From NCBI GenBank assembly GCA_009829735.1, contig CM020618.1, positions 21,809,346 through 21,873,345 on the forward strand: a stretch of DNA of 64,000 nucleotides, given 5' to 3'. The translations under genes were made by a program, and so were the position numbers. Shown here piece by piece: positions 1-64,000 of this stretch (position 1 is its first letter; each line of letters starts with the position of its first letter). Origin of the DNA: Pyropia yezoensis. Its lineage: Eukaryota > Rhodophyta > Bangiophyceae > Bangiales > Bangiaceae. The notes under the pieces were generated by a model. That model saw only the letters and a list, made by a program, of their open reading frames with translations, was not told the origin of the DNA and searched no databases.

Positions 1-1971
1 CGTCCCGCGCTCGGCCTGTTGCCGGCTATGTATACGCTGTACAGTCAATATCCACTTGTATGGCACCCTTGCGCACTTTGTTGTCCCCCCTCCCATGCAA
101 GACATTTGACGGCTGCGTCCTGCCATTGATGACTGGGCCGCGGCCGCCTTGGCCGCCGCCTCCGTTCCATACACCCCCCTTTCTCTCCCTCCATCCCCAG
201 CACCCTTTTCGTTTTTTATGTGCTGCGTTGACGGAGGGGGGGGGGGGGGGAGTAGCGCTGGGGATGCGCCCGCACCCGCCCCACTTCGAACGCCCCCCCC
301 ACCCCCGCTTCCCCCCTCGCCAGTGTGGCGCCCCCTGCTGCAGTTCCTGTCTCGACCGCGCGCTGTTGCTCCGTCATGCCCCGCTCCGTCCCCGTGACGG
401 GTGCCACGGCAGGGGACGCCGTGGCCGACTCTTCGCGCGCGCCCCCCTCCCCTCGCTCCGCATTGCGTCGCGACTACCATCCGCAGCGGCGCGTGTGCTC
501 TGCCAGTTATGCCCGAGCGCCTTGCTGAGGGCAGCGGGTTCTGTGGCGGTGGGTGGCTACCCGCCGCCCCACCAGGCACCCCATGCAGTACATACCCCGC
601 CAGAGGGCTACTCAGTGTGGTTGGCTACTCAACGGTGGTGGCGTTGGAGGCGAACGCCGTGGAGGCTGCGGCGACGCTGGTACCGTCGCGGGCGTCACCG
701 TTGCGGCACCGAGCGGGGCCGGCGCGTTGGGGGAGAGCACCCTCGACTCCTTTGACTTTTGAGTAGGAAGAAGGGAGAGGGGACGGCGCGGGAGGGGGGG
801 GGGGCGGGGGTGGGGGGGGGGGGGGGGGGGGAGGGGGACGTGGCCCCACTGCTCCCCCGCGGGTCAGCGCTTGGCATGGCGGCCGCGGCCTTCCAGCCCC
901 TATCTACCGGGTACGGTCGCAGACCTGCTACGCCAACCACGCGCCCCGAAAAAGCCCGTGGCGGCAGCCGCCCCCTCTTTCTCGTTTCTTGGCGATGTGC
1001 TGGCGCGTGGTCGGCACATGGCGCCTCCGTACCGCTGCACGATCACAGCTGTGGCGGGGGCTGGCGGGTGCCCCTGCCGGCGGCGCTGTCCCTGGCGTGG
1101 CCCCTCTCTCCCGTAGCAATGCCGGTGACGGGGTGTGCCACCTCCGTTTGCGCGCGGCAGTGTGCTGCGATGGATCGGGGTGGCAGGGCAGAGGCGTCCA
1201 CCCGCCCTGTGTGCCAGGTGTCCACTTTAGCGCCTTTGCTCTTTAGAGAGAGGGGCGGTTCGCCCGACACCTTCCCTACCGCGTCGCCCTTTTTCCCACG
1301 CGCATGGCGCCTGTGCCTGTTCTGCCACCCCTTGCCCGCATTGCGGCCGCGCGGCCGCTTGCGGAGTCGCCCACGGCAAAGTCTTTCGCGGGCGGGGCTG
1401 GCCGGATCCCGCCCGTGCCGGGTCGCCGCATATCCATTATGCGTGCACCGGCCACCCGGGACGTGGCAGTCAGTGGTGGCGACAAAACTTATATCAATTA
1501 GAAATTCGGCAATCCCTCTTTCAATGATAGTTCCACTGATAGTTCAGTCTCGCGACCGTAAGACGGTTCGGCCCCCGGGGTGGGGGGGTCGGCGGGGGGG
1601 GGCAACCCCGTCAACGCAAACAGCACGAGCAGCACGAGCAGCACGAGCAACACGTGCAGCGCCAGGGAGGGCCTCTGGAATTGGTCCAATATGGACTTTA
1701 AAGTACCATGCACTTCACGGCGTTTAAGAGTTGTTGTCACTACACAGGCACACGCCTGGGCCGCCTCACGCGTGACTGTCAGTGTGACGGTCGGCGCGCG
1801 GTTTTTACCGCACTCGCCCAGACCCCCCCGGACCCCCCGCGCCACGCTCCACACCCACCACCACCCACCCACCGACACCTTGCCTTGCCCCCCTTCCCCC
1901 ACCCCCCTCCTCGCCCGACCGGGCGTTGTTGACGACCACCCCCCGCTCAGGCCACCCGACCCGATCATCGT
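1..1971. other. Gene-poor GC-rich stretch with a 9-bp tandem repeat
   Basis: No convincing gene is seen. Open frames overlap on both strands without recognisable motifs and are broken by G and C homopolymers (for example G runs around 234-250 and 808-830). A 9-bp tandem repeat of the AGCACGAGC type, about 3-4 units, lies at about 1620-1652. The region looks like intergenic low-complexity DNA, but a divergent gene could be hidden in it. Confidence 0.5.
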
Positions 1972-2688
1972 TTGCCGCCCATTCCAGTTGTGCTGCCGCG
2001 GACGTCCGTCATGGACAGATCGGATCGCGCTTTTCCCCGCCCCGCCAGCGTGGCCGATCCGTGCCCCTCCGACTTGACAGACGACGACCATGACGTGCGG
2101 GCGAGCGCTGTCCACGTTGGCGATATGATCGTGGACGACAGCGGTGCGTCGCTCGAGGAACGCGGGCGCACTGACGCGCAGGGTACTGAAGAGGTGGTGG
2201 TGGAGAACGGGGTCAACGCGCCACCGTCGACGGGTGCCGACGGAGCCGCCACCGCACGGGTTCCCCATCACCTGGCGCGCTCGTCGCTGGTGCTCCAAGA
2301 CGTTACGCTGGGGACGTTGCCGATCACCACTCACGTGGATGCTGCCGCCAGGCAGCCCGCCGACCCAGCCTACCACGACCAGTTTCACCAGTCGGGCTAC
2401 TGTTGGCATCCGCGCTCCGTGCGCGTGGTGCTTGACATGGACGCCGCCACCACAAGCAGCAGCGTCGTGTGGGGGCCGTACGGTATCGCCCCTCGTCGTC
2501 GTGTGCCTCTGCCTGCCACGGTAGGTGCACGTGCACTTTCGGAGGTGGCTCCCCGCCGTCGCCACGTGGGGCGTGGACACCCCATCGACGCAGCACGCGA
2601 CGGCGACGGAGATGGCCGCCGCGAGCAGCACTGGATGGTCGTCAATGGGTACCGCCGCCGCTTCTTCGCACTCCTGCTAGTGCTCTGA
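1972..2688 (+). CDS. Hypothetical protein, 238 aa
   Basis: This is an uninterrupted 238-codon frame starting MPPIPVV; an alternative start at 2011 gives MDRSDRAF. I do not recognise the family. In favour of coding, the residue composition is balanced (acidic N-terminal half with DLTDDDHD and VGDMIVDDSG, then a basic C-terminal third ending in a hydrophobic FFALLLVL tail), with few homopolymer runs compared with the surroundings. Against it, a 377-codon frame on the opposite strand overlaps completely, no domain is visible, and no promoter or splice signal was identified. It could be a small host protein, an exon of a larger gene or a chance frame in GC-rich DNA. Confidence 0.3.
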   Translation: MPPIPVVLPRTSVMDRSDRAFPRPASVADPCPSDLTDDDHDVRASAVHVGDMIVDDSGASLEERGRTDAQGTEEVVVENGVNAPPSTGADGAATARVPHHLARSSLVLQDVTLGTLPITTHVDAAARQPADPAYHDQFHQSGYCWHPRSVRVVLDMDAATTSSSVVWGPYGIAPRRRVPLPATVGARALSEVAPRRRHVGRGHPIDAARDGDGDGRREQHWMVVNGYRRRFFALLLVL

Positions 2689-2896
2689 TGCACAGGCGTG
2701 CTGCATTTGCCGCCAACGAGTGCGAAGGATGACGGATTTCTCGTTGTAGCGTTTGTCAATCGCGGGTTTTGTATGCGTGTGTGTACTAAAGATACGGTTT
2801 AGAAGGGCCACCGAGCCGTGCCGTCCTCGACAGCGATCCTTTTGCCTCCGCAATCGCGTGCCTTGCTCCGTCCCACCGACGCCTCAAATCAACCCG

Positions 2897-2930
<34 letters not shown>
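2897..2930. repeat. 34-nt poly-C homopolymer
   Basis: An uninterrupted run of 34 C follows AACCCG. It is one of the longest of the many C/G homopolymers in the window. Such tracts are prone to length errors in sequencing and to slippage in the cell, and on the opposite strand they can form G-quadruplex structures. Confidence 0.95.
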
Positions 2931-2931
<1 letters not shown>

Positions 2932-3647
2932 TTGGCCCGATAGGGGTAGTTACACCCCTCAGAGTTGGAGGGGGGCGGAGGCGCTGCCGCCACCGCTACC
3001 GTCGCCGCAGGCACGGCGGCCCTAGTTTTCGGCCTCGGCGAGCAGCACTGGCCAACCGACGCGGCCGGTGGACTCACGCCGCTTCCTTGTGCCCTTTGCA
3101 CGGGCGACGGCGGGCGACTGGGATGGCGGAGTGTGGGGTCTTGGGGTCGACCTGGCCCGCCGCCTCGGCCACGCCCCGGTCACGGTGGCCGAGAGCCGCG
3201 CGACCACCGCGTCGTCGGCGGGCAATGGCGGCGGCGGCGCTGGCGCCAGGCGAGACAGACGCTGTTGCGCCAGCTGCCGCGCGGGCGGCGGGACGACGTT
3301 ACGGACGGCGTGGCGGGGTGTGTGTGTGGCACTCGAGGCGGAGGCGGCGGTGACAGAGCTCCCGCTGGCTCCCATGGACGGGGCGGCGGTGGGTGACAGC
3401 GGTGTGTGCGTGGCGGCGGGGGTGGTGTTGTTCCCCGTGGAGGCCGCGGCGGCGGGGATGCAGGTGGCGGGGGCGGGGCCGCTTGATCCACCGTGACAGC
3501 CGCGGCGGCGTCGCCGGCGGCCGAGACGGCTCTTGAGACGGCGTCGCTGGTGGTGTTCGTGCCCTTCCCAGCGTAACGGATTCAGCTCGGCGAGGGAGAG
3601 CTTGGATAAGGGTCGGAGCGAGAAGGGGTATAGCAAGCCCGCGGAAG
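2931..3647. other. Stretch upstream of the GATA-type gene with competing frames
   Basis: Frames are open on both strands here. The + frame from 3068 to 3496 (142 codons, Ala/Gly/Val-rich) could be a 5' exon of the GATA-type gene, while the - frame from 3807 to 3022 has an equally plausible Ser/Thr/Pro/Ala composition. Neither shows a domain, and I could not choose between them. Confidence 0.3.
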
Positions 3648-4640
3648 ATGGCACGTACGGTACCGGGGGGCCGGAGACCGCTCCCCCCGCCGTCTGCGCG
3701 TCGCCCCGGCGGGGGCGCCGGTTTGGGCCCCCAGACGGTGCCGGCCGCCGCCGCCGGCCCGCCCCGGCGCAGCGGGCGGCGGCTTGTCCCCCCCCCCCCC
3801 CTCGCACCCCCGCGGCGGCCGCGGCGCCCCCCCCCCCCCCCCCCCCCGCCGCCGCCTCGCCCCCGCCGCTGCCGTCGCTGCTGCCGCTGCCGCTGCCGCC
3901 ACGGCGCCAATGCCGTGCGCACGGCGGCGGGGTATTGCGGCGGGGCGCCGCGCCCTCGTGGTCACCCGCGCGGCATGAAGAGCCCCCCCCGCAGCGGCCA
4001 ACGCGGCCAAGGCGACCGGTCGCAGGGGCGGGGGGGGCGGCGGCGGCTCGTTGGCGTCTGCGTCGGCCGCGGCATCCGTCTCCCTTTGTGGCGGCAGAGG
4101 CAGCGGCGGCGGCGCCGGTGGCGGCGGGGGCGGTGGTGGCGGGGACCCCACGCCCTCAATTGTGTCCACTGCGCGGCGACGGCGACGCCGCTGTGGTACA
4201 CTGGAGCGGATGAGCCGCGCTCCCTGTGCAACGCGTGTGGGGTGCGGCTGCACAGGGGGATACTTGCGCTCAGGCGGGTGCCGCTGCCCGGGGGGGGATC
4301 CCGCTGCACGACCGTCCGCGGGCCGGGCGCGAGACTCGCCGCCGCCGCCTCTGCCGCGGCGGCCGCCGCCACTGCTGCTGCCACAGCTGCCGCTGCTGCT
4401 GCTGCTGCTGCTGCCGCCGCGTCGTCATCGGGGGAGGGGGGGGGGGGGGGGGACGGCGTGGAGGCGTCCCGTCGTCATCATCGTCCAGGGGGGGCGGGGG
4501 GGGGGGGGGCGGCGGCGGAAAGGTCGCCGCGGCTGCCGCGGCGAGCCGCCGTGGCCGCGGCGGCGGCAACCGCGGCGACCGCGGCTCGCCGCGAGAGCGC
4601 GGAGGGGGGGAGCGGCGTGACGGTGGTGACGCTCAAGTAG
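3648..4640 (+). CDS. GATA-type zinc-finger protein, putative transcription factor
   Basis: The diagnostic part is a GATA-type finger at residues 172-197 of this frame: CVHC, then 18 residues including TPLWYTG, then CNAC (C-x2-C-x18-C-x2-C, nucleotides 4161-4238), followed by GVRLHRG. The 18-residue loop and the TPLW..G and LCNACG signatures match plant and algal GATA factors, which bind (A/T)GATA(A/G) DNA in the nucleus. The finger is followed by an Ala-rich stretch that includes a CTG/GCT repeat (about 4374-4413), Gly-rich runs, and a stop after VVTLK. The frame upstream of the finger is Pro/Arg-rich and less convincing; the true N-terminus may use another frame or an upstream exon, since homopolymers at 3787-3847 could mask a frame change. 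The finger is solid; the gene borders are not. Confidence 0.65.
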   Translation: MARTVPGGRRPLPPPSARRPGGGAGLGPQTVPAAAAGPPRRSGRRLVPPPPLAPPRRPRRPPPPPPPPPPRPRRCRRCCRCRCRHGANAVRTAAGYCGGAPRPRGHPRGMKSPPRSGQRGQGDRSQGRGGRRRLVGVCVGRGIRLPLWRQRQRRRRRWRRGRWWRGPHALNCVHCAATATPLWYTGADEPRSLCNACGVRLHRGILALRRVPLPGGGSRCTTVRGPGARLAAAASAAAAAATAAATAAAAAAAAAAAASSSGEGGGGGDGVEASRRHHRPGGAGGGGAAAERSPRLPRRAAVAAAAATAATAARRESAEGGSGVTVVTLK

Positions 4641-7600
4641 GTGGGGGGGGAGTCGGTGCGGGGGCGGGAGGGGTGGATGCAGTGGGGAGGGGGTGGAAGC
4701 GGGGGGGCGGTACGGCGGAAGTCGGCGGGGCTTTTCCGTGGGCTGGGAGTTTGGTCCCTGTCCCCCTGTGCTGATTGGTGCGCAGAGGGGGGGGATGGGT
4801 CGTTTTTTATGTATCCTTTTTGTCGAGGAGCCCTGTGCGGACGCCAACTACGTGCAACTGGTAGACAGCCCGCTGTGCTCGGTGACACAGGCACGGCAGT
4901 CGAACGACTGCACGTTGGCGCATCCGCCGCTGCGGTCAGCCACCGTGGTCAGAGTCTCCCCCCCCCCCCCCCCCCCCGCGCCCTTCTCTGCCCCCGCCCG
5001 TCGTGGCCGCGGCGCCCACCGCGGCATCCCCACCGACGGCCGCCCGCGGGGAGGGGGCGGCTACCGCCTGCGGCGGCGGCGCGGGGGCGGTCCTACTCCA
5101 CCCGCCCACCTTGTCTGGCGTGAACCGCGCGCGGTGGGTGTGCCGTGTCGCCTCGCCGGAGGGGGGTCCGCGGCGGCCACCCCGGGCGGCCGCCGTTCCG
5201 GCGACGGCGGCGGTGCCCCTGCCGCCCACCGCTGGCCTGCAGGTGCATGACCGGTAGGAGGACTTTCCTGGCTGGCCGGATGGGTACGGGCGAGCGGCGG
5301 TACTGATGAGTACCGCGGCCACGGACCCGCCATCCGATGGGGGCCTGATACTGAGAGGAAAAAGTGTTGAGCGACACAGGACAGGCGAGAGGGACAGCAG
5401 AGGCGAGAGAGACAGGAGAGGGACCGGGTGGCCGCGCTGTACTGGTGGGGGGCAGCGTGGCCGCACTGGGAGAGGCGTGGGAGGGCAACTGGCAGAACTA
5501 GGCGGTCGCGGGCGGACCAAATTGCCAATCATGGCCGAGTGTACAGTACATGTAGAGGGCCCGCGGGATAGCCGCGGGGAAAACGAAAGATAGACCGTTT
5601 AGTGTGCGCCCTCACCCGACGCCCAGGCGAGCGTGGAAGCGGCCACGCCCGTGTTTATCTCACACAGTAGGCGGCGCGGCGGCCGCCGCAGTGGGCGGCG
5701 GGTGACGGGCGGGGCGGTGGTGCAGCAGCCACCGCCACCGCCACCGCCACCGCCACCGTCACCGCAGCCGCCGCCGCCACTACCGACGCGACCGCGTCCC
5801 GGCACGGCGTGGCGGGGGAAGGCCGCGCGGCGGCCGCGCCGGTCCCGCTTGCCCCTCTCCCCGCGGTGCCGCCGCCGGCGACTCCCGGTCGGAGGCTGCG
5901 GTGGCGGGACTGGTGGCGGCGGCTGCGGCGCGGCGCGCGCCGGGCCGCGCGTGTACGCCGCTGCCACGGCCGCCGCAGACGGCGGCTGGGCGGGCGGCGT
6001 CGCGGGCGGCGGCCCGGCGTCCCCCCCACCGCCCTGGGCGGACGGCTGCGTCGGCCAAAGCGGCGGCTGCTAGGCCGCCCCCGCCACCGCCGCAGGCGGT
6101 TCTACGAGTCTCGCGATTGACGCTCGCGCCGCCACCACTCTCGTTGCGAATGGGCGACGGGGGTGAACAGCACACGTCTTGGAAAATGAAAATGGGTGCC
6201 ATGGATTCGTGCGGCGGGGGGGGGGGGGGGGGGGGATAGGGCGTGGGGGTGGGGGTAGGAGAGCGCGTTGACGTGACGGCGCGGTGCTGGGAGGGCGCGC
6301 CCCGCCGCGGCGCGGTACCCGACGCCTGGTGGAGCGCGTCGGGGGGAAGGGGGGGAGGGGGGGGGGGGGGGGGGGGGGGAGGGGGGAGGGGAGCAGAGAG
6401 TGGGGGGGTGTCGCCTGAGCCTACCGACATCGACGCAACCCCCCCCTCCAAACCGCTACCGCCGCGACCACCGCCGCAGCGCCCACAACCACCGCCAACG
6501 CCATCGCTATTGCGGCGGCGGCCCGCCGGCGCCACCGAGGCTGCCGGCACCACCGGGGCTGCGGCCACTGCCGCCACCGCCGGCGTCGCTGTCTGGGGTG
6601 CTATAAGGATTTGCCCATTAAATCCCCACCCGGAACCCAGGGGATATGGACTGGGACCTCTCCTTACATGTCCGGCCCCGATAACTTCCCCCAAGACACA
6701 TCAATTCCCCACACCACGCTGTATACCTGACATTTTGCGGACGTCGGCCGACCGCACGAAAGCCGCCGTCAACGCACTGTCGGAACCCTGTCATGGACGT
6801 CGGAACTCGACAACGAGGAGCGAGTGACATCGTCGACCAACCACGGGCGGACATCCCCGTCTGTGCTGCCTGAATTTTATTCTCTGCGCTGCTTGAAAGC
6901 TGGCATCAAGGACCAGTCACATGATTCACCGACATTGAGGACACCACACATCCTCGCTGGCGGCTGAGTGCGATATGACTGGCTCGCCGGCTTTTGGATT
7001 GATTGAATTTGGCCTTGCTGGCCCTTACAGCCGGTCGGACCTTCTGGCCGACCGGCGTGTGGAGCCGGCTGGTGGGGCGCGCTGGGCGCCATCCACGGGA
7101 ACCCCTTCGTTTCGGACAAACTGGGGCTGCACTTCTTTAGTGCGCACGCCCGCCCATGCTTTGTTCTGAGAGACACGCTTTGTTTTTGGACCGTTCTGTG
7201 CCTACCGGCAGTGCGATGGGGAAACGCATGCTTTGGGGCACCTCGGAGGTGCCCCGACGCGAGTATGTAGTGTGTGGGTGTCGGCGCCACCGGGGGAGAC
7301 GAGAGGGGCAACCACAGACACAGACCAAAGACACTACTTACCTTTTGTACCCTCGATCCCCACCGACGTCACGCCCATCTTCTTCCCCAGACCCACCCCC
7401 GTCGAGACCACCGTCCTCTTCCCCGTGCCCCGCCGCCCCATTGGCTCACAGGGCCCGCTGACACCCCCACGAGTACGTTGAGGGCGCCCCGGGTTTGGGA
7501 GGGTCCTCACAGGTGCCCCCGTTATTCGGGCGCCCCCGCTTGCGCCGCTGCCCTCCTGCGGTTACTGTGGCCCCGGGGTGAGGAGGCGGGCAGCGCGGGG

Positions 7601-8179
7601 GGCGCAGGGGGGGGGGGGCGGGAGGGGAGGGGGTGCGCACCGCCATGGACGCGCCCCCCCCCCCCACCCCCCCCCCCCCCCCCCCCCCCCGGCAGCCGCG
7701 GAGCGGCCGCGACGGCGTCACCAACGTCGCTGACCCCCCCCCCCCGCCCACTGACGACGGCGGGTCCCCCGCCTTTCCCGGCTGCGGCGGGGCGGCTTCC
7801 CCCCCCCCCTGCACGCGGGGGCAGACGCAGCGGCGGCGAGCGCGTCTGCGGACCTAGCCCTCGACGGCCTCGTCGCGTCGGTGAGTGGGGGGGGGGGGGC
7901 GGGGGGGGGGGGGGGGAACGCGGCCGTCGGCGAGGGATTCGCAGGCGTGGGGGACCGGGCAGTAAGGAGGACTGGCTGCGAATTCCCAACGGGAGCCCCA
8001 CGTCCCCCCCTCGCGGGCCGCAACTCCCGAGGGTCGCCATGGAAACCAGACAATCGCCACACGAACGCGCTGCGGCGCCGGCGTCGCCGTCTGGACAAAG
8101 CGGCCAGGCCCCCCCTTAGATCGCAGGCCCTGGAGGCTGTCCGGTTGAAGATATCCGCATCCATCTGACCCCCCCCTCA

Positions 8180-8460
8180 GCGACCTTTCCCGGGGTACCT
8201 TTCCCGGGAGAAAGGAACCAGGTTACTGCTGAGGCAGGAGCACACACGCCCGGAACCGGCAACTCAGTTCCTCTCCCAGGGGAAAGGTTGGAGAACCCTT
8301 CCCGGGAGGAGCCGGATAGGCCTTCCGGCGCCGTACTTGGCGAGACCCGCCTCCTGGGCTTGATGCAGTGGGAAGGTTAGGCGTCCTCGATCCCCTAATA
8401 AGCTGCCCCTAATCCCCTAATGCGGTACCTTTCCCCTCAGGAGGAACTCTCATTCTACTT
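8180..8460. repeat. Cluster of short inverted and direct repeats
   Basis: Variants of CCTTTCCCGGG and its complement CCCGGGAAAGG recur at about 8182, 8199, 8275 and 8300, and GGTACCTTTCCC appears at about 8195 and 8423. The direct repeat CCCCTAAT occurs twice near 8393-8420. The arrangement looks like a small structured non-coding element or decayed MITE; no target-site duplication was identified. Confidence 0.4.
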
Positions 8461-9264
8461 CAGGTCGGTCGAACGGAGATACATGACATTCTCAGGGAGA
8501 GAAAGAGGCGTACAACACAGAGACAAGCGGAGAAGGGAGAAAACGAAGAGCACGAGAAGAAAGAGCTCGACCAGCTGCATCGACTACTGCGCGAGAAGTC
8601 TACATATCAAAAAAAAGTCGCCACATATCTACGTATGTATGTTCAGTACCTTGACCCTGATCTGTGGGCGATCGAATAGTTTTCTCTCTCCTCTTCGGGG
8701 GAGGAAGAACACTCGCTCTTTCACAGACACGCGCACCGTTGCGTGAGGCACTGACGTACGACAAGGACACGCGGCAAGAGAGTGTCTGCACCGCGCTTGT
8801 CGCAAGCGCGCGCGGAAGGTGATACCTGATTCCCCCCCGACAGCGACACATGGAAAGAACGTCAGCGCCACTTCCCTCCTTCTGTTGCCTAAAGCAACTT
8901 TAGCTGCAGAGCGCCACCGCCCGCGGGCACGCGCGGACGTAAACAGGGGGGGGGGGCGGTTCACAGGCGATCCCACCCGCCCGCTCCACCGCGTTGGGTC
9001 ACGTTTCCCCGACAGACGAAAGGCAGCGCCGCGGCCCCCCGGCAACCGGGCGCGTGGAGACCAGCCCCCCCCCCGCACCTTCCCCCCCCACCCTCCCCAC
9101 TCCCCACCCCCCCACCCCCTCTCCCCCCATTCCGCCTCCACACGTCCGCCAAGCAGGCGCCAACACTGCGCACGCGCGTGGCACGCGGGGAGGTAGACAC
9201 AGCACGCGCGGGCGGACCGGCGGAGGCGCAGCAGTGCAAAGAAAAAAAAAGTAACGCCGACGGG

Positions 9265-9313
9265 GGCGGGCGGGCGGGCGGGCGGGCGGGCGGGCGGGCG
9301 AGCGGGCGGGCGG
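9265..9313. repeat. (CGGG)n microsatellite
   Basis: About 12 tandem CGGG units with one A interruption near 9301. It is a G-quadruplex-prone simple repeat. Confidence 0.9.
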
Positions 9314-9748
9314 ACGGACAGAGGGGCGGGTGGGTACGTCGGCGGGTCAGCCGCCCGGTGGGGCGGGGGAAGGGGCAAGGAGGGGACACACCCTCGGCCA
9401 GGGAGAATACGAGTTGAAACCCCACGGCCCGTCCTCTGGTGGATGAGGACGCGTGGAAAGAGGGGCCGCGGAGGTCCCCCCCCCGCGTGGCCCCGCCGCC
9501 GTGGCGTTGATCCGAGGGCCGCAGCCACCGCGCGGTGCGGCCGCCACCGCCGCCGCCGCCGACGTTCCTGGCTGCCGCCGACGCTACCTGCGACGGCGGC
9601 GGCGGCGGCCAACCACCCGCGCCACCAGCCGCCTGCGGGGGCCACGGTGGCCGCCGCCGCCCCCCCGCCCCCTTCCCTTCCCGCGCCCTTCCAGCTGGCA
9701 GGCGTCCTTGGCATAGGGCCACCACACCGCATCGCCTGACCAGCCGGC

Positions 9749-9850
9749 TGGCCTGCCGGCCGGCCGGCCGCCGCCCCCCCCTCGCGCTGGCTGGCAGCCA
9801 CCCTGGCCAGCCGCCCGCAGACGGGCCGGCCAGCCGGCCGGCCGGCCGTC
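9749..9850. repeat. Paired CCGG-rich inverted repeats
   Basis: Runs of alternating CCGG lie near 9754-9772 and 9823-9848, separated by about 50 bp that also contain GCTGGC/GCCAGC arms. The tract can fold into a large hairpin. Confidence 0.7.
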
Positions 9851-9916
9851 GCGTCAGCGGCGGGGGGTGGGCGCCCCAAAAGAACCGCCGCCACCATCAG
9901 CGCGGGGGATAGTTAG

Positions 9917-10040
9917 CTCTTCCCGCCGCCGCCGTCAGGTGGTTGTACTCTTCCCGCCGCCGCCGTCAGGTGGTTGTGCTCTTCCCGCCGCCGCCATCAG
10001 ATGGTTGTGCTCTTCCCGCCGCACGTCGTCAGCGCACAAC
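9917..10040. repeat. 31-bp minisatellite, about 4 copies
   Basis: Units beginning CTCTTCCCGCCGCC start at 9917, 9948, 9979 and 10010, giving an exact 31-bp period. The first three differ by one to three bases; the fourth diverges in its second half. No coding role is apparent. Confidence 0.9.
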
Positions 10041-10220
10041 CATCCCCCGAGCTGATGGCGGCGGGGACTCTGCCGCACCCCGCCTGTGCGTGGCCAGCCG
10101 ACCGCGCGGGGTGCTTGTACTTGTCTATTTACTTATTACCTTGCGTGCACCGCCAGACCGGAAGGGGGGGGGGGGGGGGGGGGAGAGGTGAGCGTCGGCC
10201 GGCCGCCGCCGAGCTCCACG

Positions 10221-10300
10221 CTGCGCGGCGTGGTGTAGGGCTGCGCCGCGTAGTGTAGGGCTGCGCCGCGTGGTGTAGGGCTGCGCCGCGTGGTGTAGGG
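10221..10300. repeat. 20-bp minisatellite, 4 copies
   Basis: Four head-to-tail 20-bp units of the form CTGCGCCGCGTGGTGTAGGG, with one change in each of the first two units. Confidence 0.92.
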
Positions 10301-11590
10301 CGGCGCGGGCGGGGAGAAGCGGCGGCGGCGACTGAGTGGCGGCTCGGGGTGGGGAGGGGGCGGGGGCGGGGGCGGGGGGGGTGGGAGGGGAAGACGCTGT
10401 CGCGCCGCGGCCAACGAGGTGACGACGTGGGGTGGCGGCAGGTGGCCTCGCGGCGGGATGCGGCGGTGACGGCCGCGGCTGCGGGGCACACGTCCGCGCG
10501 GGGCGGGGCGGGCGGGGGGGGCGGTTGGGTAGGGGGGAGCGCGGAGCAGCGGGGGACGGTGGGCGGGTGGGGTGGGGCGAGGGGGTGGGATGGGGCCAGG
10601 GGCGCCTGGCCTCGTCCCCGGGGGGAGCAGGATGGGCTGTCGGCCGCCCTTGTTTGCAACACACGCCACGCCGATCGAAACAAACTGCCGCGGCAGTGCC
10701 ACCCGCGCCCCGGCCCGTGTCCTGTACTGTATGCATTGGACGGGGCTCTTCGAATGGGCGGAGGAGGGGGTAGGAGGGGGGGTGGTGGGAGGAGCGAGAG
10801 GAACTGCGACAACGCGCCTCTTCTCACCTGTCGTGGACGCGTGCCCCGTGCCCCCCTGCCGGGAGGCACGTCCCTCAGCCTCCTCACGCGCCGTCCCGAG
10901 GCTCCTCATCCAAGACACACCCACGCCCAACCCCGTCTCTTTTTTGCTTTCTCTTTCTATTTTGTACGCCTCCACCCACGTGGGCACTGCTGCCAGGCGC
11001 TGCCCAGCGGGAGCCGCGGCAGGCGGGGGAGCAGCGCACAACGCGTCCCGGGAGTCTCCCCTGCCACGGGCTGTGGTGGGTGAGGCGCGGCGTCGTTGTC
11101 AGTCGGAATCTTCCCAGACCTGCATCGGGAGGGTGCGCGACACGCTCAAAGATACATACCCATCCAGATGCTGTCTATGCACTTGGTGGCGAGGCCATTC
11201 ATCGGGAGGGTGGGATCCGTTCCCCGACCCAGCTGCCAGCCAGTCCAACCAGGCCTCCTCCCCCCATGGCTACAGTACCAGCCACACCCGGCACGGATCC
11301 GCAGTGGCCCCGCAGCAGCCTGCTCTACACCCCACATTTCCAGGGCGCCGAGGGCGCCATCAACGTACAGCGGCTGCGCGAGCCACTGCAGCGAGGCGCG
11401 CGCGCAAACGAGATTGGCGGGAAGAGGGGGGGGCGGTCCTCTGGCGGGTGGGGCCCATCGACCGGAAGCGTGAAAAAAAGGGGGTGGGGGGGGGGAGGGG
11501 CCGGTGGTGACGTCAACGTCGCCCGCCAATGTGTGCTTGGTAAATATGGATAGGGGCTAGGGAGGGGCGGGGGAGGGGGGGGGACGGGGG

Positions 11591-11649
11591 GTGGCGATCG
11601 ACACTTCTGCCAAAGCACGGGGGGTGGCGATCGACACTCCTGCCAAACC
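11591..11649. repeat. 33-bp direct repeat, 2 copies
   Basis: GTGGCGATCGACACT begins at 11591 and again at 11624, followed in both copies by CTGCCAAA. It lies about 500 bp upstream of the STEAP-like start codon. Confidence 0.85.
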
Positions 11650-12144
11650 AGAGTCCCCGCCCTCTCTCCCACCGGCCGGCCACACGCCCGCCGATGCTGC
11701 GGTCGGCCGCCGCGTGGCTGTAGACGCTGTTTACTGGCTGTGGCTGGGCGGGGACGGCGGCCACCTGCGGAGGGAGCTGCTGCCTGCTGGGGAAGAGGGG
11801 GAGGGGGGGGGTGGGGGGGACGAGGTGACGTGTTGCGGGGCGCGGCGGCGTCGGTGGTGGCGCCTCGCCGGCCAACCTCCATCCACCCCACCCAGTGTTC
11901 CTTCTCAAGCGCCCCCCGCCCACCGTCTCACTCCCCGCCTACATTCTCCCTCCCCCCCTCCCCCCTCCTCAACCTTGATTCCCTGCCCCCACCTCTTCTT
12001 TCCCTCCCCGCCCTCTCCCGCATTGGCCGTTGCTTCCTCCTCCCCTGTGCTCTCTCCCCTCCTTCGCTTCCCCCCCGGCCCCCCCCCCCGCCCCTTTCTT
12101 GCTCCCCTTCCGCCCCCTTGTGGCTGGTACCTCTGAGAAGAGCC

Positions 12145-14401
12145 ATGGCGGCGGCGCCGGCGGCGGCGACGGGGGAGGTGGCGGTTGCCGGCAGCGTGCC
12201 CAGCCGGGACCCCCTCGCTGACGGTCGTGGCGGCGGCGGCAGCAGCAGCGGCAACAGCGGCGGCGGTGACGCGGTGGGGGTGGTGGCGCCCGCGGTCGCG
12301 GCGGTCGCCCCGTCCTCCGCCACCGCCGCCGCTGCCGCGCCCCCCCCTCCACTTCGCCCCCCCTACACCAGCAACGACGGCTCGGCTGGTGGTGGTGGGG
12401 GAAACGGCGGCTGGGGCGTGGACGGGGTGGTGGGCGTGACGCCCGCGGGGGCCTCGCGGGGGGGCGGCGGCGGCAGCAGCAGCAGCAGCAGCGACGGCGG
12501 CAGCGGTGGCAGCAGTGGTGACAGCAGCACCGACAGCAGCGGCAGCGGCGGCGGTGGCTCGACGGGGGCGGGGAAGGCCGCCGCCCAGGCGATGGTGTTA
12601 CAAGTGGAGGAGGATGGCATTGCTGTGGCGGTTATTGGTGCGTGCCGCGGGAAGCGGGGGGTGGGGGGGGGTGGGCGGGTTGAGGGATGGGCGGGCGGGT
12701 GGGTGGGCGGGCGAGTGGGTGGCCGGACGGGTGCTGCTGGTTGCGGCGGGGGCTGCAGTTCGCCCAGCTTGTAGGCAGTGTCCCTGGGGGTGCCGCGTAG
12801 CGAAGTTGCTTGTTGTTTTGTATGCGCTGGACTGACACGTCACCCGTCTCCCCCTGGTCCCCTCCGCCCCCAACATCCCCTCCCTCTGTTGTGTGGCGCG
12901 TGGAGTGTCCCCCTTCCCCCACCCCTTGCCTTCCCTAACACCTCCCTGTGGCGCTCACTTTTGTTTGTTTTCTCATCGTTTCCCGACCGCGTCTGCGTGC
13001 TCCGCAGGCAACGGCATGTACGGCCGCTCGTTTGCGCGAAACGCCGCTTCGTGTGGGATCCCCGTTGTGGTTGGCTCCCGCCGCCACCGCTCTGCGCGGC
13101 GGGCGCCCGCCTGGGCGTCGCCCGCACCCATTGTGTGCCCGCACAAGGCGCTCGCCGCCGCCGACGTGGTGGTCCTTGCCATCCCGGCGGCCGCCCACGC
13201 GGGGTGGGTGGCCGAGTATGCGGCCCTGCTGGGCGGCAAGGTGCTGGTGGACGTGGCCAACCCGGTCACCCCGTCAGTGGGCGCCGCCGCCGCCGCGCTC
13301 GTCTCCCCGCTGACGGGGGCGCTCGGGCGGTGTGTGCCTCTGGGGCGGCGGCAGCGGCAGGGGGCGGCGGGGGCGGCACCGGCGCCGGTGGCGGGGGGTG
13401 CCGCCGCCGGCGCCAGTGGCCGCGGGCTGGCCGCCGGTGCGGGCGTCGTTTCCTCCACGGAGCGGCTGGTCGCGGCCGTGGCAGCCGCCGGCATCCCCCG
13501 CTGCGAGGTGGTCAAGGCGTTTAACAATGTGCCGGCGTTCGCGTTGGACGAGCCCGCCGCCCGGCAGCCGCCGCCGCTGGTGCAGGTGTCGGGCAATGGG
13601 GAGGCGGCCAAGGCCAAGGTGCTGTCGCTGGCGCGGTCCATGGGCTATCCCGCCTTCGACGCGGGCGGCGTGCGGTGTGCGCGCACCCAAGAGGCGGCGG
13701 TGCACCGGTTCTTCAACGCCTGGGTCGGGTCTGTCACCTTTGCCGTGGCGCTCCTGGTCGTGTGGACGGTCTACTGGGCGTCCCGCTACTACGCGTTTGA
13801 CCGGCAGTCGACCGCGTCGTTGTGGTGGACGTGGCTCCTCGTGCCGATAGGGGACATGGGCGCCCTCCTCCTCGCGGCCACCTTTCTCCCCGGCAGCGTC
13901 GCGGCGGTCGTCCAGCTGGGGCGTGGCACCGCGGCGCGGCCCTTCCCGCGGTGGCTCGCCTCGTGGATGGGGGCGCGCAAGCAGCTGGGGCTGCTCGGCT
14001 TTTGGTTTGGGCTCCTCCACAGCTTTGCCGCCGCCGCCAATGGCTTCCCGCGGCGGACGGCCACCTTTGAGCCCCTGCCCGACCACTACCGCTACTGGGC
14101 GGCGGGGGTGGTGGCGCTGGGCCTCTACTGGGTGCTCGCGTCCGCGTCGACCGGTAGCACCGCGGCGGCGCTGTCGTGGGCCGAGTTTCGATTCCTCTTT
14201 TCGTGGCTGGGCCTGGCAACGGTGGGGGTAACGCTTGTCCATGTGGGCGTCCTCGTCCGCTTTTATTCGCAGCACAACGATGCCAACCCGGTACAGACCG
14301 TGTTTCTCACGTTTGGGGTGCTGGGTCTGGCGGGCGTCGCGATGCTCGCGTTGAAGCTGCCGCCGCTGTCGCTGGCCGTGCGGCGGGTACGCTCCAAGTG
14401 A
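12145..14401 (+). CDS. STEAP-family metalloreductase (NADPH oxidoreductase plus heme-binding membrane domain)
   Basis: Two exons, 12145-12637 and 13008-14401, join in frame into a 628-aa protein. The 370-nt intron has a GTGCGT donor and a CCGCAG acceptor. Splicing restores the Rossmann motif VAVIGNGMYGRSFAR at about residue 161 (glycine 165 is split by the intron), followed by VVVGSRR. This matches the F420/NADP oxidoreductase domain of STEAP proteins. From about residue 400 come six hydrophobic segments; WMGARKQLGLLGF and the following LLH (His502), plus LVHVG (His576), match STEAP transmembrane helices 3 and 5, whose histidines bind heme. STEAP enzymes move electrons from NADPH through FAD and heme to reduce Fe(III) or Cu(II) outside the membrane. 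The first roughly 155 residues are Gly/Ser/Ala low complexity. The start codon is the first ATG of this open stretch and is provisional. Iron or copper reduction is inferred from the family. Confidence 0.85.
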
Positions 14402-15581
14402 CAAAATGGCGGAAGTGGGGGGGGGCAGTCGGCGGAGAAGAGGAAGGTGAAGGAAGGGGGCGATTGGGGGGCTAGGGGGAATGCGTTTTCTGGGCGACAA
14501 CGTGGAGAGTGGGGGCAGGGGGCGGACTGCGGGGGGCGCCACTGACAGGACATACATTTACAGTACTGTACATACACCACCGTCAGCGACGAGCATGTAT
14601 GCCGCGCGCTCCTGGTGCGGGGCCCTGGCAAGCCAGAGGGCGGGCGGCACGCCCTCGCTGTACCCATTGCCGGTGGAAGGGAGGGAAGGCAAACTGGCGG
14701 CTCACCACCGGCGTCGCTCCCCCCTTCCCCCTCCACCTCGGCTCGCCGCCCGCCGCAGCCCCGCCGTCGTCTTGCCGCGGTACGTCCGCTCTCCAGGTTC
14801 CACTCACTCGCGTCGGCTCACCAGAAACGCCCCCCGCTTTCGTCCGACACGTCGTCTCTCCCACGCTTGCCCCGCCGGCCTGGTCATCCACCCATTGGTA
14901 GCTATGCCTGTCGAAGGCGGGAGGCACCGCCATAGAACACGCCAGCAGCCAACGGGCTCAGATGTCGCGGGCAGCAGCCATTGGTCCGCTGAACAGTCCA
15001 AACGAACACTAGCCACGTGTTGTCTGGCAAGTTGCCAACTACAGTACGCACGACTTTTTCAGCCGCTTGCGCCTACTCTCCGACGGATGGCGGGCGCCGC
15101 CACGTGGTTGTCGGACAGCCTCAAAAGTCGGCGACGTGTGCCGCACGCCAGCTATCCTCCACCGCCCACACAACTCGACCACGCGGCGGCTGCCGTGGGC
15201 GACGACCTGGACCCCCGCGTCAGGCCGCCTCCCCTCTGGTCTTGTGCGTCCCTTAAAAAGTGGACGTGCAGCACGGGTCGTGCAGTGTGGGTTTGATTGG
15301 TCCAGTGGCCGACATTTGACATGATCACGACACTAGCACGTCCACTTTTTACGGGCCGCACTGTCCCACGCCCACCACTGTCCGCATCCTCCACAACGTC
15401 CCTGCATCGCCGTCCTTGTCCCGCTCGCGCCCGCCTACTATGTGTGAGCCCACCCGCCACTAGTCCACCATCTTTACGCTTTGGCACGCGGGACCCCCGA
15501 CACACTCCCCCTTTTATCCCTTTGCCCCCTCGCTTACCTCCCCCCCCCTCCCCCCGACCTTCCTCGGAGGCACTCCCCACC
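14402..15581. other. Intergenic region containing MITE copy 1 and a TACAGTACTGTA palindrome
   Basis: This separates the STEAP-like stop from the lumen-protein start. It contains the 12-bp palindrome TACAGTACTGTA at 14559-14570 and the MITE listed separately. A 271-codon frame (14481-15296) lacks recognisable motifs and runs into the MITE, so I do not call it. The promoter of the downstream gene presumably lies in the last few hundred bases. Confidence 0.6.
15242..15363. mobile_element. MITE, copy 1 (about 120 bp, terminal inverted repeats)
   Basis: Terminal inverted repeats of about 27 bp, outer part TGTGCGTCCC.TAAAAAGTGG at the left and its complement at the right, flank a core carrying TTTGATTGGTCCAGTGGCC. 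The same element recurs at 56211-56329 with roughly eight differences, including a 2-base insertion here. This copy has less perfect ends and no clear TA duplication. It encodes nothing and ends about 220 bp before the lumen-protein start codon, so it may contribute to that gene's promoter; the core contains a CCAAT-type sequence (ATTGG). Confidence 0.85.
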
Positions 15582-16928
15582 ATGGTGGCCTTTGTCGCTG
15601 GTGGCACGCCCCTCCGCCGGCCTGGCCGGCGGCGGTCCGTGGCGACCACGTCGGCGCCCCCAACGCCCGTATCGGTGGCGGCCTTGTCTCCCAGGGCGTC
15701 GTCGGGGACGCCGTCCCCCCCGGGCGCCTCCCCCCCCCCGCCCCCACCGTCTGTCCCCCCCCCCCCCCCGCCGCACCCTACAAGTGCCCTCACCCGGCGG
15801 ACCACCCTGGCCGCCGCCGCTGCCGTGGCGGTCGGGGCCCTCTTGGGCGGGGGCGACAGCTTCTCCGCCCGCCCCCCCCCCGTGGGGGCACTGGATTTTG
15901 GCCCGTCCAAGGCGGAGCTCCTCAACCGCGCGTCGACGGGGCGAACCAAGGAGGAGGCCGCCGCCGCCCGGGCGGCGGCGGTGGAGGAGCGCCGCGCGCG
16001 GGTCGAGGCGGCCAACCGTGCGGCCGCGGAGCGGGAGGCGTCGCTAGCGTCGTCGGCATCGTCGTCGTCAACGTCGGGGTCGTCGGCGACAGCCGACGCG
16101 ATTGAGCCGACCCTCCGGGGGAGCTACTACTCCCCCACCGCCAAGCTCCGCTACCTCCCCCGCGTGCGACTGGCGGCCGAGTCGCTCGACGCGGCGGTGG
16201 TGGCGGCGGCCAAGGGCGACTGGCTGACGCTGACCGAGATGGCGTCGCCGACGGGCGCGCTCGGCGACGCGGCGGCGCCTATGCGCCTGTACGCATCCTC
16301 CCTGGCGGGCCAGGGCCTGTCGATCGCGTCGCGGGCGGCCAAGGAGATGGACGCGGCGGGCGCGGACTATGCCGCCGCCATCACGCGGCTGACCAAGGGC
16401 GCCAAGAAGCGCTCTTCGGGCGCTGTCGGGGGGGCCCTCGACGACCTGCGGGCGTCCATGGCCGCCTACCGCCGGGCGGGGCGGATGGACAGCGACTGGG
16501 GGCTGTCGGAGATTGCCACCACCCCACGCGTCGGCGCCGCGTTTGGCAACAATAACCCGGTGCTCTACTCGCGCAACAGCGGCGGGCGGGGCACCGGCGG
16601 GTCGGCCGCGACGGGGGTGTCCCCGACGGCGGGGGCGGCAGCGGGTAAGGAGCCCGCGGCCGGCGCCGGCGCCGGCGCCGAGGCCGCAGGGGGGAGGGGG
16701 GGGGGTGGCAGCGGCGGCGGCGCTGACGGTCTGGGCGTCGCCACTGCCCGCACCGACGGGCTCCGCTCCCCGGGTGCGGTGCGGGGCAAGCTGGGGGTGG
16801 GGCTCGGGCCCGCGTCGGGCTCCGCGTCGGCCACCGACACGACCACCCGGACGGGGCTGCTCGACTCGGGAGCCGCGTCGGGGGCGGCGACGCTCGGCGC
16901 GGGCGCCGCACTTGGCAAGGGCTGGTAG
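15582..16928 (+). CDS. Tat-targeted thylakoid-lumen protein with a PsbQ-like helical region
   Basis: This is a single-exon frame of 448 aa. The N-terminus has a bipartite plastid/thylakoid signal: a Ser/Thr/Ala/Pro transit-like region (1-68), then a twin-arginine motif TRRTTLAAAAAVAVGALLGG with Arg72-Arg73 and a hydrophobic core, ending near VGALDFG (about 105). After a charged coiled segment (EEAAAARAAAVEERRARVEA) comes a predicted four-helix bundle from about residue 180 to 310, with SYYSPTAKLRYLPRVR, GLSIASRAAKEMDAAG and AAYRRAGRMDSDWG. This resembles PsbQ-like lumenal proteins of algae, which bind the lumen side of photosystem II; the exact family is not certain. The last roughly 130 residues are Gly/Ala low complexity. 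The start is the ATG in CACCATGG, a good context. The Tat lumen location is well supported; the photosystem role is inference. Confidence 0.7.
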   Translation: MVAFVAGGTPLRRPGRRRSVATTSAPPTPVSVAALSPRASSGTPSPPGASPPPPPPSVPPPPPPHPTSALTRRTTLAAAAAVAVGALLGGGDSFSARPPPVGALDFGPSKAELLNRASTGRTKEEAAAARAAAVEERRARVEAANRAAAEREASLASSASSSSTSGSSATADAIEPTLRGSYYSPTAKLRYLPRVRLAAESLDAAVVAAAKGDWLTLTEMASPTGALGDAAAPMRLYASSLAGQGLSIASRAAKEMDAAGADYAAAITRLTKGAKKRSSGAVGGALDDLRASMAAYRRAGRMDSDWGLSEIATTPRVGAAFGNNNPVLYSRNSGGRGTGGSAATGVSPTAGAAAGKEPAAGAGAGAEAAGGRGGGGSGGGADGLGVATARTDGLRSPGAVRGKLGVGLGPASGSASATDTTTRTGLLDSGAASGAATLGAGAALGKGW

Positions 16929-17326
16929 TAGGGGAGAGAGAGAGAATGACGGCGGCCAGGGGGAGGGGGGGAGGGGTGGGGGGTAGGCGCTCGGCAGGCT
17001 GGCTCGATTGGCTTGGCGGGCTGTGACGCGGCCCCGCCAGTAGCGCGCGGGGCACAGCATGGGAGGTCTCTTTCGGTGTGTCTTAATTTGGGCGCCCGAC
17101 GGGCTCACTCTGCTTTTGGGTGCTTGGCGATGACACGGCCGGTGGCCAGTCACTGTGGTATCCATCACCGCGTTTCTCCTACAACGGGACTGCCGTCTGG
17201 CATGTGCCCCTCGCTTCCCATCCTCTTCGCCTTGAGTTAGAAACACTCAATGAACGCCCCAAAAAGAGGCGTCCACCTCCATCGCTCCTTCCCCCCCCCC
17301 CCCCGCCTCTCCCGCCTCCACCGCTC
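16929..17326. other. Convergent 3' intergenic region
   Basis: The region lies between the ends of the lumen-protein gene (+) and the dehydrogenase gene (-). No gene or clear repeat is seen; it should hold both 3' UTRs. Confidence 0.6.
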
Positions 17327-18915
17327 TCACCACAACCGCTGCCGCGGAAAGAACAGGCGCACCAGCGCCCACGGCAGCAGCAGGTCGGGCACCCACCAGC
17401 GCGCCGCCAGCGCCGGTACCGCCACGGCGGCCAGGTAGCGGGTGCTGCGGAAGGACGGGGGCGACCGGCCCGCCTCGTCCACCACCCCCGCTGCGCGGCC
17501 AAGGTCGGCCGTTAGGAGGATGGCGCCAGAGGCGGCGAGCAGCCGCTCAGCCGGCCACCCGAGCAGCACCGCCAGGCAGCGGCCAACGTACAGGGGCGTC
17601 TCGGCGGTGGCGAGGCCCGCCGAAAAGGGGCGCCCGCCGCCACCGCCGCCGCCGCCGCCGCCACCGCCCGCTCGGCGGCGACGACCGCCTTTGCCACTGC
17701 CACTGTCCTCGCCATTGCCGACGGCGCCGCCGACAACCGTGTCGCCCGCCGCGTCAAAGGCGCCCATGTAGGCAACCATCTTCTCCGTCGACACCATCCC
17801 CGGCCAGACGCTCATCATCGCAACCCCCTCTGCCTGCAGTGCGGCGGCGCCGTCGGCGGTGAGGCGGTCGAGCGCCACCTTGCCGACGCTGTAGAGGGGG
17901 TCAAACAGCGGCACCACCCCGCCGATGCTGCCAATGTTGATAATCACCCCTGTGGGGCGGCCGTCGTCGGGGACGCCGCCGCCGCCGCCGCTGTTGCCGC
18001 GGCGGGCGCGGGCGACCATGCCCCGCGCCGCGTGGGCGGCACACACGTACCCGCCGCGGGCGCCGACGCGGAGGACGGCGTCCCACACCTCCCCCGGCGG
18101 GCTCGACGGCGGGTCGGGGGCGCCCCCCCCTCCGTTGGCCCCCCCGCGGGGCCCCCCCCCCCCCCCCCCCCCCCATCATCCGGCACCGCCTTGGCCCACC
18201 ACGGCCGGTGGAGGTTCTCGGCGAGCGTTGACACCCCCGCGTACGCATTGTTCACCAGCCCGTCCACCCCGGCGGGCGCCAGCCGCGGCACCGTGTCTGC
18301 CCAAAACGCGTCCACCGACGCGTCCTCCCCGTGGTCGACCACCGCCGGGTGCGCCACCCCCCCCGCCGCCGTCACGGCGGCGGCCACCTCGTCCAGGCAG
18401 GCGCCCCCGGGCGTCGCCGCGCTCCCCGTCCTGCCCGTGAGGATGACCGTGGCGCCCGCCTCGCCGAGGCCAATGGCCACCCCGCGGCCAATGCCGCGGG
18501 TGGCGCCCGTCACCACATACACGCGGCCAGACAGGGGGCGGCCGCCGGGGGGGGGGGGGCCTTTGGCGGCCATGGGCGCGACCGCCGCCGCCGCTGCCCC
18601 GATGGGGTTGGCGCGGGGGGGGGCGGACGCAGAGGGCGGGGGGGGGGGGGACGCTGCGGCCGTGAAGGGTGGCGGCAGCCGGCGGGAAGCCGCGCCGGTG
18701 GCAGGGCGGGCGGGCGGTCGCAACCGCCGGCGGCCGACGGCGATAGTGGCAGGGGCGGCGGCGGCGGCGGCGACGGCGCGACGCGCTGCCGGCAAGGTAC
18801 CGACAAAGGCAAAGCGCGAGGCCGCGGCGGGGGCGGTTGGCGCGGCGGGAGTGGGCATGTCCGAGCGGCGCCGAGCGCAGAGGGGGGGTGAGGGTGGAGG
18901 TTGCCAGTCGGCCAT
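17327..18915 (-). CDS. DHRS1-like short-chain dehydrogenase/reductase, frame broken in a C homopolymer
   Basis: Two overlapping minus-strand frames together give a classical SDR. The first (start at 18915, or 18858 for MPTPAAPT) carries a transit-peptide-like N-terminus rich in Ala/Arg/Ser/Pro, then VYVVTGATRGIGRG (TGxxxGIG cofactor motif, about 18492-18516), ILTGRTG and VNNAYAGVSTL (NNAG-type motif, about 18240). The second supplies GYVCAAHAARGMV, INIGSIGG (catalytic Ser), YSVGKVALDRL (catalytic Tyr and Lys, about 17879-17893) and SVWPGMVSTEKM. NNAYAG and WPG.V.TE are characteristic of DHRS1. The switch between frames coincides with a 23-nt C run at 18152-18174, so a length error or slippage there is the simplest explanation; a true inactivating frameshift is possible. 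The enzyme should be an NAD(P)-dependent oxidoreductase; substrate unknown. A Gly-run insertion (about 17650) is species-specific low complexity. Confidence 0.8.
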
Positions 18916-19374
18916 CGGGTGACGTGTGCATGACGTGACATTGCCCAGTGCAGTACAGTACAGACTTCTGTATATCCCTCCACCTCGGAGACAGGCGGGG
19001 CACTGTCCAGTGGTTCTTTTGCAGCTTTCCGCCGCGGTTTGCACTACGCACCCTTCTGCGCGGGGTCCCCCATCGTCTGATGCGCTATATTCGGATACAG
19101 TACTGTACTGTAGAAATGTTTCGTATACCATGTATATTCCCAGTCGATCGTAGGAGAGCCGTCGGACCGCATTGGCTGGTGGAAACGCACAATCGTACGA
19201 CGATCGCGCCCGCACTCCGAGGCTCGGGTGCCATGCACTTACGAGATTTGTGTTTTGATTAGGGACGCTTTTGAAATTAGATTAGAGCTTCACGTTACAT
19301 ATGAAAATCTTAAACATTTTAATATTTCCTGCTCGCCATATTTCTTTCTCGCATGTGGTGAAGCTAGCGGCGTG

Positions 19375-19415
19375 TATGGTCCGTTGCACAAAAAAGATAC
19401 ATCGAGGTTTTTCTC
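19375..19415 (+). repeat. Dispersed repeat, copy 1
   Basis: TATGG.CCGTTGC.C followed by AAAAAAGATACATCGAG matches, in opposite orientation, 21618-21661, with only a few differences over about 41 bp. It may be the edge of an old mobile element. Confidence 0.7.
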
Positions 19416-21322
19416 GGCTCGGGCTCGGGCAGCACCTCGGCCGTGACGGGGTCCACGGTCGCCATGCTGACAGTAGTATCACAGAGGTCCTTGCGAACTC
19501 ATGAGGGCCTTGGGTCTCCTGGTAGTGTACCGCTCTGAGGGACACCCTGAGTGGACCGGTTGCTGACCACCTTGAAACGGGGCCATCCTTTTCGCATTGA
19601 TTTGCACTGCTCGGGGGCTGGTTCTTGGCCATGTGCTAACAGAGGCTTGGAAGAGGGGTGGTCAGTTCTGGGGAGAACCCAGCGGGTGCCTGGAGGCCAT
19701 TGTTTTGAGTTTCTTTTTCCGTGAGCGAGTCCTCGTTTTTGAGATGGCCGTTCGTGGGGTAAATGTTCCATGTCATGGGCTCATCTGATTGGTCCACGAA
19801 GAAGCCGGGTCCTCACGTGTGAAATGCCATTTCTGGCTTCATGTACATATCGCCTGGTGCCCCTCATGAAGTGGTTTCTCGTCCCCCTGCCTCTCCTGGT
19901 CCCCTCTCCTGGACCAGATACCTCGAGGAGACAATCCCGCCCCTACTTCCCGCCACCCCCTCCACCCTCCGCGGCAGTACCTCATGCGGGGACTTGGGCG
20001 GGTCCACTAACGGCGGACGGAGCGCTGCTCGGGGGGCTGCGCCCAGACTGAATGGTTCTTCGCAGGCACCAACAGTGTCCGGCCCCATGGAACAAGATGA
20101 AAAGCGTCCCGCGCCTGTGGGGTGTGAGGGGGTGGGGGCGTGGATCGTGTGAGAAGAGACGCAAGTGCACGACGCGCCTTGCTGCTTTTTTGCCTCTTGG
20201 GCTGACCGCGCCCTTCGCGAGGCCCCCCAATATTCGGTCTCCACATAGCCGTGCGTCATTCCAGCACCACTTCGCTGCCGCTCCCGTTCAAGCAAAAGTA
20301 CCGCACCCTGCCGCCCATTTACCTTATGCCCGTCGGAGCCGCCGTGCCCGCCCCCCTGCGCCCGCAACTGATAGAGAGGCTCCGGCGCAGGCACGGGTAC
20401 ACGCGCTCGTGGCGCTATCACCACCCCGCCGCTACAGTCGCCGCCGCCCACTCCACTCCAGGCGTAACAGTGACTTTACCCCAACCGTCTACATCGCACA
20501 TAGAAAATTGTTCCCCCCGCTCCCCCATCCATATACTAACCCTCCCGCCATCGCCGCAGATGCCCTCCTCACCAATAGAGGACATCACCATCCCTTGAAA
20601 TCCTCTCCCCGCGCCCCCATACGCCACCGCCTCCACGACACCCCTCAGCCCAAACACCAACCCCGCAGTCCCCACCCACTGTCCCCCACCACGCGAAGAG
20701 CGTCACCATCGTCCCCCCGCCCTCCCCCTGTACACCATGCCCGCGGACGCCTGCCCCCCTTCCCCCTCCTACCCTCACCACCGGCACCACTCCCGGCCTC
20801 TTCGACGAACGTAGCCACAGCTGCCTGTGGCCAATCCCCCCCCTCCCCACCAAAATGTCGACGCGGCCGCCTGCGCCCCGCTGCCCGCTCCAAAAACACC
20901 GTTGCTGGCACCGCCCCCTTCAAAAAACCCATACCTGCAGCGGCGTGGGGCCTGACCGCTGTCGCGGCCGCCCTAGCGGCCGCCGTGGCCGTCGCCTCGG
21001 CCTCGGTCAGGACGGTCGCCGCTTCCGCCGACGACGCGGTAGCGCCGACGCCACCGACGCCGTCGCGGGCACCACCGCCACCGTGTCGGCCGCAGCGGCC
21101 TACACCACGGCCACCGCGGCAGCCGGGGTGGCCGCCACAACCCCCTCGGCCGCCGGGCTGTCTGCTACAGCAGCCGGCGACACCGGCACCATTGTCGTCG
21201 CCGCCGCCGCCACCATCGCCGCCGCCGTTGCCCTCCCCCCCCCCCGCCCCAAACTCGTCGTCGTGACCGCCATTATCGTCCTCGTCGCCGCGGCGGTCCT
21301 CGTCGCGAAACCGTTGACACCA

Positions 21323-21354
<32 letters not shown>

Positions 21355-21617
21355 GCCACCGCGGCCGTCGCCACCGACGCTGCTACCGCCGCGCCCATGG
21401 TCACCATCGTCGACGCTGACCGTGGCGCCGGCCCCACCCCCCGTGTCGTGGCCCTCCCCACCCAGTGTGCCCTCTCCCACAGTCCCAGTTAATGAACGCG
21501 CTGGCAGCGGGTTCCCAAAAGGGACCGGCCAACATTCATGCGGGGCCCATTACACCGGGGCATCTGTAGGCGCACCTGATTGGCCGAGGCCCGTAGCCCG
21601 AAGCTTCTCGGAGGAAT

Positions 21618-21661
21618 GAGAAAAGAATGCTCGATGTATCTTTTTTGGGCAACGGGCCATA
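21618..21661 (-). repeat. Dispersed repeat, copy 2 (inverted)
   Basis: On the minus strand it reads TATGGCCCGTTGCCC then AAAAAAGATACATCGAG, matching 19375-19415. It sits about 230 bp upstream of the orphan carbonic-anhydrase fragment, so it could mark a rearrangement or insertion boundary. Confidence 0.7.
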
Positions 21662-21891
21662 GGACAGACGTTTTTAGACCTCCAGGAGGAGCACTTTAGT
21701 GGATACATACAGTGGTGAAGAGGGAACGCAAAGAGGGTGAGGAGGGGGCACCATCGTATGACCCTGTGTTTGATGGTGGCGTCGGCGTGCGTCTTCCTCG
21801 GGCAGCTCTCGCAGATGACTCGAGGAGAACGACGCGAGAAGAGTGAAGGCGAGGGGAGGGAGGGCGTGCTTTTCAGTGTAGAAAAAGGTGA

Positions 21892-22140
21892 GACTTTGTG
21901 GGGAGCGGGGGCGTGGGGCATGTTTGCGTGCGTCGCGGCCGTCCCGCCGCCTGGCACACGCTGACGACGCCGCCCTGCTCCGAGGGCTTCACCTGGGTTA
22001 TGCCGCGGAAGGTCATCACGGCGAGCCAGGCGCAGCTGGCTCGCCTCGGACGCGCGCTCCTCGAATCGGGGGTGGTGGTGCTGACGGAGCGGCCGACGGA
22101 GCCGCTCAACGGCCGCAAGGTGCAGTCGCACGGAGCGTAG
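21892..22140 (+). pseudogene. Alpha-carbonic anhydrase, orphan C-terminal fragment
   Basis: The frame ending at the TAG at 22138-22140 encodes LTTPPCSEGFTWVMPRKVIT, then SQAQLARLGRALLES and ERPTEPLNGRKV. LTTPPCSEG.TW and RP..PLNGR are signature segments of the C-terminal end of alpha-carbonic anhydrases, zinc enzymes that interconvert CO2 and bicarbonate and in algae serve carbon concentration. The fragment begins after an in-frame stop at 21889. No zinc-site motif of the FHFHWG or ELHLVH type was found upstream as far as 19 kb, and no good splice acceptor lies directly in front of TTPPC. It is therefore either the last exon of a gene whose other exons I cannot see, or a truncated relic. The homology of this piece is clear; its status is not. 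Confidence 0.65.
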
Positions 22141-25100
22141 GGTGGGCAGGAATGACTCTTTTGGGAACAGCTTGGAGGAGGGAGGAAGGGGGATGGGTGT
22201 GAGAGGGGGCGAAGGTGGGGAAGAGACGGAGGGAGTCCCCGGAGGGCTGGTAGTCAGGGGACCAGCAGCCGCTGCCGGGCTATGCTGGGTCGGTGGCTGT
22301 CTAAACTCACGCGTACGTACAGCTGCGGACCTGCCAACGCCTCTCGGATGGGTGGCGGGAGAACGGGGGCCTCCCCGCATGCGTGATGCGGGGAAGTGAC
22401 TGGGGTGCCTGTGGATGAAGAGCGCGAGAATGGACCAAAGTGGACAGTGAGAGAGGGGGCGGGTGCGGGGGCGGGGACAGATGGGCGTAGCGCAGGTGGC
22501 GAGACGGTGACGGGAGGCGACTGTATGAAACGTACCCGGGGCCAACATGTGTTCCAAAAAGTCGACACAGTAAGAATATTTTGTTTCGTTTTTACATGAG
22601 ATGAAAGTGTTATCCCATGGATTCTATAGGCTGATGCCAGACGACCTTGCTGCGGTCGGGGCCATCCGTTAACAGGTGCGGCCAGGATTGGCCGAGAGCT
22701 CGGCACGAGGGCCCCACGTTAACAGAGAGGTCAGATTCTATTGGCCAGCTGAATTGGGAAGCTCGTATGTGCATGGCACCTGAGCCTTCTTGGTTGGGTT
22801 CTGGACGAGACTCTGTACGTCAACTATCCTACCCAAGGCTGGGGAAGGTACCCGCCCGACCGTGCCCTGGTTCGTGGTGGCGGACCACCCGAACCCCCCC
22901 CCCCCCCCCACCCCCCCCCTGTCAAACACCCGCAAGCTCCAACGGGAATGGCGGGGCCGGGCTCACCACAACAACCCCCCCTCCCCCCATCGTCAGCCAC
23001 CAATCTCCCCGCGGGTGGCTCAACGCCGCCGCCGAGGCTCTCGTCTCGAGGCGCGCTCGCCGCACCGAGATTGCCACTGCTCTTCCCCACCCCCCCCACC
23101 CCCCCCCCCCCCCCCCCCCGCTTTGGTCCACCCCAGGCGATCGCCGTCTTTTCCCAGCGCCCCCCCGCCACCCCCGCCGGCCGCCAGCCGGGCGTGGCCG
23201 TCGGCGGGCGGGCCGGCGGCCTGCCCCGCTGGGACTGTGGCCCCCCCCCCCGCCACACGGGCGCGCGGGTGCAGACGGGGAGCAGCGGCGGCAGTGGGTC
23301 CCTTGTGCCCGTCTCGTCAAAATTGTCGACGATGCCCCCGCACTCCACCCCCCCCCCCCCCCCCTCCCCTCCCCCCCCTCCTGTCCAACCTCTGTTACGA
23401 CCACACGATCCGCTTCCAGACCAGATGTGGGATTCAACCCTATGCGGGAGGGATGTGGTTGGAGCCTCTCTGTGGATCCCCTCTTTGTAGAGGACTCGCG
23501 ACATCTCCCTGCCACCCCCTTTAACAAACAACCCCACCCACCCGGTGGGGCACCTTGGTGGAAAAAGCCGCCCCCCCCCCCCCCCCCCCCCCCTCCCCTC
23601 CACAGGCCCCCCTCCCCCCCCCCCCCCCCCCCCAGCGCACCTCGTAACGACCCGTGGAGCCACCCATGGCGCCACCAGTGGCCACTTGCGGCCGTTGCAT
23701 GTGGTGCGCGCGCACGCACGCCAGCCAGGAAAAGAGACACACGCCGCGGTCGCCGCGTCCCAATCCCCGCGACACGGCCCACGCGCCAGCCGCCTCTCCC
23801 ACCCCCCCCACCCCCCACCACCACCATCACCGGTCCCTCTTTGGTCCATCATCTGCAGACGATGATGCCGCTCACCCCCTACCCCCGCCTCCCTCCCCCG
23901 AGGGCCCGGGGGGGGGCTCCTCTCTCGCCCGGCCAGAGCCGCCGCGCCCGTTGCGGTGGGCGGCGACAAATCCACCCCCCCACCCACCCGCCACCGCCAC
24001 CGCCCCCACCATCGGCGGCGGCCAAGGCCGCCACCGTCGCGACGCGGGACGCTGGCGGCCGACGCGCACTCCCACACTCCCCTCTACTGGACCGGCGTGG
24101 TGGGGGGGGCCCCACACGGCGTGCCCGTACCGGCTGGGAGGGAGGGGGGGGCGGGGGGGCCTGCCTGCCGCCAGGGCGTCGCGACCGCCCGACGGCCTCG
24201 CGCCGCCCGGGGAGCGGCGCGGGGAAAGGCCGGGGGGGGGGGGGTGGGGAGGTTGGCAAGAGACGCTCTGGCAGAGGGGGGGATGGATGGACACACCCAC
24301 CCCGCCTGTGCGCCACTTGCGCCGCTTCCACCGGGCCATTGGTGGGAGGGAGACTCCCCCCACCCCCACCCCCCACCCCCACCCCCGGCCTGGTCCTGCT
24401 GCTCACCCCCCCCTTTTGGAACACGACGACCCCCCCCCCCCCCCCCCCACCCCCCACCCCCCCCACCCCTCCTGACGCCGCTTGCACCGCCACGGTGGGG
24501 TCCACACCGCAAAGCACCACCACCACCGCCACCACCACCACCCCCCACCCCCCCCCCACCGCCGCCACCGCCGCTGGCCTCGGCAGATACACTAGATATC
24601 CCTGGGCATTGGCGGCTGACGCTGGCAGGGCGGCCGGCCGGCCGCCCGGCCGCGTGTGGCAGCGCCGCGTGACGGCACAGCGGCCAACGGGCGGCGCGGG
24701 CGGCTCCCCCCCCCCCCCCCCCCCCCCACACCAGCCAGCCACCCCCACCCCCCCCGGCACTCGGCGCGGCGCATCACGAGGGAGGAGGGGCCGACGCGAG
24801 CAACCACTCCCCCCCCCCACCCCCCACCCCCCCCACCCCGCCCCCCTTGCACCCCCCGACCGGCGCAGTTCCCCGCACCCCTCCCCCCGCATCCATCCAT
24901 CCATTATATACCCCTCCTATCCACCCACCCCCCCCCCCCATCCTTGGCCACGTCCTTGCTCTCCCTCCTCCTCCTCCCCACCCCCCCCACCCCCCCCCGC
25001 CCCCCCGGGGCCCGCCCGCTACGCCCCCCTCCCACCCCCGCCGGTGGTCCCGGCCAGTGTGGCTGCGCGGTCCCACCCCCCCCCCCCCCTCTTTTTTGGG

Positions 25101-26245
25101 CCGCCCCCGCCACACACCCGCCGACGGACGGACACCCGCCGCCGCGGGGGGAGCGGGCGCTGGTCGCCGCGCCGCCGTCACCGCCCCCACCCCCCCCCGG
25201 CTATCTACCCCCCGGCCTCTGCGGCGCACGCTGCGTCTGGCGCTCGTCGCTGCACGCTTGCCGTCGGGGGGGGGGGGGGGGGGAGGGTGGGGGTGGGGGT
25301 GGGGTGCCTGGCCTGGTCGGCCTCTGCCTGTGAGGGGGGGAGGGGGGGGTAGTGGGGCGGGGGGGTGGTGGGGGGGGGGGGGTGGTACTGGTGGTGGTGG
25401 TGGTGGCGGCGGCGGCGGCCAGGGTGGAGGGGCGGGAGTCGCAGGGCACGCTCCCCGTCTTGCACGCCGTCCCACTGGCCCGCCCGTCTGCGGCCGGCCT
25501 CGTACGCTTCTTTCCCACGCGCACGTGGTGTGGTTGAGGGGGGTTGCTGTGGGGGGGGGGGGGGGGGGAGGCGCCGAGCGCCGCCGCCGTCTCGCACGGC
25601 GGATTGGCCACCCCGGCCCGGCCTACAGTCAGCGACGGCGGGGCCGCGTCTGGCCGCTGCGGCGCCGACGGTGGCCGTCACGCCGGCCCGCCAGCGGTGG
25701 AGGCGCCGCTGCTGCGCGCCGGCTGCCGCTGTCGCCGCCGCGCGTCACCGCCTGCCGCCGCCGCCGTTGCCGTTGCTGCCGCTGACGGCGCTGCCGCTGA
25801 CGCTGCCGCCACCCTACCGCTGCCGCTGCCGCTACCTCCACCACCGCCTCCACCACCGCCGCCGCCGCCGCCGCCGCCGCCGCTGGCCGCCCCACCGTGA
25901 CGAGCGGCGGCGGCGGCGCTCCGTGGGGGGACCCCACCGCGGCTTGGCCGCATTTCTTTTGTCCGCTGGGGGGGGGGGGGGGGGGGGGGGAGGGGGGGGT
26001 CGCACGCTGGGTGCGTGGGTGGGCCTAGTCGCCCGGCCACACCCGCGCCCACCCCACTGCCGCGGTGGTGGTTTGGTTGGGGTGGGAGCCGCCGAGGCGC
26101 GTCGCGGCCCACGGGGGGTGTGGGCGGTGCCTGGCTGTGTTCCCCCCCCCCCCCCCCCCCCCCTCTCGCACACCCCCCCCCCTCTCCCCCCCCCCCCCCC
26201 TTGACGGGCACCGCGACGGCGACGACCCGCCGCGGGGGCCAAGCA
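22141..26245. other. C-homopolymer desert upstream of the DUF547 gene
   Basis: From about 22.89 to 25.23 kb the + strand is saturated with C runs of 8-25 nt; from about 25.26 to 26.0 kb the bias flips to G runs. Very long Pro-rich or Gly-rich frames (up to 901 codons) exist but are products of the skewed composition and contain no motif. A TATA-like ATTATATACC lies at 24902-24911 without an assignable gene. Confidence 0.55.
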
Positions 26246-29041
26246 ATGACCGCCAAGCCGGGGCGGCGGAACCTGCGGCCACCGCGGGCGGCCGCGGGGG
26301 TCTCTGCCGCTGCCGCTGCCGCGGCGGCTGCTGCCGCCAGGGGGGGACCCGCCGGGGGGGGGGGCGCCCCCGCAGACGGTGCCATCACGACGCCTGCCGC
26401 CGCCGCCGCCGCCGCCGCCGCCGCGCGGCGGCCGGCGCCGCCGCCACCACTACCACCACCGCGGCCGACGGCGGCGGGGGGGGTGGACGCCGCGCCGGGG
26501 CGGGTACCCGCCGGGGTGGGGGACTGGGGTGGCGGTGGCGGCGGCGGCGGCGGCGGCGGTGGCGGTGGCGGTGGCGGTGGCAGCGGCGGTGTGGCGACGG
26601 CTGGGCGGGACGCTCATGGCGCCGGCGGCGTGTGTGGCGTTGGCCACGGCAGCCGCGGCGGCGGTGGCGGCGGCGCCGCCATGGATGACGGCTGCAACAG
26701 CAGCAGCAGCAGCAGCAGCGGCGGCGGCGACGCCTTTTGCGACGCCATTGCGTGCCCCGAGCCGTCGGCCACGGCAGCGGCCGCCGCCGCTGCTGTCGGT
26801 GGCGGCGCCGCTGCCATGGACGCCACCCCACCCCCCCCCGCGCGCCTGGTGTGCCCACCTGGGGGCGGCGCGACGACAGCGACGGCTGCTGGGGGGGGGG
26901 GCGCCGCCGCCGCCGGCGGGTGGCCCTACCCCACCCCACCCCCCCTTGGCTCCCCACGCCTCGAGGCGGTGCCACCGGCGCCGCCCGTTACCCCACTGTT
27001 TGACTCACGGGGGGTGGTGGCGGCGACGGCGGGCGGTGGCGCCTGCACCGGCGGCGGCAGTGCCGAAGCGGCCTCATTGGCGGCAGCGGCGGCGGCGGTT
27101 GGCTCGGGAGTGGGACGAGCGTCGTCTGGGGGGGCGCCTGGGCGGCCGGGACACCAGCCACCCCAGTCGGTACCCCCCACCAGTGGTGGTGGTGGTGGTG
27201 GTGGGGGTGGCATTGGCGGTGGGAGCGCGCTGGTGGTGGCGCCGGGCGTTTCCCCCCCGTCGCCCTACACGGCAGCCGCGGCGGTGACGGCGGCGGCGGA
27301 AGCGGCGGTTGCGTCCACGTCTGGCGCGTCGGTGCGGCTGCCCGTGTCCCCACCGATTGGCAAGCGCAACCGGGGGATTGTCGCGTCGATCCGCAACCGC
27401 TACCGCGACGCGGTGCACAGCATTTTTGCGCCCGCCCCCGTGGTGCTCAACGAGGTGCGCCTCATCTCCATTGAGACGCCCCCGCCGGGGCCACCACCCC
27501 CCGCGTCGGGACGGTACACCCCCGCTGCCGCGGCGGCTGCGGCTGCCGCGGCGGCCGCCGCGACCGCCGCGGCCGCCGCGGCCGCCGCTGCCGCCGACGA
27601 CGCGTCGTCTGGGGCGGCCGCGGCTGCGGCCGTGGCGGCGACCGCCGCGTCGGCGGCGGCCGCCGCGGAAGCGGCGGCGGCGGCGGCCGACGGTGGGGAG
27701 GGCGGAATCGAGGAGGGGGGTGACCACGGGGCGGCCCGCGGTGACGCGTCGGCGGGTGGTGGGGCGGCCGGCGGTGCCGCCGCCGCCGCCGACGGTGAGT
27801 CGGAATCGGACGAGGCGGCCGCCGCCATGAGCGCGGTTGTGGTGGCGAATGGCTGGACGGGGTGGCGGGTTTCGTGCCTGGCGTCTGCGTCGGACGTGTC
27901 GTCAGATGAGAGGAGACCCCAGGGGGGGGGGAGCACGGCGGCAGCCGCCGCCAACCACCTGGCCCCCGTCCCGGCGGCGGTCGAGGGGCACGCCGGCCTG
28001 ACCCCCGGGGCGGTGGCAACGGCGGCTGCGGCCGGCCACGCGGACGACCCAGCGACGGCGGCGGGCACGGGGTTGGGCGGCATCGGCATCGGCGGCGGCG
28101 GCGGCGGCGGCGGTGCAGCGGTGGGGCCCGGGGCGGGCTACACAGCGTCCTCCGAGGTCTTCCCCTCGTCGACGCGCGACCCGGCTGCTGCGGTGGCGGC
28201 GGCGACGCCGCTGCGCTCCCACCTGACCGTCCCCGAAATGGCGGTGATTGCACGCGAGGTGCAGCTGCGCATCGGCCTCCTTTTTGAGCGCATCGTCACC
28301 CCCTCCCGGCGGGCGGTGCGGTACGAGCTGGCCGACACGCCCCTACTCGCCCCCTACGTGGCGTCGGTGGTGCGGCTGCGGGTGGTGGATGCGTCGACGC
28401 TGCCCCCCCCCGAGCGCACCGCCTTTTTTATCAACCTGTACAACGCGCTGGTGGTGCACTCGGTGGTGGCCTTTGGCTTCCTCCGCCCCGTCCCGTCGTC
28501 GTCGACGCTCGCCGCGCGGCTGGCGCTCTTTAAGACCGCCGCCTACAATGTGGGCGGCCGCGTCTACACGCTCGACGAGATGGAGCACGGGGTGCTGCGG
28601 GGCAACCGCGCGGGGCCCGTCCCGTTTGCGCCCCGCCCGTTTGCCGACGACGAGGCGCGGCGGCAGGTGGCGCTCGCCGACGTGGACCCGCGGGTGCATT
28701 TTGCGCTCAACTGTGGCGCCCGCTCCTGCCCCGCCATCCGGCTGTACAGCGCGGAGGGGCTGGACGGGCAGCTGGATGCGGCCGCGCGCGCCTTTCTCCG
28801 CGCCACCACCACTGTGGATGCGGGCGGCCGGGAGGTGGTGCTGTCCAAGATCCTCAGCTGGTACGCGCCCGACTTTGGCGCCACCCTCCCAGACGTGCTG
28901 CAGTGGGTGGCACCCTACCTGGAGCCCGCCGACGGGGCGGCGTTGGAGCGGCTGGTCGAGGACCACGTGGGGGGGGTGGGGCGGTTCAAGGTCACCTACG
29001 CCGACTATGACTGGAGCCTGAACGCCGCCAATGGGGCGTGA
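26246..29041 (+). CDS. DUF547-domain protein with long low-complexity N-terminus
   Basis: This single-exon frame, taken from the ATG at 26246, encodes 931 aa. Residues 1 to about 650 are Ala/Gly/Pro/Ser low complexity with polyalanine and polyglycine runs and a Ser run from an AGC repeat (about 26699-26720); an embedded conserved-looking stretch is RGIVASIRNRYRDAVHSIF (about 375-395). The C-terminal 270 residues are a complete DUF547 domain (PF04784): FFINLYNALVVHSVVAFG (about 724-745), YNVGGRVYTLDEMEHGVLRG (about 765-785) and DPRVHFALNCGARSCP (about 813-829), then an amphipathic end. DUF547 proteins are widespread in plants, algae and bacteria; plant members often carry an N-terminal coiled coil, which is not evident here. 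The biochemical role is unknown. The start could lie upstream, since the frame is open to about 26015, but that extension is homopolymer-rich. Confidence 0.85.
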   Translation: MTAKPGRRNLRPPRAAAGVSAAAAAAAAAAARGGPAGGGGAPADGAITTPAAAAAAAAAARRPAPPPPLPPPRPTAAGGVDAAPGRVPAGVGDWGGGGGGGGGGGGGGGGGGSGGVATAGRDAHGAGGVCGVGHGSRGGGGGGAAMDDGCNSSSSSSSGGGDAFCDAIACPEPSATAAAAAAAVGGGAAAMDATPPPPARLVCPPGGGATTATAAGGGGAAAAGGWPYPTPPPLGSPRLEAVPPAPPVTPLFDSRGVVAATAGGGACTGGGSAEAASLAAAAAAVGSGVGRASSGGAPGRPGHQPPQSVPPTSGGGGGGGGGIGGGSALVVAPGVSPPSPYTAAAAVTAAAEAAVASTSGASVRLPVSPPIGKRNRGIVASIRNRYRDAVHSIFAPAPVVLNEVRLISIETPPPGPPPPASGRYTPAAAAAAAAAAAAATAAAAAAAAAADDASSGAAAAAAVAATAASAAAAAEAAAAAADGGEGGIEEGGDHGAARGDASAGGGAAGGAAAAADGESESDEAAAAMSAVVVANGWTGWRVSCLASASDVSSDERRPQGGGSTAAAAANHLAPVPAAVEGHAGLTPGAVATAAAAGHADDPATAAGTGLGGIGIGGGGGGGGAAVGPGAGYTASSEVFPSSTRDPAAAVAAATPLRSHLTVPEMAVIAREVQLRIGLLFERIVTPSRRAVRYELADTPLLAPYVASVVRLRVVDASTLPPPERTAFFINLYNALVVHSVVAFGFLRPVPSSSTLAARLALFKTAAYNVGGRVYTLDEMEHGVLRGNRAGPVPFAPRPFADDEARRQVALADVDPRVHFALNCGARSCPAIRLYSAEGLDGQLDAAARAFLRATTTVDAGGREVVLSKILSWYAPDFGATLPDVLQWVAPYLEPADGAALERLVEDHVGGVGRFKVTYADYDWSLNAANGA

Positions 29042-30342
29042 CCGCCTCGCCTGGGGGGGTGAGGGGTTCACCAAGGGCAACCATCCTACGTGTGGCTACG
29101 AGGAGGGGTTGAGAGCCGGAAGGTGACGGGGATGGGTGGGTAGGGGGGGACGGGGGTCTTTGTGGGGATGAGAGAGCGCAAGAGATGTGGGGAAGGGGCA
29201 GAGGAGGTGGGGGCAGCGGTGAGGGGGACGGGGTACTTGCCCGTCGGCGGGCCCCACGCCTCCCTCCCCCTCCTCCCCCCTCCCCCCCCCCTCCCCGAGC
29301 CAGACTGGTGGCCGGCCCGCCCCGTCCCGGCCCGCCCTCGCGCCTGCCCGTGCTGGCGGCGCCCACTGCCGTTCCGCCTCCCGCAGCGGGCGGCCGGTCG
29401 GTCGCCCACTGCTGTATAGGCGCTGCCTGGAGCGCACGCGGCGCTGCCGCCGCTGCTGGGTGCGGCCAGCCACAGCACGGGGGGGCGACTGCGGCGGCGC
29501 GCGCCGACGGGCTCATCGCCGCTATTGCTCGAGGAGGGAGGGTGGAGGGGAGGGGGTGGGGAATTGGGTGCGGAGGGGGGGGGGAGTCGACGCTGCAGCG
29601 CGCCTGTCCCCTTCCCCTTCCCGCTTGCGCATCCCCCATCGCAGTGCGGGGTGGCCGCTGCGTCAGCCACCGCCATGGGAGGGGGGCAGGCGCGGCCATT
29701 GTCGCGGCCCCCCTCCCGCCTGGTGGCGCCCGTTTGTCGCTTTGCTCGTTGACAGGGGCGTTGCGGGGGAGATGTCGAGGAGGTTTTTGGGGGGGGGGGG
29801 GGGGGGGGGGATGGCGCCGCCCGTAAACTATGTACACGATGCTTGGTCGCGCCGCCACGCCTGGGGGGACTGGTCGCCCGCGGCAGCAACCCCTCCCGCC
29901 CTATACCCCGCCCCCCTCTTGACCGGCTCGGCCCGTCCGCCCCGTCTTTCGACACGCCCCACGTCAGTCGCCGCCCGCCGTCGCCCCAGATGGTTTGTGC
30001 CCTTCTTTTTTTTGTTTTTTGGTTGCCCACCGCCGGTTTACGAAGAGTGGACGCGGGCGCTCGTCCCCGCAGGGGCGGTGCCGGCACCGCCGCCGTGTCC
30101 GGCCGGCCAGCCGGCCGGCGGCACCGCGTCCCCCCCTCGGCCCACAAGCGACGCCCCCGGGGCACGGCGCGAACCTCCCCGCGGCGCTGGCGCGCGTGTC
30201 ACCCATGGGGCGGGGAGGGTGTGGCGGGGTGAGTGCCGCCGCCGCCCCCGTGGGCAGGCGCAGCCCCGATGGGAGCCGTCCATCCGAGAGGCGGACCACC
30301 CGCTGTCGGTGAGCAGGGACATGTGCACATACTTTCATTACA
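29042..30342. other. Intergenic region downstream of the DUF547 gene
   Basis: No recognisable gene is seen on either strand. Open frames overlap on both strands; a 22-nt G run occurs near 29790-29810. The 3' UTR of the DUF547 gene should lie at the left end. Confidence 0.5.
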
Positions 30343-30398
30343 ATGCATACAGTACGCACGCCTGCTGCCGCGGCAGCAGGCGTGCGTACTGAATGCAT
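30343..30398. repeat. 56-bp near-perfect palindrome
   Basis: The central 40 bp (30351-30390) form a perfect inverted repeat with no spacer, starting AGTACGCACGCC. The symmetry continues outward through ATGCAT on both sides with a single mismatched pair. The left shoulder CAATGCATACAGTAC also occurs, reversed, at 10723-10737. A spacerless palindrome of this length is unlikely by chance. It could be a cruciform-forming site or recombination hotspot, the joint of an inverted duplication, or an assembly fold-back. Confidence 0.9.
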
Positions 30399-30552
30399 GG
30401 CCGGTCGGCAGCTGCCGTCCGCATCCGTATGCCTTGCTACGGATGGATGGCCGATGGGTCTCCGCTCTCCTCTTGCCGAGGAGTGTTCTGCCAAACGCCG
30501 TCCGTTTTTTGGGTCGTTTCCCTGCACCCTCCCCCCGGGTGTGTCACGGCGG

Positions 30553-31160
30553 CTGTAATTAATCTATAGATTAATATATAGATTAATCTATCTGAGGCTC
30601 TGCGCTTTTAGATTAATCAATAACAATTCCTGTATTGATACCACGTATACTCCTGATTTCTGAGGCAATTGTTGTCACAATTGTTCGACCGAGACCGGCT
30701 GTTGTCTCACCTGAACCCTTCTCCTCATCGCACAAAGGTCCCCTCTCGGAGCGCCAGCGGGCCAACATTATCGGAGTCACGGGGTGGCTCCCAGTGACAC
30801 AAGGAACTCATTCTTCCTCCAGCCCATCCATACCGCGCCCGCCCTCACCCACACTATCGGTTGCACCACCACTCTCCCCATCCTCTGCAGCAACTGAACC
30901 AAAGAAGTCGAGGTCGTCCTCGCTCGTTGACACCGTCCAGGAGCTTGAGGTTCATGTGCACAAACATTAGCTTGACCACTTTGTCATGTGTCAACCTGTT
31001 CCGGATGAGGGAGTGGATAGACTGCTGCGTTGAGAAGGACCTCTCCACAGCGCGAATTCAGTCGATCCTGGATCTGACTTGATATTATACCTATCAACTT
31101 TGATTAAACGCAATAAAACTGAAAAACTAAAAACGTATTGATTTAATCTATAGATTAACC
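30553..31160 (-). mobile_element. hAT-family DNA transposon remnant (C-terminal dimerisation region)
   Basis: This is a sharply bounded AT-rich island in very GC-rich DNA. On the minus strand (about 31054-30854) it encodes VERSFSTQQSIHSLIRNRL followed by VKLMFVHMNLKLLD, which matches the C-terminal dimerisation domain of hAT transposases (ERxFST...IRNRL...V..L.FV..NL.LL). The rest of the transposase is absent: the frame is closed by a stop just upstream, and the catalytic part is not present. The same 16-bp palindrome, TTAATCTATAGATTAA, lies at 30559-30574 and 31143-31158 and brackets the island; further GATTAAT copies lie inside at 30578-30622. It is a truncated, dead copy. The composition contrast suggests an element with a different base bias, possibly a fairly recent arrival. 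Confidence 0.7.
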
Positions 31161-31375
31161 AAGTCAAAATCAAAAGAACGTTACATTTTTGCCATCCATG
31201 CTATATAGAGTCTATCGACCAGTATGAAAGAGTGTCCGCGGCGTTGCAGTCGGAAAAATGCGACTTTTCTGGTGGAAACTGGTGCGCCACCCATTCACAC
31301 GTGGAGGGTAAAAACCGGCCGCGCTCTGATCCGAGCACGAGCTCGACTGTGCGGCTACAGAACGGTCGACCGCAG

Positions 31376-31386
31376 TATTTTTATAG
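31376..31386 (+). promoter_or_regulatory. TATA-like box of the glutaredoxin gene
   Basis: TATTTTTATAG lies 129 nt before the chosen ATG, and the sequence between is pyrimidine-rich as expected for a 5' UTR. This is a prediction from sequence only. Confidence 0.35.
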
Positions 31387-31514
31387 CTTGGCTCCCTGCC
31401 CCCCCGTCCCACCTACGCCACCTCCCCTCCTGCGTCCCGTGCCCTCCGTCACCCCCACCTCGTGCTGCGCGCGTCCCCCCCCCCTCCCCCCCTTCCGAGC
31501 GTGCGGAGGTGCCC

Positions 31515-32597
31515 ATGTCAACAATGGCCTTTCTCGTCACCCCCCCTCCTCTCGGCGGCGGGGCGCGCGCCCGCGTCGGCCGCGCCAGCGACCGGCGCGC
31601 CACCGCCGCCCCCCCAGCCACCGCCGCCGCGCGGCGGCCGCCGCGGCGGGCGGTGGTGGCGGTGGCAGCAGCAGCGTCGGCGGGGGCACCCCCCCCATCT
31701 CCCACCCCCTCCTCCTCTAGCGGCGGCGGCGATGGCAGCGGCGGCGGTGGTGGTGACGGCGCCGCGCCCTCCGCGCTCGCCCCCCCCGCCCTCGACACCC
31801 TCCCTCTGACGCCCATCCCCGCGCACCCGCGGGAGTGGCCGCCCGCGTGGGCGGCCGCCGCCACCTACGCCATCTATGATGACGCGGGGGCGCTGCGCTA
31901 CGTGTCGGTGGCGCGGTCGCTGCGGGTGGCGCTGCTCAACCACCGGCGCGTGTGGGGGGCGGACCACCCGGCGGTGACGGCGGTGCGCGCGGCGCTGGCG
32001 CCCCCCGACGCGCCGCCCGACCGGGCGGCGCTGGAGGGGACGGCCAAGGCGTGGCTCGCCGCGGCGGTCGCGGCGTCCCCGTCGGGGTCCCCCCCCCCGG
32101 GCAATGACCCCGCCGACGGGGCGTCGCGGTGGCGCGCCCGCCCCCCCGACGTGACACGGACCAAGCCCAACATCACCCTCCCACCCGGGACCACCCCCGA
32201 AACGGCGGCCGCGGCGGTTGGGGCGGTGGTGGCCGCCCACCCGGTGGTGCTCTTCCTCAAGGGCACCCGCGCGGACCCGGCGTGCGGCTTCTCCGCCCGC
32301 ACCCTCGACATCCTGCGGTCGCACATTGGCGCCGCCTTTGAGACGCTCAACGTGCTGGACGAGGCGGCCAACCCGGGCCTCCGCGACGCTGTCAAGGCCT
32401 ACGCCTCGTGGCCGACCGTGCCGCAGCTGTACGTACGGGGCGAGTTCCTGGGGGGGGCCGACATTGTCGGCGAGATGCACGACGCGGGGGAGCTGCGGCC
32501 ACTCCTCGTGTCGGCGGTGGCCGCGTCGTCGGCGCCGCCGCCGCCGACGGGGGGGCGGGGGGGGGTGGGAGGGGGGGGCGCCCCGGCTGGCGCCTAG
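31515..32597 (+). CDS. GRXS16-like chloroplast glutaredoxin: GIY-YIG-like domain plus CGFS monothiol glutaredoxin
   Basis: Single exon, 360 aa. Residues 1 to about 60 are Ala/Arg/Pro-rich and transit-peptide-like (MSTMAFLVTPPPLGGG; Met4 is an alternative start). The middle segment TYAIYDDAGALRYVSVARSL (117-136) matches the GIY-YIG-related N-terminal domain of plant GRXS16. The C-terminal domain has VVLFLKGTRADPACGFSART with the monothiol active site CGFS at Cys257, then SWPTVPQLYVRGEFLGGADI, the cis-Pro and glutathione-binding GG..D signature. CGFS glutaredoxins bind [2Fe-2S] clusters with glutathione and, in chloroplasts, deliver Fe-S clusters. The ends are Pro/Gly low complexity. Cys257 is the only cysteine in the whole protein, so the intramolecular disulfide known to regulate Arabidopsis GRXS16 cannot form. 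Chloroplast location is inferred. Confidence 0.88.
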   Translation: MSTMAFLVTPPPLGGGARARVGRASDRRATAAPPATAAARRPPRRAVVAVAAAASAGAPPPSPTPSSSSGGGDGSGGGGGDGAAPSALAPPALDTLPLTPIPAHPREWPPAWAAAATYAIYDDAGALRYVSVARSLRVALLNHRRVWGADHPAVTAVRAALAPPDAPPDRAALEGTAKAWLAAAVAASPSGSPPPGNDPADGASRWRARPPDVTRTKPNITLPPGTTPETAAAAVGAVVAAHPVVLFLKGTRADPACGFSARTLDILRSHIGAAFETLNVLDEAANPGLRDAVKAYASWPTVPQLYVRGEFLGGADIVGEMHDAGELRPLLVSAVAASSAPPPPTGGRGGVGGGGAPAGA

Positions 32598-33197
32598 ACG
32601 ACCGGCGGGTGTGGTCGTGGGTGGCGCTCGCGGCCGGCGGCGGCAGCGGGGTGGGTCGCAACGTGGCGGGTGCAGGGGGGGGTTGCTTTGGGTGGCCCGC
32701 CCTGGCGAGCCACCCGGGCGGGGGGCGTGGCGGTTGGCGCGACGGCCGTGGCCTGCCGGCCCGCCGCGGCTGCCGCCGCCATTGCCCCGCCGGCGGTCCC
32801 CTCGAGGCGGACGAGGCGGGGCGGGCGGGTATGGACGGTGGTCAACAGACGGGGCGGGGGAGGGGTGGGGCAGCCGGGACGCCCGCCGGCGCTGGCCGTC
32901 CCCCATCCAACGGCGGAGCGAGGGTTGCGTGCCCTGTTTTTTTCTTGCGAGTCCCGTGGTGCATGATAGATGTCGGGTATGGATGGATGGAATGTGCTTG
33001 CATCTGGGCGGGGGTGCCAAGAACCCCCTCCCCGTCGGCAGGTGGCGCGCGGCGTGGGAAAAAACGATCCAAACCCAATCAACCGCCGCCGCCACTCCCG
33101 CTGCCCCCCCCCTCCTCTTTGCCCCCCTTCCCCCCCCCCCCCACTGCTCACCCCCCTTTCCCCCCCCTCTCCTCGCCATTCCCTTTCCCTCACCCCT
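32598..33197. other. Convergent intergenic region
   Basis: It lies between the ends of the glutaredoxin gene (+) and the giant gene (-). Open frames continue from both sides but no motif is visible; it should hold both 3' UTRs. Confidence 0.55.
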
Positions 33198-33417
33198 CTA
33201 CTTGTACAGCGCCGCGGCGGCAGCGTCTCCGAGGAACATGACAATGGGGATGAGCTTGTCCCGCGAAAACTGCGACACGTACTCAGCCACCGCGCGGACA
33301 CCCGCGACCGGGTCACGGCGGCCGCCGCCGCCGGCGCCACCCCCACCGCCACCACCCCCACCGCCGCCACCCCCACCGCCACCGCCGCCGCCGCCGCCGC
33401 CGCCACCGAGACCACCA

Positions 33418-33449
<32 letters not shown>

Positions 33450-36400
33450 GCCTCCCCCCACCCCCCCGTCTCCCACCCCCCCCACCCCACCCACGCCCAC
33501 GCCGCCCACCCCCCCGTGACCGTGGATGCCGTGGAGCTCATAGTCCTCCAGGTGCCGCGCGAGGACCTTGAGCTTGGGCGCCGGCGCAAACAGCAGCACC
33601 GCCGTTGGCAGCGCCCCCCGCAGCCCATAGACGGTGGCGGAGGCGTCGATAAGGTCGGCGAGCGTAAAGAGGAAGACGAGCAGGGGCGAGTGGTGGGCTG
33701 CGTGGAGGAGTGGGCCTCCCCCGCCGCCGCTGCCGCTACCGCCACCGCCGCTGCCACTGTTACCGCTGCCGCCGCCGCTGCTGCCGCCGCTGCTGCCGCC
33801 GCCACCGCCGCCGCCACCGCCGCCACCGCCGCCGCCACTACCATCACGGCGGCCCGGCCTGCCTGGTAGCAGCCCCGGCGCGGCAGCGTGGATGGCGTCG
33901 GTGAGGTCGGTGGTGGTGGCGGAGCCCAGCCCCGACACGCGCACAAACGTGACCTGCGGGTAGGAACGGCGGAGGCGCCACGCGAGCGTCCCCCCAAAGA
34001 TGAGCGGGTGCTGCTTGGACACGACCAGCGGGGAGCTCAGCGGGCCGACCAGCCGGGCGGTCGCGTTGAACGCCTTAGGGTCGGAAAAGCCGCCCAGCGC
34101 CAGCCGCGCAGACAGCACCTGCGGGGGGAGCTGGTTGAGCCGCAGCACCGCCGTAAAGGACAGCTGCTTGCGGCGGGCGTCCTCGGTCTTGTCGCCGCCC
34201 CCGCCGTCACGCTCCTCCGAGTAGAAGCTGAGGTAGGTGAGCGGGGGGGGGGGGGGGGGGGGCGCCAGTGCGCGTCGTCGTGTGGGGGCCGCCGCGGCGG
34301 GCCGCCGCCGCTGCCACCGTCGCCGGCGGCGCCACCGCCACCACCGGCGGCAGCGCCGCCGCCCCCGGCGGTGGCGCCACCGGCGCCACGCCCACGGGCG
34401 GTGCCCCCCCCCCCCCCCACAGCGCCCCCGCCGGGGCGCCCACCCCCCCCGTCACGCGCCGGCCACGGCGGTAGCACGCCCGTCGTGGCCGCCTGGGCCA
34501 ATGACACCCGGTTGACCGCCGGCGGCGGGCCCGCGCCGGGCGTCCCCGCCGGGCGCGCTGCCGCCCCCGCCGCCGTCCGCGGCGGCGTCGGGGGTGGCGC
34601 GGGGCGCCGTGGCGGCGGCGGCGGCGGCTGCATGCCACGGATAACGTCGAGGAGGCACAGCGAGCGGGTGACAATGTGGTAGTCAAAAAAGAGCTCCCAC
34701 GGCACGCCCACCAGGGACAGGTCTGCAATGAGGGTGACGGGGCGGTTCTTGCGGCTCCCCGACAGCAGCCGCCCCGCCCCCCCGGGGAGGGGCAGCAGGC
34801 AGCGGGGGGCGCCAAAGACGGCCGTCCGGAGGCCCCGCACCAGCGCCTCGTCCCGCTCCTTGTGCCACCCCCCGCCGCGCGTCCAGTCCTCCACCAGCGC
34901 GTACAGGTAGTGGCGCTCCCCGTCGGTGGGGGGGCGGGGGAGGGCGGGCGCCTCGACGGGCGTGCCGCCCGCGGCGGGGCCGCCGACGGCCCCGCCTTCG
35001 CGCCCGCCGCCGCCGTCGCGCCCGCCGCCGGCACCGCCGGAACTCCCACTGGCACCTCGGCGGCCACCCCCACCACCCCTCTCCGCCCCGGTGGGGGGCG
35101 CACCCCGGCCGACGCCGGCGCCCCCTCTCCCCCCCCCCGGCCGCTGCTTCCCCCCAAACGCACGCAGCGCGACGCACCCCCCCCGCGCGACGGCGTAGTA
35201 GCCAATGACCCCCCCCACGTGCAGCGCGTACACCAGCGACGACCGCGCCGCGTCGGGCACCGTCCACGCCCGCGCCGCGCGGGGGATGGCGCGGAGCCAC
35301 GCGCGGACAACGGCCGCGTTGCGCCCGCCGAGACCGTGGAGGGTGGTGCCCCCCCGCCGGTACAGCCGCCCGTTGGCCTTGACGCGGTGGAGGCACGCGT
35401 ACGCGCGGGCGGCGGGGCCGGCGTCCACGTCAAAGACGGGGTCGTCCTCGCGGCTGGGGGGGGCCAGCCGGGTGACCAGCTCGGCCAGGACGTCCCGGTC
35501 GGGGGGGGGGGCGGGGGGCGTGGTGGCCCCGTCGGCGGCCGCCCCGCCGCTGGTAGTCGCGCCGCTGCCGGCCGCCGCGGCCGCCGCCCCCTCGCCAAGG
35601 CCGGGACCGAAACAGGCGGTAAAGGGGGACGCCGGGGCGGCGGCAGCGGTAGCGGCGGCCGCAGAGGGTGCGGCGGCGGCAGCGCCGGCCGCCCCCCTGT
35701 CGGCGCCCGTGGGCAACGCCAGGTTCATCCGGCGGTCAATGGCCGCGACGAGGGTGACGTGCGCCTCGAACATGCGGAGGTGCCGGTTGATGGCCGCCAT
35801 ATCCCCCTGTCGGTTCTCGTACAACACCAGCCGGACGAGGCGGCTGGTCAGGCCCTTGAGGCGGAGCAGCGCCGACACGGGCGCGATGTCCAGCAGGATG
35901 ACCGTAAAGTTGTCCCCGTCGGTGAGGAGGCGAGAAAAGAGCGTCCACGCGTCGACCAGCCACGACGTCCACGCCTCCTGCGGCGCGCTCGCCACCAGCT
36001 TGATCTCTGCCAGCGTCACCAGCGCGTCAATGACCAGCAGCGGCACGTTGGCCGTCACTGCCGTGGCGGCGACGGTGTGGGTAACCTCCTCCACCTCAGC
36101 CAGGTTGATGGTGTACGTGGGCGTCACCGCACACGCGGCCGCCAGCGGGAGCCCCCCGCCCGCCACCTCGGGGAGGGTGACCAGCCTGAAGAGCCAGTCG
36201 AGGGCGCCCTGCGCCCAGCACAGGTCCGCCTTGGCCACCGACAGCTCGTCGCCAATCGCCTCAAAGAAGCTCGCCGCCGTGTCAAACGAGTCGAGCGCGT
36301 CGAGGAGCATGTCCGCGTCGGCGGGGGTGGGCAGGTTGGGGTGCCGCGCCGACGCAAACGACGCGTCCGTGCTGCTCACACTGCGGCCGCCATCGCTGCG

Positions 36401-39400
36401 CCCGTCAGTCGTGTCGGCCACATCGCTTCCGCCGCCGCCGCCGCCGCCGCCGCCGTCGGCGTCTTTCAACGCCTCGGCAGACGGCTCCCGCGACGGGCGG
36501 CGGTAGTACTTGCGCAGCGGGTTGCTGACGCCGCCGGCGCCGTCAGGTACCGACGTGGAGCGCGCAGAGCCGCCCGCGGGGCGAGCGCGCGCCCAAAACG
36601 CGTCGGCCGCGGGCGGCGGCGCGTCAGCGTCGCCCGACGGGTCACCGCCACCGCCACCGCCACCAGCAACACCAGCAGCACCAGCAGCAGCACCAACACC
36701 ACCATCCCCACCAGCAGTACCACCACCGGTCGAAGGGCGCCTGCCCAGCGGAGGAAGCCCTCCCCCCCCCGGCGACCGCCCCCCCCCCCCCCCCCCCCCC
36801 CCGCGGCGCCCACCACCGCCTCTTGCCGTCGCAGGCGCAGTGCCTTTAGCTCCTCCAACTTGCCCAGCTGCTCCGCCTCGTGCTGCAAGTGCGCGTCTGA
36901 CGCAAACGGCGGCGCCCCCGACGCGGCCGCCGCGTACAGGATGCGGCCGCGGAGGTAGTGGAGGCGCGCCCGGTGGCGGAGCTGCGTCTCAGAGATGAGC
37001 GACAGCGCGTCGTCGGCGTGCGCGAGAGCGTCGGCGAGCCGCCCAACCGCCAGCAGCGCCTTGAGGCGGATAACCACTACCTCGGCAATCACCGCCGCGT
37101 CCGCCACGGGGGGCGGGCGGGCGGGAGCCGCCGGCCGCTCGTCGCTGCCACCGCTGCCGCCGCCGCCGTCGCCGTCGCCACCGCCGCCACCGCCGCCACT
37201 GCCATCCCCACCGCCACCGCCGCCCCCCCCCCCCGGCTGGGCATCGACGGCGGGCGGCCGCCCATCCCCCAGCAGCAGCCGGCCGTCCCCCCCGCTGAGC
37301 TCGCGGAGCAGCTTGGGCGCCGACCCCCCGCTGCCAATGCTCCGCAAGCTGCCCGACGTGCCCGACCGCCGCAGCCCATCGCCGTCCTCATCTCCTGGCG
37401 TGACGCACGCGAGGTGCCAGCCCGACAGGCGGCGGCTGAGGGCGGCCGCAGAGCCGCCACCGCCGCCGCCGCCACCGCCGCCGCCCCCTCCCCCCCCCCC
37501 CAGGCCCCCCCCCCCCCCCGCGTAGCGGCTGGCGCGGCGGGAGCCCGCTGCCGCGCCGCCGCCCCCCCCCCCGCCCCCCCACAAGAGCGTCGGACCGCCC
37601 GCCGCGCCTGCCGCGGGCGCCGCCGCCTCGTAGGCCACCACCGTGGCCGCCGCGGCGGCGCGCTCCTCGTCGGCGGCCGTGTACAGCGCCTCCCGTTCCA
37701 TCCGGTCGCACAGCGCGAGGCAGCCGTCGATGGAGCGGGTCTTGAGGCGCAGCCGCGCCAGCGCCAGCGCCACGTGGAAGCGCGTCCCCGCGGGGGTGCG
37801 GACGGTGAGCAGCGCGGCGAGCGCATCGTCGGCGGCCGCGTAGTCCCCGCGGTCGGCGGTGAGGCGGGCCAGCGCAAAGGCGACAAAAAAGGGCTCCGCG
37901 TCCCCGATCGACGGCGTGCCTGCCGCCTTGGCCAGCAACGCCCGCGCGGCGGTCTGCTCCTTGCCGTCGGCGTCGGCAAGGATCGCGTCGAGGGCGTCGA
38001 GCGTTGCCGTCGCCGCGCCGCCGCCGCCGGTGCCCGCCGACCGCGACGAGTCGTGGCTGCCGTGGCGGCTCGACGAGCCAGAGCCCCGATCCGGCGCGGC
38101 GGCCGCCATTGTCGGCACAGGCCCATTGCCAGGGGCGGGGGTGGGGGCGGGCGTCACCGCCCCGCCCGCCACCACCGACGCCAGCGCCCCCGCCACGCCT
38201 GGCGCCGACAGGGTGGCCGGCGGGGGCGGGGCGGGCGGGCCGCCCCCCACCCCAAGCGCGCGGCGGGCGGCGACGACGACGGCGGTAGCCGCCGGCGCTG
38301 CCGCGACGCTCAGCACCGGCGCAGAGTGGGATGTGGGCGGCGGCAGCAGCTGTGGCGGCGGCTGCGACGGCAGCGGCCCCACCGCCGCCGCCGCCCGTGG
38401 CGGTGGCGTGGGGCGGCCCCCGCCCCCCCCCCCCCAACCGCCGCCACCGCCGCTGCTGCCACGGGCGGACGACCGCCGCCCCCGGTGGCGTTGGCCGAGC
38501 CCCAGACGGAGCTGTTGCCGCTGCCCCGGCGGCGGTGGCCGCTGCCGCCAATGCCGCCGTCACGGAGCTCCCCACTCGACGACCGGAGGTGGCGGCGCGG
38601 GCCAGACACCAGGCCGCCCGACCAGCCCGACCGGCGGGGGCGCCCCCCATCCCCGCCACCAGCCCCCGTCAAAGACACGCGGCGGGCAAGGCGGGCGACC
38701 CCCCCGGCGCCGCCACCCCCCCCCCCCGCCCCCCCCCCGACGCGGACCCCCCCGCCCCCCCCGCCGCGGCCACCGCCAGCAGCCGCGACGGGTTGTAGGC
38801 GGTGGCCGCGGCGGCCGCCGCCGGTGAGTGGCGGTACCGCAGGGACAGCTGCGGCGGGAACACCCCCCCCCCCCGCCCCGCCGCCGCGTCGGCGCGCGCA
38901 CGGCGCACGTAGGCCGCCACGTGCTCCGACGCCAGCAGCGCGCCCACCGCCCGCAACGGCACCGCCGCGGCGGCAAAAGCGCCCGCATCGGCGGCGGTGC
39001 GGTAGAGCAGCAGCGCCAGCTGCACCGCCTCGTGGCGCGCGACGCCACCACTCCCCGTGCTGCCACCACCGCCCCCACCGCCGACGCCGACGCTGCTGCC
39101 GCCGCTGCCGCCACCGCCGCCACCGGCACCGACGCCAGGACCGGGGGCGGGGGCGGGGCAGAGAGCCGGGCGGAGAGAAGCGAGCAGCAGCAGGCCCCGG
39201 CGGGCGTCGCCGCGGGCGGTAGCGACGGCGGCCACCTCGTGGACGCGGGTGAGGGAGGTGCCCGCTCCGCCCGCCGCGAGCGCAGCTTGCAGCGCCAGGA
39301 TGGCGTACCGGTACTTGCCACTCCCCAGCAGCGACCGGCCGTACGCGCGGAGCACACACTCGGCGAGGCGCGACTGCACCCGCAGCGCCGCTTGGAGGGC

Positions 39401-41759
39401 CGACCCGCCGCCGCCGCCGCCGCCGCCGCCGACGGGCGGCGTGGCGTTGGTCGCCGCCCCCGCCGCCGCGGCCGCCGCCGTTGCTGCTGCTGTGGGGGGC
39501 GGGCGCCCCCCCCCCGCCCCCGCCCCGGCGCTCGCCCCCGCTCCCGCCCCCGCCCCCGCCCCCCCCCCCCCCCCCCCCCCCCCGACGGCGGCGGCCGCAG
39601 CGCGGCGACAGCGTCAAAGAGGAGGCGCTCGGCGAGCGCCGCGTCGCGGCCCTCCCCCCCCTCCCAGTGGGCGAGCGCGTACGACACGCGCGAGCGAGTG
39701 GCGGCGGCGCCGGCGGGCAGCGCCGGCCGCACGTCCCGGAGGGCGGCAACGAGGGCGTGGATGGTCAGGGAGGGGACACCCCCCCCCGCCCTTGCCGGCG
39801 CCCCCACGCCCATCCCCCCTGCCGACGCTGCCGTTGACCCCCCCCCCGCCCCCGCCGCCGCCCCCACCGGGAAGAGCACCAGCGCCAGGGACGACGCGGG
39901 CGGCATCCGCCGCCCGCCGCCGCCCCCCCCCCCGCCGCCCCGCAGGTGAACCGCCTCGTCCTTGACCACATCCACGGCCGTCCCGTCGACGGGGGACACG
40001 CCCACGCGGACGAGGTAGGTGGCCGCCAGCGTCGCCGCGTAGACGGCCGTCGGGTGGCCGTCGCGTGCCACGTCGGGCGCGTCGAGGCCCAGCGCGGGGG
40101 GGGGGCGGCCGCGGCCGCGGCCGCAGCCGCCGCCCCCGCGGCCGCCGCGCCGGCCGCGGGCGTCGCGCAGCAGCGCGGCGGCGGCACACAGCGCCGACGC
40201 ACGGGCAACCAGCTCGTCGAGGATGTCCGCCGCCGGCCGGGACACCCAGTGGCGCACGAGGATGACCGCGCGCCCCCCCCCCCCACCCGCACCCCCCCGG
40301 CGCCCCCGCCCGCCGTCGCCGTCGCCGTCGCGGGCGGCACCCGCCCCCCGCGGCGGCGGCGTCAGCGCGCGGACGCCATAGTGCACGCGCGTCTCGACGC
40401 GGAGGAGCTCGACGCGCAGCCGCCCCGCCTCGGCCGCCAGCACCGCCTCCTCCCGCACCCCCGCCGCGGCGACGGGGTCCGCGACGGGGAGGGTGGTGGC
40501 GGCCAGGGCGGTGGCGTGGAGGAACCAGCCCGCCTCGGTGCCCATCCACGCGGGTGGGCCACGGCCGCCGCCGCCATCGCCGCCACCGCCGGCGGTGCTG
40601 CCGCCAGGGCGGACGGCCTCTGCGCGGGCACCTCCATACGAGCCCGACAGCTGGGTGCTGTTGTCGCCGCCGCCGCCGCCACCGCCGCCGCCGCCGCTGC
40701 CGCCACCGGCAGCCGACCCGCCGGTGGCGGCGGTGCCACGAGACGGTGCCGCGTCGGCGGTAGCCGACCGCCACAGCCGCCGCCGCCGTCGCCGCCGCCG
40801 AGACGGCGCCGCGGCCGCCGCGTCTGTGGCGGCCGCCGGGCGGTCGCCCCGGGGGGGCAGCCCCGCGGTGGAGGCGTTGGCAGCAGCGGTGGCGGCCGGC
40901 TGGCCGCCCCCCCGCCCCCCCCCCCCGGCCGCCGTTGCGGCCGCCGCCACCACCACTGACCCCGCCAGGAGCCGCCGGCCCAGCGCCAAGCACCCGAGGA
41001 GGGCGTCAAACACGGCCAGCCGCTCCGCCGTGGCCGCCCCGTGGGCGACCGGCAGGCGGGCGCCCAGGTCGGCCGCCTCGACGGCCAGCCCCTGCACCAG
41101 CCGTCGCACCGCCTCGCGCACCGGCAGCGGCACCACCCCCCGCCCGGCCGTTGCCGCATCGGCAGCCGACGCGGCGGCGGCGCCGCCGTCGGCGTGCGTC
41201 AGCGCCCAGACGGCGGCAAGGTGCAGGTCTGCCCACGCGGGGGTCCACCGCTCCGCCCCAAGCAGCGCCCGCGACAGCAGGCGCAGGACGGTCGCCACGC
41301 TCGGCAGCGGCACCGCCCCGTGGGGGGCGGCCCGCGGGGGGGGCGGCGGCGCCGGCGGCGACTGCGGCTCCCCGGCGCCGTCGGCACCCGCGGCGGCGGC
41401 GGGTGGCGGCGGCGACGGCGACGACGGCGGCGGCGGCGGCGGTGCCTCCCCAGCCGCGGCGAGCAGAAACGCCAGCGGCCCTGCGGGGACGTTGGCGCCC
41501 ACCCCGCCCCCCCCTTCGGGGCTCGCCTCCCCCGGCGGCAGCGCGCCCGGCACAAAGGTGCGGAGGAAGCGCTCCAGCTCCTGGGGCCCCATGGCACGAC
41601 CGGCGGGCGGGAGCGGCTCGGTGGGCTTGGGGTAGAGCTTTTGCACCCGCCCGCCCGTGGCGACCACCGACAGGCGGTGGAGGTAGCTGCGGAGGTCGTC
41701 CTCAAAGAGCGCAAACGAGGAGGACCGCCGGTCGGGGTAGGGGGCTCCCCAGCCGCCGT

Positions 41760-41796
<37 letters not shown>

Positions 41797-44700
41797 GCCG
41801 CCGCTACCGCCACCGCCAAAGCCACCGATACCGCTGTTCCCGCCGCCGCCACCGCCCCAGCCGCCGCCGCCACCGACGGCCCGCCCCGGGCTAACTGGCG
41901 GAAACAGCGGCGCCCCCGTCCCGTACCCACCGCCGCCGCCGCCCGGCTGCCACCCCCGCCAGCCACCCCCGCCCCCCCCGGGGACCGACCCCCGCGTCAT
42001 CGCCGCCGCTGCTGCGCCGCCGCCACCGCCACCGCGCCCTGCGCCGCCACCTTGCGGCGGCGCCATGGCCGGCGGCGGCCAGCCGTCGCTCCCGCCCCAC
42101 CCCCCCCCACCCCCAGCGGGAGCGTGCGAAAAGACCGCCGCCCCCCGCCCCGACGGCGCGTCGGAGCACCGCGTGATGGTCACCCGCAGGTCCGCCGCGA
42201 TCTCCGCATCCCAGTCCTCTTCCTCCTCCTCATCGTTGGCACCGCCACCGCCCCCCCCCCCACCCGCTCTCCCGCCCCCCGCGGGGGCACCTCCGTACGA
42301 CGCGCCCCCGTACAGCGAGCCGCCAGCCGCCGCGTCAGCGGGGGTGGCCCCCTCCTCCTGCCCGAGCGTCGGCACATCAAAGTCGCCCAGCAGGTCGTAC
42401 GACTCGCCCGCCGCGTCCGCGTCGCCCTCTGCATAGGCGCCCAGGCCGGCGGCAGCTCCCGGCACCCCCCTGTCCGCCTCGGACGCTGTGGACGCGGCGG
42501 TTGCCGCGGCGGCGGCGGCCACGGCGTCGACGGCGGTCACTGCGGCGGCGGCAGCCGCAGCGTCGGCCTCCGCCTCGGCGGCCAGGTGCGCCCGCACGGC
42601 GGCAATGTGGTGGCCCAGCTCCGACGCCCGCCCCGCGGTTGCCGACCCCGCCGTGGTGGCGGGACCCCCCCGCAGGGCCGCCCCAAGGGCCTCGGCGACG
42701 GCGGCCAGCTGGGCGGCCACCTCCAGCTCCCCCAGCTGCGCCACGTAGGTGGCCACGTGCAGCACCGCGCGGGCGACCTTGGCGGCCGACACGGTCAGCG
42801 CGGCGGCGTCGAGGGCAGATAGAGGTGGGGGCGGGGGCTCCCCCGCCTCGTCCCCCGCCCCGTCCTCCTCGCCGCTCTCGCCCGCCTCCTCCGAGCTCCA
42901 ACTACCGTCGCTGTCCTCGTCCCCATCCGAGTCGCCGCCGTTGATGCTGCTCCCCACACCCGCGTCCGCGTCAGCCTGCTCCAAGAGCCCCAAAAGCCGC
43001 AGCAGCCCCTCGAGGGCGTACTCGGCAAACAACCGGGCGGCCGACTGCGTGTCGTTGACCGCGTCGGACGCCTCAGCGGCCTTAAACTTGGCGCGCAGCC
43101 CCCACCGCGCCGCCGCAAGGTGCGCCACCCCCGCCGCCGACACGCCGTCGACCGCCCCCCGGCGGGCGGCGGCCACCGCGCCGGCACCCAGCGGCCGCCC
43201 CGCCTCGGCACCGTCGGTGAGGCCGGCGGCGCCGAGCCGGGCGTCGGCCAACGCGCGGCGGGCGTCGGCCGTCAGGCCGGCCGCCAGGAGCGCGCGACCC
43301 AGCTCGTACGCCACTTCCACACGCACAGACGCAGCGGCGGGGAGGGCCTCCCGGCCAGCGCCCCCGTCGCCCCCCCCACGCGTGCCGCCATGACCAACGC
43401 CCTCCCACTCTGCCAACTCCTGCGCCGCCGCCACCGCCGCCGCCTCGGCGGCCGACGACAGCATCGCCACCGCCGCGGGCGGGTCCCCCCCCTCCCGCAG
43501 GTGCCGCCCCGCCTTGAGCCGCGCCACCGCCCTCGCGGCGAAGGGGCCTGCCACGTCGGCCAGCCGCACCTTCCAGTCAAGGACGGCTGCCGCGTCAGCG
43601 GGCGCCACCGCCGCCACGTCCGCGTCGGTGGCGGCGGGTGCCAGCGCCGCCGCCAGCGCCGGGCGGGCCTCGCGCACCCGTCCGCGGCGTTGCGGGCCCG
43701 CCGCGACAGCGGCACGCAGCTCGGGCGCGTACCGGTCGAGGACGTGCAGCAGCCGCAGGGCAGACACGTCGAGAGGGCCGCCACTGGGGACAACCGCACC
43801 GCCCGCCGCAACAGCAGCGGCGGCAGCAGCGGCGGCGGTGGCGGCGGCGGCGGCGGTAGCGGCGGTGGCAGAGGCGGCGGTGGCGGCGGCGGCGGTGGCG
43901 TCCGGCGCGTCTGCCTCCCAACCCCACTCAGAAACGGGTGGCCACGGGGAGCGCGCGCCATCAGTCGCGGCAGCGGGCGACGCGGGTGGCGGCACGTCTG
44001 TAGGGTCTGCCGGCAGTTCGGGAAGGATGCTCACAAAGTCGTCCGTGTCGCCGTCGCTCATCCCGTCGGTCGTGGTCGCACCAGTACCCAACGCCGACGA
44101 CGCAGACGCGACCGAGGCCACCGACGCGGCCGACGCTACCGACGGCAGGGGCGCACGCTCTGGGAGCGGGGACAAGTCACGTCGGGCCACCCCGCCCCCC
44201 CCCCCCGCCCCGCCCCCCGCCCGCCACACGCGCGTCGGCAGCACTCCGTCCGTCACCCGCCGTGGGGGCGACGGCAGCGACGGTGGCCCGTCGGCCCAGC
44301 CACCCCCACCCACCCCACCACCGCCGCCACCACCGCCGCCGCCGCCGCCAATGCCAAGGCCGAGGCCAAGGCCGCTGCTGCTGCCGCCACCGCCACCAAA
44401 GCCGCCACTGCTGCTGCCGACGCCTCGGTGGCCCCCGCCGGTGGCGCCATCGCTGAGCGCACTGTGCTCGCGCGGCAGGGAGCGCGCACTAGCGGGGGGG
44501 TCCAGGAGGCCGCCAGCGCGGAGGCGCTCGATGAGTGGCGCCACGGCGGGCAGCAACGCCACCATGCCCCCCCCCGCGGCGGCCGCGGCAGAGGTGGCGG
44601 CAGCGGCAGCCAGTCCGGCCCCGTGGTCCCCCCCACCGCCGACGACACCGCCGCCACCGCCGCCACCGCCGAGAACACCGCCGCCGCCGCTGCCACCACC

Positions 44701-46212
44701 GCCGCCGCCACCTCCACCCCCGACGCCCGAGCTGTCGCGGGAGAGTGGGGGGGGCCGCGCCTCGGTGGCGAGGCCCCGGTCCCACCGGCGGCGGCGGACG
44801 GTGGGAACCCGACCCGATGCTGCGCCACCGCCCCCCCCGCCCCCGCCACCAACCATACCGCCGCCGCCACCGCCAGCCCCGCCGACGACGCCGCCACCGC
44901 TGCCACCGCCGCCGCCGCCGCCGCCGCCGACGCCACCGGGGCCGGGGCCACCCCCAGGACCGCCGCCCCCGCTACCACCGACGCCCCCACCCGCAGCGGC
45001 GGCGGCGGCGGCGGCGGCTGCAGCGGCCACCCCCGATGCCGACGCCGCACCACCGCCGCCGGCCATGGCGGTGGCGGTGGCGGTAGCGGCGGCCGCCGCC
45101 GCAGCGACCGACGCCGCCGCCCCTGCCCCAACCGGGGTGGCCCCCACGCCCGACAGCGACCGCGGGGCGGGGCGGCCATAGCCACCGTCCGGGTCACCGC
45201 CGCCGCCGCCACCACCGCCGCCACGGCCGCTGGTGGGGGCGGTGTCGGGTCCCCCCCCGCCGTAGGCGCTGTCCAGCTCAAAGTCCCCCGCCCAGTCGTC
45301 GACGGCCGCCGCCGGGTCGGCATAGACGCCAATAATGTCCGCCGCCGGGGCGCCGCCGCCGCCGCCGCCGCCGCTGTCATCGCCGCCGCCGCCGCCGCCG
45401 CCGCTACCAGTACCGCCACCGCCGCCGCTGCCGCTGCCGCCCACACCGCCGCCAGCACCACCACCGCCACCGCTGCTGTGGCCATCGCCGCCGCCGCCGC
45501 CGATGCCGACGCCGCCGGGGGGGGGGTCCCCCTCAAAAGCGTGCACCTGGAGGGCGCTGCCGTCGCCCCTCCCTCCCTCCACCCCCCCGGCGGGGTCATC
45601 CACACCGTCGCCGCTGCCGCCTTGCCCAACGGCAGGTCTGCCACCCGCGCCCCCGCTGCCACCGCCGCCTCCGGCAGACGCCCCGCCCGCCAGCCCGTCG
45701 GTGCCATCCGAGGCGACACTGCTGCCGTCGGGGGCGGTGCGGAAGCCGCTGCTGCTGTGGGTGGATATGTCCCGAGGAGCGGCTGCCAGCGCGTCGCCGA
45801 CGCCGCCGCCGTCGCCGCTACCCCCACACTCCCCATACAAATCGCCGGGGCCCGCAGCGGCAGCCGCGTCGACAGCACCTGCGGCGGTGACAGCCCTGCC
45901 GCCGCTGCCGCTGCCACCAAGCACGGCGCTCCCCCACGGAGCACCACCCCCCCCGCCGCCAACGACACCACCGCCGCCACCGCCGCTACCAAGAACGCCA
46001 ACGCCACCGCCACCGCCACCGCCACCGCCACCACCACCACCAACGCCACCGCCGCCGCCGATGCCGCCTGCCACCCCCCCCCCCCCAGCTCCCGCGAGAC
46101 GCTGGCGGCCGTCCCGTCCCGCGGGGGGGATGGGGGGAAGGAAGCGGCACCGACGGGCCGGCGGCGAGAGCCACGGACGCGGACGCCCACCATGAGCAGG
46201 TTCGGCGGGCAC
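33198..46212 (-). CDS. Giant TPR-rich protein with CHAT-like C-terminal region; coding frame shifts at homopolymers
   Basis: Coding potential is continuous for 13 kb on the minus strand, about 4,300 codons, with no intergenic gap. Blocks of complex sequence lie between long Gly runs: LLHVLDRYAPELRAAV, LDWKVRLADVAGPFAARAVA and YELGRALLAAGLTADARRAL (about 43.8-43.2 kb); RSSSFALFEDDLRSYLHRLS (41.7 kb); LAECVLRAYGRSLLGSGKYR (39.3 kb); AKAAGTPSIGDAEPFFVAFA (37.9 kb); ALDWLFRLVTLPEV (36.2 kb). Helical pairs with YALGxAL- and GdyaaADdAL-type motifs look like degenerate TPRs. RPVTLIADLSLVGVPWELFF (about 34.7 kb) resembles the caspase-like CHAT/separase fold; no clear catalytic His/Cys pair is seen. 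The frame changes at about 39559-39583, 38710-38740, 38423-38435, 36779-36802 and 34243-34262, each a C or G run. It might instead be two adjacent genes split near 38.6 kb. The N-terminal start (46212, or MVGVRVRG at about 46192 in another frame) is uncertain. Function unknown; a scaffold role is a guess. Confidence 0.6.
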
Positions 46213-48060
46213 CGCCAGGTGGTCTTCAGGTGGCCGTCATGCCCCACGCACGCCGGGGGGGGTCGGGTAGTCGGGGCGGAGCATCCACCGCTGGGAGGGA
46301 CAAAAGAGAGGCGGGCGGTGGCGTGGGGTCGACTTGCGTACGCCAAAGACAGCTGCGCGTTGATGCGCAACGCGCGCGATTTGTGGGTTGCTGAAAGCGC
46401 GTAGTTGTCCATGACAAATACACCAGTTGCTACCCCTCGTAGGATTTGGTCGTTTGTACCATGTACAGTACAGTACAGCTGCCGTGCCCGGCCACGCGTT
46501 GCCGTGCCCAGCTACGCCACGCCGTGCCCAGCTACGCCACGCCGTGCCCAGCTACGCCACGCGGTGCCCGGCTACGCCACGCCGTGCCCGGCTACTCCAT
46601 GCCGTGCCCGGCTACGCCGTGCCGTGCTGGGCCATGCTTGGACCGCCCAGGTCCCTAATCAGCGCATAGACCTCCCGCGGAAAAAACTCTCTGTCCTGGC
46701 TCAGTGCGGCCGCAAGGCTGCCGTAACAGTACAGTATGTACACAGTACTTTTGCATGGTAGCGAGGTGGGGTCAAAACTTTGCCGCCCCCAGTTCTCCTT
46801 CTTTCTCCTACCATCACTCGCAGGCCACCCAGAGCGAGGTGCCACACCCACCGACCGCGTCCCCGGCAAGTGCAGGGCGTGGGTTGGCGGGTTACATAGT
46901 GGCTTGGTCCCACTGTGGCGCGCGTCGACCACCCGGCAGCGGGGGCGCCAGCCTCCCCAGCAGGGGGCAACCAAGTGACAAGAGCGCGCCGTATCCCCGG
47001 TCAAGAACGAGACCATGCAATATTAACAGCCGCTCTGTGGCTACGCTCTCCCCCTCCCCAGTAACCATCGCCAGCACACGCGCAGCCACGCCCCGTTAAC
47101 AAAACAAGCTGGGCCACCCCAACGATAGGGAACGGTCGCGCGTTCCTGCCACCCCCGGCAAAGATGCCGCCGCGGCGGCGTCGCCGCACATGCAGCAGAC
47201 TCGCCTCCCTCGACGGCGTGGCGCCAGCAGCCCCGCAACTGCCGGCCGTCCGCCCGTAGGGCCGCCGCGCGGCGGCCTACGCCGCACAACGGAGCGCACG
47301 CCATACGCGGGTTACATGTTTGACTGCGCCCCCCCCCCAGAGCCCAGGTCGTCGCTGGGCGTAGGGTACGCACAGCAAGGAAAAGCCGAGGCAGAACGCG
47401 TTGCGTCAGTTTCGCGGTTCCTGCTTCTCTCCCTTCTGTCCATCAAAAAAAAAAAAAACGATGGGAGAGAAGCAAAAACCACGGGCCAGAGCTGTGTCGG
47501 AGAGACCAGTTCAGCCAATGGCAGCCGTCCACTCCCTATGTTTGCAACCGCTGTGCGGGCGCGGGGCCTTTGATCACGAGCGGCCGTCCCGACGGTCACG
47601 GGCACGTCATCGTGTCCCACAGGCACACGCGTGCAAGGCCCCCAGTGTTTTTGGACAGGCGCCCCAGCAGCCCCGCGGGGTTGGCGCGAAGGCGCGCCGC
47701 CAGCGCGGCTGGTCCCCCGACCGAACGTCCGCCTGCCGCCACGCTGCGGTCTGTCGTCGTCGCGTCGGCTGGTTGGCCTCCCTCGCCCCCCCCCCCCCCC
47801 CACACCACATCGGTAGCCTTGCCTCGTCAGCGGCAGCTGCCGTCGGGCGTCTCCCGGCCACTGAGGCCGTCCATCAACCGGCCGACCAACGTTACCGCTG
47901 CGGCCGACGGCCCGTCCCCCCCCCCCCTTCCGCCGGCGCCACCGGATGCCTACCCCCCCAGGTGGTGGACAGTCCCCCCCCCTCCCCCCCCCCTGTCGCT
48001 CCCCTCCCCCCCCCCCCCACCCTTCCCGCCGCCGCCGCCCCCCCCCCCTCCTGCGTCCCG
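46213..48060. other. Divergent promoter region with minisatellite and TACAGTAC motifs
   Basis: This 1.85-kb stretch separates the divergent giant gene (-) and kelch/RING gene (+). It holds a 20-bp minisatellite, a GTACAGTACAGTACAG motif at 46463-46478 and related motifs at 46725-46748, and a 13-nt A run near 47446. A - frame at 46612-47016 and the upstream extension of the + frame from 47461 are open but show no motif. Confidence 0.55.
46481..46640. repeat. 20-bp minisatellite, 8 copies
   Basis: Eight exact-length units of the form GCCGTGCCCAGCTACGCCAC; three central units (46501-46560) are identical and the outer ones differ by a few bases. It starts immediately after a GTACAGTAC motif and lies about 270 bp upstream of the giant gene. 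Confidence 0.95.
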
Positions 48061-51000
48061 ATGGCCACTCCTCGCCCCTCCCTACGCGTTCGGCTGAGCA
48101 ACTTCACCCTCACGCCGCCCCCACCCCCCCCGCCCGCGGCGGCGGCGCCCCCCCGCTCCCTCTCCTCCTCCTCCATCCTGTCGCTGACGCCGCCAACGGC
48201 AGCCGCAGCAGCAGCAGCAGCAGCAGCAGCGGCCGCGGCGGCGGGAGTGCCACTGGGTGACCACCATGGGGGGGGGGGAGGGGCTGGCGGTGGTGGTGGT
48301 GGCGGCCGGCGTAGCCGGGGGGCCACCCGTAGTCCAAGCACCGGTAGTGACTGGGGGGACCGCTCCATGGCGTCGCTGCGGTGGCGCCGCCGCGCGCCGG
48401 CCGCAGCTGGCGCCCCTGCCGCCGGCGCTGGCAGCCACGTTGGGGGCGGCGGCGGTGGCGGCGATGGCGGTGGTGGCGGTGGCGGCGGTGGCGGCGGTGG
48501 TGGTGGCGGTCGGCGTGGCCGAGCGGCCGTTGGCAGCCGCAGCGGCGGCGGTGACTGGGGCGGCGACGGCGGGGACCGCTCCATGGCGTCGCTGCGGTGG
48601 CGGCGCCGCGCCCCGGCCGGCGGCGGCGGTGCGGGGCGCCCCCCCCCCCCGGTCGCCGCGGGGGGGGGTCCCCTCTCTGGCGGCGCGGTCGGGGCGGGGG
48701 TGCTCCCGTCGCTTCCCCCCCGGGGACCCCTGGCGGTTCGTGTGGAGGGGCCCCGGTCCGCCACGGGAGGGACCGGTTCGTCGGCGGCGGCCGTCGGCGG
48801 TGGGGGCGGCGGTGGTGGTGGGGGGGGCGGCGGCGGTGGTGGTGGCGGCGGTGTATCGCCGGGGGTGCTCCTCCCGCCTGGGGGGGACCGCGTCGACTGG
48901 GGTGACTGGTCGGTGGAGTGGGTGCAGGAGGTGCCGCCCCCGCCGGCGGCGGGGCGGCTGGCGGGGGCGTCCTCCTCTGCGGGGTTGGGGGTGGGTGGGG
49001 GAGGGAGCTTTGGAGGGGGAGGCGGTGGGGGGAGCAGCAGCGGCGGCGGCGGGTTGGGGTGGGGGCGCGGGGTGGCCACGGACTTTTCCGCCCTGCGGTC
49101 GCTCCGCGTCACCGTCCGTGTCGAAGCAGGCTGCGGTGGTGCCGCCGCCGACGCGCCCGCTGGTGGTGGTGGTGGTGGCGGCATTGGCCGTCGCCGCCGC
49201 CTCCTCACCGCCTGGTGGTGGTCTGCCCGCCGGCGCGGCCGCGGCGGTGGCGTTGTCGGCACCCTCTCGTCGGACCTGCACACGCTCGCGACGGGGCCGG
49301 TGCGGCAAGACTTGGCGCTCACCCCCGCTGATGGCGACGGTGGCGTCGGTGTCGGCGGCGGTGGCGGCGGCGGCGGCGGTGGTGGTGGTGGTGGTGGTGT
49401 GGCGGGGAGCGGTGGCATCTACCGCCTGTGCTTTGACGCGACTGTGGAGGAGGTGACGTCTCCCGCGGTGGCTCTGCCCGCCGTCTCCCTCCGGTGGACG
49501 CCCGACGGCGCCACCGCCGCCATCGCCGACGCGGCGGCGGCGGTCGACCCCTCGGGTGCGGCGGCGGCGGCGGCGGCGACGTCGCTGCCGCCGCCGCCGC
49601 CGCCACCCCTGTCCGTCTACCTCGTTTACACGGTCGTGCCGGGCGGGCGCGGGGTGGGCGCGTCGTCCCCCAACGCTTCCCCCCCCACACGCACATCTCC
49701 CTCACGGGTGTCTCCCCGGTGGGGCCCCCTGCCGCTGCTGCCGCTGCCGTCCGCCCCCCTGCGTGTGCTCCTCGGCTCGACGCTCCACCTGCGCGTCCAC
49801 GCGGGTACGACCGCGCACACGCACCTCGCCGGCGGGACGGTGCCGCTGGCGGAGCTGCTCCACGCCACCGCCGCCCCCGCGGGGTGGCGGCTGCCCCTCA
49901 CCCACCCAGTGTCGGGGGCAGTGGTGGCGGTGGCGGCGGGGAGCGTGTCGCTCCCCGGCTGGCCGCGGCTCGCCCAGATGGTGGGCGGCCTCCGCACCGA
50001 GGGGGGAATTTCCGGCGCGTCGCCCGTGGCGGTGGGCGTGCCGCTGCCCGCCGGCTCCACCCCGGATAGCGTGGTGTGGGGCGTTGGGGGGCTCCTGCCA
50101 CAAGGGTGGGCGGGCCTCGTCGACGCCTCGGGGTACCGGTGCTGGGTGTCGGCGCTGGGCGGGCGCTACCGGTGGACGCCCCCAACCGCGTCGGCGGCGA
50201 CGGGGGGGGGGGCGGGGGGGGGCGCCGCCTCGGATGATGGCTTGCCTCCCGGGTGGACCGCCGAGGTCCGTGGCGGCATGACCGTCTACGTGGAGGCCCC
50301 GAAGGGGGGCAGCAGCAGTGGCGGCTGCGGCGGCGGCGGCGGCAGTGACGGTGGCAGTGGTGACCGCGGCGGCGGTGGCGGTCGGGTGACCTGGATCCAC
50401 CCCGCCGCCAGCCGTGTGGACAGCGGCGCCCTGTGGGACGATGCCGGGGGTGGCGCCGATGGTGATCGCCTTTGGGGGGGTGGGGGGGGGGGGGGGCGTG
50501 CCGACGCGCCGCGGCCGGGAGACCAGGAGGTCGCCTCTGACGGCTGGGGGTGCGACGGCCCAGTGGCGCGGTTGGTGCTCTCCCCACGTGCGCGCGCGCG
50601 ACTGGCCGCCGCCGCCGCCAGCCAAAGGGAGGGGACGACCGCCGCGGCGGCGGATGCGCCCGCTGCGGAGGGGGCCACCGCTGCCGCCGCGGTGGCGGAC
50701 GGCCCGCCGCCAGGGGTGGAGGTCAAACGGCGCTCGCGGCGGCGGATAGTGGGTGCGCGCGAGGCCGGGGGGGGCAGAAGAGGGGGTGCCGTCGTCGAGG
50801 ACGGCGGTTCCGCCTGCGACGCGGGTGTTGCCTCTGGGGGGGGCGACGCTGCGAACGGCGGTGGTGCTGGCAGCGGCGGCGACGGTGGCGGCGGTGGTGA
50901 CGCCGGTGGCGTCGCCGTGCCCGCAGGCTGTAAAGACGGGGACGATGACCACCCGGCGGCGGTGGTTGTCAAAGGCGGGCACCCCAAGGCGGGGGGCACT

Positions 51001-52929
51001 GGCGGCGGGGGCGACCGCGGCGGCAGTGACGGCGACAGTGACGGCGGCGGCTTTGTCGACAACGGCTTGCGGGGGGGGGTGGAGGCGGGTAGTCCCGCCT
51101 GCAGTCCATGCATGGGCGTGGCGGGCGTGCCCCGGGACTCGGACGCCGCTGCATGCAGCAGCAACAGCAGCAGCAGTGACAGCGGCGGCTCGTCCCCGCC
51201 GCCGTCCCCCCCCGCGCGGCAACGACGACGGTCACGGTCGCCTGCTGCCCCCCCTCCGCCCCTCCCAGCTCTGGGCGGCCCGTCGACGACGCCCTTGACG
51301 CAGACAGACGGGGCGACCGCCACGGAGATGCAGTGGGTGAGCCTGGCCGCGCCTCAGTTATCTGACCCTCCGGCGGTGGGTATTGCCGCCATCGCGGGCG
51401 CCGCCGGCGTGACTGTCGCGGGTGGCGCCCCCTCCCCTGACGCCCCCCCCCCCCCGGCCGACGGCCCGGCGGCGGGAGCCACCTTCCTCACTACCCTCCG
51501 CGCGGGGCCGTCGGGCGGCGGCGGCGGCGCGGGGGGCGGCGGCGCCGGCTCGTCGGGAACCCCCACCGAAGGCCACTCTCTCCTCCCCGTGGATACCCCG
51601 ACGCCCGTCACGCCCGCGGGGGGTGGGCGGGTGGTGGTCAAGTTTGGGGGCCGCGACGCGGCGGGCGGCTGGCACGCGGCTGTCCACGCGTTTGCTGCAA
51701 CGACGGGCACTTGGTCGGCGGTGACGCCCGCCGGCCTCGCGCCGACTGGCCGCACGGGCCACGCCGCGGCGGTCCTGGCGGGGGGGCGGATGGTAGTCTT
51801 TGGGGGTGCCACCCGCGCGGGGCGCGTCGCGGACCTCCACGTCCTCGACACGGGGCGGATGGCGTGGACGCCGCTCGGCCGGTCGGGGGGGGCGGCCGCA
51901 GCGGCGGCGGCCGCGACGGCGGCGGCAACGGCGGCGGCTGCCGCCGCGGGGGGGGAGACGGTCGGCCGCCGGGGGAGGTGGGGGGCGGCGGCTGCGTTGC
52001 CCGCGTCGTCGGTGGTGGCCACCTGGCACGGCGGCCGCGGCGGCGGGTCAACGGCGGCTGCCGCGTCGGGCGGTCCCGCGGCGGACACGGCCACCCCCGC
52101 CGCCCGCGCACGGACGACGCTGGTGGCGACCGAGTCGGGCACGGGAGCCGTGCTGTATGGCGGCCGCAGCGGCTATACGTACATGGGCGACCGCTATTTT
52201 GCCGACCTTCACTTGTGGGACGGCGGCCGCGGGAGCTGGCTACGCCTCCACCCGCGCCGGGGCTCCCCCGCGCCGGGGCCCCGCGCCGCCCACGTTTCGC
52301 ACCTTGTCCACGACCGGGCGGTGCTGGTGCACGGCGGTCTCCTCGACGGCGCCTGCTCCTACGCCGACACGTGGCTGTTTGACCTGGCCGCCGGCACCTG
52401 GGTCCGCCCGCCCTATGCCGACGGCCCCGGCGCGCCGATGGCGCGCGAGTCCCACGCGTCTGCCGCGCTGCCCGGCTCGGTGGTGGTCTTTGGCGGCGCC
52501 GCCGACAATGGCATGTACCTCAATGACGTCGGTGTCCTCGACACGGGCACCCTCCGCTGGGCCGAGGGTGGCGTCGTTGCGCGCGGCGCCACGCCCGTTG
52601 GCCGCACCGGCGCGGCCCTGGCGCCGCTCGACGACCGACGGCTGCTGCTGGTTGGCGGCGAGACGGGGTGGTCCACCGAGGGGGGCCGCGGTACCCTCCT
52701 GGATACGGCGTCCGCGTCTGTGGCGGAGATGCGAGAGCTGCTTGCCGCCGCCGTGGACCGTGGCGGGGGGGCCGAGGTGTGCGTCGTGTGCCTGACCGCG
52801 GCCGTCGATACGGTGTTCCTGTGGTGTGCGCATTATGTGTGCTGCTGGGGGTGTGCCAAGCGCGTCATGCCCGTGTGTCCACTTTGTAGGGGGGAGGTGT
52901 TCAAGGCGCAGCGGGTGTTCAAGCGGTGA
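48061..52929 (+). CDS. WW-kelch-RING protein, putative E3 ubiquitin ligase
   Basis: Single exon, 1,622 aa, start chosen at MATPRPSLRVRLSNF. Order of parts: Pro/Gly-rich N-terminus with a duplicated RSMASLRWRRRAP block; a possible C2-like beta domain (about 515-615; VYLVYTVVPGG, LRVLLGSTLHLRVHAG, GGTVPLAELL); a WW domain split by a Gly/Ser insert (LPPGWTAEVRGGMTVYVEA at 728-746, VTWIHP with Trp778); a low-complexity linker; about five kelch repeats (1190-1545) such as RTGHAAAVLAGGRMVVFGGA, AHVSHLVHDRAVLVHGG and SHASAALPGSVVVFGGA; and a C-terminal RING (CVVCLTAAVDTVFLWCAHYV, then CCWGCAKR and CPLC; C1574, C1577, C1589, H1591, C1595, C1598, C1606, C1609; C3HC4). RING domains recruit E2 enzymes; the kelch propeller and WW would bind substrates, WW preferring Pro-rich ligands. 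Ligase activity is inferred. The frame is open upstream to 47461 without motifs. Confidence 0.85.
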   Translation: MATPRPSLRVRLSNFTLTPPPPPPPAAAAPPRSLSSSSILSLTPPTAAAAAAAAAAAAAAAGVPLGDHHGGGGGAGGGGGGGRRSRGATRSPSTGSDWGDRSMASLRWRRRAPAAAGAPAAGAGSHVGGGGGGGDGGGGGGGGGGGGGGGRRGRAAVGSRSGGGDWGGDGGDRSMASLRWRRRAPAGGGGAGRPPPPVAAGGGPLSGGAVGAGVLPSLPPRGPLAVRVEGPRSATGGTGSSAAAVGGGGGGGGGGGGGGGGGGGVSPGVLLPPGGDRVDWGDWSVEWVQEVPPPPAAGRLAGASSSAGLGVGGGGSFGGGGGGGSSSGGGGLGWGRGVATDFSALRSLRVTVRVEAGCGGAAADAPAGGGGGGGIGRRRRLLTAWWWSARRRGRGGGVVGTLSSDLHTLATGPVRQDLALTPADGDGGVGVGGGGGGGGGGGGGGGVAGSGGIYRLCFDATVEEVTSPAVALPAVSLRWTPDGATAAIADAAAAVDPSGAAAAAAATSLPPPPPPPLSVYLVYTVVPGGRGVGASSPNASPPTRTSPSRVSPRWGPLPLLPLPSAPLRVLLGSTLHLRVHAGTTAHTHLAGGTVPLAELLHATAAPAGWRLPLTHPVSGAVVAVAAGSVSLPGWPRLAQMVGGLRTEGGISGASPVAVGVPLPAGSTPDSVVWGVGGLLPQGWAGLVDASGYRCWVSALGGRYRWTPPTASAATGGGAGGGAASDDGLPPGWTAEVRGGMTVYVEAPKGGSSSGGCGGGGGSDGGSGDRGGGGGRVTWIHPAASRVDSGALWDDAGGGADGDRLWGGGGGGGRADAPRPGDQEVASDGWGCDGPVARLVLSPRARARLAAAAASQREGTTAAAADAPAAEGATAAAAVADGPPPGVEVKRRSRRRIVGAREAGGGRRGGAVVEDGGSACDAGVASGGGDAANGGGAGSGGDGGGGGDAGGVAVPAGCKDGDDDHPAAVVVKGGHPKAGGTGGGGDRGGSDGDSDGGGFVDNGLRGGVEAGSPACSPCMGVAGVPRDSDAAACSSNSSSSDSGGSSPPPSPPARQRRRSRSPAAPPPPLPALGGPSTTPLTQTDGATATEMQWVSLAAPQLSDPPAVGIAAIAGAAGVTVAGGAPSPDAPPPPADGPAAGATFLTTLRAGPSGGGGGAGGGGAGSSGTPTEGHSLLPVDTPTPVTPAGGGRVVVKFGGRDAAGGWHAAVHAFAATTGTWSAVTPAGLAPTGRTGHAAAVLAGGRMVVFGGATRAGRVADLHVLDTGRMAWTPLGRSGGAAAAAAAATAAATAAAAAAGGETVGRRGRWGAAAALPASSVVATWHGGRGGGSTAAAASGGPAADTATPAARARTTLVATESGTGAVLYGGRSGYTYMGDRYFADLHLWDGGRGSWLRLHPRRGSPAPGPRAAHVSHLVHDRAVLVHGGLLDGACSYADTWLFDLAAGTWVRPPYADGPGAPMARESHASAALPGSVVVFGGAADNGMYLNDVGVLDTGTLRWAEGGVVARGATPVGRTGAALAPLDDRRLLLVGGETGWSTEGGRGTLLDTASASVAEMRELLAAAVDRGGGAEVCVVCLTAAVDTVFLWCAHYVCCWGCAKRVMPVCPLCRGEVFKAQRVFKR
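48354..48618 (+). repeat. In-frame internal duplication in the kelch/RING gene
   Basis: About 45 bp beginning GGGGACCGCTCCATGGCGTC occurs near 48354-48405 and again near 48571-48618, encoding DRSMASLRWRRRAPA twice. A weaker third copy, DWGDWSVEWVQEVPPPPA, follows near 48894. The copies are separated by Gly-rich sequence, suggesting expansion of a short basic motif. Confidence 0.85.
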
Positions 52930-53379
52930 GTCATGCGTCAGTCCAAGCCTGCAGACTCTTTTTTTTTTTTGGAGGCCTTGTGACTTCTAACTATCGGTTA
53001 AACCCCTCAGGGAAACATCCGGGGGGGGCGGGGGGGCAGGGCGTCGCGGATTCGGAGAGCAGAGACAGGGGGGAGTAGGGATCAGGGCGTGGCCGGGGGC
53101 GAGAGGGAAGCGAGGCGAAGGGGGGGATAGGGGATGGTGAGCGGGAGATGGGATGGTGGTAACGAGTGGCGAGTGACAACCACATACTGCATGAGGGCTG
53201 GGCGTGCCTGAGGGGAAGAGCGGCCAGAGAAACTTCCTGAGCCAGGGAGGACAAAAGTACAGAGAGCAACACCCCATTGTTTATACATCTGTCGTGGTCT
53301 GTACAAAGACGGCGCCGGCCCGCCCAGCAGCGCCGCCATCATCGCACATAACGAGCGCGGACGACCACCAGCGACCACT
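52930..53379. other. Convergent intergenic region
   Basis: It lies between the kelch/RING gene (+) and the K-segment gene (-). An 11-nt T run occurs at about 52961. No gene is seen. Confidence 0.6.
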
Positions 53380-54993
53380 CTAGTGCTTGCCGCCGGGCAG
53401 GTGCGCCTTGATCCGGTCCAGCATGCTGTGGTCCTCCTTGTGCGTGTACCCCGACGCCGTCGTCTTGGCGCTGCTCCCCGCCGACGCGGCCGTCGTCTTG
53501 GCCGTCGCGGTGGCCGTCTTCACCGTGGCGGTGGCCGACTGGGTCGCGTTCGTCGCGGTCGTCTTGACTGCCGCCACAGGCTTCACAGGCACTGCTTCAA
53601 CAACCGGGGCGACTGGCACGACGTTGGCCGCCTTTGCCGTCGATGCCTTGACAGACGTCATCGGCACGGCCATCGGCTTGGCCTGGGTATGGGCCTCCAC
53701 CTCAATCACCTTCTCCACCACGACGGGCACCTCTTTCGTGTACTCGACCGGCACCTCAATCTTCTTCTCCACAATCTTCTCCACCTCAACCTGTACGGAT
53801 CAAGACACGCATGTACGCGACGGGTTTGATGGGAGAAACAATGGAAGAGAGACACCGTTAGCTCATCGGAGGGCATCACGTAGCGGGAAGTAGAGCAACG
53901 CGAAGTTGGAGCACCAGCGGAGACAAAGCAAACCGCAAGAGGCCACATTGACCACATCGTACCAAGCCCCCGACACCAACTTACCACCTTCTCCACGATG
54001 ACGGGAACTTCCTTGACCTTCTCTACAGGCACAGCGCGCTCGACCTCGACGAGCTTCTCAACCTCCACCACTTTCTGCTCCACCCCGACCCGACAGGAGA
54101 GTGCACGAAAAAACGGGAGAAAACCAGGGGCGTGAGGGCAAACAAGTGATCCATATGAGTATGCCGCCCCACAAGACGGAGCCCTTCGTACTTTCAGCAG
54201 AGGGCAAGACACCAGCCCGTACATGCTTCGCCTCGATCACAACCGGAATCCGCTCGTGGTCCGCCCAGCCCGACCCTCTGCTGGCACAGCACTGGCAAAC
54301 GAGTCCTCCAGGCACAGGTCCACGTCGCCAGCCCCCGCATACACGACCCTTCCCGGCCGACTCTGTCCTCCGTCCTCACTGCAAACCAACGTACCTCCTG
54401 GACCACTGGGACCTCCTTGATGACCTCCACCGGGCGCTCCACATATTTGATCTTCTCCACTTCCACAGGGATCTTCTTCTCCACCTGTGTAGCTCACCGT
54501 GGGAGGAGGGCGCGTTCCGGAAAAAGCCAAAAACAGACAGGAAAGGCATCACAGGGTGAGTACATGGCGTCATGAGTGCGACCGTGCAATAACGCCCAGG
54601 ACAGTGGCACGGCGAATAGCTGCCCTCTCTGACGTACTCGTCTCTGTCGCTCGCTGCCACACCCCCCCGCAGACGCCAACGTACAATCTTCTCCACCTCA
54701 ACCACCTTGTCGACCGGCCTGGCAGTCTCGTTGAGGATCTCAACAGGCTTGGGCACCCCCACCGTTTTGGGCACCTCCACCACCTGCTCGAGGGTGGCGG
54801 CCTTAGTAGACACTGGCACCGCCACGACGGGCGTCGCGGCCGTCGCCTTGACAGGCACCGCCGGCACAACGGGAATGGCGTTGGTGGCCACGACGGGCAC
54901 GTCCTTGACTGCACCGGCGGTCACCTTGGAGGTGGTGGCAGCGCCCGCGACCGGCACCCCCGCGACGGGCACAGACGGCTTTGTCGGTCCCAT
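53380..54993 (-). CDS. Alveolin-like repeat protein with dehydrin-like K-segment, paralog A
   Basis: Four exons on the minus strand (54993-54685, 54484-54395, 54074-53985, 53790-53380), all joined in phase 0, give 299 aa. Introns of 200, 320 and 194 nt start GTACGT, GTACGT and GTAAGT. Exons 2 and 3 are each exactly 30 codons and each encode one repeat module (VEKKIPVEVEKIKYVERPVE...; KVVEVEKLVEVERAVPVEKV...). The central part is built of Val/Glu/Lys/Pro motifs (EKVVEVEK, VEVIKEVPVV) like those of alveolins and articulins, which form membrane-skeleton sheets in alveolates and euglenids. The N-terminus is Ala/Val/Pro-rich (KPSVPVAGVPVAG). The C-terminus is Ala/Thr/Ser/Lys-rich and ends HKEDHSMLDRIKAHLPGGKH, close to the plant dehydrin K-segment (..MDKIKEKLPG). 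There is no signal peptide or membrane segment. A cytoskeletal or stress-protective role is inference. The paralog is at 60.2 kb. Confidence 0.85.
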
Positions 54994-55167
54994 GGTCGAG
55001 TGGGTGGGTTGCGGAGGAGTGGAACGGAAAGGGAAGGGGAGAGGTGTTGGCGTGAGAGAGGATGATGGTGCGGCGGGAAGGTGTGGGGTGGTCAGCGAGC
55101 GAGTACGGAAGAGTTGCAGAGCTGGACTGGTCTGCGCGGTCGCGCTAACGAGGACCCACATGCTACT

Positions 55168-55174
55168 TCATAAA
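55168..55174 (-). promoter_or_regulatory. Possible TATA-like box of paralog A
   Basis: On the minus strand CTCTTTATGAAG lies about 175 nt upstream of the ATG at 54993. It is a weak TATA-like match in a region otherwise poor in A/T. Confidence 0.25.
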
Positions 55175-56210
55175 GAGGGCCACCGGGCGCTGCCGCGGGA
55201 ACCCCTCCCCCCGCCACCCCCCAGCAGGACCCCTCCCATCGGAACACGCTGCCAGAGCATCACCCCACGTCGCTGCTGGGGAATGGAATGCATGCACGTG
55301 ACCATGCAGCCGGCGGCCGCGGCCGCCAACCAGCAAGCGACCCACAAACCGCCTCGCCCCCGCGGCAGTGTGGGGATGCCCCCAGGACGCGGGCTCCCGC
55401 GCGTGGTGCCCAGCCCAGAGTCTGGCAGGCAACAGGCATTCACGCAGCCACCTTCATCCCTCTTCCAGCCTCTGCAGGGGCACCTGCCCTCATCCTTCTC
55501 GACATGAACCCAACCAGCAGCGGACACAGTCCTCAGATCCGGAAGCGTATGCAAAGCCCGGCGCATGAAGATATCTGAAGGTGCAGACGGGTGGCGGCCT
55601 CGTGACTGCCTAGGATGGCCTGTGCAAACAAACTCAGGCGCTTCCCCCCTCCAACCACCCCCCCCAACCCCCATCCAGCCACAGAGAGGGCGCATAAAGG
55701 GGCTGCCGCGAGAACCGCAGCGGGGGGAGCGGGCGGTGGGGAAGGAGACCAAGCTTCGAGGGAACGGCCACTGGGGGGGGAGGGGGGGGTGCGCACGTGT
55801 GGACCGGGGTTCAGATGGTGGAGGATGCGGGGGGGGAGGCGCGATGAAAGGGCGCGGTGCACACTGCTGCCAGAAGCGGCGCGTGCCCCGGCCGGACGGC
55901 AAAAGCGGGCTCGATCAGGGGCGGGCGGGACGGCGGCTAGCCGTGGAGCGCGGCTCACGACCAGCGGGTTTGCATGCGACCACCACGGGTTGAGATGTTC
56001 TCGCGGTTTGTCTGGACTGCGCCCATGGAGCGAGAGCGTCAGTGTAATCACAGACTGGCAAGATGTACGAAGTGGGGTGCACCGGGTGCGGCGGCACGCC
56101 GTCTGCCGTCGGGTCCGTCGGCGGGGTGGCCCCCTTGTATATAGCGGGGCGGCCCCCTCTCCGGCAGGGAGGCAAACACCCAGGGAGAGGAACAAACACA
56201 GTGACACATA

Positions 56211-56329
56211 TTGTGCGTCCCCTAAAAAGTGGACGTGCACGGGTCGTGCAGTGTGGGTTTGATTGGTCCAGTGGCCGGTATTTGACATGATCACGACACG
56301 TGCACGTCCACTTTTTACGGGACGCACTA
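56211..56329. mobile_element. MITE, copy 2 (119 bp, TA target-site duplication)
   Basis: Terminal inverted repeats of about 31 bp match with only two differences (outer part TGTGCGTCCC.TAAAAAGTGG). The element is flanked by TA on both sides (56209-56210 and 56330-56331), the duplication typical of Tc1/mariner-type elements. The core matches copy 1 at 15242-15363. It is non-autonomous, with no coding capacity, and lies about 615 bp upstream of the decarboxylase start codon. The near-intact ends suggest it is younger than copy 1. Confidence 0.9.
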
Positions 56330-56943
56330 TAAGAACAAACACCAGACCAAACTGGCCACGTCGCCTGCCCTTAGCCGCCACACTACTTGTGGGGCTCATC
56401 CGACACACACGCCTGGCGGTGAAACGGATGACGCCCAGCTGGGCACGCAGTGGAGACCACTCTTTTGTCGCCCGCATCGGCCTGCAGAGCCCTTCAACGT
56501 GCTAGTGCAGCTCAGCGGCATCGCCCGTGAGCGCAAGCAAATCATGTGCACGACACACACATGGCATCGTTGGCTCGGCTGTGCTCTCCAAATCGGCGGC
56601 ATTTCATGAAGTTCTTTATTGAAAAATGGTCCTCCTGTGGAATAGCCACTGAGGGGCTTCCTACCGAACATGCTATGTTTCACACTTCGTCAGTCATTTG
56701 TCACTTCGCGACAACCTCAATGGGCTGTCAATGCAGCTCTCTCGGTCGAAATCATCTTGCAGCCGACGGCTTCCAGCGTCCCTAACCTCGCGCGCACCTC
56801 CACCGTCAGCTCGTGTGCTGGCCACTGTCACCCTCCCCCGCTCTTCGTATCACCATCCCTTACCGCCCCCCAACTTCAGGACGCTTTCCAGGTCCATTTG
56901 GTACTTGCTCCGCGTGTCCTTCCCCTATTTTGTGGCCTGCAGT

Positions 56944-58458
56944 ATGGTTCCCACGCCCTCCTCTATCCCTGCCCCGGCTGCTTGTGCTGCCCCTGGTGAC
57001 GGGGGCCAATCCATTAGCACCGTTCTTGGCTCTGCCATTGATACTGGCGCCGTGGGGGACACCCCCCCTGTTGCCCTATTCTTTGACTTGACCGCGTTCC
57101 GCCGCCGCTGCGACGCGCTGGTGGCCGCTTTCCCACCGACGACGCTCCATGGTTTTGCGGTCAAGGCCAATCCGGTCTTGGCTGTGGTGGCAGCCGCGGC
57201 GGCTGCCGGCTTGGGCGCTGAGGTGGCCTCCATAGGGGAGGCGCACGTGGCGCTGGCGGCGGGGGTCCCGCCGGCCAAGATTGTGTATGACTCGCCGGCC
57301 AAGACCGACGCCCACCTGACGTGGGTGCTCTCCCGCGGCATCCACGTCAACGTGGATAACGTGGATGAACTGGAGCGACTGGCTACCGTGCGCGCTGCGC
57401 TGCTCTCCGCCGCTGACCTGCCCGACGCGGCACAGGGTGCGCGAGAGGCTGCCACAGCTGCCGCCGCCGCCACGGTGGGCTTTCGTGTCAACCCGCAGCT
57501 GGGGACGGCCAGCATTGCCGCCACCTTTACGGCGGCCGCCACTTCCAAGTTTGGCGAGCCCCTGCGGGAGCGCCGGTCCGCCATTGTGGCGGCTGTGGCT
57601 GCGCACCCCTTTGTACGCTGTCTCCACGTGCACGTAGGCTCTCAGGGCGTGGCCCTCGACGTCCTGGTGGCGGGCGCGTCAGCGGTGGTCGAGCTGGCGG
57701 CTGAGATCAATGATGACGTGGGTCGTCGGCAGATTGACACATTGGACATTGGCGGTGGCATGTCCGTGGACTACAATGGGGAAAACCCAGCGGGGGGGCC
57801 AACGTTTGATGCCTACGTATCCGCATTGCGGTCTCGTACGCCCAAGGTGTTTGACTTTCGACTCGTCACTGAATTCGGGCGCTCCCTCGCGTCCACCGCT
57901 GGCTGGGTGGGTGCCCGTGTGGAGGGTGTCAAGAGGGCGGGCGGGCGGACGATGGTGGTGTGTCATGCTGGTGCTGACCTGTTCATGCGTGCGGCGTACG
58001 CACCAGACAAGTGGCATCATCGCGTGGAACTGTACGGGGCGGACGGGACATGGAAGGGGGGGTGCGGAGGACCCGCCAAGGGCCACTGTAACTACCAGGA
58101 CCACACGCACGACCGGGCAGGGGACGAGGATGCGGACTCGGTGGCTGCTACCGCCAACGGCAGTAGCAACGACGAGGGCCAGGACATGGCCTCGAAAGGT
58201 CTGGTGGCGGTGGACATTGCTGGGCCACTCTGCTTTTCTGGTGACATTATTGCGCGTGACCGGCAGCTGCCGGCGGCGGCGCGCGGAGACTGGGTGGTGG
58301 TGCGCGAAGCGGGGGCGTACACCATGTCTGCCTATTGCCGGCACACTAGCCAGTTGGTCCCGGCGGTGTGGGGCTACGAAGAGGCCGCTCCGGCCAAGCT
58401 GAAGCTCTTGAAGAAGGAGGAGACACCCGCAGACTTGGTGTCGTTTTGGTCGGCCTGA
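56944..58458 (+). CDS. PLP-dependent decarboxylase of the diaminopimelate/ornithine decarboxylase family (fold type III)
   Basis: A single-exon frame gives 504 aa from MVPTPSSIPAP; the frame is open upstream to 56698. The alanine-racemase-like TIM barrel contains LHGFAVKANPVLAVV, with PLP-binding Lys74, then EVASIGEAHVAL, KIVYDSPAKTDAHL, IHVNVDNVDELERL, FRVNPQ, CLHVHVGSQG and DTLDIGGGMSVDY. EFGRSLAS takes the place of the usual E-P-G-R motif. The C-terminal beta domain has VDIAGPLCFSGD (Cys430), like the GPxCxSGD element of diaminopimelate decarboxylases, and YTMSAYCRH. Family members decarboxylate meso-diaminopimelate (last step of lysine synthesis) or ornithine/arginine (polyamines). The GPLC.SGD motif favours a LysA-like enzyme, but the altered VKANP and EFGR contexts make the substrate uncertain. 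The N-terminus shows no clear transit peptide. Confidence 0.82.
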   Translation: MVPTPSSIPAPAACAAPGDGGQSISTVLGSAIDTGAVGDTPPVALFFDLTAFRRRCDALVAAFPPTTLHGFAVKANPVLAVVAAAAAAGLGAEVASIGEAHVALAAGVPPAKIVYDSPAKTDAHLTWVLSRGIHVNVDNVDELERLATVRAALLSAADLPDAAQGAREAATAAAAATVGFRVNPQLGTASIAATFTAAATSKFGEPLRERRSAIVAAVAAHPFVRCLHVHVGSQGVALDVLVAGASAVVELAAEINDDVGRRQIDTLDIGGGMSVDYNGENPAGGPTFDAYVSALRSRTPKVFDFRLVTEFGRSLASTAGWVGARVEGVKRAGGRTMVVCHAGADLFMRAAYAPDKWHHRVELYGADGTWKGGCGGPAKGHCNYQDHTHDRAGDEDADSVAATANGSSNDEGQDMASKGLVAVDIAGPLCFSGDIIARDRQLPAAARGDWVVVREAGAYTMSAYCRHTSQLVPAVWGYEEAAPAKLKLLKKEETPADLVSFWSA

Positions 58459-60152
58459 ACCCCGGCTCTGCTGCGCCTCTCTGGGGTACACAACTCACCA
58501 CCCGTTTCTCTCATGAATGATTGTACGTACAAAATTTGTTGCTTTGGATGCATGGAACATATTTTTCATGGTGGGGCGTAAGCAATTCCTTACGGGATAC
58601 TCACCGACACGACCGTCGGGGCTCGTGGGTGCTCTTCACCAAACGTTATCGACGGAAATGTGGAAACGTTTTGCCACTCGTCGTCGCTCGATCTATGGTT
58701 GAGAGTTTGCCGTACGGGCGTTTCCGCGAAGCATTTCTGGAAGCCACAGAAGTGGTCAGACACTGAACGAATCAAAGGATTCCAGACTACCTGGAGGACG
58801 ACTTCGTCGTGTTGGTGGGGACGCAGCCTCTCTGCCCATCATCGCCAAGGTCACCTGAACATAGTCCACCCACCGGCGCACTGAGAGCCTGTCCGTTAAC
58901 CTCCTACCGCTCTCCCTTCCGTCCCCTCCTCGGCCGTGCTAGCCTCACGTTCCATGCAGATGCCGTTAATGCGCAGGTATGCTTGAGATGCCCGCACGGG
59001 GGCAATGTCCTTCCCAAAAACAGCCGCACTCTCCCCCCACATTGCCTGCCTCATAGTGCACGAAGCGTGCCCACGCCTCACATCAACGGCGGTGAAGCTG
59101 CTCGATGTCCAGAGGCGGACGTAAGCATTCCGCAAAGCCCAAAGGACAGGGGATGAAGAAAACAAGGGGCAGCCTCCTGGCGTCTCTGCTGCAACGCCAG
59201 CTGCCTGCTCGACCGGCCCCCGCCGACCGCCCTGATGTTCCCGCTCGGCCCACCGCTTTCTCCTCTATGCGCTTCACCCCCCCACCGCCAACGATCTCGC
59301 GGTCTCTGAGATTGATTGACAATCTTGGCCTGGGCAGCCAGCTTGATGAATCATGACGTCATACTGTGAGGGGGGGGGAAGCGGATCTACGCGCAGCGTC
59401 CGAGTCCCCACCTGCCTTGCATCCGGTGGGACTGGCGGCGATTGCACGCCTGATGCCCAGACCGACCATCCGTTTGCAGCCCCAACCATCCCACCAGTCG
59501 GGACTGCCGCGCTGGGAGGCCGCAGAAGGAACCCTGGCGCCTACTCTCCTGTCATGGAAGCTGGCAGCGCGCGCACTGTCCGGCCAGCCTGTGTCGCTAG
59601 GGCTGATAGCCTTTGCGGTTGCGGTGCGCGGGGACGACGGATGAGGACCGCGACGCCTGGCGTGTGTCATCTCGAGGGTTGGACGCAGTCGCGACCACCG
59701 CAGCCACGGAATCCGAGATCCCTCACTTTTTGCATGCCCCGCCCCTAAGGAGCTGTATGGCGTCAGCGGCCCTTTGGCTACCTCTTTGCATGCAGATAGA
59801 GGCTTTGTGGGGGGCTCCCGACTATGGGGCTGGTCGTGCCAGCATGCATTTCCTGGTGGGGCGGTGGCGGGGTGTGACGGACCAAGGTGCTGTGCGGGGG
59901 GGGGGGCGGAGGCGGGGGCGTCGTGGGATGGCGCCGTACTCTCCCCTAGGTTCGTTTTGTGTTTCCCGGCTGGGCAGCGGGGGTTAAGACCGTACGGATT
60001 TCGTTGCCTGTCTGTTCACGCCCTCGCGCAGACGCACCCCATCACATCCTCTCATCAACTTGCTCGCTGCAGTAGCCTCTCACCATCTAGCACCTCACGT
60101 CTGCCGCAGTCGCCAACTACCGCATCCGCCTAACCCTCGCACCCCTTCCGCC
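58459..60152. other. Intergenic region with moderate GC
   Basis: No gene was recognised. Short frames at 58517-58884 and 59353-59748 have no motif. The segment at about 58500-58760 is less GC-rich than its surroundings and could be a decayed element, but no terminal repeats were found. The promoter of paralog B lies at the right end. Confidence 0.5.
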
Positions 60153-61306
60153 ATGGGGCAGCCCGAGAAGAAGGTTGCCGCCGCCGCCCCCGTTGCCGCT
60201 GCCGGCACTGCCGCGACGGGCCTGAAGCCTGGCACGCTGGTACAGCCGGTTGCCCCTGTCGTGGCGGTGCCTGTGTCGTCCAAGCCCATCATTAAGGAGA
60301 AGCTTGTGGATGTGACCAAGGTGGAGGACGTTACTAAGCCTGTGGAAATCCCGGTGACGAAGCCGCTGACGGTTGAGCGCGTGGTGGAAGTGGAGAAGGT
60401 GGTGGAGCGGAAGGTCCCGGTCGAGGTGGAGAAGGTCGTGTATGTCGACAAGCCGGTAGAGGTCATCAAGGAGGTGCCGGTCATCAAAGAGGTACGTTGC
60501 AGGGTGCAGCGAGGGCTGCCGGAATTGGTTGCGCAGAGCGGCTGGGCGCGTGGGGACCATCCACATCCTTCGTCGCAGCATTCTCTGGAGAGGAAGTGTA
60601 CTAACCGCTATGGCTGGTTGTGCTGTTTTTTTCTTTTGTGCCCGCTGCTCCATTGTCCGACGGCGCTGCGCAGGTTATCAAGGAGGTGGAGAAGGTGGTT
60701 GTCGTCGACAAGCCGGTAGAGGTCGAGCGCGTCGTGCAGGTTCCCGTTGTCGTTGAGAAGAAGGTACGTTGCTGTCATGAGAAGGAAGTTCGGAGTCTAC
60801 CGGGTGCGCACGTTTGGTTCATGTCTTTCTGTCAAGCAGAGCTTGCCTGGACACCTGATTGCGTTGCCATTGAAAGCACGTTGTTCTGACTCGGTGTGCA
60901 TTGTGTCGTTTTTGCTCTCCACATTCTCTTCTCCTGTGTTTTATTCTACTGTACTTGCCTATGACTTGGACAGGTGCCGGTTGAGAAGATTGTCGAGAAG
61001 CACGTTGAGGTGCCTGTGGAGGTCATCAAGGAGGTGCCCATCGTGAAGGAGCGTATCGTTGAAGTTGACACCAAGCAGGCGACCGCCAAGCCGGTAATCG
61101 TCCCTGTCGCGCCGGTCGCGGCGGCCAAGCCTGTTGTTGGTGCCGCGGCGGTGAAGCCGGTCGTTGGTGTCGCGGCCGTCAAGCCCGTCGTGGCAACGAA
61201 GCCGGCCGCCACTGGCACACACCACAGCAGCAGCCACTCGTCGACGCACAAAGAGGATCCGTCGCTGCTTGACAAGATCAAGGCGAAGCTGCCGGGCAGT
61301 CATTAA
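60153..61306 (+). CDS. Alveolin-like repeat protein with dehydrin-like K-segment, paralog B
   Basis: Three exons (60153-60491, 60674-60763, 60974-61306), joined in phase 0, give 253 aa. Introns of 182 and 210 nt both begin GTACGTTGC and end CAG. Exon 2 is exactly 30 codons, as in paralog A. The N-terminus is Ala/Pro/Val-rich (MGQPEKKVAAAAPVA). The central region repeats charged Val/Glu/Lys motifs: ERVVEVEKVVERKVPVEVEK, VVYVDKPVEVIKEVPVIKE, VEKIVEKHVEVPVEVIKEVP. Three tandem AVKPVV units follow (61148-61194), then HHSSSHSSTHKEDPSLLDKI and KAKLPGSH at the end. The serine tract plus LDKIKAKLPG recalls the S- and K-segments of plant dehydrins, disordered proteins that coat membranes during dehydration. 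No signal peptide or cysteine is seen. Membrane-skeleton, desiccation or cold protection roles are inference from composition and motif. Confidence 0.85.
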
Positions 61307-62322
61307 GCCATGTCGCCGCGCCGGGAGCGGTCTGTATAGATAAAGCGGGGGGGACCTTTTTGTACATACCAACAGTTGTGGTGGGGGTGTGTCCGTAAAC
61401 ACGGACCATGGACACTGCCGTTTGCAGTGTTCTCCTCGCAGGTTGGCGCGGGTGTTGATAAAAGATGCGAAAGGCGGTCGCGGGGCGACGGCTGGTAAGC
61501 TCCGTGAGCGCCGCGGTCGCCGCGAGCGGGGCGCCAAAGAATGCCGGCGAGCAGCAGCCGCAGGGAAGGTAAGGATTTGTGAAGGGCCGCCGCCCAGGGC
61601 AATACCGCTTTGACGCCGCCGCCGCAGAGACGCGGGAAGGGGGTGGCACCGAGAGATGAGGGCGAGGGGTGTCTCCCCAGGCTGAGTGCGGTGGATCCCC
61701 TCCCTAAAGGCCGTCCCCGGCGGGCGCCCCCGTCTGTGGCAGCCTCCCGGCGACGGCCAGAGCAACGACGGAAGCTCGCCCCATGACCCACATAACGGCA
61801 CAACAGCCCTCCTCCCTGCCCTCCAGCTCCCCCTTCAACCGCGGGCCCTACCACCAGCGCGACCATCCACGGGGCGCCAGCCGCCCCAGGCGCCCCCGTC
61901 TCCCCTTCCGGTCCCCGCTGCGGCATCCGTCGCCACACCGCCGACTGCACCGCCGCCCACCCGCCCACGCCGCCACCGCATATGCCCGTCGCCGCCTCGC
62001 AAGTGGCCAGCCGCCGCGGTATTCGACGCAATGACAGCTAGCGCCACCGCCGCGCCACCTCCAGTGGCGAGGGAGGACGGGGCGGCTCCCAAAGAAGACG
62101 GCGGCGGCGCTGCCGCGGCGCGACTCGCCGGCGAGGACACCGCCCCCAGACCCCCTGCGACGTTGCTTGGCACGAGTACGACCTCTTCCTGTGAAAAGAA
62201 TACATTTTCGCGCGATGAACTTCCACGTGGTTGCTGCTGCTTAAGATCCTTTCTCTCGGCCGGCACTCTTGCGACGGCCGTCGCCTCCGCCGTCGTCGTC
62301 ACCGCCGCTGCGAGCACCGTCC
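61307..62322. other. Region between paralog B and the pseudouridine synthase, with a possible 5' exon
   Basis: A frame beginning MTASATAAPPPVARED at 62031 runs through the CCG tract as polyalanine to a GTGAGT donor at 62512. A CCTGCAG acceptor at 62671-62677 would join it in phase with the pseudouridine synthase frame. This is an alternative first exon of that gene; no other gene is seen. Confidence 0.4.

Positions 62323-62400
<78 letters not shown>
62323..62400. repeat. (CCG)26 trinucleotide repeat
   Basis: Twenty-six uninterrupted CCG units end directly before the ATG at 62401. Depending on frame it would encode polyproline, polyalanine or polyarginine, or lie in the 5' UTR. Pure tracts of this length are expected to be length-polymorphic. 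Confidence 0.97.
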
Positions 62401-63759
62401 ATGGCTCCCAGCCGGCTTGCGTGGCATATTCTCCCCCTCTCGAAGAACATTCTGTTTGCTGCCCGGGGTACAGCGGGCATGGCCACCCGTACGGTGGCAC
62501 CAGCAGCCGACGTGAGTGCAGCGGTCCTGGACCCCTCTTATCCCCCCTCTCACCCAGCAAGGCAAGCCCCAGCGGCGGCGGCTGTGGCGGCGGTGGCTGC
62601 CGATTTACCCCCCTCCCTTCCCCACGCGGAGCGTGACCTTGCTCCCGGAACTCTACGCCCCCGCAAGAGCCCTGCAGACGGCATTGTGCCGGTTCTCACT
62701 GGCGGCCGCCCCGACCGGTGGGCAGGCGGCGGCCCGCCCCCCCCCCTGGTGCTCCTCCACTCTTGCGACCGGTACCTGGCGGTGGACAAACCTGTGGACG
62801 TGCGCGTCGATGGCGACTGGCCCGTGACGGTGGAGAAGATGGTATTGGCGCACCTTGCCGTCGCGCGGCCGGCGGTGCTCGAGGCGGGGCTGCGGCGGCC
62901 CAAGCTCATCCACCAGCTGGACTTTGCCACGTCGGGGGTGATGCTGCTGGGGCTGGACCGCCGCGCTGCCGCCGCGGCGGCGGCGGCGTTTGCATCGCGC
63001 ACCGTCCGCAAGCTGTACGTGGCGCTGGTGGATGGGGAGGTGCGCCCACCGGGCGGGCCGGGGGGGGGGGCGCTGGTGTGTGACCAGGCGGTGGCACCGC
63101 TAGGGGGTGGGGACTTTCGGATGGTCGCCGTGGGCGGTGGCGACGCCGACGCCGGCGTCGCGCCCGCCGCGGTCGACGCCAAGGCCGCCCTCACAACGGT
63201 CATCCCGCTGTCGATGGGCTGGCTGGGCGGCCGCCGCGTCTCGCGGCTGGGTCTGGTGCCTCACACGGGGCGCCGACACCAGCTGCGGGTGCACCTGGCG
63301 GCGATGGGGCACCCCATCGTGGGGGACGGCACGTACAACCCCGCCGACGGAGGGGGGGCGGGCATTGCGGGACCGTGGACGGGGCCCGCTGGCGGGGGCG
63401 CCGTCGCCCACCCAGACGCGGCGGTGGCGGCGGCGGCGGCAGCGGCGGAGGGGTCGGAGGTCTCTTTGGCCGCGACGCCCCACCGAATGATGCTGCACGC
63501 GTGGCGGCTGCGCATTGGCGGCCTTCCACAGCCGTTGGGCCGCCTGGACCTGACCACCGCCGACCCGTTTGCCGGGCTGCTGATGGGCGAGGAGGTGGCC
63601 GAGGGGGGGGGCGCGCGGGTGGAAGCGGAGCTCGCCCGTCCCGTCTCTGGCACGGAGGCCGCCACCGCGGCGCGCAACAATAAACGAAACCGGGGACGGC
63701 GAGGAAGCCGCCAACCGGGGCCTGCAGGGGTGGTGGTAGGGGATGGGGACACCAGCTGA
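62401..63759 (+). CDS. RluA-type pseudouridine synthase (RPUSD-like)
   Basis: The frame from MAPSRLAWHILPLSKN encodes 452 aa. The conserved core begins at about residue 115 with LVLLHSCDRYLAVDKPVDVR. The catalytic motif is KLIHQLDFATSGVMLLGLDR with the nucleophilic Asp174 (HQLD where most members have HRLD). Next come RTVRKLYVALVDG and RLGLVPHTGRRHQLRVHLAA followed by GHPIVGDGTYN, the other RluA/RsuA signatures. These enzymes convert uridine to pseudouridine in rRNA, tRNA or mRNA. The proximal GHPIVGDGTYN and later HRMMLHAWRL match RPUSD1-like eukaryotic members. Gly/Ala inserts interrupt the core around residues 215-230 and 325-355. The C-terminal tail is basic (NNKRNRGRRGSRQPG). The N-terminus is Ala/Pro-rich and may be an organelle signal; a spliced alternative start at 62031 is possible. 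RNA target unknown. Confidence 0.85.
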   Translation: MAPSRLAWHILPLSKNILFAARGTAGMATRTVAPAADVSAAVLDPSYPPSHPARQAPAAAAVAAVAADLPPSLPHAERDLAPGTLRPRKSPADGIVPVLTGGRPDRWAGGGPPPPLVLLHSCDRYLAVDKPVDVRVDGDWPVTVEKMVLAHLAVARPAVLEAGLRRPKLIHQLDFATSGVMLLGLDRRAAAAAAAAFASRTVRKLYVALVDGEVRPPGGPGGGALVCDQAVAPLGGGDFRMVAVGGGDADAGVAPAAVDAKAALTTVIPLSMGWLGGRRVSRLGLVPHTGRRHQLRVHLAAMGHPIVGDGTYNPADGGGAGIAGPWTGPAGGGAVAHPDAAVAAAAAAAEGSEVSLAATPHRMMLHAWRLRIGGLPQPLGRLDLTTADPFAGLLMGEEVAEGGGARVEAELARPVSGTEAATAARNNKRNRGRRGSRQPGPAGVVVGDGDTS

Positions 63760-64000
63760 GGCACGTAGATGTGTGTCTGGGGGCTTCCTGCCCTTGACGG
63801 GGCTCGTTTGGACAGAGGACGGCCAGTGCCTCTCGCTGTCACGCGCTCGTGCGCAGTGTATGTTTGGCCGCTGTCGCCGGCGTGCCGGCTGTCGCCGGCT
63901 CTGGGATGGTCTGTCCGATGTGGTAGCCACGCCCTTGGGACACCTGCCAACGCCTGTGGTCCACTTGTCGGGCGGAAGGGGGGGTTGGGGAGGTTATGTG
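63760..64000. other. 3' flank at window end
   Basis: It follows the pseudouridine synthase stop codon. A short CGCCGGCGTGCCGGCTGTCGCCGG-like inverted region lies near 63875-63900; nothing else is seen. Confidence 0.5.

Follow-up and report, generated by a model that had tools for sequence, protein, structure and literature searches.

Two neighbouring genes of the red alga Pyropia yezoensis appear to pair a repeat region that resembles protist membrane-skeleton proteins with a tail that resembles the motif by which plant drought proteins bind membranes. What kind of protein does this unusual pairing represent? The question arises from a stretch of DNA of 64,000 nucleotides (hereafter, the window), in which an earlier note had described Val/Glu/Lys/Pro repeats together with the ends LDRIKAHLPG (protein A) and LDKIKAKLPG (protein B). 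Both the repeats and the ends were found at their places within spliced genes, as was the serine tract described ahead of the B tail (HHSSSHSSTHKED, a His/Ser tract with THHSSSHSS). The host, supposed to be possibly intertidal, does appear to be an intertidal alga. The features of the locus are as follows:

54685..54993, minus strand: gene A exon 1, with ATG, open frame and GTACGT donor; A/V/P/T-rich head and start of the dyad domain
54395..54484, minus strand: gene A exon 2, one dyad module of 30 aa, 22/30 identical to the end of B exon 1
53985..54074, minus strand: gene A exon 3, one dyad module of 30 aa, 16/30 identical to B exon 2
53380..53790, minus strand: gene A exon 4, with the last dyad module, a linker rich in A/T/S, the K-segment-like tail and the stop codon
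53383..53445, minus strand: gene A tail THKEDHSMLDRIKAHLPGGKH, with 5/10 defined K-segment positions
56698..58458, plus strand: ornithine/DAP/arginine decarboxylase gene (PF02784, E 2.5e-35; PF00278, E 8.7e-13)
60153..60491, plus strand: gene B exon 1, with the start codon, a head rich in A/V/P and the first part of the dyad domain
60674..60763, plus strand: gene B exon 2, one dyad module of 30 aa
60974..61306, plus strand: gene B exon 3, with the last dyad module, a linker of AVKPVVG type, the His/Ser tract, the K-segment-like tail and the stop codon
61117..61191, plus strand: 27-bp tandem repeat, 2.8 copies, coding for part of the B linker
61217..61243, plus strand: His/Ser tract THHSSSHSS of B, preceding the tail
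61244..61303, plus strand: K-segment-like tail of B THKEDPSLLDKIKAKLPGSH, with predicted helix SLLDKIKAKL and 7/10 defined K-segment positions

Gene A lies on the minus strand, with four exons encoding 299 aa (31 kDa), and gene B on the plus strand, with three exons encoding 253 aa (27 kDa); the decarboxylase gene sits between them as a neighbour outside the A/B system. Both models were derived from sequence alone, and most matching database proteins (P0001-P0006) are readings of genomic DNA that continue into or across introns, which could suggest that the exons do not make up proteins A and B. We regard such an artefact as highly improbable, however, as each of the five introns in the models has GT-AG ends and phase 0, the positions of two correspond between the paralogs, and the orthologs enter introns at the same places (P0002-P0006, 87-97% identical to B exon 1, run into its intron at the same point). 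Moreover, the A-B alignment spans both proteins from end to end, and dN/dS is below 1 in three short blocks (0.20, 0.42 and 0.31). Judged by these sequences, A and B belong as paralogs to a single family of red-algal proteins, and they are the only two copies of this protein type in the P. yezoensis genome. The two genes have a common domain order: an A/G/S/T-rich head, a V/E/K/P acid-base-dyad domain of ~130 aa, a low-complexity linker and a C-terminal tail with the consensus THKEDxSxLD[KR]IKA[KH]LPG.

With bounds set by eye (residues 68-195 in A, 46-175 in B), the dyad domains of A/B consist of 33/36% V, 7/8% I, 41/41% charged residues, 1.6/0% A, 0.8/0% G and 0/0% S. For epiplastin dyad domains, the reported means are V 25+/-7, I 9+/-4, charged 35+/-6, A 1, G 0.4 and S 1 (PMC6212826), and most residues of A and B fall within 1 SD of that profile; V and V+I in B, E in A and K in both are 1-1.6 SD above it, and R in both is 1.3-1.6 SD below. 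The same work gives more than three VPV per domain as the marker of articulins, a subclass of epiplastins; A and B contain five each, compared with shuffled means of 1.2 (A) and 1.4 (B), and five was reached by 10/5000 and 45/5000 shuffles, respectively. As in epiplastins, the medial domain is flanked by A/G/S/T-rich regions (heads 46% in A and 44% in B, tails 51% and 41%; bounds by eye). The repeats had been taken as the hallmark of both alveolins and articulins, and it is the epiplastin/articulin half of that proposal that fits. Alveolins share the V/E/K/P charged repeats, but neither A nor B matched their IMCp model (PF12314) at E<=1 in a Pfam search, ortholog P0001 (E 0.083, 13.7 bits) stayed below the cut-off of 21.1, and the P. 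yezoensis genome gave no match at E<=10; among 14 control genomes searched, one matched, that of Caulobacter vibrioides. Alveolin homology was dropped, since the profile found nothing above cut-off in either the proteins or the genome. A and B also differ from the epiplastins of PMC6212826 in their red-algal origin, low Arg and high Val.

The modules of the dyad domain also keep their order. Aligned over this domain, A and B score 381, compared with an average of 122 for shuffled sequences, and 0/2000 shuffles reach 381; the earlier note had named similarity no better than that of shuffled sequences as grounds for rejecting its observation, which therefore stands in this respect. Modules of 30 aa at the same position share 22/30, 16/30 and 20/30 residues with no register shift, and the other 12 of the 15 pairs share 5-11. 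Nevertheless, the repeats could represent convergent low complexity with another role (wall, vesicle or red-algal scaffold), the dehydrin likeness of the tail being a coincidence. VEVIKEVP-type repeats are widespread in unrelated proteins: 11 of 17 database proteins inspected by eye share the repeat alone; a DNA search with patterns drawn from the repeat part reached at least 4 bacterial and at least 7 viral loci, each matching query residues 1-49 only; and the B dyad domain aligns above shuffles to the repeats of P0011 and P0007 (z 8.7 and 12.3). Goodenough et al. likewise describe epiplastin-like proteins from fungi and insects, in which no epiplast is known (PMC6212826). However, both the dyad domain and the B tail pass their shuffle controls, the tail is conserved in orthologs, and a KIKxxLPG-type DNA pattern occurs in 0/11 of the bacterial and viral loci listed, a weak control because A's own tail is missed as well. 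On balance, we find such a coincidence rather unlikely.

The K-segment of dehydrins is defined as XKXGXX(D/E)KIK(D/E)KXPG (PMC9096783). The full segment is present in none of the four proteins that include the tail: B and P0038 have 7/10 of the defined positions, P0001 has 6/10 and A has 5/10, and the tails of A and B lack the Lys and Gly of its first half. Identity to the canonical segment is 9/15 residues in B and 7/15 in A, so that the close resemblance claimed by the earlier note is a fair description of B and a generous one of A. Among 107,636 15-mers scored in six frames of the window, the B tail is the only one exceeding 5/10; eight others reach 5/10, including the A tail and two dyad stretches. 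The last 20 residues of A and B align with a score of 69, compared with a shuffled mean of 18 (0/2000 shuffles reach 69). At the level of the DNA, the KIKxxLPG-type pattern is not, taken by itself, rarer than expected by chance: the genome has 5 sites, of which 3 are forward and 2 reverse, and the reversed control pattern gives 4 and 4. Apart from the site in B itself, two of them (L012 and L013; 47 codons each translated) were rejected as relatives, being unlike A or B.

Profile searches had been proposed earlier as a check. Dehydrin (PF00257) is the sole Pfam match at E<=1 for both A (E 0.038, 14.9 bits) and B (E 0.0014, 19.6 bits), below its cut-off of 30.6 bits, and for P0001 and P0038 it likewise ranks first among Pfam models, again below cut-off. 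The 78-aa tail of B alone matches at E 9.3e-5, compared with 0/9 shuffled tails, and A exon 4 gives a sub-threshold E of 0.02. Searched with this model, the 107-Mb genome yields two places, both of them the A/B tails, at E 0.03 and 1.8; these genome-wide values are weak, and the E-values of protein A and its exon 4 lie at the level of chance matches, both in agreement with a coincidental likeness. As to that level, one of the nine shuffled tails hit DUF6479 at E 0.029 and COX3 at E 0.33, and A matched unrelated NCBIfam models weakly (E 0.013 and 0.79); no NCBIfam match was found for B. AF2 of the last exon of B predicts a single element, a helix at 96-105 (SLLDKIKAKL) within the tail, at modest confidence, pLDDT being 70-90 for 7/110 residues. 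A hydrophobic-moment test was uninformative, because the canonical K-segment is as inseparable from shuffles as the A and B tails are. No solved structure matched B at E<=1, and a structure match of the last-exon profile at E 0.75 was set aside as chance.

Conservation of the tail is established, from sequence comparison, for B-type proteins. The two orthologs identified that cover the tail exon, P0001 and P0038, both keep it, so loss of the motif in orthologs, the other ground for rejection considered at the outset, does not overturn the observation. In all three pairs the tail is more strongly conserved than the linker (gap columns counted as differences): 18/20 vs 44/72 for B-P0038, 18/20 vs 51/63 for B-P0001 and 16/20 vs 47/72 for P0038-P0001. 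A-type orthologs numbered 0 among 707 candidates at E<=0.001.

Such a tail may indicate that A and B are dehydrin-like disordered protectants, in which the K-like segment would bind membranes or clients on drying and the charged repeats would act as an extended spacer. In this respect, the tail matches Dehydrin better than any other Pfam model, Ser and His precede the tail of B as in SK and His-flanked dehydrins, the last 36 residues are hydrophilic (GRAVY -0.81 in A and -1.08 in B), AF2 of the two B exons folded shows no order beyond the tail helix, and the host is probably intertidal. However, each protein carries a single K-like segment, the dyad domain keeps an order and composition that a spacer would not need, and whole-protein GRAVY is +0.15 (A) and +0.20 (B), with 24-27% Val, versus about -1 to -1.9 in dehydrins. 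Dehydrin membership was dropped for both proteins, with matches below cut-off, an incomplete K-segment and no overall hydrophilicity; what survives of the dehydrin comparison is a K-segment-like tail, which in B withstands the shuffle control. A protectant role of this kind is thus possible but doubtful.

We tentatively prefer, at somewhat less than even confidence, to view A and B as an epiplastin-like scaffold tied to membranes by the K-segment-like helix. The proteins would be cytosolic; their ordered V/E/K/P dyad modules would pair with those of neighbouring molecules into a filament or mesh, and the C-terminus would form a short helix on an anionic membrane surface, anchoring the mesh. 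K-segments are reported to fold as helices on anionic membranes, with flanking His important in one dehydrin (PMC9096783). The likeliest use, we infer, would be mechanical support of the membrane while cells shrink and swell at low tide. The tail may not be the sole possible membrane contact, as the linkers peak at 1.64 (A) and 1.75 (B) on the Kyte-Doolittle scale over 19 residues (with Lys and Pro inside), just above the usual cut of 1.6 for a membrane span. Neither A nor B contains Cys or an N-myristoylation pattern.

Several observations count against the scaffold. In epiplastins the dyad domain is predicted to form long strands, or beta-strand and random coil free of helix, and AF2 models of exon 3 and exon 1 of B, at low confidence, show no strand and no helix in their dyad parts (mean pLDDT 50.7 and 45.1; DSSP output for exon 3 only); in an IMCp survey that covered 58 genomes and 14 transcriptomes, red algae yielded no candidate (PMC6212826); and the genome holds only two copies. 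In A, the tail keeps 5/10 K positions, and its Dehydrin E-values (0.038 and 0.02) are no better than the chance matches at 0.029 and 0.013. Proteins that resemble epiplastins in Caulobacter, Basidiomycetes and insects share with A and B a dyad domain without a known epiplast, those of fungi and insects with one copy per genome. No K-segment-like tail is mentioned in the description of them drawn on here, nor among the head and tail motifs that the portion of PMC6212826 drawn on here names for epiplastins.

The pairing of charged repeats with a K-segment-like tail, for which the earlier note knew of no described family, was found nowhere in the open-licence literature searched. In the portions of the following reports drawn on here, cyanobacteria, heterokonts and red algae had been screened provisionally at NCBI for K-segments; a single full-length variant turned up, from Tribonema, and other algae yielded fragments, KIKEK among them (PMC11763121, 2025). 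LEA proteins are reported absent from the genome of Neoporphyra haitanensis (Bangiales), from which it was concluded that in early red algae they had not yet evolved or had no part in desiccation tolerance (PMC8752119). Brown rockweeds, on the other hand, are reported to contain dehydrin-like proteins on immunological evidence (Li et al.), and a 17-kDa one was reported in Porphyra umbilicalis but not in P. yezoensis (cited in PMC4661969), a size that differs from the 31 kDa of A and the 27 kDa of B. Desiccation genes of Pyropia tenera include PtDRG1 and PtDRG2.

A and B thus touch three published statements: no red-algal IMCp candidates, no red-algal K-segments, and the absence of LEA proteins from a Bangiales genome. 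They are, to our knowledge, the first concrete red-algal sequence candidates for a K-segment-like membrane element, and we know of no epiplast from red algae. It is conceivable, if unlikely on present evidence, that the Bangiales possess a desiccation-related membrane skeleton of an undescribed epiplastin-like class with its own dehydrin-type anchor, a red-algal counterpart of the epiplast. If true, a K-segment-like element would occur outside the green lineage, within such a counterpart, and A and B let one ask whether a charged-repeat scaffold aids the survival of nori on drying.

Pyropia yezoensis is a red alga of the order Bangiales and lives in the intertidal zone. In its genome (107,475,971 bases in 11 contigs were searched), the neighbouring paralogous genes A and B, both modelled from sequence, are inverted relative to each other and, as a decarboxylase sits between them, the duplicates flank an unrelated gene:

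54993 to 53380, minus strand: gene A, four exons (309, 90, 90 and 411 bases), 299 aa
56698-58458, plus strand: ornithine/DAP/arginine decarboxylase (PF02784, PF00278)
60153 to 61306, plus strand: gene B, three exons (339, 90 and 333 bases), 253 aa

All five modelled introns of the pair are GT-AG and phase 0, four of them with a GTACGTTG donor. Two introns lie at equivalent places in A and B, and the extra one in A is found at the start of the module equivalent to the end of B exon 1. Scanned in six frames with B as query, the whole genome returned five matches at E<=0.001, three in B and two in A. Two further frames were observed in the window. A very large one of 1842 aa (47401-52929, plus strand), which combines Kelch repeats and a RING finger at its C-terminus with simple sequence rich in Gly, Ala and Pro, probably encodes an E3 ligase, and its first part may be non-coding. 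The other, an RNA pseudouridine synthase (PF00849; 62269-63759, plus strand), starts within a run of trinucleotide repeats, which translates as poly-Pro in its frame and as poly-Ala or poly-Arg in other frames.

Proteins A and B, composed of an A/G/S/T-rich head, a V/E/K/P acid-base-dyad domain, a low-complexity linker and a K-segment-like tail, are alignable end to end. Local alignment scores between them were set, region by region, against 2000 shuffles: the heads gave z 2.3 (score reached by 47/2000), the linkers z 4.2 (2/2000), the last 20 residues z 12.5 (0/2000) and the dyad domains z 22.3 (0/2000), which marks the dyad domain and the tail as the most constrained parts. When 30-aa modules cut at the introns were compared without register shift, those at the same position in A and B had 22/30, 16/30 and 20/30 residues in common, and the other 12 module pairs, within and between genes, 5 to 11 of 30. 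On sequence comparison, the dyad repeats look old and individual rather than the product of a recent expansion. Pairwise dN/dS was 0.20, 0.42 and 0.31 in three short blocks (40, 32 and 19 codons).

With B as query, 35 proteins reached E<=0.001 among 7,992 candidates scored. Clear relatives among the 17 of these inspected are P0001-P0006, which are genomic readings into or through introns located at the same places as in B, while the remaining 11, judged by eye, have the repeat alone in common. P0007 (183 aa; E 1.8e-9 to B), by eye matching via the repeat only, combines a signal-peptide-like start with VEVPVEVIKNVPV repeats. A search with a last-exon profile, built from more than one last exon, gave two proteins at E<=0.001 among 7,990 scored, namely the B-type orthologs P0038 and P0001, whose C-terminal ends are THKDDPSLLDKIKAKLPGTH and THKEDMSLLDKVKAKLPGSH, respectively; a search with A's last exon alone found no relatives of it. 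Identities, listed in the order last dyad module, linker and tail, and with linker gap columns scored as differences, were 30/32, 44/72 and 18/20 for B-P0038, 31/32, 51/63 and 18/20 for B-P0001, and 31/32, 47/72 and 16/20 for P0038-P0001. Compared with A, these three proteins keep 20-21/32 residues of the last dyad module and 14-15/21 of the tail. The B linker contains a 27-bp tandem repeat (2.8 copies, window 61117-61191, plus strand), and since the lengths of P0001 and P0038 depart from B slightly downstream of it, linker length may vary between strains.

Epiplastins are described as having a medial acid-base-dyad domain high in V/I and charge and nearly devoid of A and G, with strand/coil prediction, A/G/S/T-rich flanks and an epiplast in the organism, and articulins as marked by >3 VPV (PMC6212826). 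A and B fit on composition, flanks and VPV, with domain bounds set by eye, as in that work. Dyads number 16 in A against a shuffle mean of 10.3 (reached by 150/5000 shuffles) and 19 in B against 10.7 (10/5000). Relative to published epiplastin means, Val is up in B, Glu up in A, Lys up and Arg down, each by 1 to 1.6 SD. AF2 models of B exons 3 and 1 were free of strands in their dyad parts, at low mean pLDDT (50.7 and 45.1) and with DSSP output lacking for exon 1. The alveolin model IMCp had no match in the whole genome (1/14 control genomes matched, Caulobacter vibrioides); P0001 gave a sub-threshold match (E 0.083) covering the dyad module and linker start. Under the naming of PMC6212826, the proper term for A and B is 'epiplastin-like'. 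Since unrelated proteins of bacteria and viruses have similar charged repeats, composition by itself does not establish a shared ancestry; VEKIVEK/VEVPVE repeats resembling the dyad domain were seen in at least seven viral contigs (L018-L024). The chief rival explanation, that A and B are plain disordered protectants, is disfavoured by their Val-rich composition and positive GRAVY (dehydrins are reported at about -1 to -1.9), and by their ordered dyad modules.

Regarding the tail, Dehydrin was the sole Pfam family matching A (0.038) or B (0.0014) at E<=1, and it also ranked first for P0001 (0.0059), P0038 (0.022) and A's last exon (0.02). In these last three the match always fell at the profile end, the part that contains the K-segment. 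The 78-aa tail of B alone scored 23.4 bits (E 9.3e-5), and none of nine versions with its last 36 residues shuffled matched Dehydrin at E<=10. One of these nine matched DUF6479 (E 0.029), and in NCBIfam A hit an unrelated model (E 0.013). Taken by itself, A's Dehydrin E-value is thus no better than such chance matches; A's tail was assessed through its likeness to B's. Across the genome, the Dehydrin model found two places, which are the tails of this gene pair; their two E-values, 0.034 and 1.8, fall short of the cut-off, and the search had no positive control, as 0/14 control genomes matched. These values would not convince alone, and conservation in the paralog and orthologs lends them weight; a Pfam cut-off in any search would miss such a tail. 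Of the 10 defined positions of the K-segment, XKXGXX(D/E)KIK(D/E)KXPG (PMC9096783), B and P0038 have 7, P0001 6 and A 5; missing from the B tail are the Lys and Gly of the first half and the acidic residue that follows KIK. AF2 placed a single element in B's last exon, a helix (96-105, SLLDKIKAKL) of modest confidence. Common descent with plant dehydrins is no more likely than convergence on a putative membrane-binding helix.

Neither A nor B contains Cys or an N-myristoylation pattern, so the palmitoylated Cys described for some epiplastins is unavailable to them. Over 19 residues, hydropathy peaks within the linkers, at 1.64 in A and 1.75 in B; these values are just above the usual threshold of 1.6 for a membrane span, but the stretches include Lys and Pro. 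The better candidate for membrane contact, though not the sole one, is the K-like tail. Plant K-segments are described as turning helical on anionic membranes, and in one dehydrin binding is controlled by His adjoining them (PMC9096783); a His/Ser tract directly precedes the tail in B, P0001 and P0038, and is absent in A. We therefore favour A and B as a scaffold, in which dyad domains would associate with one another into a mesh and the tail would hold it to a membrane; such a tethered mesh could be useful to cells shrinking at low tide.

In the open-licence literature searched, no paper was found that links dehydrin to articulin, alveolin, epiplastin or epiplasmin. Published studies report no IMCp candidates in red algae (PMC6212826), no LEA proteins in Neoporphyra haitanensis (PMC8752119) and, from a provisional search outside the green lineage, one full-length K-segment variant, in Tribonema (PMC11763121). 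Overall, what A and B add to the known kinds is the pairing itself, an epiplastin-like protein carrying a dehydrin-like tail.
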